This document shows, in pieces, positions 1 to 64,000 of a DNA stretch of 64,000 nt (position 1 is its first letter; every line of letters starts with the position of its first letter). A program made the translations under genes and the position numbers. The notes beneath the pieces are model-generated. The model saw nothing but the letters and a program-made list of their open reading frames with translations, was not told where the DNA came from and ran no database searches. This DNA comes from Reyranella humidisoli (GTDB taxonomy: Bacteria; Pseudomonadota; Alphaproteobacteria; Reyranellales; Reyranellaceae). The DNA is taken from the NCBI RefSeq assembly GCF_019039055.1, contig NZ_JAHOPB010000001.1, positions 62,001 through 126,000 of the forward strand. Direction: 5' to 3'.

Positions 1-1244
1 TGGCCGACCGCGGTGAAGAGCTCTTCATCCTCACCAACGAAGGCGGCGCCATCGATTTCAAGATCGTCACCGCGCCGCTCGCCGCGCCGGATCGCACCCA
101 GTGGCGCGAACTGGTGCCGCACCGGCCCGGCACCTACATCCTGGGCATCGATCTCTTCGCCGGCCATCTCGTGCGGCTGGAGCGCGCCAACGCGCTCCCC
201 TCGATCGTGATCCGCGACCTCGCTACACAGGCCGAGCACACGATCGCCTTCGACGAGACCGCCTACTCACTCGACATGGTCGGCGGCTTCGAGTTCGACA
301 CCACGGTGATGCGCTTCGCCTATTCGTCGATGACGACGCCGTCGGAAATCTACGACTACGACATGGCGACCCGGCAGAGGACCCTGCGCAAGCGCCAGGA
401 GATTCCCTCCGGGCACGATCCGGCCGCCTATGTCACGACACGCATCCTTGCCCGCGCGCCGGACGGCGCCGAGGTGCCGGTCTCGATCCTGCATCGCCGC
501 GACCTGGTGCGCGACGGCCGCGAACCGCTGCTCCTCTACGGCTACGGCTCCTACGGCATGGCGATGCCGGCTTCCTTCTCGGCCAACCGACTGTCGCTGG
601 TCGATCGCGGTTTCGTCTATGCGATCGCTCATATCCGGGGCGGTGCCGACAAGGGCTGGTCGTGGTATCTCGACGGCAAGCGCGAGAAGAAGACCAACAC
701 GTTCGACGACTTCGTCGCCGCGGGCCGTGCCCTGATCGACGCCGGCTACACGGCGGCCGGCCGTATCGTCGGCCACGGCGGCAGCGCCGGCGGCATGCTG
801 ATGGGCGCCGTCGCCAACCGGGCGCCGCATCTGTTCGCCGGCATCATCGCCGAGGTGCCCTTCGTCGACGTGCTGGCAACCATGCTCGACGACAAGCTGC
901 CGCTCACGCCGCCGGAATGGCCCGAATGGGGCAATCCTATCACCGACGCGGACGCATTCCGCTACATCCGCTCCTACTCGCCCTACGACAATGTGACGGC
1001 GCAGGCCTATCCGGCGATCCTGGCGATGGCGGGCCTGACCGATCCACGCGTCACCTATTGGGAGCCCGCCAAATGGGTCGCCCGCCTGCGTGCGACCATG
1101 ACGGGCGGCGGGCCGGTGATCCTGCGCACCAACATGGGCGCCGGTCATGGCGGCTCGTCGGGCCGCTTCTCCCGCCTCGACGAGGTGGCGATCGGCTACG
1201 CCTTCGCGCTCGATACGGTCGGTCTTGCAGGAGCTACGTCATGA
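1..1244 (+). CDS. Oligopeptidase B / prolyl oligopeptidase family (S9), C-terminal part
   Basis: The 5' end lies outside the window; reading is open from base 3. The visible 413 residues hold the last blades of the beta-propeller and the alpha/beta-hydrolase catalytic domain of an S9A serine peptidase, a cytosolic enzyme that cuts short peptides after basic residues. The nucleophile motif GGSAGG is visible (Ser codon at 783-785), as are a GLTDPRV segment fitting the catalytic Asp region and GAGHGGSSGR carrying the catalytic His. These details fit oligopeptidase B better than prolyl endopeptidase. Its stop TGA overlaps the next ATG (ATGA at 1241-1244), so the two genes are probably translationally coupled. 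The exact substrate is inferred. Confidence 0.88.
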   Translation, partial: ADRGEELFILTNEGGAIDFKIVTAPLAAPDRTQWRELVPHRPGTYILGIDLFAGHLVRLERANALPSIVIRDLATQAEHTIAFDETAYSLDMVGGFEFDTTVMRFAYSSMTTPSEIYDYDMATRQRTLRKRQEIPSGHDPAAYVTTRILARAPDGAEVPVSILHRRDLVRDGREPLLLYGYGSYGMAMPASFSANRLSLVDRGFVYAIAHIRGGADKGWSWYLDGKREKKTNTFDDFVAAGRALIDAGYTAAGRIVGHGGSAGGMLMGAVANRAPHLFAGIIAEVPFVDVLATMLDDKLPLTPPEWPEWGNPITDADAFRYIRSYSPYDNVTAQAYPAILAMAGLTDPRVTYWEPAKWVARLRATMTGGGPVILRTNMGAGHGGSSGRFSRLDEVAIGYAFALDTVGLAGATS

Positions 1245-2404
1245 AGGCACGCATCGACACGATTCTGAGCGAGGCCGTGCAACGCGGCGACGTGCCCGGC
1301 GTCGCCGCCGTCGCCACGGGCGGGAACGGCACGCTCTACGAGGGCGGCTTCGGCAAGGCGATCCTGGGCCAGGACGCCGACATGACCCCCGATACCGTCG
1401 TGTGGCTCGCCTCCATGACCAAGGCGGTGACCGGCGCGGTGGCGATGCAGCAGGTCGAGCGCGGTGCGCTGAAACTCGATGCGCCCGCAAAAGAAGTGAT
1501 CCCCTATCTCGGCGACGTGCAGGTGCTCGAAAGCTTCGACGCCGCCGGCAAGCCGCGCCTGCGCAAGCCAACACGCGACATCACCCTGCGCCATCTGCTG
1601 ACGCACACCGCCGGCTTCGGCTACGACATCTGGAACCCGGAGATCCTGCAGTATCGCGAAGTCATGGACGTACCCACCATTGGCACCGGCCTCGACAAGT
1701 CGCTGACGACGCCGCTGCTGTTCGATCCCGGCGCGCGCTGGCAGTACGGGATCGGCATCGACTGGGCCGGCAAGATGGTCGAGGCGGTGACAGGCCGGAA
1801 GCTCGGCCAGGTGATGCACGACGAGCTGTTCGCGCCGCTCGGCATGGACAGCACCGCCTTCCGCCTCACGCCCGCGATGCGCGCCCGGATGGCCCGCGTC
1901 CATCATCGAAAGGCTGACGGCAGCCTGGTCGCCGACCTCAAGCGTGAGGTCCCGCAGGATCCCGAATTCGAGGCGGGCGGCGGCGGGCTCTATTCGACGG
2001 CCAACGACTATCTGAAGTTCGTGCGCATGGTGCTCGACGGCGGCAAGTCGGCGCGCGGCGACGTCGTGATGAAACCCGAAACGGTCGACGCGATGGCGAC
2101 GAATTCGATGGGGGACTCGACCGTGACGCTGCTCAAGACCGTGATGCCGGCTCTGTCCAACGACGCCGAGTTCTTCCCCGGCGTCACCAAGCAATGGGGC
2201 CTGAGCTTCCTGATCAACAACGAGGAAGCCCCGACGGGCCGCTCGCCCGGCAGCCTCTGCTGGGCCGGCCTCCCAAACACCTACTACTGGATCGACCGCA
2301 AGAAGGGTCTAGGCGGCGTCTACATGACCCAGATCCTGCCCTTCGCCGACGTGAAGTCGCTGCCGCTCTTCTACGCCTTCGAGAGCGCGGTCTACGGCCG
2401 CTGA
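1241..2404 (+). CDS. Serine hydrolase, beta-lactamase/EstB family (class C-like)
   Basis: 387 residues, starting in the ATGA overlap with the upstream peptidase gene. The Ser-x-x-Lys motif SMTK (Ser58, Lys61) is the nucleophile and general base of the beta-lactamase/D-Ala carboxypeptidase fold. At the position of the usual Tyr-x-Asn the sequence reads Y-G-I (Tyr169), so the Asn is not conserved. I see no signal peptide, so it is probably a cytoplasmic esterase or amide hydrolase rather than a periplasmic lactamase. A GGGGLYSTANDYLKF segment is typical of the EstB branch. The substrate is unknown; coupling to a peptidase hints at peptide or ester turnover. The 3' end overlaps the convergent cyclase gene by 13 bp. 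Confidence 0.85.
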   Translation: MKARIDTILSEAVQRGDVPGVAAVATGGNGTLYEGGFGKAILGQDADMTPDTVVWLASMTKAVTGAVAMQQVERGALKLDAPAKEVIPYLGDVQVLESFDAAGKPRLRKPTRDITLRHLLTHTAGFGYDIWNPEILQYREVMDVPTIGTGLDKSLTTPLLFDPGARWQYGIGIDWAGKMVEAVTGRKLGQVMHDELFAPLGMDSTAFRLTPAMRARMARVHHRKADGSLVADLKREVPQDPEFEAGGGGLYSTANDYLKFVRMVLDGGKSARGDVVMKPETVDAMATNSMGDSTVTLLKTVMPALSNDAEFFPGVTKQWGLSFLINNEEAPTGRSPGSLCWAGLPNTYYWIDRKKGLGGVYMTQILPFADVKSLPLFYAFESAVYGR

Positions 2405-3621
2405 TTAGCTAGACCGAACAGTTCCGTATCCTCACGAACGCCGCGCAGGCGATGGCGGCCGAGCGACACCAGACGGTCGCGACTCTCAGTCGCCGCCTCG
2501 GCGAAAGCCTGCGAGATCAGCAGTGCCTGGCCGAGCGGCTGGCACAGCGCCTCTATGCGCGAGGCCTCGTTCACCGCCGGCCCGATCACCGTAAAGTCGA
2601 GCCGCGTGTCCGAGCCGACATTGCCGTAGAGCACGCGGCCGATGTGCAGGGAGATGTCGAGCGAAGTGGCGGGCTGGCCCGCTTTGCGTCGCTCGACGTT
2701 CAGTGCGTCGACGCGCCCCAGCACCTCCTGCGCCGCCGCGAGGGCAGAGGCGCAGACCTCGGCGCGATTGCCGGCGACCACCGCGAAGGCCGCCAGCATG
2801 CCGTCGCCCATGAACTTCAGTACCTCGCCGCCATGCGCCATGACGGGCTGGACCATGCAGTTGAAATAGTCGTCGAGCAGCACGATCAGCTCGCGGCCCG
2901 GCATCGTGTCGGCGAGCGCCGTGAAGCCGCGCAGATCGGTGAAGAACACCACGGCCTCGACGCTCTGCACTTCGCCACGCAACACGGTGCCGGACAGCAC
3001 GCGGCTCGCCGGATCGTTGCCGAGATAGGCCGCCAGCAATCCGTGCCCGATGCCGCGCAGGCTCGTGGCCTTTGCGGCTACGCCGAAGACCGGCAGCACC
3101 TCGCGCAGGAGTGCGACGCCCTCCTCGGAAAAGCCGCCGGGCCGGTCTGTCGCGGCCGAGACGGCGAGCCACAGCCGCTCGGCATGATCGGCCTCGGTCG
3201 GGCTGCCAACCTGCGGCGTCAGCTCGCCAAACGGCTGCACCCAACCCATCCACTCGGACATGCCCACGCCGCGCAGCTCGTCGAACACCGGCGTGTCGGG
3301 CAGTTCGTCGGCGCGGTCGAGAGGCTGCCGCAACTCGGCGATACCGTCACGCAGCATCGCCGCAAACGGGCTCTGCTGGATCTGCGCCGAATCGATATCG
3401 GCATGGGCGAACTCGAAATGCCGGGCGACACCCTCGCTCGAAGTCCAGATCAGGCTGCGCGCCCGCACCATGGGATGCAGCGTATTCATGCCCACGAACA
3501 TGCGCTCGATCCGCAGGCCGGCCTCGTTGAGGCGGCGGCCGAAACCGTCGACCAGGTCCTCTAGGGACATGTTGCGCAGGCCGGCCTGCGCCAGCCAGCC
3601 GGCCATTGCGATGGCCGTCAT
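2392..3621 (-). CDS. Class III adenylate/guanylate cyclase with N-terminal sensor-like region
   Basis: 409 residues. The last 190 or so form a class III nucleotide cyclase domain: the metal-binding strand FFTDLRGFTAL, then GGEVLKFMGDGMLAAF with the second metal Asp, then DFTVIGPAVNEASRIE. The first 200 residues match no family I can name but look like the helical N-terminal region of soluble alphaproteobacterial cyclases; no membrane segment is visible. It probably makes cAMP. It is last in a minus-strand operon (SDR, PhyH, deacetylase, cyclase), 7 bp after the deacetylase stop. The start at 3621 has a weak ribosome site; the Met five codons later is possible. Confidence 0.88.
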   Translation of the reverse strand: MTAIAMAGWLAQAGLRNMSLEDLVDGFGRRLNEAGLRIERMFVGMNTLHPMVRARSLIWTSSEGVARHFEFAHADIDSAQIQQSPFAAMLRDGIAELRQPLDRADELPDTPVFDELRGVGMSEWMGWVQPFGELTPQVGSPTEADHAERLWLAVSAATDRPGGFSEEGVALLREVLPVFGVAAKATSLRGIGHGLLAAYLGNDPASRVLSGTVLRGEVQSVEAVVFFTDLRGFTALADTMPGRELIVLLDDYFNCMVQPVMAHGGEVLKFMGDGMLAAFAVVAGNRAEVCASALAAAQEVLGRVDALNVERRKAGQPATSLDISLHIGRVLYGNVGSDTRLDFTVIGPAVNEASRIEALCQPLGQALLISQAFAEAATESRDRLVSLGRHRLRGVREDTELFGLANQRP

Positions 3622-3628
3622 CGCGCGC

Positions 3629-4543
3629 TCACGCCGCCGGGGGCGTCATCGTTCCCGCCGGCAGGGCGGCACAGTGATCGTAGATGTCGCTCGGTCGCGT
3701 GAACCAGACCTTGTCCTTCTGCGGATGGTTCGCGATGTGCGACAGCGCCTCGCGCAGCGCCCGCAGCCGGTAGGGCTGGCCCACGATCATGGTGTGGAGC
3801 GCGATGCCGCAGACCAGCGGCTGCTTGGCCGACTGGCGCAACAGCTCCTCGAACTGGCCGATGATCATGTCGCGGAATTCGTCGCCGCTGTGATGGCGCA
3901 CCAGGACCTGCGGACTGTCGTTGACCTCGATCGGATAGGGCACGCTGAGCAGCGGGCCCGAGCGCGTTTTCATCCAGATCGGCTGGTCGTCGTTGGGCCA
4001 GTCCATCAGGAAGTCGTAGCCCGTCTCCTTGAGAAGATCCGGCGTGACGCGGGTCGAGGCCATCCACGGCGCCATCCAGCCGCGCGGCCGCTTGCCCGAC
4101 GCCTTCTCGATCGAATCGCCGATCTCCTGCAGGAAGCGCTTCTCGTCGGCCTCCCACATGCCGCCGTGGCGCTCGGCATTGGTGCGGCCATGGCCGATGA
4201 ACTCATCGCCGCGCGCCTTCAGCGCGTCGACGATCTGCGGCGCATAGTCAAACACCGTCGTGTTGATCAGGTGCGCAGCCGGCAGGTTGAGCTCGTCGAA
4301 CAGTTCGAGGCAGCGCCACACGCCGACCCGGTTGCCGTAGTCGCGCCAGGCGAAGGTGCGCGGATCGGGCGGCGGGTTGGCGACCGTAAGCAGATGCCCC
4401 TCGCCCGCACCGAAGGCGAAATGCTCGATGTTGAGGCCGAGATAGACGGCGAGCCGCTTGCCCTCCGGCCACGAGTAATCCTTGCGCTCGGTGATCGGCG
4501 AATAGGGATACCGGTCGTGATACGGCAGCTTGATCGTGTGCAT
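3629..4543 (-). CDS. Polysaccharide deacetylase-family protein (PuuE/allantoinase-like)
   Basis: 304 residues of the NodB-homology (carbohydrate esterase 4-like) fold. The N-terminal LGLNIEHFAFG and the DYGNRVGVWR segment resemble the PuuE-type allantoinase branch, where a WxDYGxR-like motif precedes the deacetylase core. The GHGRTNAERHGGM region supplies candidate metal ligands. There is no signal peptide, so an intracellular amide hydrolase is more likely than a peptidoglycan or chitin deacetylase. It lies 2 bp after the PhyH-like dioxygenase stop and 7 bp before the cyclase start, so it is clearly part of one transcript. The substrate is inferred only loosely. Confidence 0.8.
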   Translation of the reverse strand: MHTIKLPYHDRYPYSPITERKDYSWPEGKRLAVYLGLNIEHFAFGAGEGHLLTVANPPPDPRTFAWRDYGNRVGVWRCLELFDELNLPAAHLINTTVFDYAPQIVDALKARGDEFIGHGRTNAERHGGMWEADEKRFLQEIGDSIEKASGKRPRGWMAPWMASTRVTPDLLKETGYDFLMDWPNDDQPIWMKTRSGPLLSVPYPIEVNDSPQVLVRHHSGDEFRDMIIGQFEELLRQSAKQPLVCGIALHTMIVGQPYRLRALREALSHIANHPQKDKVWFTRPSDIYDHCAALPAGTMTPPAA

Positions 4544-4545
4544 TC

Positions 4546-5388
4546 CTACCTCTTGACGACCGCAACCCTGTTGTCGGTCTGTTCGACATTCATCTTCCGG
4601 AACCTGTCGACCGCCTCGGTATGGAAGGCGCGCTCCTCGGGACCCGCCTCCTGCTGCGGCCGGCGCTCGTCGTCGAAGTGTCCGTACCTGTCCTCGCCCC
4701 GCACCAGCATCGCGCTGACCCTCGTGGGCGACATGCAGCGCGCCGAGGTCGGGATGTAGCTGATGCCGAGCCCGATGCGCCGGTCGTTCGAGCGGTTGGG
4801 CCGCGAATTGTGCACGAGATGGGTGTGGTGCAGCGAAAACTGGCCCGCCTTCACCGGCATGAAGGCCGTCTTGCTGCGATCGACGTCCGCCGCCAGCGCC
4901 TGGCCGCGCGACAGCAGGTTCTCCGGATCCTGCATCTCCGCATGCGGCAGCTGCCCGAGCTTGTGCGAACCCGGCACGACCTCCATGCAGCCCGCCTCGA
5001 CCGGCGCGTCGGTCAGTGCGACCCAGGCCGTGACGTGGCAGGCCGGCTCGAGGGCAAAGTAGGTCGCGTCCTGATGCCAGCTCACATAGGCGCCGGAGCC
5101 GGCATCCTTGGGCCAGACGGTGAGATGGAACAGGCGGATGTCGGGGCCGATCAGATCCTCGACCGCGTCGAGCACCTCGGGCGAATGAACGATCTCGTCG
5201 ACCCAGGGAAACAGAAGGTGCGGCTTGAAGTTATGGCCGCGCGTCATCTTCTGGCCCTGCGCGCGCTCGAAGCTCTCGAGCCTCTCGCGCCAGGCCCGTG
5301 TGCGCTCGGTCGAAAAAGCATCGACCGGGCAGACATAGCCGTCGCTTGCATAGCCCTCGATCTGTTCGGGCGTGAGTTTCCTGGGCAT
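4546..5388 (-). CDS. Phytanoyl-CoA dioxygenase family protein (Fe(II)/2-oxoglutarate)
   Basis: 280 residues from the Met of MPRKLTPEQIEGYASDGY; the frame is open for 24 more codons upstream, but that stretch falls inside the neighbouring SDR gene. The double-stranded beta-helix of PhyH enzymes is marked by the His-x-Asp iron ligands in SWHQDATYF (His105, Asp107), a distal His in HLVHNSRPNRS (His193) and a following Arg for 2-oxoglutarate. Family members hydroxylate lipids or small secondary metabolites. One base separates it from the SDR stop and two from the deacetylase start, so all three enzymes probably act on one substrate, which I cannot name. Confidence 0.87.
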   Translation of the reverse strand: MPRKLTPEQIEGYASDGYVCPVDAFSTERTRAWRERLESFERAQGQKMTRGHNFKPHLLFPWVDEIVHSPEVLDAVEDLIGPDIRLFHLTVWPKDAGSGAYVSWHQDATYFALEPACHVTAWVALTDAPVEAGCMEVVPGSHKLGQLPHAEMQDPENLLSRGQALAADVDRSKTAFMPVKAGQFSLHHTHLVHNSRPNRSNDRRIGLGISYIPTSARCMSPTRVSAMLVRGEDRYGHFDDERRPQQEAGPEERAFHTEAVDRFRKMNVEQTDNRVAVVKR

Positions 5389-5389
5389 G

Positions 5390-6142
5390 TCAGTGCGCCG
5401 TCCAGCCGCCGTCGACGAACAGCAGCGTTCCAGTGGTGAAGGAGGAATCGGAGGAAGCAAGGAAGAGCGCGGCCTTGGCCACCTCCTCCGGCTGGCCGAT
5501 GCGGCCCATCGGATGGCGCGTCTTCCACAGGGCGCGTGCCGCTTCGGGGTCGGCCTGGCGCTTCAGCGAGCGCGCCGGCATCGGCGTGTCGATCACACCC
5601 GGCATCAGCGCGTTGACGCGGATGCCCTGGCGCGCGTGATCGACGGCGACCGTCTTGGTGAAGGAGGCGATCGCGCCCTTCGAGGCGATATAGGCGACGT
5701 TGTTGCCAAGGCTCGACTGGGCGAGTTGCGAGCCCAGGGTGACGATGGCACCGGATTTCGCGGCGATCATCGGCTGAATGGCGTGATGAACCCAGAGGAA
5801 GGTGCCCTTCACGTTGATCGCAAAGGTACGATCCCAGGTCGCCTCGTCGATCCTGTCCACGGTGCCGCCCAGCGACGCGCCGGCTGCCGTCACCAGCACG
5901 TCGATGCGGCCCCATTTGTCCATGATGCGAGCGACGCCGGCACGCGCCTGCTCGTCGCTGCTGACATCGGCCGTCACAGTGAGCGTGTCGCCGCCGATCT
6001 CCGTCGCGACCTTTGCGAGGCCCGCTTCGTCGAGATCGACCAGCGCAATTTTCGCGCCCTCGGCCGCAAACAATCGCGCGGTCGCGGCGCCGATGCCGGA
6101 AGCGGCACCCGTGACGATGGCTACCTGATCCTTGAGCTTCAT
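5390..6142 (-). CDS. Short-chain dehydrogenase/reductase (SDR)
   Basis: 250 residues starting at MKLKDQVAIVTGAASGIG. The Rossmann glycine motif TGAASGIG, the acidic residue after strand 2 (ALVDLDEA, suggesting NAD(H)), the catalytic Ser region TLGSQLAQ and the YIASK active site (Tyr-x-x-x-Lys) are all present; the C-terminus LFVDGGWTAH is typical. It is the first gene of the minus-strand operon with the PhyH-like dioxygenase, deacetylase and cyclase. It probably oxidises or reduces an alcohol/ketone intermediate of the same unknown pathway. A longer in-frame reading upstream is not used because it would run into the TerC gene. Confidence 0.9.
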   Translation of the reverse strand: MKLKDQVAIVTGAASGIGAATARLFAAEGAKIALVDLDEAGLAKVATEIGGDTLTVTADVSSDEQARAGVARIMDKWGRIDVLVTAAGASLGGTVDRIDEATWDRTFAINVKGTFLWVHHAIQPMIAAKSGAIVTLGSQLAQSSLGNNVAYIASKGAIASFTKTVAVDHARQGIRVNALMPGVIDTPMPARSLKRQADPEAARALWKTRHPMGRIGQPEEVAKAALFLASSDSSFTTGTLLFVDGGWTAH

Positions 6143-6174
6143 GGCCGGAAGCGCCTCCAGCGCCCGTTCAGTCT

Positions 6175-6918
6175 TTACTCTTTCCTGCCCTTGCGACGGG
6201 ACAACATGTTGAGACCTTCGATCAGCGCCGAGAAAGCCATGGCGGCATAGATGTAGCCCTTGGGCACATGCACCCCCACGCCTTCGGCGAGAAGCGTGGC
6301 GCCGATCATCAGAAGGAATCCGAGGGCCAGCATGACGATGGTCGGATTGTTGCCGATGAAGCGCGCCAGCGGGTCGGCGGCCAGCAGCATCAGCAGCACG
6401 GCGACGACGACGGCGACGACCATGATCGGAAGATGCTCGGTCATGCCGACGGCGGTGATGATGCTGTCGAGCGAGAACACGAGGTCGAGCACGAGAATCT
6501 GGCCGATCGCGGACGTCATGGTCAGCGTCGCCGCGCCGACGGCGGCCGACTTTTCCTTGCCATGAGCGTCGTTCGCAACGGTATCGTGGATCTCCGTGGT
6601 GGCCTTCCAGATCAGGAACAGGCCACCGGCGATCAGGATGAGATCGCGCCACGAGAAATCCCGGCCGAACAGCGAAAACAGCGGCTGCGTCAGCTGCACG
6701 ATGAAGGCGATCGTGCTGAGCAGGCCCAGGCGCATGAACACCGCCATGCCGATGCCGATCTTGCGCGCCCGCGACTGTTGATGCTCGGGCAGCTTGTTGG
6801 TCAGGATGGAGATGAAGATCAGATTGTCGATGCCGAGCACGACTTCCATGACGACCAGCGTCATGAGCGCCGCCCAGGCGGCGGGATCGGCGGCGAGGGC
6901 GAGCAGGTTTTCCATCAT
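6175..6918 (-). CDS. TerC family integral membrane protein
   Basis: 247 residues starting at [11 protein letters not shown]. There are about seven hydrophobic segments. The TerC hallmark [18 protein letters not shown] near the N-terminus and its repeat [14 protein letters not shown] in the second half carry the intramembrane Asp residues. A charged cytoplasmic loop (residues about 125-140) separates the halves. TerC/YoaE proteins are implicated in tellurite resistance and metal (Mn) efflux, with loading of exported metalloenzymes; the substrate here is not shown. It is divergent from the MFS gene across an 84-bp gap that probably holds both promoters. Confidence 0.88.
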
Positions 6919-7002
6919 CGGACCATCATTGGCCGTGCCGTCTCGATTTTTCAAGAACGAACGACCTTTCCTTCGCCGGCCCAACCCGGTAAGGGCGCTG
7001 GC

Positions 7003-8217
7003 ATGTCGCCGACTGCCGTTCCGCCGCGCGCTACCTCGACACTCGCAATTGTCTTCCTGTCGGTCGCCGCCTTCGCGTCGGCGGCCAACATGCGCGTGAT
7101 CGACCCGCTGCTGGTGCAGCTTTCGGTGTCCTTCGGCGTCACGGTCGGCGCGGCCTCGATCGCTGCCACCGCGTTCCTGTTCGCCAATGGCGTCTTCGTG
7201 CTGGTGCACGGTCCGTTCGGCGATCGCTACGGCAAGATGCCGGTGGTTGCCATCGCCTGCATCGGCGCCGCGCTCTGCTGCATGCTGAGCGCAATCTCCG
7301 CCTCGCTGGGCATGCTGACCCTGGCGCGCTTCCTGACGGGCGTGACCGGCTCGGCGATCATCCCGCTCGCCATCGCCTGGGTCGGCGACAATGTCAGCTA
7401 CGAGAAGCGCCAAGCCACCCTGGCGCGCTTCCTCACCGGTCAGACGCTGGGCCTGATGACCGGGGCGGCGCTGGGCGGCGCCATCGGCGACTGGCTGGGC
7501 TGGCGCTCGGTCTTCTGGGTGCTGGCCGCAATCTACATTCTGGCCGGCGGCGCTCTGTTCGTCGTCATGCGCGCCCGGCCCGACATCGCCCGCCCGGGCG
7601 AACGGGCAGCCGGCTCGATGATCGGCCAGATGCTCGGCGTCCTCAAGAGGCCGTGGGCCCGCACCGTGATCCTGGTCGTGGCGCTGGAGGGCGGCGTCTT
7701 CTGGGGTGCCTTCACCTTCGTCGGCGCCGATCTCCACCAGCGCTTCGACCTGGGCTTCGCCGCTATCGGGCTAGCCGTGGCGGCCTTCGGCGCTGGCGGT
7801 TTCGTCTACGTGATGGTGGCGCACCATCTGGTGCGCATCCTGGGCGAGCGCGGCCTCTGCACCTGGGGCGGCACCGGCCTTGGCATCGCCTTCGCGGCCA
7901 TGGCGCTGGCGCCGACCGCCGAGGTCGAGTTCGCCGCCATCGTCGTGTCGGGCGTGTCGTTCTACATGCTCCACAACACGCTGCAGACCAACGGCACGCA
8001 GATGGCGCCGGAAGCCCGCGGCGCCGGCATGGCCCTGTTCGCCCTCTGCCTGTTCCTCGGCCAGGCGGTCGGCGTGCCGGTCGCCGCGCCCATCGTCGAC
8101 CGCTGGGGCGCACCGCCCGTCTTCTGGGTGGCCGCCATCGTCCTGCCGGTGCTGGCCTTCTGGTTCTCGGCCGCGATCGGCCGGCGCGCTCAGTTGACCG
8201 GCGAAACGCGGAACTGA
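7003..8217 (+). CDS. MFS transporter, multidrug/arabinose efflux type
   Basis: 404 residues with about 12 hydrophobic segments. The start ATG at 7003 gives an N-terminus that leads directly into the first membrane helix. The MFS loop 2-3 motif is present as [13 protein letters not shown] (G-x-x-x-D-R-x-G-K/R), and [19 protein letters not shown] corresponds to the helix 4-5 region. This subgroup consists of proton-driven exporters of small molecules; nothing nearby names a substrate. The 3' end overlaps the convergent aldo/keto reductase by 28 bp, so the two genes share coding DNA at their ends. Confidence 0.88.
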
Positions 8218-9170
8218 TAGGGCGCCTCGAGCAGCTTCGACTCTTCTGGCGTCAGCGAGATCTCGGTCGACTGCGCGGCGGAAGTGAGCTGGTCGAGACC
8301 GGTAGCGCCAATGATGGGCGAGCCCATGTACGGCTTGTGCAGCAGCCAGGCGAGTGCCGCCTGGGCCGGCGTGCAGCCCTTCTCCTTCGCGATCTTCTTC
8401 AGCCGCTTCACGATCTCCCAGTCGCAGTCGCGATAGGTGCCGTCCTTGACCACCGTGTCGTTCTTCGCGCGCTCGGTCGAACCGCCGCCCTCCTTGCTGC
8501 GGTTGCCCGCGAGGAAACCGCGCGCCAGCGGCGAATAGGGAATGAGGCCGACGCCCTGCTCGTGGCAAAGCCGGTTCATCTCATGCTCCTCCTCGCGCTG
8601 GATCAGATTGTAGAGGTTCTGCATGGCGATCGGCCTTGCATAGCCCTTCCAGTCCGCCACCATCACCATCTGCGCGAACTTGTAGGCCGGCATGGTCGAG
8701 CCGCCGATGTAGCGGACCTTGCCCGAGCGCACGATCTGGTCGAGCGAGGACATCGTCTCCTCGATCGGCGTGTGGGGATCGAGGCGATGGACCTGGTAGA
8801 CGTCGATGTAGTCGGTCTGCAGGCGCTTGAGCTGCGCATCGATCGAGGCCATCAGATGCTTGCGGCCGGTGCCGACGTCGTTCTGGTTCTCGCTCATGCG
8901 GATGCCGACCTTGGTCGACAGCACGAAATCCTCGCGCCTGGCCATCTTCATGAGCGTGGCGCCCATGATCTCCTCGGAGCGGCCGAAATTGTAGGTATCG
9001 GCGGTGTCGAAGAAGGTGATGCCGACATCGAGCGCCCGCTTGAAATACGCTGGCGCCTCGGACTCGTCGAACTTGCCCCAGCCGCGCCGGCCCTTGGCGC
9101 CCCACGAGTTTCCGCCGAGGCAGATCCTGCTGACGATCAGGCCCGAGCGGCCCAGCGGTCCGTACTTCAT
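8190..9170 (-). CDS. Aldo/keto reductase
   Basis: 326 residues of the (beta/alpha)8 aldo/keto reductase superfamily. The catalytic tetrad is visible: Asp and Tyr in FFDTADTYNFGRSE, Lys in VLSTKVGIR and His in YQVHRLDP. It most resembles the YajO/Tas-like group (MKYGPLGRSGLIVSRICLGG start, SPLARGFLAG, PYMGSPIIGA near the NADPH site). It reduces aldehydes or ketones with NADPH in the cytosol. It lies 59 bp downstream of the D-2-hydroxyacid dehydrogenase gene on the same strand, so the two may be co-transcribed behind the Lrp-type regulator. Confidence 0.92.
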   Translation of the reverse strand: MKYGPLGRSGLIVSRICLGGNSWGAKGRRGWGKFDESEAPAYFKRALDVGITFFDTADTYNFGRSEEIMGATLMKMARREDFVLSTKVGIRMSENQNDVGTGRKHLMASIDAQLKRLQTDYIDVYQVHRLDPHTPIEETMSSLDQIVRSGKVRYIGGSTMPAYKFAQMVMVADWKGYARPIAMQNLYNLIQREEEHEMNRLCHEQGVGLIPYSPLARGFLAGNRSKEGGGSTERAKNDTVVKDGTYRDCDWEIVKRLKKIAKEKGCTPAQAALAWLLHKPYMGSPIIGATGLDQLTSAAQSTEISLTPEESKLLEAPYQFRVSPVN

Positions 9171-9229
9171 CGAAATCCCCTTGCCGGTTGCGGCATCGAT
9201 CGATTGCGATCGATGCCGCCGTGCGAGCC

Positions 9230-10225
9230 TTAGCCCAGCACTTCCTTGTTCACGACGTTGGCTGCGTTGGGCCGGCCGTCGAACACGCTCAGGATGTTCT
9301 CGATGGCGGTGACGGCCATGCGATCGCTGGCTTCCTTGGTGACGCCCGCCATGTGCGGGCTGAAGATCACGTTCTCCAGCGTGAACAGCTTGTTCGTGGG
9401 CTCCGGCGGCTCCTTGTCGAGCACGTCGAGCCCGGCGCCGCGCAGCTTGCCGCTGCTCAGCGCGTCGAACAGCGCATCCTCGTTCACGATGCCGCCGCGC
9501 GCGGTGTTCACCAGGAAGGCCTCGGCCTTCATCAGGCCCAGCGTCTCCTTATTGAACATGTTGATCGTCTCGGGCGCCTTGGGGCAATGCACCGACACGA
9601 AGTCGACCTTGGGCAGGGTCGCCTTGAGGTCGGTCACCTTGGTGGCGCCGGCCTTCTTGATCTCGGCCTCGGAGATGTTGGGATCGAGGACGAGGACCTC
9701 CATATCGAAGGCGACGCAGCGCTTCACGGTGCGCGACCCGATGCGGCCCATGCCGACGACCAGGATGGTCTTGCCCGACAGGTCGGCCGGCAGGTCGGAG
9801 AGGCGCTCGGCCCATCCCTTCTCGCGCACGAAACGGTCGTACTTCTTCACCAGGCGCGCCGAGGCGAGCAGCATGTACATCGCGTGCTCTGCCACCGAGA
9901 CCGAATTGGCGATGCCGGTGGTCATCAGCGGGATCTTGCGCTTGTTCAGCGCCGGGATCTCGACGGCATCGAAGCCGACGCCGAGGCGGGCCACCACCAT
10001 CATGCCGGGTGCCGCGTCGAGCTCGGCCTGGCGAAACGGCGTAGCGCCCAGCGTCACGGCATTGGCGTCCGCGAGCTTCGGGTGCAGCGACGGGACGCGG
10101 TCATCCGTCAGGATCTCGTAGTCGACATCGTCGCGCGCCTTGAGGACGGCGATCCCCGCCTCCGGCATGCGGCCGACGATCAGCACTTTCTTGCGGTTCT
10201 TGCCAGTGTTCGGGCCCGTATTCAT
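9230..10225 (-). CDS. D-isomer-specific 2-hydroxyacid dehydrogenase (PGDH-like)
   Basis: 331 residues from the ATG at 10225, chosen because an AGGGGA site precedes it; a Met nine codons upstream lacks one. The NAD site GMGRIGSRT and the family's Arg-Glu-His catalytic set are visible (VNTARGGIV, DVLDKEPPEP, FSPHMAGVT). No ACT domain follows, so it is a short form, as in glyoxylate/hydroxypyruvate reductases and some 3-phosphoglycerate dehydrogenases. It is directly downstream (60 bp) of the Lrp/AsnC regulator and upstream of an aldo/keto reductase. It oxidises or reduces a D-2-hydroxyacid; the exact acid is unknown. Confidence 0.9.
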   Translation of the reverse strand: MNTGPNTGKNRKKVLIVGRMPEAGIAVLKARDDVDYEILTDDRVPSLHPKLADANAVTLGATPFRQAELDAAPGMMVVARLGVGFDAVEIPALNKRKIPLMTTGIANSVSVAEHAMYMLLASARLVKKYDRFVREKGWAERLSDLPADLSGKTILVVGMGRIGSRTVKRCVAFDMEVLVLDPNISEAEIKKAGATKVTDLKATLPKVDFVSVHCPKAPETINMFNKETLGLMKAEAFLVNTARGGIVNEDALFDALSSGKLRGAGLDVLDKEPPEPTNKLFTLENVIFSPHMAGVTKEASDRMAVTAIENILSVFDGRPNAANVVNKEVLG

Positions 10226-10285
10226 CGTTTCCCCTGCGGTCTTGTCATGCAAACGCGCGATCCTAAGGCCGGCCGCCGTGAGAGG

Positions 10286-10765
10286 CTAGGGCAAGTAGTT
10301 GAGGGGCAACCGCGTGGTGGACTTGATCTCCTCCATCGCGAACATCGAGGTCACGTCGGACAGCTCGATCTTGGCGATCAGGCGCTTGTAGAAAGCGTCG
10401 TAGGCCTCGATGTCGGGCAGGGCGAGCCGGATCAGGTAGTCGATTTCACCACTCATGCGATAGCAGTCCATCACCTCCGGAAACGAGGCCACGGCCTTGG
10501 CGAAGCGGGTCAGCCACTGGGCGTTGTGCTGCGCCGTCCGCACCGCGACGAACACGGTGACGCCGGCATTCACCGCCTTGCGGTCGAGCAGCGCCACGCG
10601 CGAGCGCACGATGCCCTCTTCCTGCAGGCGGTTGATGCGCCGCCAGCAGGGAGTCGTCGACAGGCCGACACGCTTGGCGACCTCGGCCAGCGGCATGTCG
10701 GCACTGTCCTGCAGGCAATCCAGAATCTTCTTGTCGAAGGAATCGAGTGTGAATTTTCCGGCCAT
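10286..10765 (-). CDS. Lrp/AsnC family transcriptional regulator
   Basis: 159 residues. The start at 10765 is preferred over the Met two codons upstream because AGGA sits six bases before it but directly touches the upstream ATG. Residues 5-60 form the winged helix (LDSFDKKILDCLQ, then LAEVAKRVGLSTTPCWRRI as the recognition region); the C-terminal half is the ligand-binding RAM/ACT-like domain with GEIDYLIRLALPD. Proteins of this family assemble as dimers to octamers and sense amino acids. A perfect palindrome just upstream (10778-10790) suggests autoregulation. The likely target is the dehydrogenase gene that follows. Confidence 0.92.
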   Translation of the reverse strand: MAGKFTLDSFDKKILDCLQDSADMPLAEVAKRVGLSTTPCWRRINRLQEEGIVRSRVALLDRKAVNAGVTVFVAVRTAQHNAQWLTRFAKAVASFPEVMDCYRMSGEIDYLIRLALPDIEAYDAFYKRLIAKIELSDVTSMFAMEEIKSTTRLPLNYLP

Positions 10766-10777
10766 TGGCATTCCTGC

Positions 10778-10790
10778 AGAATGAGATTCT
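10778..10790. promoter_or_regulatory. Palindromic Lrp-type operator candidate
   Basis: AGAATGAGATTCT is a perfect 13-bp palindrome (AGAAT, 3-bp spacer, ATTCT) ending 12 bases upstream of the Lrp/AsnC start codon. Lrp-family sites are AT-rich inverted repeats of about this size, and these regulators are usually autoregulated. It is well placed to cover the lrp promoter or leader, and the divergent DUF6356 gene lies only about 66 bp away. The role is inferred from position and symmetry. Confidence 0.5.
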
Positions 10791-10856
10791 CAAGTTAGGC
10801 CATCCCGACGCAAAGCTAGCAAGCCGTTTCCGTCCGCTGCCGGTACAATTGCTCTC

Positions 10857-11105
10857 ATGATCCGCCGCTTCACCGAACACCCCGCCTCAGTCAACGAGAC
10901 CTATTTCCAGCACATGGGGATGGCCTTCGGTTTCGGCAGCAAGATGCTGGTTGGCTCGATCGCCTGTTTCCTGCACGGTCTCTTTCCATGGGTCTGCCTC
11001 ACCCGCGGAAGCGACACGGTTCGCGTTCTCCATCATCGCATGGTGAGCCATCGCACGGTGCGTCCCCCCAAGGACGCCACCACGGTCGTCGCGGCGGGCG
11101 ACTAG
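10857..11105 (+). CDS. DUF6356 family small protein
   Basis: 82 residues beginning MIRRFTEHPASVNETYFQHM. The opening (F-x-E-H-P-x-S-V-x-E-x-Y-x-x-H) followed by a single hydrophobic segment rich in Gly/Phe (residues about 20-45), then LTRGSDTVRVLHHRM, matches my recollection of DUF6356, a family of small proteins with no assigned function that is common in alpha- and betaproteobacteria. It probably sits in or at the inner membrane. It is divergent from the lrp gene. Its last 118 bp overlap, in a different frame, the only available ATG of the downstream hydrolase. Confidence 0.7.
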   Translation: MIRRFTEHPASVNETYFQHMGMAFGFGSKMLVGSIACFLHGLFPWVCLTRGSDTVRVLHHRMVSHRTVRPPKDATTVVAAGD

Positions 11106-11962
11106 CCCCGCTCTCCAGCTTCGTTGGTTGGCTCGTCGCGACGATTACCGTCGCGGCGCTTCCCGCGTTCGCGCAGGACCGCGCCCTGGTGCCGGTCACG
11201 GTCGACGGTGAGTCCGTGAAGCTCGCCACCATCACCTACAAGCCGGCCGGCAATGGCCCGTTCGCCACGCTGATCTTCCATCACGGCTCGACCGGCCGCG
11301 GCAACGATCCGGCGGCGTTTGCACGGCCGTACAATCCGACTGTTCTCGCCCAGTGGTTCACGGATCGCGGCTGGGCGGTCATCCTGCCGTCGCGCCGTGG
11401 CCGTGGCGGATCGGAAGGTCTCTACGACGAGGGGTTCGGAGCGAACCGTGCCTATGGCTACAGTTGCGAGGAGACGCTCGCACTGGCCGGCGCCGATCGC
11501 GCCTTGCGGGACATCGACGCGATCACCCCCCTGCTCCTCGCTCAGCCCTTCGTCGACCGCGGTCGTGTGGCAGTCGGCGGCTTGTCGCGCGGCGGCAGCC
11601 TGGCGATTGCCTGGACAGGCCGTCAGCCGACCGTGGCGCGCGCCGCGATCAATTTCGTCGGCGGGTGGATGGGTGAGGCTTGCTCGTCGGCGGCATCGAT
11701 CAACCAGAACCTGTTCCGGCACGGCGTGCCTTTCCCTCACCCGTCGGTGTGGCTCTATGGCGACAACGATCCCTTTTATCGGCTCGTGCATTCGCGCGCG
11801 AATTTCGCCGCTTTCAGGGCGGCCGGCGGTCGCGGAACGTTCCATGAGTATGCACCACCGCCGGGCCTGAACGGTCATCAAATAATTTCCGTCCCGGGCC
11901 TTTGGAATGACGCGATGGAGACTTACCTGATGGAGAGAGGGCTGCCGGGACGTCCTCGATAG
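10988..11962 (+). CDS. Secreted alpha/beta hydrolase (dienelactone hydrolase-like)
   Basis: Up to 324 residues. The mature part has the alpha/beta-hydrolase layout: oxyanion region FHHGSTGRGNDP, nucleophile elbow GGLSRGGS (G-x-S-x-G), acid in LYGDNDPF and a C-terminal His in PGLNGHQI. A hydrophobic segment FVGWLVATITVAALPAFAQ, ending at an AxA-type cleavage site, implies export. The start is uncertain: the only in-frame ATG (10988) gives an unusually long 37-residue basic n-region and overlaps the DUF6356 gene, and no in-frame GTG or TTG lies closer. The substrate is unknown; probably an esterase or peptidase-like hydrolase of the envelope. Confidence 0.72.
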   Translation: MGLPHPRKRHGSRSPSSHGEPSHGASPQGRHHGRRGGRLAPLSSFVGWLVATITVAALPAFAQDRALVPVTVDGESVKLATITYKPAGNGPFATLIFHHGSTGRGNDPAAFARPYNPTVLAQWFTDRGWAVILPSRRGRGGSEGLYDEGFGANRAYGYSCEETLALAGADRALRDIDAITPLLLAQPFVDRGRVAVGGLSRGGSLAIAWTGRQPTVARAAINFVGGWMGEACSSAASINQNLFRHGVPFPHPSVWLYGDNDPFYRLVHSRANFAAFRAAGGRGTFHEYAPPPGLNGHQIISVPGLWNDAMETYLMERGLPGRPR

Positions 11963-12029
11963 AAACCGCAACCCCTTCCCGATGGACTACGTTCATGTGC
12001 GGGGCGAGCGAACAGAAGCGGAGGCTCAA

Positions 12030-12413
12030 ATGGAAACACCATTGCGGATCAGCTACCAGGGCGGCACTCCCAGCGAAGCCCTGAACGCTCTCATCAACGA
12101 CCATGTCGAGACGCTCGAGAAGCTCCATGGCCGTCTGACCTCCTGCCAGGTGATCGTGCAGGTTCCCGAGCGTCATCACCGCACGAGCAATCTCTTCAGC
12201 GTACACATTCACATCGCGCTGCCGGGCCATATCGACATCAACATCGATCACACGTCGCATGACGACGAGCGGTTCTCCGATCCGACCTTTGCCGTGAACG
12301 ACGCGTTCCGTCGCGCCAAGCGGCAAATCAAGGAGCGGGCCCGCAAGCAGCGCGGCGAAGTGAAGAACCTCCACGAGCGCGTCGAGCGCACGCTCGATCG
12401 TGCAGAGGGCTAG
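12030..12413 (+). CDS. Ribosome hibernation / RaiA-HPF family protein (S30AE)
   Basis: 127 residues. The start at 12030 (METPLRISYQGG) is chosen over an ATG 16 codons upstream because GGAGG lies just before it. The beta-alpha-beta-beta-beta-alpha pattern of the S30AE fold is recognisable: strand LRISYQG, helix ALNALINDHVETLEKLH, strands CQVIVQVPE and NLFSVHIHIALPG, and helix FAVNDAFRRAKRQIKERARKQ. There is no C-terminal dimerisation domain, so it is a short HPF/RaiA-type protein that would bind the 30S decoding site in slow growth. The sequence is divergent, so the assignment to the family is firmer than its exact role. Confidence 0.78.
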   Translation: METPLRISYQGGTPSEALNALINDHVETLEKLHGRLTSCQVIVQVPERHHRTSNLFSVHIHIALPGHIDINIDHTSHDDERFSDPTFAVNDAFRRAKRQIKERARKQRGEVKNLHERVERTLDRAEG

Positions 12414-12422
12414 GCTCGGCGG

Positions 12423-13031
12423 CTAGCGCCGGCGCGGCACACCCTTCTCGTCGAGTCTTTCCCGCAGCAGAAAGACTCGATCGCCACCCCAGAAAATCTC
12501 GCCGTCCAGGACGAAGCTCGGGACGCCGAAGATCCCCGACGCCTCGGCCTCGCTGCGCACCGCGTCATGCCGGGCACCGCCTTCGCCATCGAGGAAGGCG
12601 GCGAAGCCCGGAGGCGCGCCAGCCCGCTCCAGCGCAGCGCTCACTGCCTCGACGCTTTCCGGATCGAGGTCCCGCCGCCAGAAGCGATCGAAGGCGAGAT
12701 CGTTGTAGGCACGAAAGACGCCGTGCTGTTGCGCGTAGAGCATCCCGGCATTGATCGTGCGCGCGTAGAAGATTTTCTTCGGGCCCATCAGGACGAGACC
12801 CTGCTTGTTGGCGAAGCGGCGCGCGTCCATGTAGGCGTAGCGCACGCGACGCCAGTGGTGCGGATCACGCTGCTCGACCGAGCCCTGGAACGAGGCGATG
12901 TCGAGCGTGTAGGGCCGCCATTCGAGGTCGATTTCGTAGTCGGCTTCGAGCTGGTAGGCCCACGCCTTGGCGACGAAGGCGTAGGGGCTGACATAGTCGG
13001 TCCAGAGAACGACCCTGGTGCGCACGGTCAT
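12423..13031 (-). CDS. DsbA-family 2-hydroxychromene-2-carboxylate isomerase-like protein
   Basis: 202 residues starting MTVRTRVVLWTDYVSPYAF. The thioredoxin/GST-kappa type fold is indicated by the strand-turn DYVSPYAF (Ser in place of the CxxC of true DsbA, typical of HCCA isomerases) and by GIFGVPSFVLDGEIFWGGDR near the C-terminus, where the cis-Pro in GVPSF binds glutathione. These enzymes isomerise aromatic-degradation intermediates with glutathione; other members act on different substrates. Its ATG overlaps the stop of the membrane-protein gene (ATGA at 13028-13031), making it the last gene of a four-gene coupled operon. Confidence 0.82.
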   Translation of the reverse strand: MTVRTRVVLWTDYVSPYAFVAKAWAYQLEADYEIDLEWRPYTLDIASFQGSVEQRDPHHWRRVRYAYMDARRFANKQGLVLMGPKKIFYARTINAGMLYAQQHGVFRAYNDLAFDRFWRRDLDPESVEAVSAALERAGAPPGFAAFLDGEGGARHDAVRSEAEASGIFGVPSFVLDGEIFWGGDRVFLLRERLDEKGVPRRR

Positions 13032-13558
13032 ATCCTGCCGGTCTCGCGCCGCCACAGCCACCAGAAGACACCACCGGCCGCGATGGCCAGCAGCGCACCG
13101 ACGAGCAGCAATATCGCCGAATCCTGGATCCACGCCACCGCCGGCACCGACAGCGCGAGGAAGAGGCCGACGACGCAGATACGCCAGACCCGCGCGTGAA
13201 CGCCGGCCACGAAGGTGCCGAGCGCCAGCAGGATCAGGAGCGCGAGGCTCGTCGCATTGTCGTTCACGACACCGCGCACCTCGGGCAGGAACATCAGCCA
13301 CATGGCCGCCAGGAAGGCCAGCCAGTGCAGCGCCTGCGTCACGACCAGCCGCAGATGCTCGGATGTCTTGTCGACTTCCCGCCAGCCCGAAAAGATGCAC
13401 GCAAGACCGTAGACCGGGGCCAGCGCCATCCAGTAGCCGTAGGTCGCCGGCCCGCGAAAGCCCATGGCGATGACGCCGCCGACCGCCAGCACCAGCATGG
13501 CCACGTACGGAAGCTCCCGCAGTACCCAGTGCCGGCCGGCGCCGCCCTCGCCGGTCAA
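13028..13558 (-). CDS. Polytopic membrane protein of unknown function, probable TTG start
   Basis: 176 residues when started at the TTG at 13556-13558, which overlaps the stop of the M20 gene (TTGA) and has AAGGA six bases upstream; the next upstream ATG would lie inside the M20 gene. Hydrophobic segments lie at about residues 14-32, 37-52, 70-88, 97-115, 121-138 and 145-165, suggesting five or six helices, with a conserved-looking GWREVDKTSEHLRLVVTQALHW loop. I do not recognise a family with certainty. It is translationally coupled on both sides (M20 amidohydrolase before, DsbA-fold isomerase after), which argues for a shared pathway or an expression link. Confidence 0.7.
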   Translation of the reverse strand: MTGEGGAGRHWVLRELPYVAMLVLAVGGVIAMGFRGPATYGYWMALAPVYGLACIFSGWREVDKTSEHLRLVVTQALHWLAFLAAMWLMFLPEVRGVVNDNATSLALLILLALGTFVAGVHARVWRICVVGLFLALSVPAVAWIQDSAILLLVGALLAIAAGGVFWWLWRRETGRI

Positions 13559-14730
13559 CGCGGGTCCTTCGCCAGCCGCTTCTCGACCACCCGCGCCCAC
13601 AGGGTCGAGCCCAGGGTGAGCGCCTCGTCGTTGAAGTCGTAGCTGGGATTGTGGACTTCGCAGCCGCCTTCGCCGCCGCCATTGCCGATGTTGATGAACG
13701 CGCCGGGCACCTGCTCCAGCATGTAGGAGAAGTCCTCGGAGGCCATCACGAACGGGCCTTCGCGGTTCATGTTCTCCGGTCCCACGATCTCGGCCGCCAC
13801 ATCGGCGATGAACTTCACCGCGTCCTTGTCGTTCACCAGCGGCGGGAAGGCGATGCGCACGTCGGCCTTGGCGCTGCCGCCCAGGGTCTTCGCGATGCCG
13901 CTGGAGATCGTCTCGATGCGCTCCTTGATCAGGGCCATCGTCTCCTTCCGGAAGGCGCGGATCGTGCCGCGCAGCACGGCCTCCTGCGGGATCACGTTGT
14001 AGGCGTCGCCCGAGTGCATCTGCGTGACCGAGATCACCGCCGAATCGAGCGGCGCGACGTTGCGCGATACGACGCTCTGCAGGGCGGAGATGATCTGCGT
14101 GGCGATGATGACGGGGTCGATGCCCGTTTCCGGCCGCGCGCCGTGCGCGCCCTTGCCGGTGATGTGGATGTCGAACAGGCCGCCGCCGGCCATCTGCGGA
14201 CCCGAGCGGATGGCGAACTTGCCGACGTCGAGCTTCGGCCTGTTGTGCATGCCGAAGATGATCTCGCAGGGAAACTTCTGGAACAGTCCGTCCTTGACCA
14301 TCGCCTCGGCGCCGCCGCGGCCTTCCTCGGCCGGCTGGAAGATCAGGTGCACGGTGCCGTCGAAGTTGCGCGTGGCCGCGAGATACTTGGCGGCGCCCAG
14401 CAGCATCGCGGTGTGGCCGTCATGGCCGCAGGCATGCATGCGGCCCTTGTGCTGGCTGCGATGGTCGAAGGTGTTGAGCTCGTCCATCGGCAGCGCGTCC
14501 ATGTCGGCGCGCAGGCCGATGGCGCGCGGATTGTTGCCGACGCGGATCGTGCCCACGACGCCGGTCTTGCCGATGCCGGTCGTGACCTCGCAGCCCCACT
14601 CCTTCAGCTTCTGCGCCACGATGGTGCTGGTGCGCTCCTCCTCGAAGCCCAGCTCCGGGTGCGCATGGATGTCGCGCCGGATGGCGGTGAGCTCGGCGGC
14701 GGCGGCGGCGATCAGCGGTTCGATTTTCAT
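13555..14730 (-). CDS. M20 family amidohydrolase (hippurate hydrolase/aminoacylase-like)
   Basis: 391 residues. The dinuclear metallopeptidase motifs are clear: DIHAHPELGFEE (substrate side), ADMDALPM, MHACGHDGHTAMLLGAA (metal Cys/His), FQPAEEGRGGAEAM (catalytic Glu pair) and MHNRP. The insert GKGAHGARPETGIDP belongs to the dimerisation domain of the M20D (AmhX/HipO) group. It hydrolyses N-acyl amino acids or similar amides in the cytosol. It starts 5 bp after the alpha/beta hydrolase stop and its own stop overlaps the TTG of the membrane protein, so it is part of a coupled operon. Confidence 0.93.
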   Translation of the reverse strand: MKIEPLIAAAAAELTAIRRDIHAHPELGFEEERTSTIVAQKLKEWGCEVTTGIGKTGVVGTIRVGNNPRAIGLRADMDALPMDELNTFDHRSQHKGRMHACGHDGHTAMLLGAAKYLAATRNFDGTVHLIFQPAEEGRGGAEAMVKDGLFQKFPCEIIFGMHNRPKLDVGKFAIRSGPQMAGGGLFDIHITGKGAHGARPETGIDPVIIATQIISALQSVVSRNVAPLDSAVISVTQMHSGDAYNVIPQEAVLRGTIRAFRKETMALIKERIETISSGIAKTLGGSAKADVRIAFPPLVNDKDAVKFIADVAAEIVGPENMNREGPFVMASEDFSYMLEQVPGAFINIGNGGGEGGCEVHNPSYDFNDEALTLGSTLWARVVEKRLAKDPR

Positions 14731-14735
14731 GGCGC

Positions 14736-15530
14736 TCAGGACTCCAGCAGGAAGGAAGTCATTACACGACGAAACTCCGCGCCGTGCACGTTCGGATATG
14801 CATGACCGCCGTCCGGCAGCACATAGGCACGGGCGCCCGGGATCAGGCGGACCAGTTCCTCGGTGAAGTAGAGCGGCGTCACCGTGTCGTCGCGGGCGCA
14901 GAGGGCCAGGGTGGGCGCCCTCACCTTCTGCAACTGCTCTCGACGATCGTGCGCCACGATGGCGGCGATCCGCGACAGGACGATCTCGGGAACCGGGATC
15001 GTGTCGGCTGACCTGGCCTCGGCGGCGATGAGATCGGCGTCGTGGTCGCGTACCCAGGCTGGCGAGTTCAGCGCCAGTGCACTCGCCTTCAGATAGGCCG
15101 CCGGCCCCAGTTCGCGCAGCATCAGCGAGCGCATCTCGAACAGGCGCCGGAAGAAGGCGTCGGTCCTGGCCCATGTGGCGCTCAGCACCAGCCGGTCGAT
15201 CCGGTGCGGATGCTCGATGGCCAGCACCTGCCCCATGGCGCCGCCCGTCGAATGACCGCACCAGTGAACCTTGTCGTATCCCAGCCCTTCGATGAGTTGC
15301 AGCGCATCGTCGGCCATCTGCGCCACGCTGTAGTCGATCCGCGACAGGCTGCTGCGGGCAGTGCCGCGATGATCGTGCACGACGACGGTGAATTGACGGG
15401 CCAGGTCGGACACGTTGTCGCCCCACCAGCGCCCGTCGCCGCCGAGACCGGCGACCAGAAACAGCACGGGGCCGCTGCCCTGCACCTCGTAGTGAAGGTC
15501 GGCTCCGTCGCGCAGCTTGAACAGGGGCAT
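14736..15530 (-). CDS. Alpha/beta hydrolase (RutD/3-oxoadipate enol-lactonase-like)
   Basis: 264 residues from the ATG at 15530, which follows AGGAG at the right spacing; a longer reading upstream is rejected. Motifs: oxyanion loop LVAGLGGDGRWWGDN, VVHDHRGTARSS, nucleophile WCGHSTGGAMG (G-x-S-x-G with Ser), acid in LCARDDTVTP and His in LPDGGHAYPN. Length and pattern fit the PcaD/RutD group of small cytosolic C-C/ester/carbamate hydrolases. It leads the operon with the M20 amidohydrolase, membrane protein and DsbA-fold isomerase, so a role in stepwise amide or ring catabolism is a reasonable inference. Confidence 0.87.
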   Translation of the reverse strand: MPLFKLRDGADLHYEVQGSGPVLFLVAGLGGDGRWWGDNVSDLARQFTVVVHDHRGTARSSLSRIDYSVAQMADDALQLIEGLGYDKVHWCGHSTGGAMGQVLAIEHPHRIDRLVLSATWARTDAFFRRLFEMRSLMLRELGPAAYLKASALALNSPAWVRDHDADLIAAEARSADTIPVPEIVLSRIAAIVAHDRREQLQKVRAPTLALCARDDTVTPLYFTEELVRLIPGARAYVLPDGGHAYPNVHGAEFRRVMTSFLLES

Positions 15531-15579
15531 TCCGTCTCCTCGGCGATTTGCTATGGTCGCCCCAGGAGGTAAGCGCACC

Positions 15580-15930
15580 ATGAAGCGCCTGTCGATTGTT
15601 GCGTTGGCCCTGATGAGCGGCTGCACTGCCCAGGAGCAGCCGCTAAACACCGGAATTCCGCGGCCGGCGCCCGAAGAGGCGACGCCGACGGGCATCGCCT
15701 ATCTCTGCGAAGGCCGAAGGGAAGTCGCCGTCGTCTACGCCAAGAATCGGGTGTCGGTAACGATGGGCGACAGGACGTGGCGCCTGGAATATCAGGGCGC
15801 GGGTCAGGGCTTCCGCTATGCCGATGCCACGACGGAATGGTCTGGCCGCGACAATGCCGGCACGCTCAAGGCTCTCAGTGGCGGTGCGCCGCTCGCCGCC
15901 AATTGCCAGCCGATGCGCCGCACGACGTGA
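15580..15930 (+). CDS. MliC-like lipoprotein (C-type lysozyme inhibitor family)
   Basis: 116 residues. The start at 15580 follows an AGGAGGT site at 15564-15570. A lipoprotein signal ends in LMSGC (lipobox, Cys16), so the mature protein is anchored in the envelope. The remaining domain has the MliC layout: YLCEGRREVAVVY, then beta strands, RYADATTEWSGRDNAGTL (the usual W-x-K/R-G/D-x-A-x-L element) and a C-terminal Cys able to pair with the first Cys of the domain. Known MliC proteins block vertebrate lysozyme. Similarity is by pattern, so moderate confidence; a generic small lipoprotein is the alternative. Confidence 0.68.
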   Translation: MKRLSIVALALMSGCTAQEQPLNTGIPRPAPEEATPTGIAYLCEGRREVAVVYAKNRVSVTMGDRTWRLEYQGAGQGFRYADATTEWSGRDNAGTLKALSGGAPLAANCQPMRRTT

Positions 15931-15942
15931 CGCGCGGCAGCG

Positions 15943-16044
15943 CTACTTCAGCCAGAACTTGATTGCGTAGCCCACCAGGGCGGTGACGCCGACGCCACCG
16001 GCCCACAGGCCGACGAACCACAGCCACTGACGCGGCTTCGGCAT
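15943..16044 (-). CDS. DUF2474 small membrane protein of bd-type (CIO) oxidase
   Basis: 33 residues, a single-helix protein with a basic N-terminus (MPKPRQWLWFVGLW) and a C-terminal FWLK. It starts 13 bp after the cioB/cydB stop on the same strand. DUF2474 proteins are short one-helix proteins found downstream of cyanide-insensitive bd-type oxidase operons, in the place CydX holds in E. coli; size, composition and position all fit. It probably stabilises the oxidase in the inner membrane. Such small genes are easily missed by gene callers. Confidence 0.78.
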   Translation of the reverse strand: MPKPRQWLWFVGLWAGGVGVTALVGYAIKFWLK

Positions 16045-16057
16045 CACCGGCCGCCCA

Positions 16058-17059
16058 TCAGTGATAGCCCTCGTGGCCAGTCTTGCCGCGGAACACCCAG
16101 TAGGAATAGCCGGTATAGGCCAGGATGATGGGCACCATCACCAGCACGCCGGGCAGCATGAACTTCAGGCTGTCGTGCGGCGCGGCGGCGTCCCAGATCG
16201 AGACCGACGGCGGTACCACGTAGGGATAGAGGCTGATGCCGAGGCCGGCGAGCCCCAGGCCGAACAGGGCCAGCGCCATCAGAAACGGCGTGTAGTGATG
16301 GCCGCGTCGCAGGCCCCAGAACAGCACGAAGGTGACGACCGCGACCAGCACCGGCACCTGGGCCGTGAAAAGAACCTGCGGCCAGGCGAACCAGCGCAGC
16401 CAGTAGGCGTCGCGCAGGAAGGGCGTCGCCGCGCTCACCGCCGCCATCGCCACGATCGTGGCGATGGCCAGGCGGAAGGCCAGCCGGTAGCAACGCTCCT
16501 GCAGCGAGCCTTCGCTCTTCATCACCAGCCAGGTCGAACCCAGCAAGGCGTAGCCGCAGAGGAGGCTCACGCCCACGAGCAGGCTGAACGGCGTCAGCCA
16601 GTCGAACCATCCACCGGCATAGGTGCGGTTCTGGACGGCGATTCCCTGCAGCAGCGCGCCGAGCGTGATGCCCTGCGCCAGAGCCGCGACGATGGAGCCG
16701 CCAGTGAACGCCACGTCCCAGAGCGGGCGATGGCGCGGGTCGCGCCATCGGAACTCGAAGGCGACGCCGCGGAAGACCAGCGCCAGCAGCATCGCGATGA
16801 TCGGCGCATAGAGCGCCGACAGGATCATGCCGTAGGCCAGCGGGAAGGCCGCCAGCAGGCCACCGCCGCCCATCACGAGCCACGTCTCGTTGCCGTCCCA
16901 GACCGGCGCCACCGAATTGATGGCGCTGTCGCGCTCGCGGCCGACCGGCAGGAACGGAAACAGGATGCCGACACCCAGGTCGAAGCCGTCCATGACGACA
17001 TAGGCCAGGATGGCGAAGGCGATGATGAAGGCGAAGAACATCGGCAGGTCGAATGGCAT
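16058..17059 (-). CDS. cioB: Cytochrome bd-type (cyanide-insensitive) ubiquinol oxidase subunit II
   Basis: 333 residues with about eight or nine membrane helices. The opening LPMFFAFIIAFAILAYVVMDGFDLGVG is the conserved subunit II N-terminus (quoted here as two parts: MPFDLPMFFAFI and YVVMDGFDLGVG), followed by SVAPVWDGNETWLVMGGG. Subunit II binds no haem itself but holds subunit I and helps assemble haem d/b595. It begins 2 bp after the subunit I stop. The protein ends in the soluble-side HEGYH. Naming it cydB or cioB is a matter of subfamily; the short Q-loop of subunit I points to the CIO group. Confidence 0.94.
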   Translation of the reverse strand: MPFDLPMFFAFIIAFAILAYVVMDGFDLGVGILFPFLPVGRERDSAINSVAPVWDGNETWLVMGGGGLLAAFPLAYGMILSALYAPIIAMLLALVFRGVAFEFRWRDPRHRPLWDVAFTGGSIVAALAQGITLGALLQGIAVQNRTYAGGWFDWLTPFSLLVGVSLLCGYALLGSTWLVMKSEGSLQERCYRLAFRLAIATIVAMAAVSAATPFLRDAYWLRWFAWPQVLFTAQVPVLVAVVTFVLFWGLRRGHHYTPFLMALALFGLGLAGLGISLYPYVVPPSVSIWDAAAPHDSLKFMLPGVLVMVPIILAYTGYSYWVFRGKTGHEGYH

Positions 17060-17061
17060 GA

Positions 17062-18495
17062 TCAGGCCTCCTTGCCGGTCGCGAGCGATTCGGCGACGGC
17101 GGGGGCGGGCGTGAGGCCCGCGGCCCGCACGGGCTGGTCGCGCCGTGGCCCCTCCTCGCCGCGATGTGGCGGATGGGACATGAGCTTCAGGATGTAGTAG
17201 GTGCCGGCGCCGAAGGCGAAGAAGTAGACGATGACGAAGGCCAGAAGCGAAGCGCCCACGGCCGGCGCATCGAGCGCCGACGCCGAGTCGGCCGTGCGCA
17301 ACAGGCCGTGCACCGTGTAGGGCTGGCGTCCGACTTCCGTCGTCACCCAACCCGCGATGACGGCGACGAAGCCGGCCGGCCCCATCGCCAGCGCGAAGCG
17401 GTGCAGCAGCGGCCAGTCGTAGAGTTTCCCGCGGACACGGGCGAACAGGCTGAACACCGCCAGGGTCAGCATCAGCATGCCCATGCCGACCATGATCCGG
17501 AACGCCCAGAACACGACAGGCACCGGCGGCCAGTCCTTGCGGTCGACCGTGTCGAGGCCCTTCATTGGGGCGTCCCACGAATGCTTCAGGATCAGCGACG
17601 ACGCCTTGGGGATCTCCACGGCGAACAAAGTCTTGCCCGCGGCTTCGTCGGGCCAGCCGAACAGGACCAGCGGCGCGCCGTCGGGATAGCTCTTGAAGTG
17701 GCCCTCCATGGCCATGACCTTGACCGGCTGGTGCTCCAGCGTGTTCAGCCCGTGCTGGTCGCCGGCGAAGATCTGAAGCGGCGCCACGACGGTGATCATG
17801 CCCATCGCCATCGAGAACATGACGCGGACGCCCTCGCTGTTCGCCGATTTGTCGAACCGTCCGCGCAGAAGGTGCCAGGCGGCAACGGCGCCGACGACCA
17901 GAGCCGTCGTCAGGTAGGCGCCGAAGACGGTATGAACGAGCCGATAGGGGAAGGACGGATTGAAGATGATCGCCCACCAATCGGCCGGGACGAACTGACC
18001 GCCAGCATTGATCGCGTAGCCTGCCGGCGTCTGCATCCAGCTGTTGGCGGCGAGGATCCAGAAGGCCGAGAAGAAGGTGCCGCCCGCCACGGCAAGCGTC
18101 GCCGCGAAGTGCAGCCCCTTGCCCACACGGTTCATGCCGAACAGCATGACGCCGAGGAAGCCTGCCTCCAGGAAGAAGGCGGTCAGCACCTCGTAGGCCA
18201 TGAGTGGCCCCAGCACGGGTCCGGCCTTGTCCGAGAAGACCGACCAGTTGGTGCCGAACTGATAGGACATCACGATGCCCGATACGACGCCCATGCCGAA
18301 GGCGAGCGCGAAGATCTTCAGCCAGTATTTGAACAGGTCGAGATAGACCTGACGGCCCGTCCACAGCCACAGGCCTTCGAGCACGGCGAGGAAGCTCGCC
18401 AGACCGATCGAGAAGGACGGGAAGATGAAGTGGAACGAGACGGTGAAGGCGAACTGAAGCCTCGCCAGGAAGACTGCGTCGAAAGCTTCGAACAT
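17062..18495 (-). CDS. cioA: Cytochrome bd-type (cyanide-insensitive) ubiquinol oxidase subunit I
   Basis: 477 residues. Haem ligands expected from E. coli CydA can be placed: His22 in SFHFIFPSFS, His188 in YRLVHTVFGAY and Met335 in FRIMVGMG. Proton-path acids Glu102 and Glu110 (YEVLTAFFLEAG) and quinol-site Lys259/Glu264 (QPVKVMAMEGHF) are also present. The Q-loop is short, as in the CIO/cyd subgroup rather than the long-loop E. coli form, matching the DUF2474 partner. The complex reduces O2 to water with quinol at the inner membrane, supporting growth at low oxygen or in the presence of cyanide or NO. A MocR gene ends 12 bp upstream. Confidence 0.95.
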   Translation of the reverse strand: MFEAFDAVFLARLQFAFTVSFHFIFPSFSIGLASFLAVLEGLWLWTGRQVYLDLFKYWLKIFALAFGMGVVSGIVMSYQFGTNWSVFSDKAGPVLGPLMAYEVLTAFFLEAGFLGVMLFGMNRVGKGLHFAATLAVAGGTFFSAFWILAANSWMQTPAGYAINAGGQFVPADWWAIIFNPSFPYRLVHTVFGAYLTTALVVGAVAAWHLLRGRFDKSANSEGVRVMFSMAMGMITVVAPLQIFAGDQHGLNTLEHQPVKVMAMEGHFKSYPDGAPLVLFGWPDEAAGKTLFAVEIPKASSLILKHSWDAPMKGLDTVDRKDWPPVPVVFWAFRIMVGMGMLMLTLAVFSLFARVRGKLYDWPLLHRFALAMGPAGFVAVIAGWVTTEVGRQPYTVHGLLRTADSASALDAPAVGASLLAFVIVYFFAFGAGTYYILKLMSHPPHRGEEGPRRDQPVRAAGLTPAPAVAESLATGKEA

Positions 18496-18507
18496 GATGT
18501 CCTTCTC

Positions 18508-19884
18508 CTAGACGATACGCGACGCGTAAGCCGGCGACTTCAACGCCACGACCAGCACGTCGAGCGCCGCAACGAGCTCCGAGCGATTGCGCGCGGCGCC
18601 CAGCGCGATGCGGATCGCGTGCTCAGGCTCGCCGTCAACGCTGAAACTGTCGCTCGTAACCACCGCAAGCCCCTGTCGTTGAACATGCGCGGCAAACTCC
18701 GCCCGGGTCCATGCGGCCGGCAAGCGCAGCCACACATGATGTCCCTTCGGATGGGCGAGATAACTCTGACCTGAAAGCGCCCTCGCCGCCAGCTTCTGTC
18801 TTGCGGCGGCTTCTGCTGCAACTGCCGATATGATGGCATCGGCGCTACCGTCGGCCATCCACCGGCTGACGAGCGCGACCGTCAGCGGCACGGGCATCTG
18901 CGACACTGTGCGCAGCGCATTGGAGAGCACCGACGCAGCGGCGCGATCGGGCGTGAGCACATGGGCGACGCGCAAGCCGGGGGCCATGCACTTGGACAAG
19001 GTCATCGCGAGATAGCTGCGCTCGGGAATCAACGTGGCGATCGGCTGCACCTTCGGCTCGAGATTTCCATAGGCATCGTCCTCGATCAGCACGAGATCGT
19101 GACGACGGATCGCGGCCGCGAGCTGCTCGCGTCGCGCCTGCCCGATCGTCTGCGTCGTCGGATTGTGGATCGTCGGCAGGAGATAGACTGCTTTCGGTGA
19201 ATGCATGTGGCAGGCCTCGGCGAGCGCCGAGGGATCCATGCCGCCGTCATCCGACGTGACGCCGACGAGACGTACGCCGAGCGACGCGGCCGCCGACTTG
19301 AAGCCGGGATAGGTGAGCCGGTCGGTGAGCACGACGTCGCCCGGCCGTGTCACCGACAGCAGCAGCGCCATCAGCGCGCTTTGCGTGCCGGGCGAGATCA
19401 CGAGCCGGCCCGCCTCGGAATGGCGCACGCGCCGCCGCAGCCAGTCCGCCGCGATGCCTCGGTCCACGGTGCTGCCGCCCGCCTGCTGGTAGCTCAGGAG
19501 ATCGGAGAAACCGTGGTCGCGCTGCAGGGCGGCGAGCCCGCGCATGATGCGCCCCTCCAGGTCGGCCTCGAGGGGCGACGGCGGCAGGTTCATCGACAGG
19601 TCGACCGCGATGCCGGCCGCCGCCTGACCCGCCGGCCGGGCGCGGCTCTCGGCCACGAAGGTCCCCTGCCCGACGCGGGCGTCGGTCAGGCCCCGACGCC
19701 GCGCCTCATTGTAGGCCCGCGTGACGGTCGTGAGATCGATACCCAGCGTCCTGGCCAGCGCCCGATGGGTCGGCAGCCGCTGCCCGCGATGCAGCCGGCC
19801 CGAGGAAATGTCCCGGTCCAGCGCCTCGACGATGCCCTCATAGACAGGCCCGTCGACAGCATCGAGTGTAGGGCTCCAATCCAT
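18508..19884 (-). CDS. MocR/PdxR-type regulator (GntR wHTH fused to aminotransferase-like domain)
   Basis: 458 residues from the ATG at 19884 (AAGGAG upstream). Residues 10-80 form a GntR winged helix (GRLHRGQRLPTHRALARTLG, then TTVTRAYNEARRRG); residues 95-450 are a fold-type I PLP domain with the Schiff-base Lys298 in MTLSKCMAPGLR and the Asp of LIEDDAYG. MocR proteins sense PLP or amino acid derivatives and bind paired repeats near their own promoters; such repeats occur here at 19881-19927. It is divergent from a DUF983 gene and sits 12 bp upstream of cioA on the same strand, so it could be co-transcribed with the oxidase. Confidence 0.93.
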   Translation of the reverse strand: MDWSPTLDAVDGPVYEGIVEALDRDISSGRLHRGQRLPTHRALARTLGIDLTTVTRAYNEARRRGLTDARVGQGTFVAESRARPAGQAAAGIAVDLSMNLPPSPLEADLEGRIMRGLAALQRDHGFSDLLSYQQAGGSTVDRGIAADWLRRRVRHSEAGRLVISPGTQSALMALLLSVTRPGDVVLTDRLTYPGFKSAAASLGVRLVGVTSDDGGMDPSALAEACHMHSPKAVYLLPTIHNPTTQTIGQARREQLAAAIRRHDLVLIEDDAYGNLEPKVQPIATLIPERSYLAMTLSKCMAPGLRVAHVLTPDRAAASVLSNALRTVSQMPVPLTVALVSRWMADGSADAIISAVAAEAAARQKLAARALSGQSYLAHPKGHHVWLRLPAAWTRAEFAAHVQRQGLAVVTSDSFSVDGEPEHAIRIALGAARNRSELVAALDVLVVALKSPAYASRIV

Positions 19885-19927
19885 ACAATCTGTCTCCTTG
19901 TTCTTGAATGTATGCTTTACTGTATGG
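19881..19927. promoter_or_regulatory. MocR operator candidate: repeated TGTATG boxes between mocR and DUF983
   Basis: Three related 7-mers lie in the divergent intergenic space: CCATACA (19881-19887, covering the mocR start codon), TGTATGC (19909-19915) and TGTATGG (19921-19927). The last two are direct repeats 12 bp apart; the first and last are exact inverted copies. A possible promoter for the plus-strand gene is TTGAAT (19905-19910) with ATATAC (19928-19933) 17 bp on, which would put both direct repeats in its spacer. MocR regulators typically bind such paired repeats. Binding is inferred. Confidence 0.5.
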
Positions 19928-19957
19928 ATATACCAGCAGGACAAACAGGAGGACAGG

Positions 19958-20344
19958 ATGGCTGGCAAGGGTGGTCTCTATCTTCTGCGGGGCATGATGG
20001 GTCGTTGCCCGGCCTGCGGCGAAGGCAAGCTGTTCCGCGCCTTCGTGAAGGTGGCCGACCGTTGCAATGCCTGCGGCGAGGATCTGCACCATCACCGCGC
20101 CGACGACTTCCCCGCCTACCTGACGATCTTCCTGGTCGGCCATCTGGTCGTGCCGATCGCGATGTATGTCGAGATCGTCTACCAGCCGTCCTACTGGCTG
20201 CACGCCGCGCTCTGGGCGCCAATGGTGATCCTGCTGTCGATCGGCCTGCTGCAGCCGATCAAGGGCATGATCGTCGCCCTGCAATGGCACATGGGCATGC
20301 ACGGCTTCGCCGCCGCGAAGCAGGAACGCGCCGAATACTGTTAG
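19958..20344 (+). CDS. DUF983 family zinc-ribbon membrane protein
   Basis: 128 residues from the ATG at 19958, with AGGAGGACAGG just before it. The N-terminus has a zinc-ribbon-like pair of CxxC knuckles (GRCPACGEG and RCNACGEDL) with HHHRADDFPAY following, then two or three membrane helices (about residues 55-75 and 82-105). That is the DUF983 layout, a family of unknown function found across alphaproteobacteria. It is divergent from the MocR gene and probably under its control. Its stop overlaps the convergent asparaginase stop by 4 bp (20341-20344). Confidence 0.85.
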   Translation: MAGKGGLYLLRGMMGRCPACGEGKLFRAFVKVADRCNACGEDLHHHRADDFPAYLTIFLVGHLVVPIAMYVEIVYQPSYWLHAALWAPMVILLSIGLLQPIKGMIVALQWHMGMHGFAAAKQERAEYC

Positions 20345-21360
20345 CCGAAAGTCTCGAACACCTCGGCGATCGCCGTCCGGTCCAGGCCGGCGCGCAGGCA
20401 GGCCTGCAGCAGCACCCGCGCCTTCAGCGGGTTGAGCCGGCCGCCCCAGATGAGACCGGCCTTGCGCAGCGCGATCTCCGAGCTGGGACCGCCATAGGTC
20501 TGGCGCAGCAGCGGCCCGCCGCCGGCGCGCGGCGACACGACCGTCGGAATGATCTCCGCGAGCTGTCCCACCAGCGACGCGACACGCTCGGGCACATGGC
20601 CGCCGCCCATCGCCCCCACCACGACGCCGCGATAGCCGAGCTGGTCACGATGATCGACCATCGCCTCCAGGATGTAGCCGGGCTCGTCGAGCCCCAGCCA
20701 CAAGAGCGCCACCGGCTGTTCCCGGCCCTCCGATGCCGCAACCAGCCGCTTGCGCGCGGCTTCGACCGGCGCGCGCACCGGCAGCGACAGTGGCACGACG
20801 CGATCCTCGACCAAGGCGGCGAGCGGACCGGTCTGCGGTGCTGCGAAAGCATTGAAGCGCGTCGGATGGACCTTCTGCACGTCCGCCGCCGCATAGACTT
20901 CGTCCAGCATCACAGCGAGGACGCCCAGCGACTTCGCATGCGCCTTCACCCAGGGATCGCAGGCGACGCGCACGGCGGCGAGCAGGTTGCCCGGCCCGTC
21001 GGGCGAGGTGAGTGCGGGATTGCGCATCGCCGCCGTAACGATCACCGGGATATCGCGCTCGACCAGCAGGTCGAGCAGGAAGCTGGTCTCCTCCAGCGTG
21101 TCGGTGCCCTGAGTCACCACCACGCCGTCGACATCGAGACCCATGATCTTTGCCGCCAGCGCATGCATCTGGTCGAAGGACAGCGAATGGCTGCCGACGC
21201 GCGACACCGTTTCCGCGCGGATATCCGCCAGCCCGGCCAGCGTCGGCACGGCCGCGACGAGATCGTCGGCGCCCAGGCCCATCTGCATGGCGCCCGACGC
21301 ATCCGGCGCCGTCGCGATGGTGCCGCCGAGGGCCAGGATCTGGATACGCGGAAGGGTCAT
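20341..21360 (-). CDS. Asparaginase family protein (type I/II L-asparaginase fold)
   Basis: 339 residues. The two catalytic Thr motifs are present: ILALGGTIATAPD near residue 15 and VVVTQGTDTLEETSFLL near residue 87, with VIVTAAMRNP following. A catalytic Lys is expected in the ANPxLxSPDGPxN region, here RNPALTSPDGPGN. There is no signal peptide, so it is probably a cytoplasmic enzyme hydrolysing asparagine or a related amide. Its ATG overlaps the stop of the secreted protein gene upstream (ATGA), which is itself coupled to HyuB; the three genes form an amide-hydrolysis operon. Confidence 0.9.
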   Translation of the reverse strand: MTLPRIQILALGGTIATAPDASGAMQMGLGADDLVAAVPTLAGLADIRAETVSRVGSHSLSFDQMHALAAKIMGLDVDGVVVTQGTDTLEETSFLLDLLVERDIPVIVTAAMRNPALTSPDGPGNLLAAVRVACDPWVKAHAKSLGVLAVMLDEVYAAADVQKVHPTRFNAFAAPQTGPLAALVEDRVVPLSLPVRAPVEAARKRLVAASEGREQPVALLWLGLDEPGYILEAMVDHRDQLGYRGVVVGAMGGGHVPERVASLVGQLAEIIPTVVSPRAGGGPLLRQTYGGPSSEIALRKAGLIWGGRLNPLKARVLLQACLRAGLDRTAIAEVFETFG

Positions 21361-21884
21361 GGCAAAAGCCTCAGGGAACGGAAGAAACGCTCGGCCTCGG
21401 GCGCGCGCATCGCATCGGTCGGCGCGAGATAGCCCAGCGACACATAGCGGCTGCCCTTCAGCACGACGAGCTGGCGCAAAGCATTGCCGCCCGCCAGCGG
21501 ACCGACCGATTCGACGGCCGGCGCACCCTGCACGCTCTTCCAGTCGACCTGGGTCCACTTGCCGCCCGCGAGACGCTGCGCGCGATCGTCGAGCGCGGAT
21601 TGCAGGTTGAGCCTGGGCTGGCGCACGTCGACGTCCGCCGGATAGAGCGCGCTCTGCGCCACGAAGGACAGGCGACGGTATTCGAGACTGTAGGAGTGGT
21701 AGACGAACGGCGTGCCGCCCGGCGTCGTCGTGTCGATCTTCTTGTAGACCGGCGCGGCCGGCATCTCGACGAAGAACGACTTGTCGGCGCTCTCGACCGG
21801 AAACCACGAGGCCGATTGCGCGAGCGCATCGCCGGCCAGCAGGACGACCGGCAAGGCAAGGAACGAACGCCGATAAGCGCTCAT
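21357..21884 (-). CDS. Secreted protein of unknown function
   Basis: 175 residues with an evident signal peptide (MSAYRRSFLALPVVLLAGDALAQ, given here as its ends MSAYRRSFLAL and LLAGDALAQ). The mature part begins WFPVESADKSFFVEMPAAPVY, a pattern shared by small periplasmic proteins whose beta-rich domain follows an F-x-V-x-x-P-x-x-P motif; I cannot give a function. It is coupled by 4-bp overlaps on both sides, with HyuB upstream and asparaginase downstream, so it is co-expressed with two amide-bond hydrolases. Confidence 0.7.
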   Translation of the reverse strand: MSAYRRSFLALPVVLLAGDALAQSASWFPVESADKSFFVEMPAAPVYKKIDTTTPGGTPFVYHSYSLEYRRLSFVAQSALYPADVDVRQPRLNLQSALDDRAQRLAGGKWTQVDWKSVQGAPAVESVGPLAGGNALRQLVVLKGSRYVSLGYLAPTDAMRAPEAERFFRSLRLLP

Positions 21885-23578
21885 TCGGCGGCCTGCGCCG
21901 GACCGAACTTCTCGCGCGCCTCGGCGGCGGTGTAGTAACCGCGCGCCACGTCACGGGCGATCGACTCCCGGCTGCGCCTGGCGGGATCGCCGAAGCCACC
22001 GCCGCCCGGGGTCGAAACGCGCACGACGTCGCCGACGCCAAGCTCGATGTCCTGGTCCTTTGAAAGATGTGGCGGACGGTAGGTCTGGCCGCCCTGGTCG
22101 ACTTGCACCGTGTTGGCACCGCCGGCATGGCCGCCCAGCACGCCCTGCGGCCCGGTGCGGCCGTGGTCCATCACCATCGACACGCGCGCCTCGCCGCGAC
22201 GCAGCTTGATCGCGTAGTTGATGCCGAAGCCGCCGCGGAACTCGCCGGCACCGCCCGAGCCCTCGCGCAGGGAGAATTCCTCGAAGAGCACCGGATAGAA
22301 CTGCTCCAGCACCTCGACCGGCGGCATCTTGGAGATGCCGATCGTCGAGCAGCCGTTGCTCAACCCGTCGCCGCCCTGGAAGCCCCCATATCCGCCACCG
22401 GTGAAGAGATACATGATGTAGTTGCGCTTGCGCTCCGGATCGTAACCGCCGACACCCAGGTTACCGGAGGTCCCGGCCGGCGCGGCAAACAGCAGGTCGG
22501 GGATCGCCTTGGTCAGCGCCGCGAACACCGCCTCGGCGATGCGCTGGCTCACCTCGGCCGCGCAGCCCGATACCGGCCGCGGATACTTCGCGTACAGGAA
22601 CGTGCCCTCGGGCTCGACGATGCGCAGCGGCTCGAAAGTACCGGCATTGATCGGCACGTCGGGGAAGACATGCTTTACCGCGAGGTAGATCGCCGACTTG
22701 GTGGTGGCGATCACGCTGTTCATCGGACCGCGGCAGGGCGGGCTCGATCCCGTCATGTCGAAGGTGAGCTCGTCGCCCTTCTTCGTGATCTTCATTTTGA
22801 TCGTGAGCGGCTCATCGACGACGCCATCGCTGTCGACCTGCGAGGTTCCCTCGTAGATGCCGTCGGGAATGCCGGTAATCTTCGCGCGCATCTGGCGCTC
22901 GGCGCGGTGGCGCATCTCGGCGATCGCGGCGCGCACCACCTCGGCGCCGTAGCGGTCGATCAGCTCGGTGAGCCGCACCTCGCCGGTCGTCAGCGCGGCG
23001 GCCTGGGCCTTGATGTCGCCGATGCGCTGATCGGCGATGCGGATGTTCGACATGATGATGGACAGGATCTCCTGGTCCATCTCGCCCTTCTTGAAGAATT
23101 TCACAGGCGGCAGGCGCAGCCCCTCCTGCTCGACCTCGGTGGCGCTGGCGGAGAAGCCGCCCGGCACCATGCCGCCGACGTCCGGCCAGTGGCCCGTGTT
23201 GGCGAGCCAGGCAAACAGCTCGCCCTTGTAGAAGAACGGCTTCACGAAGCGCACATCCATCAGATGCGTGCCGCCGAGATAGGGATCGTTGACGATGAAC
23301 ACGTCGCCCGGATCGACTTTGCCGGCATAGTGCGTCTTCACCCGCTCGATCACGGCGCGGGTCGAAAACTGCATGGTGCCGACGAAAACCGGCAGGCCGA
23401 GTTCGCCCTGGGCGATCAGCGAGCCGTCGACCGTATCGTAGATGCCGTCCGAGCGGTCCATGCCCTCGGAGATCACCGGCGAGAAGGCCGCACGCACGAA
23501 AGCCAGATCCATCTCGTTGCAGACCTGGATCAGGCCGTTCTGGATGACTGTCAAAGTGACGGGATCGAGGTTCGACAT
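21881..23578 (-). CDS. Hydantoinase B/oxoprolinase family protein
   Basis: 565 residues of the HyuB family (N-methylhydantoinase/5-oxoprolinase beta chain): DPVTLTVIQNGL at the start, FIVNDPYLGGTHLMDV, FDMTGSSPPCRGPMNS and FSLREGSGGAGEFRGG are family blocks. HyuB normally pairs with HyuA in an ATP-dependent ring-opening enzyme or in acetone-carboxylase-like complexes. No HyuA is adjacent here; the nearest is about 28 kb away with its own HyuB. The gene is first in an operon with a secreted protein and an asparaginase, and is divergent from a molybdenum hydroxylase gene across 79 bp. Confidence 0.92.
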   Translation of the reverse strand: MSNLDPVTLTVIQNGLIQVCNEMDLAFVRAAFSPVISEGMDRSDGIYDTVDGSLIAQGELGLPVFVGTMQFSTRAVIERVKTHYAGKVDPGDVFIVNDPYLGGTHLMDVRFVKPFFYKGELFAWLANTGHWPDVGGMVPGGFSASATEVEQEGLRLPPVKFFKKGEMDQEILSIIMSNIRIADQRIGDIKAQAAALTTGEVRLTELIDRYGAEVVRAAIAEMRHRAERQMRAKITGIPDGIYEGTSQVDSDGVVDEPLTIKMKITKKGDELTFDMTGSSPPCRGPMNSVIATTKSAIYLAVKHVFPDVPINAGTFEPLRIVEPEGTFLYAKYPRPVSGCAAEVSQRIAEAVFAALTKAIPDLLFAAPAGTSGNLGVGGYDPERKRNYIMYLFTGGGYGGFQGGDGLSNGCSTIGISKMPPVEVLEQFYPVLFEEFSLREGSGGAGEFRGGFGINYAIKLRRGEARVSMVMDHGRTGPQGVLGGHAGGANTVQVDQGGQTYRPPHLSKDQDIELGVGDVVRVSTPGGGGFGDPARRSRESIARDVARGYYTAAEAREKFGPAQAAE

Positions 23579-23657
23579 GTCCGAATCCCTAGCACAGCCC
23601 ATGCCTCGCTGCGCTATGATGACGTTCAAATCCCCCACTTTTCGAAGCGGAACACCC

Positions 23658-25994
23658 ATGAACGCGCCTCTCGCCGCCGACACGACCGATTTGATGAAAT
23701 TTGGCGTCGGCCAGCCGGTCCCTCGCCAGGAAGATCCCACGCTTCTCAAAGGCCAGGGTCGCTACACCGACGACATCAACCTTCCCGGCCAGGTCTATGC
23801 GGTGATGGTCCGCAGCCAGGTGGCGCACGGCCTGCTGAAAGGCATCGACGCCGAGGAGGCGCGCGGCATGCCGGGCGTGCTCGGCATCTGGACAGGCGCC
23901 GATCTAAACGCTGCCGGTTATGGCCCGCTGAAGACCGTGATGATGGTACCGAACCGCGACGGCTCGCAGATGAAGACGCCGACGCGCTATTCGCTCGCCA
24001 CCGACAAGGTACGCTTCGTCGGCGATCCCGTCGCCTTCGTCGTCGCAGAGACCCAGGCGCAGGCGCGCGACGCCGCCGAGGCGGTGATGCTCGACATCGA
24101 GGCCCTGCCCTCCGTCACAAATGCGCGCGAGGCCGCCCAGCCTGGCGCGCCCATCGTGTTCGACGACGTGCCTGGCAATGTCTGCGCCGACTTCCAGTAT
24201 GGCGACAGCGCGAAGGTCGACGAAGCCTTCGCCAAGGCCGCGCATGTGACGAAGCTGCACCTCGTCAGCAACCGCATCGTCGTCTGCGCGATGGAGCCGC
24301 GCACCGCGATCGGCCACTACGACAAGGAGACCGACCGCTCGACGCTCCATGCCGGCTGCCAGGGCGTGTTCGGCCTCAAGAACCAGATGGCGGCCTTGCT
24401 CGGCATCAAGCCGGCTCAGATGCGCGTCGTGACCGGCAATGTCGGCGGCTCGTTCGGCATGAAGGGCTCGCCCTACCCCGAATATGCCGGCCTCTTCCAT
24501 GCCTCCAAGGCGCTCGGCCGTCCGGTCAAGTGGACCGACGACCGTTCGGGCAGTTTCCTCAGCGACCAGCACGGCCGCGACCATGATTTCGACGCCGAGC
24601 TGGCGCTCGACAAGGACGGCACCTTCCTCGCGGTGCGCCTGAAGGGCTACGCCAATCTCGGCGCCTATCTCTCGAACGTCGGCGCCGCCATGGGCGCGCT
24701 GGGTGTCTCGCGCAATCTCGCCGCGGTCTATCGCACGCCGCTGATCGAGGTTCAGACCAAGGTGGCCTTCACCCACACCTCGCCGATCGGCGCCTATCGC
24801 GGCGCGGGCCGTCCGGAAGCCAACTATTTCATGGAGCGCCTGATCACCACCGCTGCCCGCGAGATGGGCCTCGACCAGATGGAGATGCGCCGGCGCAACC
24901 ACATCAAGCCCGAGGAAATGCCTTACAAGACCGCCTCGGGCACGACCTACGACAGCGGCGAGTTCACCGTGCTGCTCGACAAGGCGCTAGAACTGGCCGA
25001 CGTCGCGGGATTCGAGGCGCGCAAGGAAGAGAGCCGGAAGCACGGCAAGCTGCGCGGCATCGGCATCGGCGACTATCTCGAAGTGACGGCACCGCCGATG
25101 AACGAGATGGGCGGGCTGCGCTTCGAGGAGAACGGCGACGTCACGATCATCACCGGCACGCTGGACTACGGCCAGGGCCACTGGTCGGCCTTCGCGCAGG
25201 TGCTGACGACCAAGCTCGGCATCCCGTTCGACCGGATCAAGCTGAAGCAGGGAGACAGCGACCTGCTGATCGCCGGCGGCGGCACCGGCGGATCGAAGTC
25301 GATCATGGCGTCGGGCGCGGCGATCGTCGAAGCCTCCGACAAGGTGATCGAGAAGGGCAAGCAGATCGCGGGCGTCGCGCTGGAAGCCTCGGCCGCCGAC
25401 ATCGAGTTCAAGCGCGGCCGCTTCGAGATCGTCGGCACCGACCGCGGCATCGGCATCATGGAACTCGCGAGCAAGCTGCGCGGCGGCCTGAAGTTGCCCG
25501 AGGGCGTGCCCGACACGCTCGACGTCAGCCACGTCCACGAGGCCGCGCCCTCGGCCTTCCCCAACGGCGCGCATGTCGCCGAAGTCGAGATCGATCCCGA
25601 CACCGGCCACGTCGAGGTCGTGAAGTACACGATGGTCGGCGACTTCGGCACGGTCATCAATCCGATGCTGGTCGAAGGCCAGAGCCATGGCGGCGTCGTG
25701 CAGGGCATCAGCCAGGCGATCTTCGAGCACGTCGTCTACAGCGAGGAAGGCCAGCCGCTCACCGGCAGCTTCACCGACTACGCCATCCCGCGCGCCGGCG
25801 ACGCGCCGTCCTTCAAGATCGACTATCACTCGGTACCGGCGAAGACGAACGTGCTGGGCGCCAAGGGCTGCGGCGAGGCCGGCTGCGCGGGCTCCCTGCC
25901 GTCGGTGATGAACGCCATCTCCGATGCGCTGGGCGGCAAGCACATCAACATGCCGGCGACGCCCGAGCGCGTGTGGGAAGCCTTGAGGTCCTAG
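23658..25994 (+). CDS. Xanthine dehydrogenase family molybdopterin-binding (large) subunit
   Basis: 778 residues. Blocks of the Mo-hydroxylase large subunit are visible: the N-terminal a/b hammerhead (RYTDDINLPGQVYAV), GGSFGMKG for cofactor binding, AYRGAGRPEANYFMER and the C-terminal KGCGEAGCAGSLP with the active-site Glu. The position of the Cys in CoxL (AYRCSFR) reads AYRGAGR, so this is not a form I CO dehydrogenase. The 2Fe-2S (small) and FAD (medium) subunits that normally accompany it are absent from both sides, so partner subunits must be encoded elsewhere, or the protein uses another electron acceptor. The hydroxylated substrate is unknown. Confidence 0.92.
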   Translation: MNAPLAADTTDLMKFGVGQPVPRQEDPTLLKGQGRYTDDINLPGQVYAVMVRSQVAHGLLKGIDAEEARGMPGVLGIWTGADLNAAGYGPLKTVMMVPNRDGSQMKTPTRYSLATDKVRFVGDPVAFVVAETQAQARDAAEAVMLDIEALPSVTNAREAAQPGAPIVFDDVPGNVCADFQYGDSAKVDEAFAKAAHVTKLHLVSNRIVVCAMEPRTAIGHYDKETDRSTLHAGCQGVFGLKNQMAALLGIKPAQMRVVTGNVGGSFGMKGSPYPEYAGLFHASKALGRPVKWTDDRSGSFLSDQHGRDHDFDAELALDKDGTFLAVRLKGYANLGAYLSNVGAAMGALGVSRNLAAVYRTPLIEVQTKVAFTHTSPIGAYRGAGRPEANYFMERLITTAAREMGLDQMEMRRRNHIKPEEMPYKTASGTTYDSGEFTVLLDKALELADVAGFEARKEESRKHGKLRGIGIGDYLEVTAPPMNEMGGLRFEENGDVTIITGTLDYGQGHWSAFAQVLTTKLGIPFDRIKLKQGDSDLLIAGGGTGGSKSIMASGAAIVEASDKVIEKGKQIAGVALEASAADIEFKRGRFEIVGTDRGIGIMELASKLRGGLKLPEGVPDTLDVSHVHEAAPSAFPNGAHVAEVEIDPDTGHVEVVKYTMVGDFGTVINPMLVEGQSHGGVVQGISQAIFEHVVYSEEGQPLTGSFTDYAIPRAGDAPSFKIDYHSVPAKTNVLGAKGCGEAGCAGSLPSVMNAISDALGGKHINMPATPERVWEALRS

Positions 25995-26013
25995 CGCCCG
26001 CCGGACGCGCAAC

Positions 26014-27372
26014 ATGACGCCCCCCGTTCCCGATGTCGCCATCGTTGGCTGCGGACCGGTGGGGGCGCTGCTGGGCAACCTGCTGGGGCAGGCCGGGCTC
26101 TCGGTCGACATCTACGACCGGGAGCGCGACATCCATCCGCTACCGCGCGCCGTGCACTTCGACGGCGAGGTCATGCGCATCTTCCAGTCGGCCGGCCTCG
26201 CCCCAGCCATCGCCGCCGCGTCTCGCGCCTCGTCGAAGGGGATGCACTTCGTCAACGCCACGGGTGTCACGCTCATGGTTCGGCGAGGCCTCGAGGGGCC
26301 CGGCCCGCAGGGCTGGGCGGGCAACTGGTATTTTCATCAACCGATCCTCGAGCAGATCCTGCGCGCCGGCCTGACGCGCTTTCCCAACGTGCGCGTTCAT
26401 CTCGGCCGCGAGATCGGCTCGACCGACGAACTGGCTGCCCGTTTCGTCGTCGGCTGCGATGGCGCCCGCTCGATGGTCCGCCACGCCATCGGCGGCCATT
26501 CGCACGACCTCGGCCTGCACCAGCCCTGGCTGGTAGTCGACCTTCTGTGCGATCTCGAGCGGCCGAGGGTGCAGGCCCTGCCCGACTACACGATCCAGCT
26601 CTGCGACCCGGCACGGCCCATGACGGTCGTCCATGTCGGCGGCCGGCGGTGGCGCTGGGAGATCATGCTGATGCCGGGCGACGATCCCGCCCGCCTCACC
26701 GAACCTGCCATCTTCTGGCCGATGATCGAGCGCTGGGTGGGGCCGCAGGATGCCCGGCTCGAACGCAGCGCCGTCTATACGTTTCACTCGGTCGTCCACG
26801 AAGGGTGGCGACGGGGCAGGCTGCTGCTGGCGGGTGACGCCTGCCATCAGACGCCGCCTTTCCTCGGCCAGGGCATGTGCGCCGGGATGAGGGATGCCGC
26901 CAACCTCGCGTGGAAACTCGCGGCCGTCGTCAGAGGCGAGTCCGATGACGGTTTGCTGGATACATACGAGAGCGAACGCGTGCCTCACGTCCGCGCGTTC
27001 ATCGAGCTGGCGGTGAGGCTCGGCGCCATCCTGCAGGAGACCGATCCCGCCGCCGCCGCGGCACGGGATGCCCGCTTTGCCGCGGGGGCGTCGCTTTTCG
27101 ACTTTCCACAGCCCCAGCTCGGCCGCGGCCATCGAGCCGAGGCGGCGCCGCCGGTCGGAATGATCTTCCCTCAGCCAAGGCTGGCCGACGGCCGACTGAT
27201 GGATGACGCGATCGGCCCGCGCTTCGCAATCGTCGGCGAGACGCCATTGCTCGAGAGCGTCAAGCCCGATGCTGTGCCGCTACCCGACGTCGGAAAGGAC
27301 TGGCTGAAACAGCACGGCGTCCGGGCGGCGCTGCTGCGACCGGACCGCTATGTGTTCGATGTCGCCCGCTGA
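26014..27372 (+). CDS. FAD-dependent aromatic monooxygenase (MhpA-like)
   Basis: 452 residues of the group A flavin hydroxylase family. The dinucleotide motif VAIVGCGPVGALLG, the DG motif VVGCDGARSMVRHAIG and the FAD-ribose motif LLLAGDACHQTPPFLGQGMC are all intact; the latter matches the 3-(3-hydroxyphenyl)propionate hydroxylase subgroup (GDAAHxxPPFxGQGMCxGxRDAxNLAWKL). The enzyme would insert an OH ortho to an existing phenolic group using NAD(P)H. It starts 19 bp after the molybdenum hydroxylase gene on the same strand, so the two oxidations may be successive steps. The mhpBCDE ring-cleavage genes are not present nearby. Confidence 0.88.
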   Translation: MTPPVPDVAIVGCGPVGALLGNLLGQAGLSVDIYDRERDIHPLPRAVHFDGEVMRIFQSAGLAPAIAAASRASSKGMHFVNATGVTLMVRRGLEGPGPQGWAGNWYFHQPILEQILRAGLTRFPNVRVHLGREIGSTDELAARFVVGCDGARSMVRHAIGGHSHDLGLHQPWLVVDLLCDLERPRVQALPDYTIQLCDPARPMTVVHVGGRRWRWEIMLMPGDDPARLTEPAIFWPMIERWVGPQDARLERSAVYTFHSVVHEGWRRGRLLLAGDACHQTPPFLGQGMCAGMRDAANLAWKLAAVVRGESDDGLLDTYESERVPHVRAFIELAVRLGAILQETDPAAAAARDARFAAGASLFDFPQPQLGRGHRAEAAPPVGMIFPQPRLADGRLMDDAIGPRFAIVGETPLLESVKPDAVPLPDVGKDWLKQHGVRAALLRPDRYVFDVAR

Positions 27373-27428
27373 TGTCCTGGCCTTCGAGTTCGCGGCACAT
27401 CGGTGCTGCCGAACTCGTGAAGAGGCGC

Positions 27429-27450
27429 GGGGCCCGCTGACGCGGGCCCC
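27429..27450. terminator. Bidirectional terminator hairpin
   Basis: A perfect 9-bp GC stem (GGGGCCCGC, loop TGAC, GCGGGCCCC) lies between two convergent genes, 57 bp after the monooxygenase stop and 12 bp after the DUF35 stop on the other strand. No U-tract follows, which is common for stem-loops at gene ends in GC-rich alphaproteobacteria. Confidence 0.65.
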
Positions 27451-27461
27451 GAATGCCGGCG

Positions 27462-27857
27462 TCAGGCCGGGGTGAACATCGGCAGCGGCGGGCCGCCGTC
27501 GGTCGGCTTGAACACGACCGTCACCGGCTGCTCGCACTTCAGCTTGTCGAAGTCGCAGTCGACGATGTTGGTCACCATGCGCGGGCCCTCGGCCAGCGTC
27601 ACATAGGCCATCGCGTAGGGCACCGGCGCGCGGCGCATGACGCTGTAGGAATAGATCGTGCCCTTGCCCGACGCCTCGACCCACTCGGTCTTGTCGCTGA
27701 AGCAGAAGGGGCAGATCGTGCGCGGATAATGATGCGCCTGGCCGCACGCGGTGCACTTGCGCACCAGCAGCTTGCCCTTGCCGGCGGCGTCCCAGTAGGC
27801 CTGCGTCTCGTCGCTGATGGCCGGCGCGGGCAGCTTGCGTTCCTTGGTCTCGGCCAT
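27462..27857 (-). CDS. DUF35/OB-fold zinc-ribbon protein, thiolase partner
   Basis: 131 residues. It has the standard DUF35 layout: an N-terminal helix (SDETQAYWDAAGKGKLLVRKC), a rubredoxin-like zinc knuckle CTACGQAHHYPRTICPFC (two CxxC pairs), then an OB fold (GKGTIYSYSVMRRAP to VVFKPTDGG). Proteins of this kind form a complex with thiolase-like subunits and help present acyl-CoA substrates. It starts 3 bp after the thiolase-like gene on the same strand. Loss of the thiolase Cys next door makes a non-canonical, possibly hydrolytic or retro-aldol-type, reaction more likely. Confidence 0.88.
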   Translation of the reverse strand: MAETKERKLPAPAISDETQAYWDAAGKGKLLVRKCTACGQAHHYPRTICPFCFSDKTEWVEASGKGTIYSYSVMRRAPVPYAMAYVTLAEGPRMVTNIVDCDFDKLKCEQPVTVVFKPTDGGPPLPMFTPA

Positions 27858-27860
27858 GGG

Positions 27861-29033
27861 TTACTCCCTTTCCAGAATGACGGTGGCGCTGCCGTGCCGC
27901 AGGCCGAGCGATCCGCCCGTGCCATGCGCGACCGCGAGATTGCAATTGGGCACCTGCACCTTGGGATGCGCTTCGCCGCGGAGCTGACGCACCGCCTCGA
28001 GAACCTTGGTGAGGCCGCCGCGATTGCCCGGATGGTTGCTGCACAGGCCGCCGCCATCGGTGTTGAACGGCAGCTTGCCGGTGCCGGCGATCAGGTTGCC
28101 GTCGGCCACGAACGCGCCGCCCTTGCCCTTCTCGCAGAAGCCGAGATCTTCCAGCTGCATCAGCACCGTGATGGTGAAGCTGTCGTAGATCGAGGCGTAC
28201 TTGATGTCGCCGGGCTTCACGCCGGCTTCGGCGAAGGCCGCCGCGCCGGTGAAGCGGGCGCCCGAATAGGTGAGATCGACCTTGCCGCCCATCTGCGTCT
28301 TCACGAACTCGGACGAGCCCAGCAGTTTGACCTTCGGCCGCTTGAGCTTGGCCGCGATCTCCGGCGCCACGACGACGATCGCGCCGCCGCCGTCGGTGAT
28401 GACGCAGCAGTCGAGACGGTGCAGCGGATCGGAAATGACCGGCGAGTTGACGACCTCCTCGACCGTGACCACGTCCTTCAGCAGCGCATGCGGATTGTAC
28501 TGCGCGTGGTGCGACGCCGCGACCTTGATCCAGGCGAGCTGCTCGGAGGTCGTGCCGTACTCGTACATGTGGCGCATGGCGCACATCGCGTACATGTTCA
28601 CCACCGTCGGACCGTAGGGGAATTCGAACGGATCGTCGGGCGTCGGCGTGCCGCCGCGGCTGCGCGGCACGGTGCCGGTCGCCATGCCCTCGGCGCGCGG
28701 GCGGCCGGCCAGCGTGATCAGCGCCACCTTGCACTTGCCCGCGGCGATTGCCTCGGCGGCGTGGCCGACGTGCAGCACGTAGGAGGAGCCGCCGGTGTCG
28801 GTCGAATCGACGTGGCGGACCTTGAGGCCCATGTATTCGACCATGGACATCGGGCCGAGGCCCGGCGCGTCGCCGGCGCAGAAATAGCCGTCGACGTCGT
28901 CCTTGGTGAGACCCGCATCCTCCAGCGCGCCCTTGGCGCATTGCGCATGAATCTGCGCCAGCGAAATGTCCTTCGCGAGCCGGGTCGGATGTTCGTAAAT
29001 TCCGGCGATATAGGCCTTGCCCTTGATGCTCAT
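27861..29033 (-). CDS. Thiolase-like protein (SCP-x type) lacking the nucleophilic Cys
   Basis: 390 residues of the thiolase superfamily: an N-terminal KGKAYIAGIYEHP strand, DAGLTKDDVDGYFCAGD, and C-terminal catalytic loops NLAVAHGTGGSLGLRHGSA. At the N-terminal active-site loop, where thiolases carry Cys, it reads DSTDTGGSSYVLHVG, with Gly/Ser instead. A true Claisen condensing activity is therefore doubtful. Such proteins occur with DUF35 partners in steroid and aromatic side-chain degradation clusters, where some act as aldolases. It is followed by its DUF35 partner and is divergent from a secreted MBL-fold gene. Confidence 0.85.
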   Translation of the reverse strand: MSIKGKAYIAGIYEHPTRLAKDISLAQIHAQCAKGALEDAGLTKDDVDGYFCAGDAPGLGPMSMVEYMGLKVRHVDSTDTGGSSYVLHVGHAAEAIAAGKCKVALITLAGRPRAEGMATGTVPRSRGGTPTPDDPFEFPYGPTVVNMYAMCAMRHMYEYGTTSEQLAWIKVAASHHAQYNPHALLKDVVTVEEVVNSPVISDPLHRLDCCVITDGGGAIVVVAPEIAAKLKRPKVKLLGSSEFVKTQMGGKVDLTYSGARFTGAAAFAEAGVKPGDIKYASIYDSFTITVLMQLEDLGFCEKGKGGAFVADGNLIAGTGKLPFNTDGGGLCSNHPGNRGGLTKVLEAVRQLRGEAHPKVQVPNCNLAVAHGTGGSLGLRHGSATVILERE

Positions 29034-29160
29034 AGGCGTGCCATCTCCCTCGTCATTGTGCGGTGCACATGGTGAGGGATCGCAGGCTCACAGGAAAGTG
29101 CGCTCTTTCGCTGCGAAGAACGATGCTAGGCTCTGTGGAACAATCGGGGAGCACCGCCAC

Positions 29161-29973
29161 ATGGTTTTCCGTCTTCTTTCCGCGATCGCCGCGGTCTGCC
29201 TGACGCTCGCCGGCACGGCTCATGCGCAAGGCAAGGCCGAGCTGCTCTGGTACAGCCAGGCCGCCTTCAAGCTCACCACCCAGAGCGGCAAGGTGATCAT
29301 GATCGATCCCTGGATCATGGGCGCCACCAGGATCCCGCCGGAGCTGAAGGACCTCGACAAGATCGGCAAGGTCGATCTGATCCTGGTGACACACGGTCAC
29401 GGCGATCATCTGGGCGATGCTCTGGAGATCTCCAAGAAGAACAACGCGCCGATCTGGGCGCCAGCCGGCCTCAACCAGACGCTGGCGACGCTCGGCCTGA
29501 TGCCCGCCAATCTCGTGCCGCGCATGAGCAAGGGTGGCACCATCGAGCCATTCCCCGGCGTCAAGATCACCATGGTCCATGCCGACCATTCCTCGGAAAT
29601 GATCCTCAAGGACCCGGTCACCGGCAAGGACACGAGCTACGCCGCCGGCGAACCCTGCGGCTTCATCATCGAGCTGGAGAACGGCTTCAAGATCTACCAC
29701 ATGGGCGACACCGGCATGTTCGGCGACATGAAGCTGATCGGCGAATACTACAAGCCCGACCTGCTGCTGGTGCCGATCGGCGGCCACTTCGTGATGGACC
29801 CGAAGGCCGCCGCCTACGCCACCAAGGAGCTGATCAAGCCCAAGATGGCGTGGCCCATGCACTATGCCAGCAACCCGTTCCTCAGGGGCACGCCAGCCGA
29901 ATACAAGGCGGCGCTGGGCCAGTCGTCGATCGAGGTGATCGACGCCCAACCGGGAACGAAGAAGACGTTCTAG
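29161..29973 (+). CDS. Secreted metallo-beta-lactamase-fold hydrolase (UPF0173-like)
   Basis: 270 residues. The signal peptide ends with LAGTAHAQG, so the protein is exported. The metal motif VTHGHGDHLGDAL (HxHxDH), a further His in VHADHSS, the bridging Asp in YHMGDTGMFGDM and a final His in WPMHYASNPFL define a dinuclear MBL hydrolase of the UlaG/UPF0173 branch (LLWYSQAAFKLTTQSGKVIMIDPW given as ends LLWYSQAAFKL and VIMIDPW). Cytoplasmic relatives act as lactonases or phosphodiesterases; a periplasmic one is less usual. The substrate is not known. Confidence 0.87.
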   Translation: MVFRLLSAIAAVCLTLAGTAHAQGKAELLWYSQAAFKLTTQSGKVIMIDPWIMGATRIPPELKDLDKIGKVDLILVTHGHGDHLGDALEISKKNNAPIWAPAGLNQTLATLGLMPANLVPRMSKGGTIEPFPGVKITMVHADHSSEMILKDPVTGKDTSYAAGEPCGFIIELENGFKIYHMGDTGMFGDMKLIGEYYKPDLLLVPIGGHFVMDPKAAAYATKELIKPKMAWPMHYASNPFLRGTPAEYKAALGQSSIEVIDAQPGTKKTF

Positions 29974-29987
29974 GCTGACATAAACCT

Positions 29988-30039
29988 CCGTCGTCTCTCC
30001 ACTACGCCGAGCTACGCTCGGCTCCGGTCGAGACGACGG
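29988..30039. repeat. Palindromic intergenic repeat, family A (short copy)
   Basis: Arms CCGTCGTCTC (29988-29997) and GAGACGACGG (30030-30039) enclose a second stem, GCCGAGC-TAC-GCTCGGC (30006-30022). The outer edges resemble the 19-bp arms of the longer element at 48140-48284 (GTCxTCTC ... GGTCGAGAxGAC). It lies between the convergent MBL and LLM genes and could double as a terminator for both. Confidence 0.7.
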
Positions 30040-30047
30040 GTTCTCCT

Positions 30048-31253
30048 TTAGACATCGCGGGCGCCGGGCGTGCGGGCGCGGAACTCCTCGGGAGCCTCGC
30101 GGCCGGCGTCGGTGAAGGCCTTCTTCACCGCCGCGACGTTGGGCCCGAAGATGCCCTTGCGGTTGTCCTTGGCCCACTGGTTCGAGTTGACGATCGTGTC
30201 GAGCGAGCCCTGGAAGCGCGGCATCACGTAGCGCGCGAACAGCTCGTAGGAGCGCATCGTCTGCTCGCGCGTCGCCCATTCGTGGGCGCGGAACAGCACG
30301 CCGCCGAAGCCGCCGTTCGAGAAGGCCAGCAGCCGCTCGATGCCCTTGGCCACCGTGTCGGGGCTTCCGACCAGGGTCGTGCCCATCTTCACGCCGTCGC
30401 GCAGCGGGTCGTCGGCACGGCCGGGCGGGCGGCCCAGCGTGTCCTCGAAATAGGTCATGGTCTCGCGGCGTTCGCCGGCATGGACTTCGCGCAACGCCTG
30501 CTCGTCGTCCTCGGTCACGTGGCAGTTCACCACGACGCGCCACTTGCCGCGATCCGCCGTCTTGCCGTGCTTGGCCGCGGTCTCCTCGTAGATGCCCCAC
30601 TGCTTGCCGAGCATCTCCGGCCCGCCCGGAATGCCCGCGCCGATCGACAGGACGCCGAGCCCGTGCTTGCCGGCGGCGATCATGCCCGAGGGCGTGATGG
30701 TGCTGGCGCAGGCGATGGGGAAATGCGGATAGCTGTAGGGCGCGAGATGCAGCCTGGCCTCCTTCAGCTCGAACCAGTCGGTCTTCATCGTGACCGGTTC
30801 CTTGCATTCGAGCAGGCGCATGATCGCCTCCAACGCCTCCTCCATGCGCGGCCGCTGGGTCGAGGGATCGATGCCCATCATGTAGGCGTCGGACGGCAGC
30901 GCGCCCGGACCGCAGCCCAGCATCGTGCGGCCGCGCGACATGTGGTCGAGCTGCACGAAGCGGTTCGCGACCATCAGCGGATGATGATAGGGCAGGCTCG
31001 TGACGCCCGAGCCGAGGCGGATGTAGCGCGTGCGCTCGATAGCGGCGCCGATGAAGACTTCCGGCGAGGCGATTGTTTCCCACCCGGCGGAATGGTGCTC
31101 GCCGATCCAAGCCTCGTCATAGCCCAGCTCGTCGATCCATTCGATCAGCTCCATGTCGCGCGCCATCGAGAGCGTCGGGTTCTCGCCCACGCGATGGAAC
31201 GGCGCCAGGAAGATGCCGAACGTAAGTCCCTTGTGATTGCCGGTCTGTGCCAT
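30048..31253 (-). CDS. LLM class flavin-dependent oxidoreductase (luciferase-like monooxygenase)
   Basis: 401 residues from the ATG at 31253, preceded by GGAGG at good spacing. It has the bacterial luciferase TIM-barrel pattern: FGIFLAPFHRVGENP at strand 1, DELGYDEAWIGEHHSAGWE (the conserved EHH near residue 50), and SGVTSLPYHHPLMVANRF. It would use FMNH2 from a separate reductase to oxygenate a small substrate; the family covers alkanesulfonates, amines, ketones and others. It is divergent from the CoA-transferase fusion gene across 76 bp, so they may share regulation. Confidence 0.9.
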   Translation of the reverse strand: MAQTGNHKGLTFGIFLAPFHRVGENPTLSMARDMELIEWIDELGYDEAWIGEHHSAGWETIASPEVFIGAAIERTRYIRLGSGVTSLPYHHPLMVANRFVQLDHMSRGRTMLGCGPGALPSDAYMMGIDPSTQRPRMEEALEAIMRLLECKEPVTMKTDWFELKEARLHLAPYSYPHFPIACASTITPSGMIAAGKHGLGVLSIGAGIPGGPEMLGKQWGIYEETAAKHGKTADRGKWRVVVNCHVTEDDEQALREVHAGERRETMTYFEDTLGRPPGRADDPLRDGVKMGTTLVGSPDTVAKGIERLLAFSNGGFGGVLFRAHEWATREQTMRSYELFARYVMPRFQGSLDTIVNSNQWAKDNRKGIFGPNVAAVKKAFTDAGREAPEEFRARTPGARDV

Positions 31254-31329
31254 GAAGTCCTCCGTCACGTACGACGGTAGCATGCGCGCAGCGTTGACCG
31301 CAGCACCGGCTTGCGCAGATCATCCCGCG

Positions 31330-33654
31330 ATGAACGAGGCTTCCGCCCTGCCGCTCGCAGGTTTCCACATCGTCGAGGTGAATGACGCGAAAGTGCCGCT
31401 CTGCCTGCGTCTTGCGACGTCGCTCGCCGCCAAGATCGCCGCCGACCTCGGCGCCGACGTGCTCAAGATCGAACCGGCCGGCGGCGATCCAGTGCGAGCG
31501 GCGCCGCCGCTGCTGCCGCAGGGCGAAAGCGCGCTCTTTCAGTTTCTCAACACGTCGAAGCGCTCCTTGCAACTCGATCTCGGCAGCGAGTCCGGCCGCG
31601 GCACGCTCGCGCGTCTGGTCGAAGCCGCCGACGTCGTGCTGTTCGAGGAGCCAGCTTCGGTCGCGTCGATGCTCCGCACCGGCAAGGCCACACCGGTCGA
31701 AATCGCGGCCTTTCCGCTCGAGATGGACGCCGCGCAGCGTCCCGTCAGCGAACTGGCGATCCAGGCGCTGGGCGGGCTGATGCACATGGTGGGAGAGCCC
31801 GCGCGCAAGCCATTGAAGCTCGGCGGACACCAGGCCTCCTATCCAGCCGGCCTCACGGCCTTCACCGGCCTGATGGCAGCCCTCGCCGCACGCGACGCGG
31901 GGCGGCCGGCGCCGTCGGTGCGCGTGTCGCTGGCCGAGGTGATGCAGTGGGTGAACTGGAAGGCGGCCTCTGGGGCCGCTGCGTCCGGCACCTCGCCCGG
32001 TCGTGAGGGCAGGAACTCGGAATTCCAGGTCCTGCCGTGCCGCGACGGCCATGTCGCGGTCGTCTACACGGTGACGCAATGGCCCGCGACCCGCGCGCTG
32101 GTCGGCGATCCGCGCCTCGACGACCCGAAGTTCAACACGCGGACGGGCCGCCGCCAGAACATCGCCGAACTCTATGCGGCACTGGCGCCCTGGTTCGCCG
32201 ACAAGACGCGCGAAGAAATCCAGAAGGCGGCACAGGCCAAGGGCGTGCCGTTCGGTCCGATCTTCTCGCCAGCAGAGCTGCTGCAGACGGAGCAGTACGT
32301 GGCGCGCGGCTTCCTGGCCGACATGCTGCATCCGACCGAGGGCACGCTGCGGCTGCCGCAGTTGCCGGTGCAGTGGAACGGCCGCTCCTTTTCGCCGCGC
32401 CCGGCGCCTGACCTCTCGCCTCCCCATTCAAATGGGGAGGTGCCCTCGTCATACGAGGGTGAAGGGGTCAAGACTGGGCCGACAGGGTCCATGCCCCCTC
32501 CGCCTCGGAAGACCTCGGCACCTCCCCATTTGAATGGGGAGGCGAATGACCGTCCTCTCGCCGGCATACGCGTGCTCGACTTCGGCCTGCTGACCGCGGG
32601 CGCGAACACCTCGGCCATGCTGGCCGATCTTGGCGCCGACGTGATCAAGATCGAGTCAGGCGCCTATCTCGATCCCTTCCGCGTCGTCGGCAAGATCGAC
32701 AATGACGACGGCTGGTGGAACCGCTCGCCGCAGTTCCGCTTCACCAACCGCAACAAGCGCGGGCTGGCGCTGAACCTGAAGGATCCCGAGGGCCAGCGCG
32801 TCATCCGTGAACTCGCTGCGAAGTGCGATGTCGTCGTCGAGAACTTCCGCCGCGGTGTGCTCGATCGTGCGGGCCTCGGCTACAAGGAGCTGAGCGCGAT
32901 CAATCCGCGCCTGGTGTTCGCCGCCATCTCCAGCCAGGGCGACACCGGCCCCGAGCGCATGAACGTCTCGTTCGGCAGCACGCTCGACGCGACGTCCGGC
33001 ATCGCCTCCCTCACCGGCTACGAGGGCGAGGAGCCGCGCATCTCGGGCATGGACGTGAACTATCCCGACCAGATCGTGTCGCTGTTCGCCACCGGCATCG
33101 TGATCGCCGCCGTCACCGAAGCACGCCGCACCGGCAAGGGCGCCTTTCTCGACTTCTCCCAGCGCGAAGTCGCGTCGTTCACGCTCGGCGAGGAAATTCT
33201 CGCCGCTGCCCGGCTGGCGCCGCGCGGCAATACCGAGGCGGGTGTGGCGCAGCAGGACTCCTACAAGTGTGCCGACGGCAGATGGCTGGCCGTCACCCTC
33301 GACGCGCCCGATCCCTCGATGGCTGATTTCTGCGCCAGCAAGCCGCGCGATGCCGCCGTCACGGCGCTGCTCGCCAGGGGCATTGCCGCCGCGCCCTGCT
33401 TCGACGGCAACGATCTTCTGCGCGACACCGCCCTGCAGGGCGTGACCCTGGTGCGCGACGAGAACGGGGGCCTCGTGAAAGGCCTTCCCTACCGCCTCGG
33501 CGGCGAAGGCCTCGTCATCGAACGGCCCGCGCCCGATCTCGGCCAGCACACCGACGAGGTGTTGCGCGAGTTGCTGGGCTACGACGATACCTGCCTGAAA
33601 CAATTGAACGACAGCGGCGTGACCTCGACCACGCCCACCATCGGAGAGGTTTGA
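31330..33654 (+). CDS. Tandem CaiB/BaiF (class III) CoA transferase fusion with repeat-derived linker
   Basis: 774 residues from the ATG at 31330; earlier in-frame Met codons would overlap the divergent LLM gene or its leader. Two family III CoA-transferase domains: residues about 10-360 and 410-770. Aligned on the conserved G-I-L-A-A-L helix, the catalytic Asp is Ser170 in domain 1 (HQASYPAG) but Asp580 in domain 2 (NYPDQIVS), so only the second looks active. The linker, residues 364-405, is encoded by a palindromic repeat element (32419-32542) also found intergenically at 56379-56495. Two-domain layout with a degenerate first half recalls DddD, but substrate is unknown. It starts a plus-strand run with nitronate monooxygenase 3 bp downstream. 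Confidence 0.9.
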   Translation: MNEASALPLAGFHIVEVNDAKVPLCLRLATSLAAKIAADLGADVLKIEPAGGDPVRAAPPLLPQGESALFQFLNTSKRSLQLDLGSESGRGTLARLVEAADVVLFEEPASVASMLRTGKATPVEIAAFPLEMDAAQRPVSELAIQALGGLMHMVGEPARKPLKLGGHQASYPAGLTAFTGLMAALAARDAGRPAPSVRVSLAEVMQWVNWKAASGAAASGTSPGREGRNSEFQVLPCRDGHVAVVYTVTQWPATRALVGDPRLDDPKFNTRTGRRQNIAELYAALAPWFADKTREEIQKAAQAKGVPFGPIFSPAELLQTEQYVARGFLADMLHPTEGTLRLPQLPVQWNGRSFSPRPAPDLSPPHSNGEVPSSYEGEGVKTGPTGSMPPPPRKTSAPPHLNGEANDRPLAGIRVLDFGLLTAGANTSAMLADLGADVIKIESGAYLDPFRVVGKIDNDDGWWNRSPQFRFTNRNKRGLALNLKDPEGQRVIRELAAKCDVVVENFRRGVLDRAGLGYKELSAINPRLVFAAISSQGDTGPERMNVSFGSTLDATSGIASLTGYEGEEPRISGMDVNYPDQIVSLFATGIVIAAVTEARRTGKGAFLDFSQREVASFTLGEEILAAARLAPRGNTEAGVAQQDSYKCADGRWLAVTLDAPDPSMADFCASKPRDAAVTALLARGIAAAPCFDGNDLLRDTALQGVTLVRDENGGLVKGLPYRLGGEGLVIERPAPDLGQHTDEVLRELLGYDDTCLKQLNDSGVTSTTPTIGEV
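32419..32542. repeat. Palindromic repeat element (family D) inside a coding sequence
   Basis: A 22-bp near-palindrome (arms CCTCCCCATT and AATGGGGAGG) at 32419-32440 recurs as its exact reverse complement at 32521-32542. Between them are the hairpin CCCTCG-TCATA-CGAGGG (32443-32459) and GGGGTC/GGGTCC-type stems. The same modules, in reverse order, form the intergenic element at 56379-56495. Here it is read in frame and forms the Pro/Gly/Ser-rich linker of the CoA-transferase fusion (SPPHSNGEVPSSYEGEG and PPPPRKTSAPPHLNGEA are its ends). Confidence 0.88.
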
Positions 33655-33657
33655 GAC

Positions 33658-34638
33658 ATGCCGCGCGCCGAAGTGCACAAGTTGATGGAGCGCATGGCGA
33701 TCCCCGCCATCGCCGCGCCGATGTTCCTGGTTTCCAATCCGGCGCTGACGCTCGCCTGCTGCGGCGAAGGGCTGATGGGCAGCTTCCCCGCCCACGGCAC
33801 GCGCAGCCGCGAGGAGTTCCAGGGCTGGCTCGACGAGATGGTCGAGGGCATGAAGCGCCTCGAGGATGCCGGCAAGAAGCCCGCACCCTGGGCGGTCAAT
33901 CTCGTCGTCCATGCCTCGAACCCGCGCTACCAGGGCGATCTCGAACTGGTCGAGAAATACAAGGTGCCAGTCGTGCTCACCTCCAAGGGTGCGCCGGGCG
34001 ATGCCATCAAGCGTATCCATGGCTGGGGCGCGGTGGCGTTGCACGACATCGCCAACCGGCGGCACGCCGAGAAGGCGCTGGAAGCCGGCGTCGACGGCGT
34101 GATCGCCGTGGCGGGCGGCGCCGGCGGCCATACCGGCACGATCAATCCTTTCGCCCTGATGAACGAGGTGCGACAGCTCGGCGACAGCTTTGCCGTCGTG
34201 CTGGCGGGCGGCCAGACCACGGGGCGCGACGTGCTGGCGGCCGAAGCGATGGGTGCCGACCTCGCCTATATCGGCACGCGCTTCATCGCGACGAAGGAGG
34301 CGATGGCGGCACAGGCACACAAGGACATGATCCTCGGCACACGCGCCACCGACGTGTTCCTCACCGCCTCGATCGACGGCGCCCCGGCCAACTGGCTGAC
34401 GCCGAGCCTTCTTGCCGCCGGCATCGACCTTGACGTGCTGCGCACCACCCTGCCCGGCAAGATCGTCGGCGCGCAGGAGAACAAGAAGCGCTGGAAGGAC
34501 ATCTACACAGCCGGCCACGGCGTCGGGAACATCGAGGACGTGCCAGGTGCCGCCGACCTCGTCCGGCGTCTCGTCAGCCAATACCGCGAGGCGAAGTCGG
34601 AAATGGCGCACAGGCTCGCCGGCCGCGCCGCAGCGTAG
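33658..34638 (+). CDS. Nitronate monooxygenase / 2-nitropropane dioxygenase family
   Basis: 326 residues, a TIM-barrel FMN protein. Family blocks: AIPAIAAPMFLVSNPALTLA at the N-terminus, VAGGAGGHTGTINPFAL for the FMN phosphate, VLAGGQTTGRDVLAAEAMGA and YIGTRFIATKEA. The histidine in GGHTG is the usual general base. The enzyme oxidises nitronates (for example propionate-3-nitronate) to aldehydes with release of nitrite, or acts on other alkyl substrates. It follows the CoA-transferase fusion by 3 bp and so is co-transcribed. It could detoxify or degrade a nitro-aliphatic compound, with the later dehydrogenases handling the aldehyde. Confidence 0.92.
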   Translation: MPRAEVHKLMERMAIPAIAAPMFLVSNPALTLACCGEGLMGSFPAHGTRSREEFQGWLDEMVEGMKRLEDAGKKPAPWAVNLVVHASNPRYQGDLELVEKYKVPVVLTSKGAPGDAIKRIHGWGAVALHDIANRRHAEKALEAGVDGVIAVAGGAGGHTGTINPFALMNEVRQLGDSFAVVLAGGQTTGRDVLAAEAMGADLAYIGTRFIATKEAMAAQAHKDMILGTRATDVFLTASIDGAPANWLTPSLLAAGIDLDVLRTTLPGKIVGAQENKKRWKDIYTAGHGVGNIEDVPGAADLVRRLVSQYREAKSEMAHRLAGRAAA

Positions 34639-34694
34639 ACGGTGGGCGGCCCCCTGCTCTAGGTTTGATCACCAGTGTTTTGAGGGGGCATCGC

Positions 34695-35807
<1,113 letters not shown>

Positions 35808-35834
35808 CGCTCAATTCCTGAAGGAAGCCACGCC

Positions 35835-36716
35835 ATGACCGTGCGAAAGCTGGGCGGAGCCACCATCGAGAAGGTCGAGGAAATCTGCGGCCCGGGCTTC
35901 AAGCCCGGCCGCATGTTCCCGAAGTTCGATCAGGAAGCCTTCGACGCTCAGAAGAGCTGGATGGTGCCGGAGCACGTGCAGGACGGCAGCGACCGGCTTA
36001 TCGGCTCGGTCCATACCTGGATCGTGAAGACACCGAAGCACACGATCCTGATCGACACCTGTCTCGGCAATCACAAGCAGCGCCACAATGCGGGCTGGAA
36101 CAACCTCGACACGCCGTTCCTTGACCGCCTGAAGGCCTGCGGCTGTCCGCCCGAGTCCGTCGACTTCGTGATGTGCACGCATCTGCACGTCGACCATGTC
36201 GGCTGGAACACCAGGCTGGAGAACGGCCGCTGGGTTCCGACCTTTCCCAACGCGAAGTACCTGTTCGCCAAGCGCGAATACGCGCACTGGGAAAGCGAGC
36301 GGAAGAGCCAGGGTGAAGGCAAAGTGAACGACGGCTCGTTCGACGATTCGGTCCTTCCGATCGTCGAGGCCGGCAAGGCCGTGATGATCGACAAGGATCA
36401 CCAGCCCGATCCGCTGCTCACCATCAAGGATTATCCGGGCCACACGCCGGGTTCGATCGCCATCAACCTGAAGGATCAGGGAAAGCAGGCCTGCTTCTCG
36501 GGCGACATCATGCACCACCCGATCCAGGTCTATCACCCCGACTGGTCGAGCCAGTTCTGCTGGGATCAGGCGATGTCCGCCGTCTCGCGCCGCAAGCTCC
36601 TCGAGGACTGCGTCGAGAGCAACGCGTTGCTCTGCCCCGCCCACTTCCCCGGCGCCAATGCCGGCTACGTCAAACCCGAAGGCAATTCCTTCAAGATTGA
36701 GTGGGACCGCCAATGA
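35835..36716 (+). CDS. MBL-fold metallo-hydrolase (lactonase-like)
   Basis: 293 residues. Metal ligands are in CTHLHVDHVGWN (HxHxDH), YPGHTPGS (His), FSGDIMHHPIQ (bridging Asp) and a late His in CPAHFPGANAG. This spacing fits the AHL-lactonase/AttM-like and related MBL hydrolases. It starts 27 bp after the class III alcohol dehydrogenase and 73 bp before the SMP-30 gene. The place it holds is that of a thioester or lactone hydrolase in the pathway; a glutathione thioester hydrolase role is an inference worth testing, with a lactonase as the alternative. Confidence 0.9.
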   Translation: MTVRKLGGATIEKVEEICGPGFKPGRMFPKFDQEAFDAQKSWMVPEHVQDGSDRLIGSVHTWIVKTPKHTILIDTCLGNHKQRHNAGWNNLDTPFLDRLKACGCPPESVDFVMCTHLHVDHVGWNTRLENGRWVPTFPNAKYLFAKREYAHWESERKSQGEGKVNDGSFDDSVLPIVEAGKAVMIDKDHQPDPLLTIKDYPGHTPGSIAINLKDQGKQACFSGDIMHHPIQVYHPDWSSQFCWDQAMSAVSRRKLLEDCVESNALLCPAHFPGANAGYVKPEGNSFKIEWDRQ

Positions 36717-36734
36717 TCGACAAACGCAAAGGGT

Positions 36735-36780
36735 GTCATCCCGAGCGCAGCGAAGGATCCTTCGCTTCGCTCAGGATGAC
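36735..36780. repeat. Palindromic repeat, family B (short copy)
   Basis: Arms GTCATCC (36735-36741) and GGATGAC (36774-36780), with inner CCGAGCGCAGCGAAGGATCC and TTCGCTTCGCTC halves that can fold into a long hairpin. The same sequence type (GTCATCCCGAGCGCAGCGA) begins the element at 38480-38548. It ends only 9 bp before the SMP-30 start codon. Confidence 0.85.
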
Positions 36781-36789
36781 AACGTGCCC

Positions 36790-37629
36790 ATGAAACTCGA
36801 ACCGCTGCTCGACGGCCTTTCCTTCGGTGAGGGCCCGCGCTGGCGGGACGACCGGCTCTATTTTAGCGACTTCTACGTCCATCAGGTCCGCACGGTCGAC
36901 GAGAGCGGCAAGGCCGAGACGATCGTCGAAGTGCCCGGCCAGCCGTCCGGCCTGGGCTGGCGACCCGACGGCACTATGCTGATCGTGAGCATGACCGACC
37001 GCCGGCTGATGCGCTTCGCAGGCGGCAAGCTCACCGTCGAGGCCGAGCTGGGCGCGATCGCGACCGGCCTGTGCAACGACATGATCGTCGATGCCAGGGG
37101 CCGCGCCTATGTTGGCAATTTCGGCTTCGACCGACATGCCGGCGAGAGCCCGCGTCCGGCCGTGCTGGCCCGCATCGATCCCGACGGCTCCGTCCATGCC
37201 GCGGCCGACGGGCTGATGTTCCCCAACGGCACGGTCATTACGCCCGACGGCAGGACGATGATCATCGCCGAGACCTTCGCCAAGTGCCTGACGGCCTTCG
37301 ACATCGCCGCTGACGGCACGCTGTCCAATCGCCGCGTCTGGGCGGAAACGCCGACCTGCAATCCCGACGGGATCTGCCTCGATGCCGAGGGCGGTATCTG
37401 GGTCACCGGCGCCTTCACGCATCAGATGGTCCGTGTGCTCGAAGGCGGCAAGGTCACGCATGCGCTCGATCTCGGCGAGCGCGCGGCCTACGCCTGCATG
37501 CTGGGCGGCAAGGACCGCCGCACGCTTTTCGTCATCACCAACACCGGCAGCGGGCCGGCCATCGCCGACAAGAAGGCCGGCCGCATCGAGACGATGCGCG
37601 TGGACGTGCCCGGCGCCGGCCTGCCCTGA
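36790..37629 (+). CDS. SMP-30/gluconolactonase/LRE family protein
   Basis: 279 residues from the ATG at 36790. Six-bladed beta-propeller pattern with FGEGPRWRDDRLYFSDF (metal Glu in GEGP), the Asn in TGLCNDMIVDARGRAYVGN and the Asp in TPTCNPDGICLDAEGGIWV, all expected calcium/zinc ligands of sugar lactonases. Such enzymes hydrolyse aldonolactones or other lactones. No Shine-Dalgarno is visible: palindromic repeat B ends 9 bp upstream and the frame stays open through it, so a longer protein that reads through the repeat cannot be ruled out. The next gene's ribosome site overlaps its stop. Confidence 0.85.
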   Translation: MKLEPLLDGLSFGEGPRWRDDRLYFSDFYVHQVRTVDESGKAETIVEVPGQPSGLGWRPDGTMLIVSMTDRRLMRFAGGKLTVEAELGAIATGLCNDMIVDARGRAYVGNFGFDRHAGESPRPAVLARIDPDGSVHAAADGLMFPNGTVITPDGRTMIIAETFAKCLTAFDIAADGTLSNRRVWAETPTCNPDGICLDAEGGIWVTGAFTHQMVRVLEGGKVTHALDLGERAAYACMLGGKDRRTLFVITNTGSGPAIADKKAGRIETMRVDVPGAGLP

Positions 37630-37639
37630 GGAGGAATTC

Positions 37640-38461
37640 GTGAAAGGTCCAGAGGACGATGCCGGGCTTGCCGGCAAGGTCGCGATAATTGCCGGCGGCG
37701 GCGCCGCCGGCGACGGCATCGGCAACGGCCGTGCCGCGGCGATCCTGCTGGCCCGCGCCGGCACCCATGTACTGGTGGCCGACCGCGACCTGAAGCTCGC
37801 GGAACGCACGGTCGAGATGATCAAGGCCGAGGGCGGCCAGCATGCCGCGGCCCATGCCGGCGACATGACGCAGGAAGCCGAGTGCAAGCGGCTGGTCGAC
37901 GCCGCGGTCGATCGCTGGGGCCGGCTCGACTTCCTCGACAACAATATCGGCATCGGCAGCCGCGGTTCGGTCGTCGAGGAGAAGTCCGAGGAATATCGCC
38001 GCGTGATGCAGGTGAACGTCGAGACGATGTTCCTGCTCTCCAAGCATGCGATCCCGGCCATGATCAAGACCGCCAAGGGCGGCTCGATCGTGAACATCTC
38101 GTCGATTTCGGCGCTGCGTCCGCGTGGCCTCACGACCTACACGACCTCGAAGGCGGCGGTGATCGGCCTCAGCCAGGCGATGGCGGTCGACCATGGCCGC
38201 GACAATATCCGCGTCAACTGCATCTGCCCCGGCCCGATGTACACGCCGATGGTCTATGCCCGCGGCAACGGCATGAGCGAGGCCGCGCGGGCGCAGCGCG
38301 CCAGGGCGTCCGTCCTCAAGACCGAGGGCACCGGGTGGGATGTCGGCCATACCGTGCGCTTCCTGCTCAGCAACCATGCCCGCTACATCACCGGCCAGGT
38401 GATCGTCGTCGACGGCGGTGTGACCCTGCAGGGCCCGGCACGCGATTCGCAAGATCACTGA
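37640..38461 (+). CDS. SDR family oxidoreductase
   Basis: 273 residues from a GTG at 37640 preceded by GAGGAGG that overlaps the SMP-30 stop. The glycine motif is lengthened (AIIAGGGAAGDGIGNGRA), as in a subgroup that includes the SDR at 39123. The acidic residue in VLVADRDLK suggests NAD; NNIGIG replaces the usual NNAG; catalytic Ser in VNISSISALR and Tyr-x-x-x-Lys in TTYTTSKAAV. It ends VVDGGVTLQGP. It probably oxidises an alcohol produced in this catabolic run (after the lactonase-like proteins); the substrate is unknown. Confidence 0.9.
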   Translation: MKGPEDDAGLAGKVAIIAGGGAAGDGIGNGRAAAILLARAGTHVLVADRDLKLAERTVEMIKAEGGQHAAAHAGDMTQEAECKRLVDAAVDRWGRLDFLDNNIGIGSRGSVVEEKSEEYRRVMQVNVETMFLLSKHAIPAMIKTAKGGSIVNISSISALRPRGLTTYTTSKAAVIGLSQAMAVDHGRDNIRVNCICPGPMYTPMVYARGNGMSEAARAQRARASVLKTEGTGWDVGHTVRFLLSNHARYITGQVIVVDGGVTLQGPARDSQDH

Positions 38462-38479
38462 CGCCCATCACCTGCAGGT

Positions 38480-38548
38480 GTCATCCCGAGCGCAGCGAGG
38501 GATCTTTAAGGCAACAGCAAGGATCCCTCGCCTTCGGCTCGGGATGAC
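38480..38548. repeat. Palindromic repeat, family B (long copy)
   Basis: Arms GTCATCCCGAG (38480-38490) and CTCGGGATGAC (38538-38548) are exact inverted copies, with GCGAGGGATC ... GGATCCCTCGC as an inner pair. It is the same family as 36735-36780, about 1.7 kb upstream, here between an SDR and the CMD-family gene. It ends just before the GAGGAGG ribosome site of the next gene. Confidence 0.88.
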
Positions 38549-38568
38549 AATGAGGAGGAAAGCAAAAG

Positions 38569-39123
38569 ATGGCCCGCCTGCCCTATCTCGAGCCCGACCA
38601 GGTCGCGCCTGAGTATCGCGACATGCTCAAGCGCAACACCAACCTGCACAAGCTGCTGGTCAACTCGCCCGACATGGCGCGGGCCTTCAGCGGGCTGGGC
38701 GGCTACATCCGCTTCAAGAGCAAGCTCGACACGCGCCTGCGCGAGCTGGCCATCCTGCAGGTCGGCTGGATGGAGAAATCCGAGTATGAATTCACCCACC
38801 ATGTGAAGATCGGCAAGGAATTCGGCGTCACCGACGAGGACATCAAGGGCCTGATGGCCGAGACCGAGGGCAAGCCCTCCCATCTCGAGCCGCTGACCAA
38901 GGCCGTCCTCAGGGGCGCGCGCGAGATGGTGAAGGACCTCGCAATGTCCGACGCCACCTTCGCGGAGATCAAGAAGGACCTGTCCAACGAGCACATGACC
39001 GACCTGGTGCTCACCATCGCCTTCTACTGCGCCGTCGTCCGCGTGCTCGCCACCATGCAGATCGACAACGAGCCGCAATACAAGGAAGTGCTGAAGCAGT
39101 ACCCCATTCCGGGAGTGAAGTGA
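38569..39123 (+). CDS. Carboxymuconolactone decarboxylase (CMD/AhpD-like) family protein
   Basis: 184 residues, all helical. The CMD-domain signature appears as LDTRLRELAILQVGWMEKSEYEF (quoted ends LRELAILQVGW and KSEYEFTHHVKIG) followed by FGVTDEDIKGLM. The CxxC of peroxidase-type AhpD proteins is absent, so it is not a thiol peroxidase; the S-E-Y-E-x-x-H-H pattern is the decarboxylase/unknown-function branch. It sits in the middle of three SDRs in a plus-strand run and its stop overlaps the next ATG (TGATG at 39121-39125). A strong GAGGAGG site precedes the start. Confidence 0.85.
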   Translation: MARLPYLEPDQVAPEYRDMLKRNTNLHKLLVNSPDMARAFSGLGGYIRFKSKLDTRLRELAILQVGWMEKSEYEFTHHVKIGKEFGVTDEDIKGLMAETEGKPSHLEPLTKAVLRGAREMVKDLAMSDATFAEIKKDLSNEHMTDLVLTIAFYCAVVRVLATMQIDNEPQYKEVLKQYPIPGVK

Positions 39124-39923
39124 TGCGCCTGAAAGATCGAGTCGCCATCGTCGTCGGCGCCGGCCAGAGCCCCGGCGAGGGCATGGGCAACGGCCGCGCC
39201 ACCGCGCTCACTTTTGCGCGGGAAGGCGCCAAGGTCCTCTGCGTCGACCACAATCTCGAATCGGCGAAGGAAACCGTCGAGATGATCGGCGCCAACCAGG
39301 GAACGGCGATGGCCTTCAAGGCCGACGTGACCAGCAACGCCGACCTCAAGGCCATGGTCGACGACGCGCATGCCCGCTGGGGCCGCATCGACATCCTGCA
39401 CAACAATGTCGGCGTCTCGTTGTCGGGCGGCGACGCGGAGCTGCTCGACATCACCAGCGAGGCCTTCGACCGCTGCGTGGCGATCAACCTCAAGAGCTGC
39501 ATTTTCGCCGCCAAGCACGTGCTGCCGATCATGCGCGCCCAACAGAGCGGCGTGATCATCAACATCTCCTCGATGGCGGTCATCACCACCTATCCCTATG
39601 TGGCCTACAAGGCGACCAAGTCGGCGATGGTGTCCTTCACCGAACAGCTCGCCTACCAGAACGCGCAATACGGCATCCGCGCGAACGTGATCCTGCCCGG
39701 CCTGATGAACACGCCGATGGCCGTCGACACACGCGCCCGCACCTTCAAGAAGAGCCGCGCCGAGGTCGAGGCCGAGCGCGATTCCAAGGTGCCGCTGCGC
39801 AAGAAAATGGGCACCGGCTGGGACGTCGCCAACGCCGCGCTCTTCCTGGCGTCCGACGAGGCGAGCTTCATCACCGGCGTCACCCTGCCGGTCGACGGCG
39901 GGGCGAGCGTGCGTCGAGGCTGA
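39123..39923 (+). CDS. SDR family oxidoreductase
   Basis: 266 residues, ATG at 39123 overlapping the CMD gene stop by one base. The extended glycine motif AIVVGAGQSPGEGMGNGRA resembles the SDR at 37640, so the two are probably paralogues. Catalytic Ser in INISSMAVIT, Tyr-x-x-x-Lys in VAYKATKSAM, C-terminal FITGVTLPVDGG. NAD preference is suggested by CVDHNLES. It precedes a third SDR by 8 bp. Three SDRs in a row suggest a pathway with several hydroxyl groups oxidised one after another. Confidence 0.9.
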   Translation: MRLKDRVAIVVGAGQSPGEGMGNGRATALTFAREGAKVLCVDHNLESAKETVEMIGANQGTAMAFKADVTSNADLKAMVDDAHARWGRIDILHNNVGVSLSGGDAELLDITSEAFDRCVAINLKSCIFAAKHVLPIMRAQQSGVIINISSMAVITTYPYVAYKATKSAMVSFTEQLAYQNAQYGIRANVILPGLMNTPMAVDTRARTFKKSRAEVEAERDSKVPLRKKMGTGWDVANAALFLASDEASFITGVTLPVDGGASVRRG

Positions 39924-39931
39924 CGCCGGAC

Positions 39932-40690
39932 ATGGGCCGCCTTGCGGGCAAGACCGCCCTCATCACCGGTGCCTCCTCGGGCATCGGCCGTGCCATCGCC
40001 CGGAAGTTCCAGGCGGAAGGGGCAACCCTTCTGCTGATGGACATCACCGAGGCCGTGGTCGAGGGCGGCGAGCCGACGCACAAGATCCTGAACGTGCCGT
40101 TCTTCCAGGGTGATGTGTCGAGCGAGAAGGATGTAGAGGAAGCGGTGCGGCAGGCGGCCCTGCCGACCGGCCGGCTAGACATCGTGGTCAACGACGCCGC
40201 CATCCGCTCGGCGAAGAAACTCACCGACACCAGCCTCGAGGAATGGAACCGGGTGATGGAGGTGAACGTCACCGGCGTCTTCCTGATGTGCCGCACCGCC
40301 GTGCGCCGAATGCTGACCCAGGAGATCCGCAACGAGGCGCGCGGGCGCATCGTCAACATCTCCTCGCAGCACGGCATGATCTCCTCGCCCGAGGATTTCT
40401 CCTACGGCGTCTCGAAGTCGGCGGTGGTTTACATCACGCGGCAGATCGCGTCCGACTACGGAAGAGACAGCATCATCTGCAACGCCGTCGCGCCGGGGAA
40501 GATCCTCACGGGCAAGACCGGCCGCGCCGTCGAGCCGCGCTGGATCGACTACAGCCACGCCCGCACGCCGCTACCGCGCCTCGGCCGTTCCGAGGACGTC
40601 GCCAATGCCGCTCTCTTCCTCGCCTCCGACGAGGCGACATTCATCACCGGCGAGAATCTGATGGTCGACGGCGGCTGGATGGCGAACTGA
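39932..40690 (+). CDS. SDR family oxidoreductase
   Basis: 252 residues with a classical TGASSGIG motif, VVNDAAIRSA (NDAA for NNAG), Ser in VNISSQHGMIS and FSYGVSKSAV active site (Tyr-x-x-x-Lys). An Asp in LLLMDITEA favours NAD. It ends LMVDGGWMAN. It is the last gene of the plus-strand catabolic run, and its 3' end overlaps the convergent LysR gene by 47 bp. The substrate is unknown; 2-deoxy-sugar or cyclic alcohol dehydrogenases are the closest pattern matches by eye. Confidence 0.9.
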   Translation: MGRLAGKTALITGASSGIGRAIARKFQAEGATLLLMDITEAVVEGGEPTHKILNVPFFQGDVSSEKDVEEAVRQAALPTGRLDIVVNDAAIRSAKKLTDTSLEEWNRVMEVNVTGVFLMCRTAVRRMLTQEIRNEARGRIVNISSQHGMISSPEDFSYGVSKSAVVYITRQIASDYGRDSIICNAVAPGKILTGKTGRAVEPRWIDYSHARTPLPRLGRSEDVANAALFLASDEATFITGENLMVDGGWMAN

Positions 40691-41555
40691 CCGGCAGCAA
40701 GCCCGCAAGAACCTGAAGGAAGGCGCGCACGAGACGTGCGTTCTGCCGCTCCTTCAGGTGAACGACGTGGGCGTAGGTGTAGACCTCGGCATCCGTGATC
40801 GGCAGCGGCCGGATGCGCGGATCGGGGATGAATTCCGCCTCCGACACGACGCCCATGCCGATCCCCTTGGCGACCGCCTCGCGGATCGATTCGCGACTGC
40901 CGATCTCCATCACGACCTGGGGCCGGACATGGGCCTCGCGCATCGCCTGATCGAAGGCGCGACGGGTCGTCGAGCCCGCCTCGCGCAGGATCAGGCGCTG
41001 GCCTTCCATGTCGCGCACGCGAATGCCGCGACGCTGCGCGAACGGATGGTCGATATGGCAGAAGGCGACCACGCGGTGGCGGCGATAGGGAATGGCGACC
41101 AGCCGCGGATCGGGATCGACATGGGCGAGCACCGCCACGTCGGTCCGGTAGTCCAGCAGGTCGCGCAGCGTGTCGCGCGAATTGCCCACGGTCACCGAGA
41201 CATAGAGGCCAGGATGGCGTGCATTGAAGGCCGCCAGCATGTCGGTGACGTGATAGGGACCGACTGCACCGACACGCAGATGGCCGGTCTTGAGGCCGCG
41301 CGTCTCGTTGAGATAGTCGGCCGCTTCCTTCTCGTCGGCGAAGAGCCGGCGCGTGATGTCCAGAAGGCCGCCACCGGTCTCGGTGAGTTCGATGCGTCGG
41401 CCACGGCGCACGAACAACTCGACGCCGAATTCCTGCTCCAGCGATTTCACCTGCGTGGTGATGGTCGGCTGGCTGACGCCCAGCTCGCGCGCGGCGGCGG
41501 TGAAGCTCAGCCGCTGCGCCACGGCATGGAAGGACCGGAGCTGCGTGTGCCTCAT
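40644..41555 (-). CDS. LysR family transcriptional regulator of the phosphonate-type cassette
   Basis: 303 residues from the ATG at 41555 (MRHTQLRSFHAVAQRLSFTA); upstream in-frame codons fall in the operator region. Winged helix at residues 1-60 (AAARELGVSQPTITTQVKSLE), followed by a type 2 periplasmic-binding-like effector domain (GHLRVGAVGPYHV, IGMGVVSEAEF). It is divergent from the Fe-ADH/phnDCE genes, and T-N11-A boxes lie in the gap, so it is probably their regulator; the effector may be a phosphonate or an aldehyde. LysR regulators next to phosphonate-use genes are common. The C-terminal tail overlaps the convergent SDR. Confidence 0.9.
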   Translation of the reverse strand: MRHTQLRSFHAVAQRLSFTAAARELGVSQPTITTQVKSLEQEFGVELFVRRGRRIELTETGGGLLDITRRLFADEKEAADYLNETRGLKTGHLRVGAVGPYHVTDMLAAFNARHPGLYVSVTVGNSRDTLRDLLDYRTDVAVLAHVDPDPRLVAIPYRRHRVVAFCHIDHPFAQRRGIRVRDMEGQRLILREAGSTTRRAFDQAMREAHVRPQVVMEIGSRESIREAVAKGIGMGVVSEAEFIPDPRIRPLPITDAEVYTYAHVVHLKERQNARLVRAFLQVLAGLLPVSSPSSRRRPSDSRR

Positions 41556-41595
41556 ATTGATTTTCTCAATGCCAGTTCGAGAATGTTTGAATTGG
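41556..41595. promoter_or_regulatory. LysR binding-site candidates (T-N11-A palindrome and second inverted repeat)
   Basis: ATTGA-TTTTC-TCAAT (41556-41570) is a perfect 5-bp inverted repeat that fits T-N11-A (T at 41557, A at 41569), touching the lysR start codon. A second site, CCAGTTC-N10-GAATTGG (41572-41595), is inverted with one mismatch. Together they occupy the lysR-proximal third of the divergent gap and give two adjacent dyads, as LysR regulators usually need. Confidence 0.55.
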
Positions 41596-41673
41596 ATAAA
41601 TGTGAGAGGCGGCCGGAGGATTGTCAAAAGGCCGACAAGGCCAAAGCCGTAAAGCCAAGGGAGTGAAGCGCGG

Positions 41674-42786
<1,113 letters not shown>

Positions 42787-42818
42787 TCGAAGAAAAGCAA
42801 AACAAGGAGGAAGCAACA

Positions 42819-43685
42819 ATGACCAGGATGACGCGTCGCGATTTCGGGCTTCTCACCGCAGGTTCCCTCCTGCTCGGCGGACCGGCACAAGCGCAGCAGG
42901 TGCTGAAGGTCGGCCTGATCCCTTCCGAGGATTCGCGGGCGATGCTGGCCCAGAGCAAGGACATCCTCGACGCGGTCGAGAAGAATTCCGGCATGAAGGT
43001 CCAGGGCTTCGTCGCCACCGACTATAACGGCGTGATCGAGGCGCTGCGCGCCAAGCATCTCGACATCGCCTATCTCGGGCCGTTCTCCTACGTGCTGGCT
43101 ACCACCGTGACGCCGGTCGAGGCCTTCGCCATCGCCGAGACCGCCAAGGCCGGCCGCACCTACTATCACTCCAAGATCATCGCGCTGAAGTCGAGCGGCA
43201 TCAAAACGCTCGCCGACCTCAAGGGCAAGAACTTCGCCTTCGTCGATCCCGCCTCGACCTCGGGCTACGCCTTCCCGCTCGCCGGGTTGCTCAAGGCCGG
43301 CATCGAGCCCAAGCGCGACTTCAAGACCGTGCTGTTCACCGGCGCGCACGACGCCAACGCGCTGGCCGTCGCCAACGGCAAGGTCGATGCCGCGACCATC
43401 GCGGACCGCATCCTCGATGCCGCCATCGCCAAAGGCCACATCAAGGCCGACCAGATCCAGGTCGTGTGGGAATCGGCACCGATCCCCGAATCGCCGATGG
43501 TCTGGCGCAAGGATCTTTCGCCTGAAACGAAGGCCAAGGTGAAGGCCGCCTTCCTGTCGATCAAGGACCTCAACTGGTCCGACCAGGGCAAGCTGAACGG
43601 CTTCAAGGAAACCAACGACCAGGCCTACGACGTCGTGCGCGAGACCGCGAAGCTCGCGAACATCGACCTGAAGAAGCAGAAGTAG
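42819..43685 (+). CDS. phnD: Phosphonate/phosphite-type ABC transporter substrate-binding protein
   Basis: 288 residues. Signal peptide with a Tat-like start (MTRMTRRDFGLLTAGSLLLG) ending AQAQ, then the PhnD domain: LKVGLIPSEDSRAMLAQSK, IAYLGPFSYVLA and SGIKTLADLKGKNFAFVDPASTSGY, which are hallmark blocks of phosphonate binding proteins. The site residues that hold the phosphonate oxygens (Ser/Thr in DPASTSGY) are present. Preceded by a strong AAGGAGG. It captures the substrate in the periplasm for PhnC/PhnE just downstream. Confidence 0.93.
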   Translation: MTRMTRRDFGLLTAGSLLLGGPAQAQQVLKVGLIPSEDSRAMLAQSKDILDAVEKNSGMKVQGFVATDYNGVIEALRAKHLDIAYLGPFSYVLATTVTPVEAFAIAETAKAGRTYYHSKIIALKSSGIKTLADLKGKNFAFVDPASTSGYAFPLAGLLKAGIEPKRDFKTVLFTGAHDANALAVANGKVDAATIADRILDAAIAKGHIKADQIQVVWESAPIPESPMVWRKDLSPETKAKVKAAFLSIKDLNWSDQGKLNGFKETNDQAYDVVRETAKLANIDLKKQK

Positions 43686-43715
43686 TCGCCCGCACCGCTC
43701 CAGGGAGATCGACCG

Positions 43716-44558
43716 ATGATCGAAATCCGCGGCCTCGCCAAATCCTATGGCGACCTCCAGGCGCTTTGCGACGTCAACCTTTCGATCCGGCCCGGCGAAT
43801 TCGTCGTCGTGCTGGGACCGTCGGGCGCCGGCAAATCGACGCTCCTGCGTTGCATCAACCGGCTGATCGAGCCGACCGCCGGCGACATCGTGGTCGACGG
43901 CACGTCGCTCTCCTCGAACCGCCGTGACCTGCGCCTGCTCCGGCGCAACGTCGCGATGATCTTCCAGCAGCACAATCTGGTGAAGCGCCTCAGCGTGCTG
44001 AAGAACGTGCTGGTCGGCCGCATGGCCGATCTCTCACCGGTCCTGAGCAGCCTGCAGCTCTTTCCCGAAGCCGACGTCAAGATCGCGCTTCACTGCCTCG
44101 AGCAGGTCGCGATGTCCCACAAGGCCCGCAGCCGTGCCGACGCCTTGTCCGGCGGCGAGCAGCAGAGGGTCGGCATCGCCCGGGCGCTGGCCCAGCAGCC
44201 CAAGTTCATGCTGGCCGACGAGCCGGTGGCGAGCCTCGATCCCAAGACCTCGCGCACCGTTCTCAACTACCTGAAGAAGAGCTGCAAGGAATCGAACATC
44301 GCGGTTCTCTGCAATCTCCACCAGATCGACTATGCGCTGGAGTTCGCCGAGAGGGTCGTGGGCCTGTCGGCCGGCCGCGTCGTCTATGACGGCGCCCCGG
44401 CGGGCGTCAGCGGCGACGTGATCCGCAGCATCTATCCCGGCCTCGACGATCCCAACGTGCTCGACGCGGCCCAGCGCCTCACCGAGCGCCGCCGCGCCGC
44501 GGCGGAAGCCGAGATCGCGCTGGCGGCAACCACCGCCTCTGTCGAAGGGAGGGCCTAG
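43716..44558 (+). CDS. phnC: Phosphonate ABC transporter ATP-binding protein
   Basis: 280 residues. Walker A GPSGAGKST (residues 34-42), Q-loop in MIFQQHNLVKRLSVLKNVLVG, signature LSGGEQQRVGIARALA, Walker B FMLADEPVASLD and the H-loop His in LCNLHQIDYALEFA. The FQQHNLVKRL and NVLVGR segments are typical of PhnC. It energises uptake through PhnE in the inner membrane. It starts 30 bp after phnD and ends 2 bp before phnE. A 30-residue Ala/Glu-rich C-terminal tail follows the core. Confidence 0.95.
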   Translation: MIEIRGLAKSYGDLQALCDVNLSIRPGEFVVVLGPSGAGKSTLLRCINRLIEPTAGDIVVDGTSLSSNRRDLRLLRRNVAMIFQQHNLVKRLSVLKNVLVGRMADLSPVLSSLQLFPEADVKIALHCLEQVAMSHKARSRADALSGGEQQRVGIARALAQQPKFMLADEPVASLDPKTSRTVLNYLKKSCKESNIAVLCNLHQIDYALEFAERVVGLSAGRVVYDGAPAGVSGDVIRSIYPGLDDPNVLDAAQRLTERRRAAAEAEIALAATTASVEGRA

Positions 44559-44560
44559 GA

Positions 44561-45355
44561 ATGTCCCTGCAATTCGTCGTCAACAAGCCGCGCGGTCCGC
44601 TCGGCTGGTGGATCATGCTCCCGATCCTGGGCGCCACGGTCGCGATCCTCTGGTGGTCGGCCCTCGGCACTCGCCTCAGCATCACCGGCTTCATCGACGG
44701 CCTGCCCTGGATCGGCGACTTTGTCGGCCGCATGCTGCCACCGAACTTCGCCTTCATGCAGAAGCTGGTGCAGCCCGCGATCGAGACGGTGCAGATCGCA
44801 TTGTGGGGCACGTTGCTCGGCATCGTGCTGGCCCTGCCGGTCTGTTTCTTCGCGGCGCGAAATCTCTCGCCCTACGCCTGGGTGTTCCACGGGCTGCGTC
44901 AGGTGCTTAACGTGATGCGGGGCATCAACGAGATCATCCTGGCGCTGATCTTCGTCGCCGCGGTCGGCCTCGGCCCTTTCGCGGGCGTGCTCGCCATCGC
45001 GCTGCACGGCGCCGGCATGCTGGGCAAGTTCTTCGCCGAAGCGATCGAGGAGATCGACGAGGGTCCGCTCGATGCGCTGCGCGCCGCCGGTGCAGGCACC
45101 TTGCAGCGAATCGTGTTCGGCGTGTTGCCGCAGGTGTTGCCCGCCTGGATCGGTGTCGTGCTCTATCGCTTCGAGACCAACATCCGCGTTTCGACCGTGC
45201 TGGGCATGGTCGGCGCAGGCGGCATCGGCTTCGAACTCATCAGCTCGATGAAGCTCTTCGCCTACGAGGATACGGCGGCCTGCGTGATCGTGATCCTGAT
45301 CCTCGTACTTGCCGCCGATCTGATGTCGTCGAAACTTCGGGCCATGATCCGCTAG
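44561..45355 (+). CDS. phnE: Phosphonate ABC transporter permease
   Basis: 264 residues with about six membrane helices. The EAA loop appears as EEIDEGPLDALRAAGAGTLQRIVFGVLPQ (quoted parts EIDEGPLDALRAAGAG and RIVFGVLPQVLPAW), and VSTVLGMVGAGGIGFEL is the conserved PhnE C-terminal helix. One permease gene is present, so it would act as a homodimer with two PhnC. It is the last gene of the lysR-divergent operon, followed by a hairpin terminator. No C-P lyase, phosphonatase or PhnY/PhnZ genes follow. Confidence 0.94.
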   Translation: MSLQFVVNKPRGPLGWWIMLPILGATVAILWWSALGTRLSITGFIDGLPWIGDFVGRMLPPNFAFMQKLVQPAIETVQIALWGTLLGIVLALPVCFFAARNLSPYAWVFHGLRQVLNVMRGINEIILALIFVAAVGLGPFAGVLAIALHGAGMLGKFFAEAIEEIDEGPLDALRAAGAGTLQRIVFGVLPQVLPAWIGVVLYRFETNIRVSTVLGMVGAGGIGFELISSMKLFAYEDTAACVIVILILVLAADLMSSKLRAMIR

Positions 45356-45388
45356 GCAAGGATTCTCCAGCCCGAACCGCTAGCCGGA

Positions 45389-45412
45389 CCGGCCCTCTCG
45401 ACGGAGGGCCGG
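45389..45412 (+). terminator. Hairpin terminator after phnE
   Basis: Perfect 9-bp stem CCGGCCCTC-TCGACG-GAGGGCCGG, starting 34 bp after the phnE stop and 45 bp before the next start. No clear U-tract. Confidence 0.65.
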
Positions 45413-45456
45413 CTTCACGTCATCCTCTCTGCAACGGGGCATGGGAGGATAAATTG

Positions 45457-47049
45457 ATGCGTTTACCGATCAGGATTCTTGGCGTCGTTGCGGCCTTTGG
45501 CCTGTCAGCGACGCCCGCACTCGCTCAGAAGAGCGGCGGCACCCTCAAGATGTACATCGCGGACAATCCGCCCAGCACGTCGATTCACGAGGAAGCGACG
45601 ACCTCCACGGTCGTGCCCTTCATGGGGCTCTACAACAACCTCGTCATGTTCGATCAGCAGATTCCGCAGAACAGCCTCGAGACGATCCGCCCGGATCTCG
45701 CCGAAAGCTGGTCGTGGAGCGGCGACGGCAAGAAGCTGACCTTCAAGCTGGTCGGCAATGCGAAGTGGCATGACGGCAAGCCCTTCACCTCGGCCGACGT
45801 GAAGTGCACGTGGGACATGCTCGCCGGCAAGAGCGAGACCCAGAAGCTGCGCAAGAACCCGCGTACCTCGTGGTACTGGAACCTGCAGGACGTCACGACC
45901 AACGGCGACCGCGAGGTGACCTTCCATCTCGGCCAGCCGCAACCGTCGCTGCTGATCCTGCTCGCCTCGGGCTACAGCCCCGTCTATTCCTGCCACGTGC
46001 CGACGGCGCAGATGCGCACCAAGCCGATCGGCACCGGTCCGTTCAAGCTCGGTGAATTCAAGCAGAAGGAGATCGTCAAGCTCGTCCGCAATCCCGACTA
46101 CTTCAAGAAGGGCAAGCCCTACCTCGACGCCATCGAGATGCCGATCGTGCCGGCCCGCGGCACCGCCATGCTGGGCTTCGTGTCGGGCCGCTACGACATG
46201 ACGGCGCCCTACGCCGTCACCATCCCGCTGCTCAAGGACATCAAGGCGCAGGCTTCCAGTGCCATCTGCGAGGTCGCGCCGATGAACAACAACACCAACC
46301 TGATCGTGAACAGCGCAGCGCCGCCGTTCGACAATGCCGACATCCGCCGCGCGATGCTGCTCACCATCGACCGCAAGTCGTTCATCGACATCCTGGCCCA
46401 GGGGGCCGGCGAGGCCGGCGGCGTCATGGAGCCGGCGCCCGGCGGCGTCTGGGGTATGCCAAAGGAGATGTTCGACAAGGTCCAGGGTTACGGGCCAGAC
46501 GTCGCCAAGAACCGCGCCGAGGCGCAGGCGATCATGAAGAAGGCGGGCTACGGGCCGGACAACAGGCTGAAGCTCAAGGTTTCAACCCGCAATCACCTGC
46601 TCTATCGCGATCCGGCCGTCATCCTGATCGACCAGCTCAAGGAGATCTACATCGACGGCGAACTCGATCTGGTCGACACCGCCTTGTGGTTCAACAAGGT
46701 CGCGCGCAAGGATTACTCCATCGGCCTCAATACCACCGGCAACGGTGTCGACGATCCCGACCAGACCTACTTCGAGCACTATGCTTGCAAGTCGGAGCGC
46801 AACTATGTCGGCTACTGCAATCCCGAGATCGAGAAGCTCTTCCCGATCCAGTCGGCCGAGCGCGATATCGAGAAGCGCAAGAAGCTCGTCTGGGAGATCG
46901 ACAAGCAGATCCTCGAGGAGGGCTTCCGTCCGATCATCATGTGGAACGCCTCGGGCAGCTGCTGGCACCCCCACGTGAAGGGTTTCCGCCCGATGGTGAA
47001 CAGCCTCTACAACGGCTCGCGCTTCGAGGACGTCTGGCTCGACAAGTAA
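45457..47049 (+). CDS. ABC transporter substrate-binding protein, family 5 (peptide/opine type)
   Basis: 530 residues from the ATG at 45457 (GGGAGGA upstream). Signal peptide MRLPIRILGVVAAFGLSATP...ALAQ, then the SBP_bac_5 domain: RPDLAESWSWSGDGKKLTFKL, KWHDGKPFTSADVKCTWD, GTGPFKLGEFKQKE and NADIRRAMLLTIDRKSFID. Family members bind di/oligopeptides, nickel, opines or other larger ligands. The permease and ATPase genes normally found next to it are absent: it is bounded by terminator hairpins on both sides (45389-45412 and 47064-47090). It must borrow a transporter from elsewhere or serve as a sensor. Confidence 0.92.
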   Translation: MRLPIRILGVVAAFGLSATPALAQKSGGTLKMYIADNPPSTSIHEEATTSTVVPFMGLYNNLVMFDQQIPQNSLETIRPDLAESWSWSGDGKKLTFKLVGNAKWHDGKPFTSADVKCTWDMLAGKSETQKLRKNPRTSWYWNLQDVTTNGDREVTFHLGQPQPSLLILLASGYSPVYSCHVPTAQMRTKPIGTGPFKLGEFKQKEIVKLVRNPDYFKKGKPYLDAIEMPIVPARGTAMLGFVSGRYDMTAPYAVTIPLLKDIKAQASSAICEVAPMNNNTNLIVNSAAPPFDNADIRRAMLLTIDRKSFIDILAQGAGEAGGVMEPAPGGVWGMPKEMFDKVQGYGPDVAKNRAEAQAIMKKAGYGPDNRLKLKVSTRNHLLYRDPAVILIDQLKEIYIDGELDLVDTALWFNKVARKDYSIGLNTTGNGVDDPDQTYFEHYACKSERNYVGYCNPEIEKLFPIQSAERDIEKRKKLVWEIDKQILEEGFRPIIMWNASGSCWHPHVKGFRPMVNSLYNGSRFEDVWLDK

Positions 47050-47063
47050 GTCGATGGCAGAAC

Positions 47064-47090
47064 GGCCGGGCCGCTGCGAGCGGCCCGGCC
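47064..47090 (+). terminator. Strong hairpin terminator after family 5 binding protein
   Basis: Perfect 12-bp stem GGCCGGGCCGCT-GCG-AGCGGCCCGGCC, 14 bp after the stop codon. It isolates the binding protein gene from the Bug gene downstream. Confidence 0.75.
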
Positions 47091-47137
47091 CAAGAGCGCA
47101 AAGGCGCCAGGCACGACACTTCAGGGAGGGATCTGAG

Positions 47138-48124
47138 ATGAGATTGCCACGCATCGCTCTGACGCGCCGACATGCCCTGACGGGCGCGCTGCTGCTTACG
47201 GCAGCCCCGGCGATGGCCGCCGATTGGCCCGAGCGCCCGATCCGCATGATCATCCCGTTCGCCGCGGGAGCAGGCGCCGATATCGTCGGGCGCACCTTCG
47301 GCGAGGAGCTGGCCAAGGCGCTGGGCCAGCCGGTCGTGATCGACAACAAGGGTGGCGCCGGCGGCCTGCTGGGCACGGCCGAAGGCGCACGGGCGCCGGC
47401 CGACGGCTACACGCTGCTCCTCACCTCGCAGGGCGCCACCGTGTTCAACATGGGCCTCTACAAATCACCGGGCTACGATCCGCTGAAGGATCTCATTCCG
47501 ATCGCCACGACCGGCATCCTGACCAACGTCATGGTCGTGTCGACGGCCAACCCGGCCAACACCGTCGCAGACGTCATCGCGCAGGCGCGCGCCAAGCCGG
47601 GCGAGCTCACATACGGGTCGAGCGGCGTCGGCAGCAGCCTCCATATGTCGGGCGTCATCACGGAGCAGCGTACCGGCGTGAAGCTCCAGCACGTGCCCTA
47701 TCGCGGCGCGCCGGCCGCCGTGCTCGCGGTGATCAATGGCGAGGTGACCATGGGCTTCTTCAACGCCCCGACCGTGGTCGGCCAGATCAAGGCCGGCAAG
47801 CTGAAGGCGCTTGCCGTCACCACCAAGGACCGTTCGGTCATCATGCCCGGCGTGCCGACCATGATGGAGGCGGGCGTGCCCGACTTCGTGGTCGCGACGT
47901 GGCTGGGCTTCGCGGTGCCGACCGGCACCCCCGCGCCGATCGTGGCGCGCCTCAACGCCGAGATCGGCCGCATCGCGCAGATGCCGCAGGTGAAGGAGAA
48001 GCTCCTCGTCCAGGGCTTCGAGGTGCTGCCGCCGGACACGCCGGCCGCCGCCCGCAAGCTGATCGCCGACGATCAGGCGCTGTGGCTTCCCATCATCAAA
48101 GCGTCTGGCGCGACGGCGGAGTAG
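47138..48124 (+). CDS. Tripartite tricarboxylate transporter (Bug family) substrate-binding protein
   Basis: 328 residues from the ATG at 47138 (AGGGAGGG upstream). Tat/Sec-like signal (LTRRHALTGALLLTAAPAMAA), then the Bug fold: WPERPIRMIIPFAAGAGADIVGR, VVIDNKGGAGGLLGTAEGA, GYTLLLTSQGATVFN and LQHVPYRGAPAAVLAVINGE. Bug proteins bind carboxylates such as citrate, terephthalate or aromatic acids. No tctA/tctB membrane genes are nearby, which is usual for this very expanded family. It lies between a terminator and a large palindromic repeat. Confidence 0.93.
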   Translation: MRLPRIALTRRHALTGALLLTAAPAMAADWPERPIRMIIPFAAGAGADIVGRTFGEELAKALGQPVVIDNKGGAGGLLGTAEGARAPADGYTLLLTSQGATVFNMGLYKSPGYDPLKDLIPIATTGILTNVMVVSTANPANTVADVIAQARAKPGELTYGSSGVGSSLHMSGVITEQRTGVKLQHVPYRGAPAAVLAVINGEVTMGFFNAPTVVGQIKAGKLKALAVTTKDRSVIMPGVPTMMEAGVPDFVVATWLGFAVPTGTPAPIVARLNAEIGRIAQMPQVKEKLLVQGFEVLPPDTPAAARKLIADDQALWLPIIKASGATAE

Positions 48125-48139
48125 AAATAGTCCCACACC

Positions 48140-48284
48140 CCGTCATCTCGACCGGAGCGCCCCTCGAGTTCCTCGGGGTAAACTCCACGCGGAGTGGAGA
48201 GATCTTCTCTCCACCATTTTTCGGCTTTTCGTCGAGCTAAGGTCTCTCCACTCCGCACCTTTGGTGCTCCGGTCGAGATGACGG
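48140..48284. repeat. Palindromic intergenic repeat, family A (long copy)
   Basis: Exact 19-bp inverted arms CCGTCATCTCGACCGGAGC (48140-48158) and their reverse complement (48266-48284) enclose inner stems such as CTCGAG-type and GGAGAGATC/GATCTTCTCTCC-like halves. The shorter copy at 29988-30039 shares the outer pattern. It fills the convergent gap between the Bug gene and the DUF1194 gene. Confidence 0.88.
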
Positions 48285-48315
48285 ATTCTTCTTAATTCCC
48301 TCAGCCGGATCGGCC

Positions 48316-49050
48316 TCAATCTCCAGCCGCGAGCTGGGGGCCCGGCAAACCGGCGATCTCCTGGATCAGCTTCTTGGTCATGGCCCGGCCGAAGGCGCCG
48401 TGGTTTTCGGCGACGATGGTGAAGGCGCCCTGGCCGCCGATGACGTTTTCCTGAAAGTATTTCTCGAGGCCGCCGGGCGGATTGGTGTGCTCGGGGCGGA
48501 ACGACTCCTCGAGCGGGGTCAGGATCACCAGCGCGTTGATCGTGATGTTGCGCGCGACGGCATCGTCGCGGGCGTCGGTGATCAGGCGCCCACCGATGTT
48601 GTTGCCATCGCCGGACACGTCGATGACCTTGCGGTCCGCCGCGAACGGCGCGCGCTCGAACAGGCCCACGGCGAAGTCGATCGCGGCGCTGATCGAGGTA
48701 CTGCCGGCAAACGAGCGGGGCGTCTCGATCAGCTTGTCGCCGAAGAGGCGCGCCGACGCGCCGTCGCCGATCACCACCCAGTCGACGACGACGTTCTGCA
48801 TGTTGGCCGACGCCCATTCGACGAAGCAGATCGCGATGCGGCGATGCGGGCCCGAGGTGATGGCCCGCACCACGTCAGGATGGGTGATAGCGGCCGCTGC
48901 GCCTTCGCGCTGGAGCTTGAACTTCGATTGGGTGACGCTGCGCGAGACGTCGGCCGCCATCACCAGCAGCATGTCGACGGGCTCGGCGGCGCGCGCCGAC
49001 GGCGAGACGGACATCAGAATCAGGCCGAGCAGCGCTACCATCATCTTCAT
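48316..49050 (-). CDS. Secreted DUF1194 (von Willebrand factor A-like) protein
   Basis: 244 residues with a signal peptide ending SARAAEP. The mature domain begins VDMLLVMAADVSRSVTQ: DVSRS is a MIDAS-like D-x-S-x-S. A second MIDAS Thr lies in FAGSTSISAAIDFA and the Asp in KVIDVSGDGNN, so metal binding is likely intact. DUF1194 proteins are periplasmic vWA-like proteins of unknown function. The gene stands alone between a repeat element and the divergent ferredoxin-NADP reductase leader. The start has only a weak G-rich ribosome site. Confidence 0.85.
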   Translation of the reverse strand: MKMMVALLGLILMSVSPSARAAEPVDMLLVMAADVSRSVTQSKFKLQREGAAAAITHPDVVRAITSGPHRRIAICFVEWASANMQNVVVDWVVIGDGASARLFGDKLIETPRSFAGSTSISAAIDFAVGLFERAPFAADRKVIDVSGDGNNIGGRLITDARDDAVARNITINALVILTPLEESFRPEHTNPPGGLEKYFQENVIGGQGAFTIVAENHGAFGRAMTKKLIQEIAGLPGPQLAAGD

Positions 49051-49201
49051 CGCACGGGCCCCCGGTCTCTGTTGGTCGAAAGCGGCGTTGGGCGCTTCCC
49101 ACTATAGGCCGCCGGACTGCGTCGGCGATCGTCTTGCAGGAGCCGGACCACAAACTGCCGGTTCATTCTCCTGCTGCAGCAAATACTGCTGCCGAGAGGG
49201 G

Positions 49202-49227
49202 GCAATACGCGACAATCTTGTTATTGC
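49202..49227. promoter_or_regulatory. AT-rich leader with inverted repeat upstream of fpr
   Basis: The 49200-49275 segment is clearly richer in A+T than its surroundings. It holds the inverted repeat GCAATA (49202-49207) / TATTGC (49222-49227), about 90 bp before the fpr start. Promoter-like hexamers (TTGTTA, TTGCAT, TATAT) occur around it but no pair has ideal spacing. The site could bind a redox regulator; this is an inference. Confidence 0.35.
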
Positions 49228-49315
49228 GAATTAGTTGCATATGTGGTTCTCATGCTGCACTGCACTATATCCACTCGTCCCGGCGTCGGGCCGGCCGTTG
49301 CGTAGGAGTATCCGC

Positions 49316-50086
49316 GTGAGCGCGTTGAGGAACGAGACCGTCCTGTCGGTGCACCACTGGACCGACGAGCTGTTCAGCTTCCGGACGACCCGCGACAAGG
49401 GTTTCCGCTTCGCCAGCGGCCAGTTCACCATGATCGGCCTCAAGGTCGAGGGAAAGCCGCTGCTGCGCGCCTACTCCATCGCCAGCGCCCATTACGTCGA
49501 CGAGCTGGAGTTCTTCTCCATCAAGGTGCCCGACGGCAAACTCACCTCGCGCCTCAAGGATCTGGCGCCGGGCGATCCGGTGCTGGTCGGCGGCAAGGCC
49601 ACCGGCACGCTGCTGCTCGACAGCCTCACCCCCGGCCGCAACCTCTACCTGCTCGGCACCGGCACCGGCCTCGCCCCGTTCCTGTCGATCGTGCGCGATC
49701 CGGAAGTCTACGAACGCTACGAGAAGGTGATCCTGGTCCATGGCTGCCGCCATGTCCGCGACCTCGCCTACCGCTCGGCGCTGGCCGACGAACTGCCGGC
49801 CGACGAGATCCTGGGTGATCTGGTGCGCGACAGGCTCGTCTACTACCCGACCGTGACCCGCGAGCCGTTCAAGTATCGCGGCCGCATCTCGCACTTGATC
49901 GAGAACGGCACCCTCGCGAACGACGTCGGCCTGCCGCCGATGGCGCGCGAGGCCGATCGGTTCATGCTCTGCGGCTCGGTCCAGATGCTGGCCGACACGC
50001 GCGCCCTGCTCGAAGGTATGGGTCTCACCGAGGGCAGCACCACGACACCGGGCGAGTTCGTCGTCGAAAAGGCCTTCGTCGAGTAA
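49316..50086 (+). CDS. fpr: Ferredoxin--NADP reductase
   Basis: 256 residues from a GTG at 49316, chosen because AGGAG lies 7 bp upstream and because it gives the usual family length; an ATG 27 codons earlier would add an unlikely Cys-rich tail. FAD site LLRAYSIASAHYVDELEFFSIKV (quoted parts LLRAYSIAS and ELEFFSIKVPDGKLTS), NADP site LLGTGTGLAPFLSIVRDPE, and the C-terminal aromatic-poor end FVVEKAFVE, as in the bacterial subclass I form. It moves electrons between NADPH and ferredoxin/flavodoxin and takes part in oxidative-stress and iron metabolism. Confidence 0.92.
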   Translation: MSALRNETVLSVHHWTDELFSFRTTRDKGFRFASGQFTMIGLKVEGKPLLRAYSIASAHYVDELEFFSIKVPDGKLTSRLKDLAPGDPVLVGGKATGTLLLDSLTPGRNLYLLGTGTGLAPFLSIVRDPEVYERYEKVILVHGCRHVRDLAYRSALADELPADEILGDLVRDRLVYYPTVTREPFKYRGRISHLIENGTLANDVGLPPMAREADRFMLCGSVQMLADTRALLEGMGLTEGSTTTPGEFVVEKAFVE

Positions 50087-50128
50087 GCGGTTCCGCTTCG
50101 CGAGCCATCTGCAAGTAGCGTGTGACGG

Positions 50129-50153
50129 TCGCCGGCAGCTAGGATGCCGGCGA
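50129..50153 (+). terminator. Hairpin terminator after fpr
   Basis: Perfect 9-bp stem TCGCCGGCA / TGCCGGCGA with a 7-base loop, 42 bp after the fpr stop and 40 bp before the CoA-transferase start. Confidence 0.6.
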
Positions 50154-50193
50154 TCGGAAACGCACGCCGCCAGGCTCGGGAAGAGGACGTAAA

Positions 50194-51333
50194 GTGACAC
50201 TACCGCTCGAAGGAGTTCGCGTCATCGAAGTGGGCCAGGCGCTGGCCGGTCCGCTGGCCGGCGTGCTGCTGGCCGACATGGGCGCCGACGTCATCAAGAT
50301 CGAGAAGCCCGACGGCGGCGACGATGCGCGCATCTGGGGCCCTCCGTTCGGTCCCGACGGCAAGACCTCGCTCTACTTCTACTCGCAGAACCGCAACAAG
50401 CGCTCGGTCGTGCTCGACCTGAAACTCGCGGAAGACATCGACAAGCTCCACAGGCTTTGCGAGACCGCCGACATCCTGATCCAGAACCTGCGGCCGGGCG
50501 TAGTCGACGAGGTCGGCATCGGTCCCGAGACGATGCTCGCGCGCCATCCGCGCCTCATCTACTGCTCGATCTGGGCCTTCGGTTACCAGGGGCCGCTGCG
50601 CATGAAGCCCGCCTTCGATCCGCTGCTGCAGGCCTATGGCGGCATGATGAGCGTGACCGGCCGGCCGGAGGATCCGCCGACCTTCTGCGGTGCTTCGATC
50701 AACGACAAGGCCACCGGCATGTTCTGCACCATCGGCGCCCTGGCGGCGCTGCGGCTGCGAGACAAGACAGGCAAGGGCTGTCTGGTCGACACGTCGCTGT
50801 TCGACTCGGCCGTCCACTGGGTCGAGGGCCAGGTGAATGGCTACCTCGCCAACGGCACGGTCTCCCAGCGCCACGGCACCGGCAGCCCGGTGATCGTGCC
50901 CTATCAGACCTTCGACACGGCCGACCATCCGATCTGCCTTGCGCCCGGCAACGACCGGCTGTGGGCGCGCTGCGCCAAGGTGCTGGGCCGCGAGGAATGG
51001 GCCACCGATCCGGAATTCGCCAAGAGCGCCCAGCGCGTGGCCAACAAGGCCGAGCTGCTGCCGATGATCGCCGAGGCTCTAAAGGCCAGGCCGCGCGCCG
51101 AATGGCTGGAAGCGATGGAGAAAGCCGGCGTGCCCTGCGCTGCGGTGAACGACATCGGCGAACTGGCGCGCACCGAGCAGATGGAGGCCTCGCAGCTCAT
51201 CCAGCAGCTGCCGGGAGGACCGAAAGTCGTCGGCCTGCCGATCGCGTTCGACCATGTGCGGCCGCATTCGCCGCGCTCCGCGCCAACCCTGGGCGAGCAT
51301 ACGGACGAAGTGCTGGGAAGCTTGCCGAAGTGA
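50194..51333 (+). CDS. CaiB/BaiF (class III) CoA transferase
   Basis: 379 residues from a GTG at 50194 with AGAGGA upstream. Typical blocks: LPLEGVRVIEVGQALAGPLAG, LADMGADVIKIEKPDGGDDAR, NRNKRSVVLDLK and GKGCLVDTSLFDSAV. The catalytic Asp171 is in SINDKATGMFCTIG, aligned with Asp169 of formyl-CoA transferase. It would transfer CoA between a donor acyl-CoA and a carboxylic acid. Its stop overlaps the HyuA GTG (GTGA at 51330-51333), so it is coupled to the hydantoinase/oxoprolinase genes. Confidence 0.93.
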   Translation: MTLPLEGVRVIEVGQALAGPLAGVLLADMGADVIKIEKPDGGDDARIWGPPFGPDGKTSLYFYSQNRNKRSVVLDLKLAEDIDKLHRLCETADILIQNLRPGVVDEVGIGPETMLARHPRLIYCSIWAFGYQGPLRMKPAFDPLLQAYGGMMSVTGRPEDPPTFCGASINDKATGMFCTIGALAALRLRDKTGKGCLVDTSLFDSAVHWVEGQVNGYLANGTVSQRHGTGSPVIVPYQTFDTADHPICLAPGNDRLWARCAKVLGREEWATDPEFAKSAQRVANKAELLPMIAEALKARPRAEWLEAMEKAGVPCAAVNDIGELARTEQMEASQLIQQLPGGPKVVGLPIAFDHVRPHSPRSAPTLGEHTDEVLGSLPK

Positions 51334-53417
51334 CGGCCCCCACTCCCGCCCTCGTCGCCCCCTGGCGCATCGGCGTCGATGTGGGCGGCACCTTCACCGA
51401 CATGGTGCTGCGCGACGCCGCCGGCGCCGTGCGCATCTTCAAGTCTCCGTCGGTTCCGGCCGATCCCAGCGAAGGCGTGCTGGGCGTTTTACGGCTGGCG
51501 GCGCAGCAGCTCGACATCACGCTGACGGCGCTGCTGCGTGACTGCGCGCTGTTCGTGCATGGCTCGACCGTAGCGACCAACACGATCCTCGAGAAGAAGG
51601 GCGCCAGGGTCGGGATGCTGACGACCGAGGGCTTCCGGGATTCGCTCGAGATCCGCCGCGGCATTCGCGAGAACCAGTGGGACCATCGCTCGCCGTTCCC
51701 GCAGGTCCTGGTGCCACGCTACCTGCGCCTGCCGGTGCGCGGCCGCATCGCCGCCGACGGCACTGAGCTTGCGCCGCTGAAGCCTGAGGACGTCGACGCC
51801 GCTGCGAAGGTCTTCGCCGAGGAAGGCGTCGAATCGGTCGCGGTCTGCCTGTTCAATTCGTTCCTCGACGGCGCGCACGAACGCGCGGTGGGCGGCCAAC
51901 TCGCCAAGAGCTGGAACGGCAAATGGGTCTCGCTGTCGAGCGAGGTCATGCCGACCATGGGCGAATACGAGCGTGGCTCGACCGCCGTCGTGAACGCCTA
52001 TGTCGCGCCCAAGGTGACGAGCTACCTGCGCGCGCTCGACGAGCAGCTTCGCCAGTTCGGCCTGCCGCGCTCGCTGCTGCTGCTGCAGAGCAATGGCGGC
52101 GCGGTATCGGTCGATCAGGTGGCGGCGCGACCGGTGATGCTGGTCCTGTCGGGTCCGGCGGCCGGCGTCGGCGCACTCAAGGGCTGCGCCGCGCCGGGAG
52201 AGAAGGCCAACCTGATCTCGATGGAGATCGGCGGCACGAGCTGCGACGTGATGGTGATGGCGCGGGGCGATGTGCCGGTCACCGACGAACTCACGATCGA
52301 CGGCTATCACCTCACGACGCCGTCGGTGGAGATCCATACCGTCGGCGCGGGCGGCGGCACGATCGCCTGGGTCGACGATGCAGGGCTCCTCCATGCCGGC
52401 CCGCAGGGCGCCGGCGCTCGCCCAGGTCCCGCAGCCTATGGATTGGGCGGCGAGAATCCGACCGTCACCGACGCGCAACTCGTGCTGGGACGCCTGCGTC
52501 CCGGCCCGCTGGCCGGCGGTGCCGTCACGCTCGACGCGGACCTGGCGCGCAAGGCCATCGAGACCAAGCTCGCCAAACCGCTCGGCCTCTCGGTCGAGGA
52601 AGCCGCAGCCGGCGTCATCCGCCTGCTGGAGCAGAACCTTCTGCATGCCGTCGAGCGGCTGAGCATCGAGCGCGGCCACAATCCCGCGACCTTCACTCTC
52701 GTCGCCGCAGGTGGCGCCGGACCGATGCACGGCGCCGCGGTCGCGCGCGCGCTGGGCAGCCGCCGCGCCCTGTTGCCGCGCGCCGCCGGTGCCTTCTGCG
52801 CCATGGGCATGCTGCAGTCCGATGTTCGGCAGGACTACCTGCAGGTCTTCCTGGCCGACCTCGACAAGGTCGAGACTGCGACGCTCGAAACAGGCTTCGC
52901 CCAGCTCGAAGCCCGCGCCCGCGAGGCGCTGGCCCGCGACGGGTTCGACGCCGACGAGGTCGCAATCGAGCGCCAGCTCGACCTGCGCTACGACGGCCAG
53001 CAATGGCCGGTGCGAGCGCCGCTTTCCGCATCGGGCTTCGATGCCGCCGCGGCGCGCAAGGCTTTCGAGGTCGAGCATCAGCGCCTGTTCGGCCATATCC
53101 AGCCGGGCGGCCGCATCGACATCACCGCGCTGCGCGTCGTGGGCCGTGGCCGGCTCGACTGGACGCCGCCGGCGGCTCGCACGCCACAGACCGACACGCC
53201 CAAACCTCGCGAGACGCGAAAGGTCTGGATCGACCCGGCGACCGGCTGGCTCGACGTGCCGATCTACGAAGGCGCCGACCTGCGCCCCGGCTGCCGCCTC
53301 AACGGTCCGCTGCTGGTCGAGGAGCGCACGACGACCGCGTTCGTCGGCCCCAACGACCGGCTCGAAGTCGACGAGCGTGACGATTTCCTCGTGCATGTTG
53401 GCGCCAATGCCGCGTAG
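51330..53417 (+). CDS. Hydantoinase A/oxoprolinase family protein
   Basis: 695 residues from a GTG that overlaps the CaiB stop. The actin-like ATPase opening RIGVDVGGTFTDMVL, FVHGSTVATNTILEKKG, GGTSCDVMVM and VGAGGGTIAWVD, and later GGAGPMHGAAVARALG are HyuA blocks. With HyuB it would form an ATP-dependent amidase or carboxylase-type complex (5-oxoprolinase, N-methylhydantoinase or acetone carboxylase relatives). HyuB follows after 144 bp holding a palindromic repeat. Coupling to a CoA transferase suggests the opened acid is then activated as a CoA thioester. Confidence 0.93.
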   Translation: MTAPTPALVAPWRIGVDVGGTFTDMVLRDAAGAVRIFKSPSVPADPSEGVLGVLRLAAQQLDITLTALLRDCALFVHGSTVATNTILEKKGARVGMLTTEGFRDSLEIRRGIRENQWDHRSPFPQVLVPRYLRLPVRGRIAADGTELAPLKPEDVDAAAKVFAEEGVESVAVCLFNSFLDGAHERAVGGQLAKSWNGKWVSLSSEVMPTMGEYERGSTAVVNAYVAPKVTSYLRALDEQLRQFGLPRSLLLLQSNGGAVSVDQVAARPVMLVLSGPAAGVGALKGCAAPGEKANLISMEIGGTSCDVMVMARGDVPVTDELTIDGYHLTTPSVEIHTVGAGGGTIAWVDDAGLLHAGPQGAGARPGPAAYGLGGENPTVTDAQLVLGRLRPGPLAGGAVTLDADLARKAIETKLAKPLGLSVEEAAAGVIRLLEQNLLHAVERLSIERGHNPATFTLVAAGGAGPMHGAAVARALGSRRALLPRAAGAFCAMGMLQSDVRQDYLQVFLADLDKVETATLETGFAQLEARAREALARDGFDADEVAIERQLDLRYDGQQWPVRAPLSASGFDAAAARKAFEVEHQRLFGHIQPGGRIDITALRVVGRGRLDWTPPAARTPQTDTPKPRETRKVWIDPATGWLDVPIYEGADLRPGCRLNGPLLVEERTTTAFVGPNDRLEVDERDDFLVHVGANAA

Positions 53418-53432
53418 CTCTCACCCACACCA

Positions 53433-53542
53433 CCTCATCCTGAGGAGCGCGCCGCAGACGCGCGTCTCGAAGGATGGGCAACAGGCAACGTGCTCGTGCC
53501 GACCCTTCGAGACGGCCGCTGCGCGGCCTCCTCAGGGTCAGG
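53433..53542. repeat. Palindromic intergenic repeat, family C
   Basis: Outer arms CCTCATCCTGAGGAG (53433-53447) and CTCCTCAGGGTCAGG (53528-53542) match 13 of 15 as inverted copies; inner arms TCTCGAAGG (53465-53473) and CCTTCGAGA (53504-53512) are exact. It lies between hyuA and hyuB, ending 19 bp before the hyuB start, and could tune their relative expression. Confidence 0.85.
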
Positions 53543-53561
53543 CGAATTGGAGGATCAGCCG

Positions 53562-55301
53562 ATGAACCTCGATCCCGTCACGCTTGCCCTGGTGCAGAAC
53601 CGGCTCGACCACATCTCGCACCAGATGGGCTGGGTGATGACGCGCACTGCGCGGTCGCCGATCTTCAGCCAGAGCCACGACTTCTCCTGCTTCATCGCCG
53701 ACGCGCGCGGCACGCTGATCAGCCAGGCCGACGGCATCCCGATCCACACCGGCGGCGGCGGCTTCGCGGTGCGCGCCATCCTGCGCGACTTCAAGGGCGA
53801 CATCGCGCCCGAGGACGTGTTCCTGCTGAACGATCCCTACACGGCGGGCGGCAACCACCTGCCCGATTGGGTGATCACGCGGCCGGTGTTCGTGGGCGGC
53901 AAGCTCGTGGCCTTCGCCTGCAACCGCGCCCACCAGGCCGACATCGGCGGCGGCGCGGCCGGCACCTATAATTCGGCAGCGACCGAGATCTTCCACGAAG
54001 GCATCCGCCTGCCGGTGCTGAAGCTGATCGAAGGCGGGCCCAAGGGCGGAAAGGTCCGCGAAGACCTGTGGCGCCTGCTGATGCTCAACACCCGCCTGCC
54101 GGAGGCGCTCGACGGCGACCTGCGCGCCATGATCGGCTCGACCCGCATCGGCGCCGAGCGGCTGGCGTTGCTGGTCGAGGAGCTGGGCGTCGATCGCGCC
54201 GACGAGTTCTTCGAGGGCGTGCTCGACCACGCAGACCGCCGCTTCCAGACCTGCATCGACCGCCTCGCGCAGGGCGTCTGGAAGGGCGAGGAGCCGGTCG
54301 ACAACGACTGCTTCGAGCCGATCGATGCAAGGATCGCCGTCACCATCACGGTGAAGGGCCGCAAGCTGGTCGTCGATTTCGCCGGCACCTCGCCGCAGGT
54401 GCGCGGCTTCAAGAACAGCTCGATCGCCAACTCGACCTCGGCGGTGTTCATGTCGCTGGCCTCGTTCTTCGAGCCCGACCTGCCGAAGAACGAAGGCGCC
54501 TTCCGCAGCGTCGAGATCCGCCTGCCCGAGGGCACGCTGGTGAATGCGCGCATGCCCGCGCCGATGACCATGAACACGGTGTTCGTGGCACATGAGATCA
54601 TCCACGCGATGTGGAAGGCGCTGGCACAGGCCCTTCCCGACCGTGCCTCGGCCGGCTGGTCGAAGGCGGTGCATGCCGTCACCGCCGGGCTGCGCGAAGA
54701 CGGCGGGCGCTACGTCATGTACCAGTGGGCCGGTGCTCCAGCCGGCGGCGGAGTCGAGGGCCGCGACGGCTTCCACCTGATCGGCCACCTCATCACCCTG
54801 GGCGGCCTCACACTCCCCAATCTCGAGACCTACGAGCAGCTCTACCCGGCCCGCTTCCGCCGCCAGGAACTGCGCCGCGACACGGCCGGCGCGGGCCGAT
54901 TCCGCGGCGGCGCCGGATGCGACTACGAGGTCGAGATGTTCACCCCCGCCGACTATGCCTTCCGGGGCGAGGGCGCCGGTGCCCCGTCGAGCTTCGGTGT
55001 CGCAGGCGGTCGGGCCGGCGCCGGTGGCGAGGTGATCCTGACCCTTGCCGACGGCACGCGCATCCAGGCGCCGAAGTACGGCGTGGAGCGTCATGGCGTC
55101 GGCACGTACCGCGCGCTGTCGCCCGGCGGCGGCGGCTACGGCGACCCGAAAACGCGCGACCCGGAGCGGGTGCTGCGCGATGTCCGTGACGGCATCGTGA
55201 GCGCGGAGAGCGCCGAAAACGACTATGCCGTCGCGATTGCAGCGGATGGACGCAGCATCGACCGCGCACGCACGGATAGATTGCGCAAAGCCCTGCCTTG
55301 A
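53562..55301 (+). CDS. Hydantoinase B/oxoprolinase family protein
   Basis: 579 residues from the ATG at 53562 (TTGGAGGA upstream). HyuB blocks: LDPVTLALVQNRLDHISHQMG, FLLNDPYTAGGNHLPDW, VVDFAGTSPQVRGFKNS and ELRRDTAGAGRFRGGAG. It pairs with the HyuA just upstream. It is a distant paralogue of the unpaired HyuB at 21881-23578 (both start with DPVTL and share the layout, but the sequences differ widely by eye). It is followed by a Bug binding protein that may take up the ring substrate or a related acid. Confidence 0.93.
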   Translation: MNLDPVTLALVQNRLDHISHQMGWVMTRTARSPIFSQSHDFSCFIADARGTLISQADGIPIHTGGGGFAVRAILRDFKGDIAPEDVFLLNDPYTAGGNHLPDWVITRPVFVGGKLVAFACNRAHQADIGGGAAGTYNSAATEIFHEGIRLPVLKLIEGGPKGGKVREDLWRLLMLNTRLPEALDGDLRAMIGSTRIGAERLALLVEELGVDRADEFFEGVLDHADRRFQTCIDRLAQGVWKGEEPVDNDCFEPIDARIAVTITVKGRKLVVDFAGTSPQVRGFKNSSIANSTSAVFMSLASFFEPDLPKNEGAFRSVEIRLPEGTLVNARMPAPMTMNTVFVAHEIIHAMWKALAQALPDRASAGWSKAVHAVTAGLREDGGRYVMYQWAGAPAGGGVEGRDGFHLIGHLITLGGLTLPNLETYEQLYPARFRRQELRRDTAGAGRFRGGAGCDYEVEMFTPADYAFRGEGAGAPSSFGVAGGRAGAGGEVILTLADGTRIQAPKYGVERHGVGTYRALSPGGGGYGDPKTRDPERVLRDVRDGIVSAESAENDYAVAIAADGRSIDRARTDRLRKALP

Positions 55302-55302
55302 A

Positions 55303-55329
55303 ACCGCCATCTGCCGTTCGGCTGGCGGT
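55303..55329 (+). terminator. Hairpin at the end of hyuB
   Basis: ACCGCCA (55303-55309) pairs with TGGCGGT (55323-55329); an inner GCC-GTTC-GGC extends the stem after a 3-base bulge. It follows the hyuB stop directly. Confidence 0.55.
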
Positions 55330-55415
55330 GTGACAGCCTCTCCGCGCCTTGCCGGGGCGCGAGGCGCCGCCTTAGTTTCCGGGCGACAACGAATGAATTT
55401 TGGGAAGGACTTCAC

Positions 55416-56378
55416 ATGATCCAGCGTCGCACTTTCGTCGCGGGCACCGCGGCCGCGCTCACGCTGCCCTCGATCGCCTTCGGCCAGGGCGGGCAGATCC
55501 GCCTCGTCGTGCCCTACGGCCCCGGCGGCTCGACCGACACGGCCGGCCGCGTGCTGGCGGAACGCATGGCGGCCGACACCGGCAAGAACATCGTGGTCGA
55601 GAACCGTCCGGGCGGCGGCACGATGGTCGGCATGGTGAACGTGGCCAAGAGCAAGCCTGACGGCACCAGCCTGATGGTGCTGACGACCACGGCGGCCCTG
55701 CAGCCGGCGTTCGACATCCCGATGCCGATCGATCCGCAGAAGGACCTCGCGCCGATCTCGCAGCTCGCCGACATTCCCTGCGTGCTCGCGGTCAATGCCA
55801 ACAATCCGGCCAAGACCTTCGCGGAATTCATCGAGTGGGTGAAGGCGCAGCCCGGCCCCGTGCACTACTCGACCTCCAGCTCGGGCGGCTTGCCGCATCT
55901 GTGGGGCGAGGTGATCGCCACGCGCACCAACGGGAAGCTGCAGCACATCCCCTACAAGGCCGCCGCCGAGGCGCTGCGGGATGCGGTTGCCGGGCACGTG
56001 CCGGCCTTCGTCGACGTGACCACGCCTGTCGACGCGCAGATTCGCGCCGGCACGATGCGCGGCCTGATCTGCGGCGCCAAGAGCCGCGTCGCCAACATCC
56101 CGACCGTGCCGGTGGCCAGCGAACTCGGCGCGCCGGAACTCGAGGCCGCGGTCTATTTCGGCGTCGCGACGACGGCGGGCACGCCGCGCGAGACGATCCA
56201 GGAACTCAACGCCGCGGTGAATGCCGCGCTGAAGGCCGAGGCGGTGCGCGAGAGGCTGATGTCGCTCGGCTTCATCCCGACCGGCGGCACGCCGGAAGCC
56301 TACGCCAAGCGCCTCGCCGACGAGACCGTGCGCTGGCGCAAGGTGATCAAGGACGCGAAGATTCCCGCTCCGACCTGA
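55416..56378 (+). CDS. Tripartite tricarboxylate transporter (Bug family) substrate-binding protein
   Basis: 320 residues; GGAAGGA precedes the ATG. Signal MIQRRTFVAGTAAALTLPS..AFGQ with a Tat-like RRTF. Bug fold blocks: IRLVVPYGPGGSTDTAGRVLAE, IVVENRPGGGTMVGMVNVA, LQHIPYKAAAEALRDAVAGH. It differs clearly from the Bug protein at 47138, so they are not a recent duplication. It lies 114 bp after HyuB; a hairpin separates them, so linkage is probable but co-transcription is not certain. No tctAB genes are nearby. Confidence 0.93.
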   Translation: MIQRRTFVAGTAAALTLPSIAFGQGGQIRLVVPYGPGGSTDTAGRVLAERMAADTGKNIVVENRPGGGTMVGMVNVAKSKPDGTSLMVLTTTAALQPAFDIPMPIDPQKDLAPISQLADIPCVLAVNANNPAKTFAEFIEWVKAQPGPVHYSTSSSGGLPHLWGEVIATRTNGKLQHIPYKAAAEALRDAVAGHVPAFVDVTTPVDAQIRAGTMRGLICGAKSRVANIPTVPVASELGAPELEAAVYFGVATTAGTPRETIQELNAAVNAALKAEAVRERLMSLGFIPTGGTPEAYAKRLADETVRWRKVIKDAKIPAPT

Positions 56379-56495
56379 TTCTTCTCCCCACTCAGATGGG
56401 GAGGTGTCGCGTTTTGCGCGACGGAGGGGTCATGACCCCATCGCCCTCGTAAGACGAGGGCACTTCCCCTTTGGGGAACCCGCAAGGGGGAAGAA
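56379..56495. repeat. Palindromic intergenic repeat, family D
   Basis: Outer ends TTCTTCTCCCC and GGGGGAAGAA (56486-56495) enclose a chain of perfect hairpins: CTCCCCA/TGGGGAG (56384-56403), GTCGCG/CGCGAC (56406-56422), GGGGTCATGACCCC (56426-56439) and GCCCTCG/CGAGGGC (56443-56461). Read on the other strand it has the same module order as the element inside the CoA-transferase fusion gene. It fills the convergent gap between the Bug and protease genes. Confidence 0.9.
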
Positions 56496-56501
56496 AGAAT
56501 T

Positions 56502-57230
56502 CTAGAACGAGCCGGTGAACTCGAACTCGATCGAGTTCCTGACGTTGTCGATCTTCCAGGAGCTGAGGCGGCGCAGGAAGCTCTGCCCCAGCAGGGCCCG
56601 GCTGCGTGCCGGGCTGACGGACGCCATGACGTTCTCCATCGTGCGCTCGCCGATCCTGATCGAGCGCAGTCGCACGATGCGCTGCTGAAGGCCGCTGCCG
56701 TCGGCCAGGGTGAAGCGTCTCTGGCCGAGCGAATCGGCTTCCGTGAGCGTGCCGTTGCGCTTCATCTCCTCGGCAAGCTCTTCCGGGATCTGGACGTTCG
56801 ATGCCCCCGAATCGACGATGAAATAGGCGGTCGACGTTCCGTTGATCGTGGCCGGCAGCACGAAGACGCCGCCCATCCTCTGAAACCGTTCTGTCGCGCG
56901 TGCCAGCGCCGCGTCCTCGAGCGCCTTGGCGCTGGGCTTGCCCATCGCCGGATCGCCGCCGCACGGGGTCCATCCGGCCGGCGCGCCGTCGATCGGCCCG
57001 TAGCAGTAGTGCGAGGCCGACAGCAGCTTCGAATAGGTATCGCGCTGCTCACAGGAAGCGATCGCTTCGAGCGCCGGCGTCGCGGCGTTTCGGCACAACG
57101 CATTGCTCGTCTTCCATTGAGCGATGAACTGTCCCGCCTCGCCTCCCGGCTGCGCCTGCAGCGGCGTCGCACCGAGGAGCAGCACCGCGGCCAGTATTGC
57201 CGGGAAGAGTGCCTGCTTCATCGCATTCAT
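56502..57230 (-). CDS. Retropepsin-like aspartic protease, exported
   Basis: 242 residues (the Met three codons later is also possible). Signal peptide with core LFPAILAAVLLLGATPLQA. The middle region has several Cys (NALCRNA, IASCEQRD, HYCYGP, TPCGGD) that may form disulfides. The C-terminal half is a retropepsin-type domain with the active-site FIVDSGASNVQIP (D-S-G), LADGSGLQQRIVRL and a final ALLGQSFLRRLSSWKID, where L-G-x-x-F/L-L is the family's flap/closing element. Such single-domain proteases act as dimers, probably in the periplasm. Its target is unknown. Confidence 0.85.
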   Translation of the reverse strand: MNAMKQALFPAILAAVLLLGATPLQAQPGGEAGQFIAQWKTSNALCRNAATPALEAIASCEQRDTYSKLLSASHYCYGPIDGAPAGWTPCGGDPAMGKPSAKALEDAALARATERFQRMGGVFVLPATINGTSTAYFIVDSGASNVQIPEELAEEMKRNGTLTEADSLGQRRFTLADGSGLQQRIVRLRSIRIGERTMENVMASVSPARSRALLGQSFLRRLSSWKIDNVRNSIEFEFTGSF

Positions 57231-57482
57231 ATCGATCACTCCAGCGCCCGGTTGGACACTCGCACGCGCAACCTGTACGAAGTCAACACCATCGCCCACC
57301 AAACGGTTGGCCTGCGATGGCTGAGAGATGTGTGTGCTCCCGCCCGCGTACCGAGGCGACCGCATCTGGACCGGCCGAGTTGCCGGTCTCGTTCACGAGC
57401 TTCCTCGTTCTGTCGATCGCCGGCTGCGCAATCCTGCGCGCGCCGAGCTGACGGGGGCCGCACGGCCCCGGAAGGACAACCC
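57231..57482. other. Divergent intergenic region between protease and small membrane protein
   Basis: About 250 bp with no convincing gene. Short open frames exist but lack ribosome sites and family features. It should hold the promoters of both flanking genes. The only visible structure is the 7-bp hairpin GGGGCCG/CGGCCCC at 57454-57469. Confidence 0.5.
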
Positions 57483-57845
57483 ATGACAATGCCAAAGAAC
57501 ATCAGCACCCTGATCTGGAGCGCCGTCGGCGGCGCCGTCCTCTGCATGGTCATCGGTTTCACCTGGGGTGGCTGGGTCACCGGGGGAACGGCGCGGAAGG
57601 ACTCGGCGTCCGCAGTCCGAGACGCCGTGGTCGTTGCCTTGGCGCCGATCTGTGTCGACCGCTTCAGCCGCCAGGACGACGCCGCGGGCAAGATCGCCGA
57701 ACTCACCAAGGCCAGCACCTGGGACCGCGGCAACGTGGTCGCGAAGAGCGGCTTCGCCACGATGCCCGGCGCCAAGGATGCCGATTCCGACGTAGCCCGC
57801 GCCTGCGCCGAAATGCTGGCAAGCCCGCCGACACCCAAGACCTGA
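57483..57845 (+). CDS. Small membrane-anchored protein of unknown function
   Basis: 120 residues from the ATG at 57483 (GGAAGGA upstream). One membrane helix at about residues 10-33 (WSAVGGAVLCMVIGFTWGG), then a soluble part with two Cys (APICVDRF and ARACAEML) that could pair in the periplasm, and TWDRGNVVAKSGFATMPG. I recall similar short orphan proteins in soil alphaproteobacteria but cannot name a family. A GC hairpin (GGGGCCG/CGGCCCC, 57454-57469) lies just before the ribosome site. Confidence 0.72.
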   Translation: MTMPKNISTLIWSAVGGAVLCMVIGFTWGGWVTGGTARKDSASAVRDAVVVALAPICVDRFSRQDDAAGKIAELTKASTWDRGNVVAKSGFATMPGAKDADSDVARACAEMLASPPTPKT

Positions 57846-57932
57846 CCGGCGTTTCCGGGCCGGCGGATTGACCCCGCCCCCGGACCGGCAGGGCGGGACA
57901 CGGGACGGAAATCGTCCGTCCTGTGTGACCGC

Positions 57933-58769
57933 CTATCGATCCTTGGCCATCTCGGCCTTCTCGAGCGCGGCGGCTGGGTCCTGGGTCAGGTCGGCATGCA
58001 GGAATTCGCGCGTCTCGGGTATCGCCAGATGTAGATCGTCGAGGTCCTGCACCTGGACGTCGAGCGAGGTCGCCTTGCAGCCCAGCACATGCCCGCCCGC
58101 CTTGCGATCCTCTGTCAGGAAATGCAGGTGCCAGCCCGCCACGGCAATGGTGCGCGAATAGGCCGGCGACCAGAAGCCGACCATCGTTCCCTTGACGTTG
58201 CTCTGCCGAAATTCGGCCTGGGCATCGGTCGCCTTGTCGAGATGAACGCCCGCCTCGACCTTGCAGGCGACCCGCCAATAGACCTCGTCGAACCGGCCGT
58301 CGACGCGCACCGCGAAGAAGAGATTGTTCGACCGGCGCAGTCTGTCGAGTTCGCCGGTGAGCGACGACATGGACGTGACGTTCTCGATCGTGCCGCGATG
58401 CTGGGGCTGGAAGTTGGTCAGGGTCGCGAAGGGCACCGGCGCCGCGTCTGCGGGCGCAGTGATGCTGCCGTCGGCATGGGCCTGGTAGAACTTGCCATCG
58501 AGTACGACCATCTCGCCGTCGAGCCCCTCGAACGTGCCGAGCCCGAAGTCGCCGTGCGTCCTGAGGCCTCCCACCGTGACCGCCTCGTTGTAGACGCCCT
58601 GCACCAGCGCGCCCGTGGTCGAGACCTGGAAGAGCGTCGAGTGGTCCAGGCCCAGCGCGTCGGATAGCGCCCTCGACACGAAATGGCGCAGTGGCTCGCC
58701 GGTCTTCTCGCAATGCGCCACCAGCGCGTCCATGAGCGATTGATACACTTCGACCGTGAGCCTCGGCAT
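57933..58769 (-). CDS. budA: Acetolactate decarboxylase with ribbon-helix-helix-like N-terminus
   Basis: 278 residues, about 20 longer than the Klebsiella BudA I recall. The catalytic domain starts near residue 45 (LFQVSTTGALVQGVYNEAV) with THGDFGLGTFEGLDGE, and zinc ligands His214, His216 and His227 in GWHLHFLTEDRKAGGH. It converts 2-acetolactate to acetoin. Residues 1-40 (RLTVEVYQSLMDALVAH, then EPLRHFVSRALSDALG) look like a CopG/Arc-type ribbon-helix-helix module, not the usual BudA start. The gene is divergent from acetolactate synthase, and repeated GCCCGGA motifs lie between them, so self-regulation is possible. Confidence 0.92.
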   Translation of the reverse strand: MPRLTVEVYQSLMDALVAHCEKTGEPLRHFVSRALSDALGLDHSTLFQVSTTGALVQGVYNEAVTVGGLRTHGDFGLGTFEGLDGEMVVLDGKFYQAHADGSITAPADAAPVPFATLTNFQPQHRGTIENVTSMSSLTGELDRLRRSNNLFFAVRVDGRFDEVYWRVACKVEAGVHLDKATDAQAEFRQSNVKGTMVGFWSPAYSRTIAVAGWHLHFLTEDRKAGGHVLGCKATSLDVQVQDLDDLHLAIPETREFLHADLTQDPAAALEKAEMAKDR

Positions 58770-58800
58770 CGGGACATCCTTCCGTCGCGGGCGACAAGAG

Positions 58801-58838
58801 ATGCCCGGACGGGCATGATCGCCCGGACACGGCCCGGA
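58801..58838. promoter_or_regulatory. Palindrome and repeated GCCCGGA motifs in the acetoin divergent promoter
   Basis: ATGCCC-GGAC-GGGCAT (58801-58816) is a perfect dyad. GCCCGGAC occurs at 58803-58810 and 58821-58828, with GCCCGGA again at 58832-58838 (spacings 18 and 11 bp). The cluster ends 20 bp before the synthase start codon. Ribbon-helix-helix proteins bind such short tandem or inverted boxes cooperatively. The motif is GC-rich, so chance in this genome must be tested. Confidence 0.45.
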
Positions 58839-58858
58839 ATCGAGAGCGGAGCGACACG

Positions 58859-60520
58859 ATGAGCAGCGACCCGAAGAACGGCGCGCACCTGCTGGTGCGC
58901 AACCTCGAAGCCCAGGGCGTCGAGCACATATTCGGCATTCCCGGCGCCAAGATCGATCCCGTCTTCGACGCGCTGGCCGATTCCAAGATCAAGCTGGTCG
59001 TCTGCCGCCATGAGCAGAACGCGACCTTCATCGCGGGCGGCCTCGGCCGCCTGACCGGCAAGGCCGGAGTCGTGCTCGTGACCTCCGGCCCCGGCGTCTC
59101 CAATCTCGCCACCGGCCTCGCGACCGCCAACACCGAGGGCGATCCCGTGGTGGCGCTGGGCGGCGCCGTGCCGATCGCGGACCGTCTGAAACAGGCGCAC
59201 CAGAGCATGGACACGGTCGCGCTGCTGCGACCCATCACCAAGTACGCCGCCGAGATCGATTCGCCCTCGGCCATTTCCGAGGCGACCGCCGCGGCTTTCC
59301 GCGCCGCCGAATCGGGCCGGCCGGGTGCCGCCTTTCTCGGCCTGCCCAAGGACGTCATGAAGGCGCCCGCGCCCGGCCCGGTGCTGGCGCCGGCGAGAGT
59401 CCCGCGACTGGGGGCGGCCGACACCGAAGCGATCGCCGAAGCCGCGCGCCTGATCGACGCGGCAGAGCGTCCGGTCGTCCTGCTGGGCATGCTCGCCAGT
59501 CAGGGAGCGGTCGCCGAGGCCGTGCGGTTCCTGCTCGCCCGGACCCGACTGGCCGTCGCGGGCACCTATCAGGCGGCGGGCGTGGTCCCGCGCGACCGGC
59601 TGGACTGTTTCGGCGGCCGGGTCGGGCTGTTCCACAATCAGCCGGCCGACCGGCTGCTCGACGAAGCCGACCTCGTGATCACGATCGGCTTCGATCCGGT
59701 GGAATACGACCCCGCGCTCTGGAATGCGGGACGCACGCGCAAGCTCGTCCATATCGATTGCATCCCGGCCGACTACGACCAGTGCTACCGGCCCGACATT
59801 GAGCTGATGGGCGACAGCGCCGCGACCTTGCGTGCCCTGTCGGCGCTGCTGAAGCCCAGGGAACGACCCACGCAGTCGGCGCTGCTGGCCGAGATCCATC
59901 GCGAACGCACGACGGTCGCGGCCGAAGCGGCCAAGCGCAACGGCACGCCGGTTCATCCGCTGCGCCTCGTCCACGAGCTGCAGAAGCTGATCGACGAAGA
60001 TGTGACGCTCTGCTCCGACATGGGCTCGTTCCACATCTGGATGGCCCGGCATCTCATCAGCCACCGGCCTCGGCAGATCCTGATCAGCAACGGCCAGCAG
60101 ACTCTGGGCGTCGCCCTGCCGTGGGGCATCGCGGCCTGCTTGGCCGAGCCCGGCCGCAAGGTGATCTCCATCTCCGGCGACGGCGGTTTCCTGTTCTCCG
60201 CCGTCGAGCTCGAGACGGCGGTCCGCCTCAAGTGCAACTTCGTGCACGTCGTCTGGATCGACGGCAGCTACAACATGGTCGGCATCCAGCAGGTCGCCGC
60301 CTACGGTCGCGATTCAGGCGTGCATTTCGGTCCCGTGGACCTGGTGAAATTCGCCGAGTCGATGGGCGCCCAGGGCCTGATGATCAAGGACGCCGACGCG
60401 ATCGAGCCGACGCTGCGCAAGGCCATGGCGATGGACGGTCCCGTACTGGTCGGCGTGCATGTCGACTATCGCGACAACCCCGCCCTGATGGCCGCGATGC
60501 ACGAGGACGTCATCATCTGA
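58859..60520 (+). CDS. alsS: Acetolactate synthase, catabolic (AlsS/BudB-type)
   Basis: 553 residues, thiamine-diphosphate enzyme. The catalytic Glu52 in VCRHEQNATFIAGGLGR, the central domain ending near residue 340, and the C-terminal ThDP site ISISGDGGFLFSAVELETA...IDGSYNMVGIQ are present. No small regulatory (ilvH) subunit gene follows. With the divergent decarboxylase, this points to the catabolic, acetoin-forming enzyme rather than the branched-chain biosynthetic one. It condenses two pyruvates to 2-acetolactate in the cytosol, supporting pH control or overflow metabolism. Confidence 0.92.
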   Translation: MSSDPKNGAHLLVRNLEAQGVEHIFGIPGAKIDPVFDALADSKIKLVVCRHEQNATFIAGGLGRLTGKAGVVLVTSGPGVSNLATGLATANTEGDPVVALGGAVPIADRLKQAHQSMDTVALLRPITKYAAEIDSPSAISEATAAAFRAAESGRPGAAFLGLPKDVMKAPAPGPVLAPARVPRLGAADTEAIAEAARLIDAAERPVVLLGMLASQGAVAEAVRFLLARTRLAVAGTYQAAGVVPRDRLDCFGGRVGLFHNQPADRLLDEADLVITIGFDPVEYDPALWNAGRTRKLVHIDCIPADYDQCYRPDIELMGDSAATLRALSALLKPRERPTQSALLAEIHRERTTVAAEAAKRNGTPVHPLRLVHELQKLIDEDVTLCSDMGSFHIWMARHLISHRPRQILISNGQQTLGVALPWGIAACLAEPGRKVISISGDGGFLFSAVELETAVRLKCNFVHVVWIDGSYNMVGIQQVAAYGRDSGVHFGPVDLVKFAESMGAQGLMIKDADAIEPTLRKAMAMDGPVLVGVHVDYRDNPALMAAMHEDVII

Positions 60521-60539
60521 CGCTCCGCACGGGTTGCGG

Positions 60540-61052
60540 TCAGCGCAGCCCGTAGGAGCGGCGGTTGACCGAAGTGAGATCGACCGCCCAGGCGGCGAGC
60601 AGGCAGAGCAGCGCCAGGATCGCTCCCAGGGTGCGGACGTGGTTCCACAGCGCCCACGGTCCCGCGAACTCCTTCCAGTTCGCGGCATTGGCGTCGGTGC
60701 CGGCCACGGTGAAGGAGGCGAGCGTCTCGTTCAGGGGCACGTTGACCTGCAGGGTGACCCCGATGACGGCGGCGGCATAGATCAGCGCCGCCAGGCCCGC
60801 GAGCCGGGCCGCGCTGCGATGACCGGCCGATCGGGAACCGAGTGCCGCCAGCAGCGGGAGCACCAGGGCACCGAAGAAGACGATGGCGAAGAGTGGGCTG
60901 CGCACGACGGTGTTGATGCCGTGCATGGCATTCACGGCCGAGGCCGCGCCACCCTGATCGAGGCCGGGCATGACGATGGTCGAGAAGGAATAGAAGATGC
61001 CCGCGCTCAGCGCCGTGCACAGCAAGGCGAGGACGAAGAAGACGTGGCGCAT
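60540..61052 (-). CDS. DUF1772 (anthrone oxygenase-like) membrane protein
   Basis: 170 residues with four hydrophobic segments. The family pattern is clear: an N-terminal helix followed by IVMPGLDQ, AVNAMHGINTVVRSPLF, then TLQVNVPLNETLASF and WALWNHVRTLGAILALL (N-V-P-x-N and W-x-x-W-N-H-x-R-T). DUF1772 includes fungal anthrone oxygenases but most bacterial members have no known activity. It stands 20 bp convergent to the acetolactate synthase stop and 41 bp before the flavin monooxygenase stop, so is probably independently transcribed. Confidence 0.85.
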   Translation of the reverse strand: MRHVFFVLALLCTALSAGIFYSFSTIVMPGLDQGGAASAVNAMHGINTVVRSPLFAIVFFGALVLPLLAALGSRSAGHRSAARLAGLAALIYAAAVIGVTLQVNVPLNETLASFTVAGTDANAANWKEFAGPWALWNHVRTLGAILALLCLLAAWAVDLTSVNRRSYGLR

Positions 61053-61092
61053 TTTCCGGAGCTCCGCTGACCACCTTACCGCAGCAGAAGCC

Positions 61093-62271
61093 CTAGCCGA
61101 GCCCGTTGCCGCCGTAAAGCCACTGCAGTGTATCGAGCCACTGGTCCTGGGTCCGGGCGCCCATGATGCTGTTGCGCAGCGCCGCGTGCGGGCCGGCCGG
61201 ATGATAGACGTGATCGCCCATGGCGCGGGACATCAGCTGCGTGCGCGCCGTGCGCAGCACCCGCCGGTCGCGATAGTTCACCAGCCCCGCCTCGACGGAA
61301 TCGCTGCGGGACAGCGAATCGGCCAGGCAAACCGCATCTTCCATCGCCATGCATCCGCCCTGTGACATGTACTGCAGCATGGGGTGTGCAGCATCGCCCA
61401 GCAGCGCCACCCTTCCGTCGACCCACCGGTCGACCGGATCGCGGTCACAGAGAACCCACATGTGCCAGTTCTGGCCATGGCGGATGATGTTCTGCGCCCG
61501 TTCGCAGACATGGGTGAAGCCCTTCCGGACCTCCTCCGTGTCGACCGGCTTGCCGGCCACCGGCTCTGGCGCGTGGTTGTGGTAGGTCACGACGAGGTTG
61601 AACACCTTCCAGCCCGACAAAGGGTAGTGGACGATGTGGCACTTCGGCCCGGCCCAGAGTGTCGCCGCGTTCCAGCGAAGCTCTTCCGGCATCTGTTCGG
61701 TCGGGATGACCGACCGGTAGGTCGTGTGGCCCGACACGCGCGGCGGACCGTCGGCTGTCACCTGAGCGCGCACGTTCGACCACAGGCCGTCGGCGCCGAT
61801 CAGCGCGCTTCCCGTCACGGTCTCGCCGTTCCGCAGCCGGGCCGAGACCGACGCGCCGTCCTGGTCGTAGCCCGTGACCTCGGCGCTGGTGCGCAGCTCG
61901 ATCAACGGATGATCCTGGCAGCCCTTCAGCAGAACGCCATGCAGGTCGCCGCGATGGACGACGGCATAGGGATTGCCGAAGCGGGCGCGGAATTTCTCGC
62001 CGAGGTCGATGTGACAGATCTCGCCGTCAGCCAGCGCGTCCATGAGCCGGAGCTGGTCGATATAGACGGCCATGCCACGCGCGGCCTCTCCCACGCCGAG
62101 ATGATCGAAGCAGTGGAAGGCGTTGGGCCCGAGCTGGATACCGGCGCCGATCTCGCCGAGGCGGCTGGCTTTCTCGAGGACCTGCGAGGCAATGCCCTTC
62201 TGGGCAAGCGCCAGCGCCGCCGCCAGTCCGCCGATGCCGCCACCGGCTATGAGAATCCTATCTGGGTCCAC
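61093..62271 (-). CDS. FAD-dependent monooxygenase (3-hydroxybenzoate 6-/salicylate hydroxylase type)
   Basis: 392 residues from a GTG at 62271, which overlaps the end of the Mct-like gene by 14 bp and has AAGG upstream. Motifs: ILIAGGGIGGLAAALALAQKG, LEKASRLGEIGAGIQLGPNA, LIGADGLWSNVRAQV (DG motif) and VALLGDAAHPMLQYMSQGG (GD motif); these fit the NagX/XlnD 3-hydroxybenzoate 6-hydroxylase and salicylate hydroxylase group. It would form gentisate or catechol-type products. It is coupled to a CoA transferase of the Mct type, which is an unusual pairing. Confidence 0.88.
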   Translation of the reverse strand: MDPDRILIAGGGIGGLAAALALAQKGIASQVLEKASRLGEIGAGIQLGPNAFHCFDHLGVGEAARGMAVYIDQLRLMDALADGEICHIDLGEKFRARFGNPYAVVHRGDLHGVLLKGCQDHPLIELRTSAEVTGYDQDGASVSARLRNGETVTGSALIGADGLWSNVRAQVTADGPPRVSGHTTYRSVIPTEQMPEELRWNAATLWAGPKCHIVHYPLSGWKVFNLVVTYHNHAPEPVAGKPVDTEEVRKGFTHVCERAQNIIRHGQNWHMWVLCDRDPVDRWVDGRVALLGDAAHPMLQYMSQGGCMAMEDAVCLADSLSRSDSVEAGLVNYRDRRVLRTARTQLMSRAMGDHVYHPAGPHAALRNSIMGARTQDQWLDTLQWLYGGNGLG

Positions 62272-63472
62272 CGATGACCTTGTCGTCGTGCAGCCGGGCG
62301 ATCTCGTGCCCGGGCAGGCCGAGAATACCCGAAAGGATCTCGTCCGTATGCTGGCCGAGGAGCGGCGCCGGCTGCGGCGGCTGGCGCGGAACCGCGCCGA
62401 ACTGCATCGGCGAGGCGGCCACCGGATAGCGGCCGATGCCCGGCTGATCGAGCAGCGTGAACATCGGATTCTCGGCCACGTTGGTCTTGTCCGCCGCCAG
62501 TTCGCGAAAGGTCTGGTACGGCGCCCAGAGGGCACCGGCCTTCTTGAGCGCGGCCGCGACCTCGGCGGCATCGTGCGCGGCGACCCACGGCTCGATCACG
62601 GCGATGAGTTGGCGGCGCGCATTCCAGCGCCCGGCATCGCTCTTCAGGTCGACGCCCGTCTCGACTTCGATCTTCCGGAACGCCTCGCTGAAACCGCCGG
62701 CCGCCGCCAAGGCATCGACATGGCGGTCCGAGAAGATGCAGATCATCACGAAGCGGCCGTCCTTCGTGCGGAAGTCGCGTCCGAAGGTGCCGAAGATCTC
62801 GTTGCCGTAGCGCGGACGGTCGACATCGTTCACGACCGCTTCGCCGATGTAGCCCAGCGCCGACGTCGTCGCGAGCGCCACGTCCTGCAGCGGCAGCACG
62901 ATCTTCTGGCCTCGGCCCGTCATGCGGCGATGACGCTCGGCCGCCAGGATCGACAGGGCGCCCGCATAGGCGGCCGCGAGATCCCAGGGCGGGCACACCG
63001 CGTTCACCGGTCCTTCATGATCGACCGGGCCGGTCACCATCGGGAAGCCGGTGATCGCGTTCACCGTGTAGTCGACGTGCGCCGAGCCGTCGCGCGCCCC
63101 GATGATGTTGAGCGCGATCAGATCGGCGCGCTTCTTCGCCAGCTCCTCGTAGGCGAGCCAGCCGCGCGCCGGCATGTTGGTCGTGAAGATGCCCGCGCCC
63201 TCGCCCGGCGCGGTGATCAGTGCCGTCAGCAATTCGCGGCCGCGGGGATTGCGCAGGTCGACCGCGATCGATCGTTTGCCCTTGTTGAGACCCGCCCAAT
63301 AGATGGAGCGCCCGTCGTCGGTGATCGGCCAACGATCGTTGTCGAGACCGCCTTTGACGTCGTCGAAGCGGATCACGTCGGCGCCCATCTGAGCGAGAGT
63401 CATGCCGCCCAGGGGCGCGGCAATGAAAGCCGAGCCCTCGACGATGCGGAGGCCCGCAAGAATACCCGTCAT
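62258..63472 (-). CDS. mct: 2-methylfumaryl-CoA isomerase (Mct)-type CoA transferase
   Basis: 404 residues, class III CoA-transferase fold. The whole-length pattern recalls Chloroflexus Mct: GLRIVEGSAFIAAPLGGMTLAQ, ADVIRFDDVKGGLD, IYWAGLNKGKRSIAVDLRNP, DYTVNAITGFPMVTGP and the end PAPLLGQHTDEILSGILGL. Asp164 in PPWDLAAAYAG aligns with the catalytic Asp of the class. Mct moves CoA within mesaconate (C1 to C4 thioester) in the 3-hydroxypropionate bicycle. The other bicycle genes (mcl, mch, meh) are not in view, so the physiological substrate could be a related unsaturated diacid. The match is from memory of the sequence. Confidence 0.78.
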   Translation of the reverse strand: MTGILAGLRIVEGSAFIAAPLGGMTLAQMGADVIRFDDVKGGLDNDRWPITDDGRSIYWAGLNKGKRSIAVDLRNPRGRELLTALITAPGEGAGIFTTNMPARGWLAYEELAKKRADLIALNIIGARDGSAHVDYTVNAITGFPMVTGPVDHEGPVNAVCPPWDLAAAYAGALSILAAERHRRMTGRGQKIVLPLQDVALATTSALGYIGEAVVNDVDRPRYGNEIFGTFGRDFRTKDGRFVMICIFSDRHVDALAAAGGFSEAFRKIEVETGVDLKSDAGRWNARRQLIAVIEPWVAAHDAAEVAAALKKAGALWAPYQTFRELAADKTNVAENPMFTLLDQPGIGRYPVAASPMQFGAVPRQPPQPAPLLGQHTDEILSGILGLPGHEIARLHDDKVIGGPR

Positions 63473-63502
63473 GTACGTTTCCCGTGTCTTGTTGCTTGTT
63501 CG

Positions 63503-64000
63503 CTACTTGCGGCCGAGCGTGTGCTCGCGCTTCTCCAGCCACCAGCCATATTCCGGCGTCCACAACTCGAAGTCAGGATCACAGCCCAGCGCCTGTGCGG
63601 CGTGCAGAGCCCAGAACGGTTCGTAGAGCGCCTGCCGGCCGATCGCGATCAGGTCGGCATCGCCTTCCTGCAGGATCGCTTCGGCCTGCGGCCCGTCGAG
63701 GATCAGGCCGACCGCCATGGTCGGGATGCCGGCCCCCTTCTTCACTGCCGAAGCGAACGGCACCTGGAAGCCGAGACCGCGCTTCACGCCCGCCGCCGTC
63801 GCCGCACCGGCGATACCACCGGAGGAACAGTCGATCACGTCGACGCCGATCGCCTTCAGCTCCTGGGCGAAGGCCACCGTGTCGTCGACGTCCCAGCCGC
63901 CGCCACCATCGACCGCCGAGACGCGGACGAACAGCGGCTTGTTCTCGGGCCACGCCTGGCGCACGGCGCGCGCCACGTCGAGCGGGAAGCGCATGCGGCC
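63503..64000 (-). CDS. NADH:flavin oxidoreductase / old yellow enzyme (NamA/YqjM-like), C-terminal part
   Basis: The 5' end lies beyond base 64000; the frame is open to the edge and 165 residues are visible. It is the second half of an OYE TIM barrel: RFPLDVARAVRQAWP, LFVRVSAVDGGGGWDVDD, VDVIDCSSGGIAG, IPTMAVGLILDGPQAEAILQEG and DLIAIGRQALYEPFWAL (FMN phosphate and the Arg of the YqjM group). It reduces activated C=C bonds of enones or enoates with NAD(P)H. It lies 30 bp upstream of the Mct-type gene on the same strand, so it is probably in one operon with it and the monooxygenase. Confidence 0.9.
   Translation of the reverse strand, partial: GRMRFPLDVARAVRQAWPENKPLFVRVSAVDGGGGWDVDDTVAFAQELKAIGVDVIDCSSGGIAGAATAAGVKRGLGFQVPFASAVKKGAGIPTMAVGLILDGPQAEAILQEGDADLIAIGRQALYEPFWALHAAQALGCDPDFELWTPEYGWWLEKREHTLGRK

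Follow-up and report, generated by a model that had tools for sequence, protein, structure and literature searches.

To our knowledge, enzymes that double as transcription factors are few, and PutA was the example of a trigger enzyme bearing a ribbon-helix-helix (RHH) domain that we found in the literature searched. In trifunctional PutA (type C; Escherichia coli, Salmonella), the RHH domain lies at the N-terminus of a metabolic enzyme and enables it to repress putP and its own gene, putA (PMC5293562). CopG, Arc and NikR repressors (PF01402) have the strand-helix-helix order in common with the N-terminal domain of AlsD, the acetolactate decarboxylase (ALDC) described here, and the RLT at its strand is found in CopG too but, unlike the AlsD domain, they are not fused to an enzyme. 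According to PMC3325190, RHH proteins are dimers held by their helices and are mostly repressors, with AmrZ and NikR able to activate. On the enzyme side, the known AlsD/BudA structures (PF03306, TIGR01252) begin where the RHH domain of our protein ends. Acetoin genes are known to be controlled by the LysR-type regulators AlsR/BudR, and LysR genes adjoin budA in Pantoea and Vibrio plasmids. Such control of alsS-alsD would have the same purpose as the one that we propose for the RHH domain of AlsD.

We looked at the alsD locus of Reyranella humidisoli in a window of 64 kb, by which we mean the whole stretch of DNA analysed (Table 1). AlsD matched PF03306 with 253.3 bits (cut-off 25) and TIGR01252 with 231.9 bits (cut-off 180.65), and its one other Pfam match was weak and unrelated. 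Besides the three histidines listed in the table, which are presumably the metal ligands (HxH...H), E86 and R155 were invariant in the same alignment. The best structural matches of the protein were 4bt2, 4bt3, 6j3d, 5xne and the Klebsiella structures 6inc and 6inb. Judged by its sequence, the window protein is an acetolactate decarboxylase with an intact ALDC domain, and catalysis is predicted. It shares with AlsD/BudA the whole catalytic domain, the invariant residues and an adjoining alsS, whose product scored 803.5 bits with NF006378 (cut-off 510) and 759.8 bits with TIGR02418 (cut-off 551.1). Unlike PutA, AlsD has an ALDC domain for catalysis and is no flavoenzyme; the proline dehydrogenase/P5C dehydrogenase core was absent in a Pfam scan, no membrane switch is known for it, and its DNA binding is putative. 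AlsD is thus itself no PutA, although it could work like PutA.

Table 1. Features of the alsD-alsS locus (positions in the window)
Feature	Position	Strand	Evidence or remark
alsD/budA, acetolactate decarboxylase (ALDC), 278 aa, N-terminal RHH domain	57933..58769	-	PF03306 E=2e-75, TIGR01252 above cut-off
Catalytic ALDC domain, PF03306, residues 46-262	57984..58634	-	H214, H216, H227 invariant in 18-row alignment
RHH-type domain, residues 1-42 (extended ~3-8, helix 10-23, helix 27-39)	58644..58769	-	AF2 models; RHH_1/CopG matches in family; Foldseek/VIA matches at modest scores; dN/dS 0.052
Presumed DNA-facing strand R3-L-T5-V-E7-V	58746..58763	-	CopG alignment; CopG contacts from PMC8251345
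Divergent intergenic gap alsD-alsS, 89 bp, candidate regulatory region	58770..58858		
Perfect dyad ATGCCCG-GA-CGGGCAT	58801..58816		perfect in 3/12 orthologs; core CCCG-N2-CGGG in 10/12
GCCCGGA copy	58803..58809	+	exact in 7/12 orthologs
Second inverted repeat CGGGC-N6-GCCCG (minus-strand reading)	58810..58825		intact in 7/12 orthologs
GCCCGGA copy	58821..58827	+	exact in 8/12 orthologs
GCCCGGA copy	58832..58838	+	exact in 3/12 orthologs
17-bp block just upstream of alsS start	58836..58852		invariant in 12/12 orthologs
alsS, catabolic-type acetolactate synthase, 553 aa, divergent from alsD	58859..60520	+	NF006378, TIGR02418

An earlier note on this DNA had claimed that the N-terminal stretch of AlsD is without counterpart in Klebsiella BudA. 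ALDC homology starts at residue 43-46 in Pfam, in NCBIfam and in the PDB, including the Klebsiella structure 6inb, so the claim stands: nothing in these sources corresponds to the first ~42 residues. The ratio dN/dS in this domain was about half that of the rest of AlsD (0.109), and its value rules out a wrong start codon or an untranslated N-terminus. On these sequence grounds, the additional residues are translated and under constraint.

To define the N-terminal domain, we compared it and its relatives with RHH families. Scanned alone, the window copy gave no RHH match in Pfam or NCBIfam. Among the 23 N-terminal domains of the family, however, nine gave RHH_1 matches with E<=1, the strongest at 3.2e-4. 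The Ancylobacter domain, scanned alone, reached 21.0 bits and was the only one above the Pfam cut-off of 20.5. Matches to the NCBIfam models RelB-like (1.6e-5) and BrnA (1.1e-4), which we take to be RHH-type antitoxins, were obtained for three members each. A profile of the 23 domains aligned with CopG gaplessly, from the strand through the second helix (E=0.011), while scans of 18 whole proteins gave RHH models at best 0.026 (RHH_4, two members) and 0.046 (RHH_1, one member). The resemblance could be coincidental, the strand and two amphipathic helices being of other origin, since short domains match by chance: KH_PARP14_2, an unrelated model, matched two members of the real set at 0.014, and the best chance match of a reversed-sequence control, again to an unrelated model, was 0.0058. 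The missing match of the window copy and the Foldseek and VIA scores given below would also fit coincidence. Yet the reversed control matched RHH models in none of the 23 cases and found no RHH structure, different members of the real set matched such models repeatedly, one of them above the curated cut-off, and the CopG alignment is gapless. We therefore hold coincidence to be very improbable.

The predicted fold agrees, although its matches to solved RHH proteins are modest. The strand-helix-helix pattern that the earlier note had read in the first 40 residues was found in two AF2 models as an extended N-terminus followed by the two helices of Table 1. DSSP assigned no strand in the monomer model, and a ribbon requires the dimer. 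When the isolated domain was searched with Foldseek, ranks 1-16 were all chains of Arc, CopG and a HicAB complex, with a best E of 0.35 and none <=0.001. VIA gave Z of 5.3-5.6 to CopASO and the PutA DNA-binding domains among others (2ay0, 2gpe and 2rbf at 5.3-5.5), values near 5 being rated common by the tool, and NikR was also among the structural matches at modest scores. Altogether, homology, selection and the phylogeny described below make it well supported that AlsD carries a CopG-type RHH domain on an ALDC, as had been proposed.

We then looked at the distribution of this fusion, the search for which had been suggested with the proposal. A tree of 119 ALDC rows held 36 in which the profile found the RHH domain and 83 in which it found none. 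All 36, together with the RHH-less L038, formed one clade (support 100/98) spanning Alphaproteobacteria and Planctomycetota. Reyranella aquatilis carries an 87% ortholog of AlsD. A split RHH gene was not found in the 290 bases preceding L038, where another frame ends. The gene G1486 was rejected as an RHH-bearing member, its apparent match reading through a stop and its open frame being without RHH. By eye, the N-termini of many RHH-less rows resemble a signal peptide or lipoprotein leader; AlsD would presumably be cytoplasmic. No description of such a fusion was found among the literature matches listed, those for an ALDC with CopG being unrelated by title, in agreement with what had been stated before, in a search that left most subscription journals and bioRxiv outside. 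No report of ALDC autoregulation was found among the matches listed, and no pertinent work on Reyranella acetoin metabolism as judged by titles.

Our preferred reading, to which we give a probability of about one half, is that AlsD is a PutA-like enzyme that doubles as an autogenous regulator of acetoin synthesis. The RHH domains of two AlsD subunits would pair, and the ribbon of two strands so formed would enter the major groove of DNA at the locus of the enzyme itself; in R. humidisoli, this would be the alsD-alsS gap. AlsD would probably act as a repressor, and the signal may be the binding or turnover of acetolactate in the catalytic domain. By analogy with PutA, we infer self-repression of the divergent operon. 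More tentatively, and at slightly less than even odds, this lineage of ALDCs in Alphaproteobacteria and Planctomycetota may be another RHH trigger enzyme that arose independently, one that senses acetolactate at its active site and switches its own acetoin locus by way of the built-in CopG-type domain. If true, this would be a second RHH regulator-enzyme, in an unrelated enzyme family and kept over two phyla; the RHH domain would have made a pathway enzyme its own regulator more than once, and a compact acetolactate-responsive switch would exist for the acetoin and butanediol pathways.

The residues presumed to face DNA bear on this reading in both directions. In the CopG alignment, R3 and T5 of AlsD fall on Arg4 and Thr6, and E7, L27 and R28 stand where CopG has Thr8, Lys28 and Ser29; PMC8251345 gives the former two as base contacts and the latter three as backbone contacts. 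All 12 orthologs share R3, T5 and E7, whereas residue 6, which presumably lies in the core of the domain, varied; this fits a functional surface. Two features speak against DNA binding. In the window clade, Glu occupies a position that would face DNA, and the domain carries a net negative charge: it was -2 in the window copy and negative in 15 of the 23 family domains, the aligned CopG stretch having 0. The strand surface residues also differed between lineages of RHH-bearing ALDCs. These observations, like the helix-held dimers of RHH proteins and the varied gene contexts described below, would suit an RHH domain retained for dimerisation or assembly without DNA binding, other proteins being the regulators. 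This is unlikely in our view: RHH-less ALDCs with solved structures exist, indicating that assembly does not generally depend on the domain, and the conserved R3, T5 and E7 fit a surface in use.

We next turned to the gap, the putative site in the autogenous reading. The perfect dyad and three GCCCGGA copies that had been reported in it are present. To estimate chance, we divided the 64 kb into 3196 overlapping windows of 89 bp, among them the gap: 12.0% contained a perfect 7-bp dyad with a spacer <=10, 1.8% any 7-mer three times on one strand, and 0.28% both. Re-sampling the gap 20,000 times with a first-order Markov model gave 10.6%, 3.1% and 0.4%, respectively. The dyad alone is ordinary; its combination with the triple box is unusual, though chosen after the fact. 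The finding of the dyad in one place of the genome was set aside, being uninformative for a 16-bp pattern. Contrary to the expectation that the boxes would be conserved in orthologous promoters, they showed no excess over the rest of the gap in the 12 orthologs: the boxes averaged 10.67/12 and the remaining gap 11.0, with values as high in 67 of 89 circular shifts, and for the dyad the averages were 10.1 inside and 11.1 outside (82 of 89 shifts). All three boxes were exact together in three orthologs. Box conservation was therefore dropped as support for an operator. The second inverted repeat was slightly above the rest of the gap on average, with 18 of 89 shifts as high. No sigma-70-type promoter was found in 58700-58930, and inspection by eye of the regions upstream of eight genes from planctomycetes and five from Hyphomicrobiales revealed no convincing conserved operator.

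Gene contexts were compared among 24 RHH-bearing loci beyond the close relatives. The divergent alsD/alsS arrangement was seen only among the close relatives and in 0 of the 24. Contexts varied, often without alsS: 14 loci showed no alsS-like frame within the stretch read, and another had only a 37% homolog. So many members unlinked to alsS, with no conserved own-promoter operator beyond close relatives and no box excess within them, could mean that AlsD binds DNA elsewhere than, or not only at, its own promoter and regulates in trans, or that it activates, as AmrZ and NikR can. We consider this quite improbable given that most RHH proteins repress, that PutA controls its own gene and that repeats lie in the short stretch between alsD and alsS. 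Unlike at budA in the Pantoea and Vibrio plasmids, no LysR-type frame adjoined alsD in the RHH-bearing loci read. This says little for self-regulation, since 14 RHH-less control loci were equally without one, and it was dropped as support. Within the window, a scan with two reference proteins detected a sole LysR-like frame, located about 16 kb from alsD.

In AlsD, the acetolactate decarboxylase (ALDC) of the window, the family domain PF03306 covers residues 46-262. Alignment with solved decarboxylases begins only at residue 43 or 44, so the first ~42 residues are extra, as the earlier note had said in finding no counterpart for the first 40 in Klebsiella BudA. The sequence comes from a Reyranella relative, and 11 orthologs (L016-L026, 87-97% identity, in records labelled Reyranella, Rhodospirillales, Rhodospirillaceae or Alphaproteobacteria) made up a 12-ortholog set together with the window. 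A start-codon error behind the extension was excluded, because codons 2-42 are constrained: dN/dS over this set is 0.052 for codons 2-42 against 0.109 for codons 43-278, and variation in residues 2-46 is mild and confined to positions 6, 17, 25, 33, 37, and 40. Since 11 of 48 equal-length windows sliding along alsD have a still lower dN/dS, the constraint is good, not exceptional. Judged in this way, the N-terminal extension forms a genuine domain of the protein, called the N-domain below.

Features of the alsD-alsS region of the window
Feature	Position	Strand	Remark
alsD ORF, 278 residues	57933-58769	minus	PF03306 E=2e-75, TIGR01252 over its cut-off
alsS, acetolactate synthase, catabolic-type	58859-60520	opposite to alsD	next gene
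Dyad	58801-58816		present
GCCCGGA copies	58803, 58821, 58832		present
Inverted repeat CGGGC-N6-GCCCG	58810-58825		intact in 7/12 orthologs
17-bp block, upstream of alsS	58836-58852		invariant in 12/12 orthologs
15-nt imperfect direct repeat	58850-58879		spans alsS start
First three bases of its second copy	58865-58867		missing in 8/12 orthologs

The N-domain is a ribbon-helix-helix (RHH), the weight lying on sequence evidence with which the predicted folds agree. By itself, the window copy had no family match in Pfam or NCBIfam, and it aligns almost gap-free with relatives' copies that do match RHH families. When 23 N-domains of the family were scanned singly, nine had an E-value of 1 or less to Pfam RHH_1, the lowest being 3.2e-4. 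The Ancylobacter polymorphus plasmid copy cleared the 20.5-bit cut-off with 21.0 bits when its N-domain was scanned alone and scored 16.8 bits as part of the whole protein. Unrelated models also came up in this Pfam scan, KH_PARP14_2 for two members, with 0.014 as its lowest E-value, and others for a single one, and RHH models were weaker in whole-protein scans of 18 members (RHH_4 in two, 0.026; RHH_1 in one, 0.046). The NCBIfam antitoxin models RelB-like (1.6e-5) and BrnA (1.1e-4) were found in three members each. A profile of the 23 N-domains aligned with CopG (2cpg) at E=0.011, gapless from the strand through the second helix; a designed repeat protein outscored it (0.0014) by adding up six weak repeats. 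As a control, the same 23 domains were reversed: neither Pfam nor NCBIfam then yielded an RHH family, and no RHH structure came up, with one chance Pfam match as good as 0.0058. In two AlphaFold2 models, one of the whole protein (mean pLDDT 76.8) and one of the isolated domain (80.7, pTM 0.46), the predicted helices span 10-23 and 27-39. Arc, CopG, and HicAB-complex chains occupied rows 1-16 of the Foldseek search, the best E being 0.35 and none significant, and VIA-align gave Z of 5.3-5.6 to CopASO, PutA, StnY, and HicAB chains, a range common by the tool's own account. The relatives' RHH_1 matches and the predicted helices bear out the RHH-like strand-helix-helix first read at this N-terminus from the sequence.

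As described in PMC5293562, trifunctional PutA represses putA and putP through its N-terminal RHH domain, coupled to proline, and the E. coli RHH domain fused to an RHH-less PutA confers its DNA-binding properties, so that an RHH on an enzyme can act as a module. PutA is the closest working precedent for AlsD, likewise an enzyme with an N-terminal RHH. No paper on an ALDC with a DNA-binding domain was found among the matches listed from the open-access literature, and the RHH-bearing ALDC carries the kind of fusion already known from PutA into another enzyme family. By analogy, the likeliest reading, at about even odds (0.52), is that AlsD is an autogenous regulator, which would control its own pathway genes with acetolactate or its turnover as the signal. 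In CopG, PMC8251345 has Arg4 and Thr6 contacting bases and Thr8, Lys28, and Ser29 contacting the backbone; the gapless profile alignment places R3, T5, E7, L27, and R28 of the window there. Both base-contact positions thus match CopG, since R3 and T5 align with Arg4 and Thr6, while the third strand position is acidic (E7), unlike Thr8 of CopG; R3, T5, and E7 are identical in 12 of 12 orthologs. The N-domain might instead be a dimerisation module that does not bind DNA, which we consider rather unlikely. On the sequence side, what speaks most against strong DNA binding is its negative net charge (K and R against D and E), -2 in the window, with 15 negative, six positive, and two zero values among the 23 N-domains; the argument is tempered by the aligned CopG stretch, whose charge, scored likewise, comes to zero. 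Binding of DNA elsewhere takes most of the remaining odds.

For the autogenous regulator, the earlier note had pointed to the 89 bp between the alsD and alsS starts, with a perfect dyad and three GCCCGGA boxes. These are present, the dyad reading ATGCCCG-GA-CGGGCAT. Among 89-bp windows along the 64-kb sequence, 12.0% contain a comparable dyad, 1.8% some 7-mer in three copies, and 0.28% both together. Conservation of the boxes in orthologs held only in part: all three are exact in 3 of 12, the dyad is perfect in 3 of 12 (its CCCG-N2-CGGG core being retained in 10), and neither exceeds the remainder of the gap in conservation. Conservation of CGGGC-N6-GCCCG is slightly above the gap average, not significantly (18 of 89 shifts as high). 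If an operator exists, this inverted repeat and the 17-bp block would be better candidates than the boxes. Invariance over the whole block is more than would be expected of a ribosome-binding site.

alsD and alsS are divergent in the window and in 11 of 11 close orthologs. Among 24 other RHH-bearing loci, nine (L148, L149, L150, L151, L154, L158, L159, L031, L105) have an alsS-like frame on the same strand as alsD (58-65% identity, 49% in L159), L160 has a 37% homolog, and none was seen in the remaining 14, some stretches being short. Because alsS was seen divergent from alsD in the window and close orthologs and in none of the 24 others, the divergent promoter is, judging from gene order, a local feature and the N-domain is older. 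No frame like two LysR references was found beside these 24 loci or beside 14 RHH-less controls, so this absence does not separate the two groups. In a Hyphomicrobiales sample, five RHH-bearing loci (L152, L153, L155, L156, L157) have no alsS-like frame near; all five share a conserved, coding-looking region 5' of alsD, and three of them (L153, L156, and L157) a recurring TetR-like frame (family by eye) downstream.

The same fusion, which the earlier note had proposed to look for in related genomes, was found there. The N-domain was scored as present if a profile or query match starts by position 10, and the counts are per genomes with a match. For the order sample they are 13 of 14 (76 searched, own genome included; the 14th match is a short fragment), for the class sample 4 of 10 (385 searched), and for the order to which the Bradyrhizobium member belongs 10 of 14 (397 searched, its own genome included). 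The phylum of Aquisphaera gave 1 of 13 (294 searched; among the 13, two matches are weak and partial), and that of L038, an RHH-less ALDC in a record labelled Verrucomicrobia, 0 of 43 (194 searched). The window's phylum gave 2 of 12 (398 searched), with G1486 set aside, its match reading through a stop, and G1234 counted, its N-domain being RHH-like by eye only. The ALDC of G1234 (L184; a 1.9-Mb genome of another family) has a longer linker, and its N-domain by itself had no RHH match in Pfam. Matches start from residue 1-4 in 22 of 80 retained loci (L016-L037), nine of them Planctomycetota.

In a tree built from the catalytic domain alone, with 119 rows (leaving out identical rows, rows <180 residues, and later-fetched loci), 36 RHH rows and L038 form one group (bootstrap 100, not fully settled; SH-aLRT 98). 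The simplest history is one gain and one loss of the N-domain, with transfer or very ancient descent accounting for its spread between phyla. Many RHH-less ALDCs start instead with an apparent signal peptide or lipoprotein leader (by eye), so the RHH branch is probably cytoplasmic. Such starts are seen by eye in many ALDCs of L038's phylum, e.g. L196-L214, which suggests export of the enzyme there. Finally, Bradyrhizobium sp. ARR65 (G457) has four alsD loci in one genome (L033/L160, L114/L151, L172, L173), two with RHH and two without, one RHH-less copy being interrupted by a stop.
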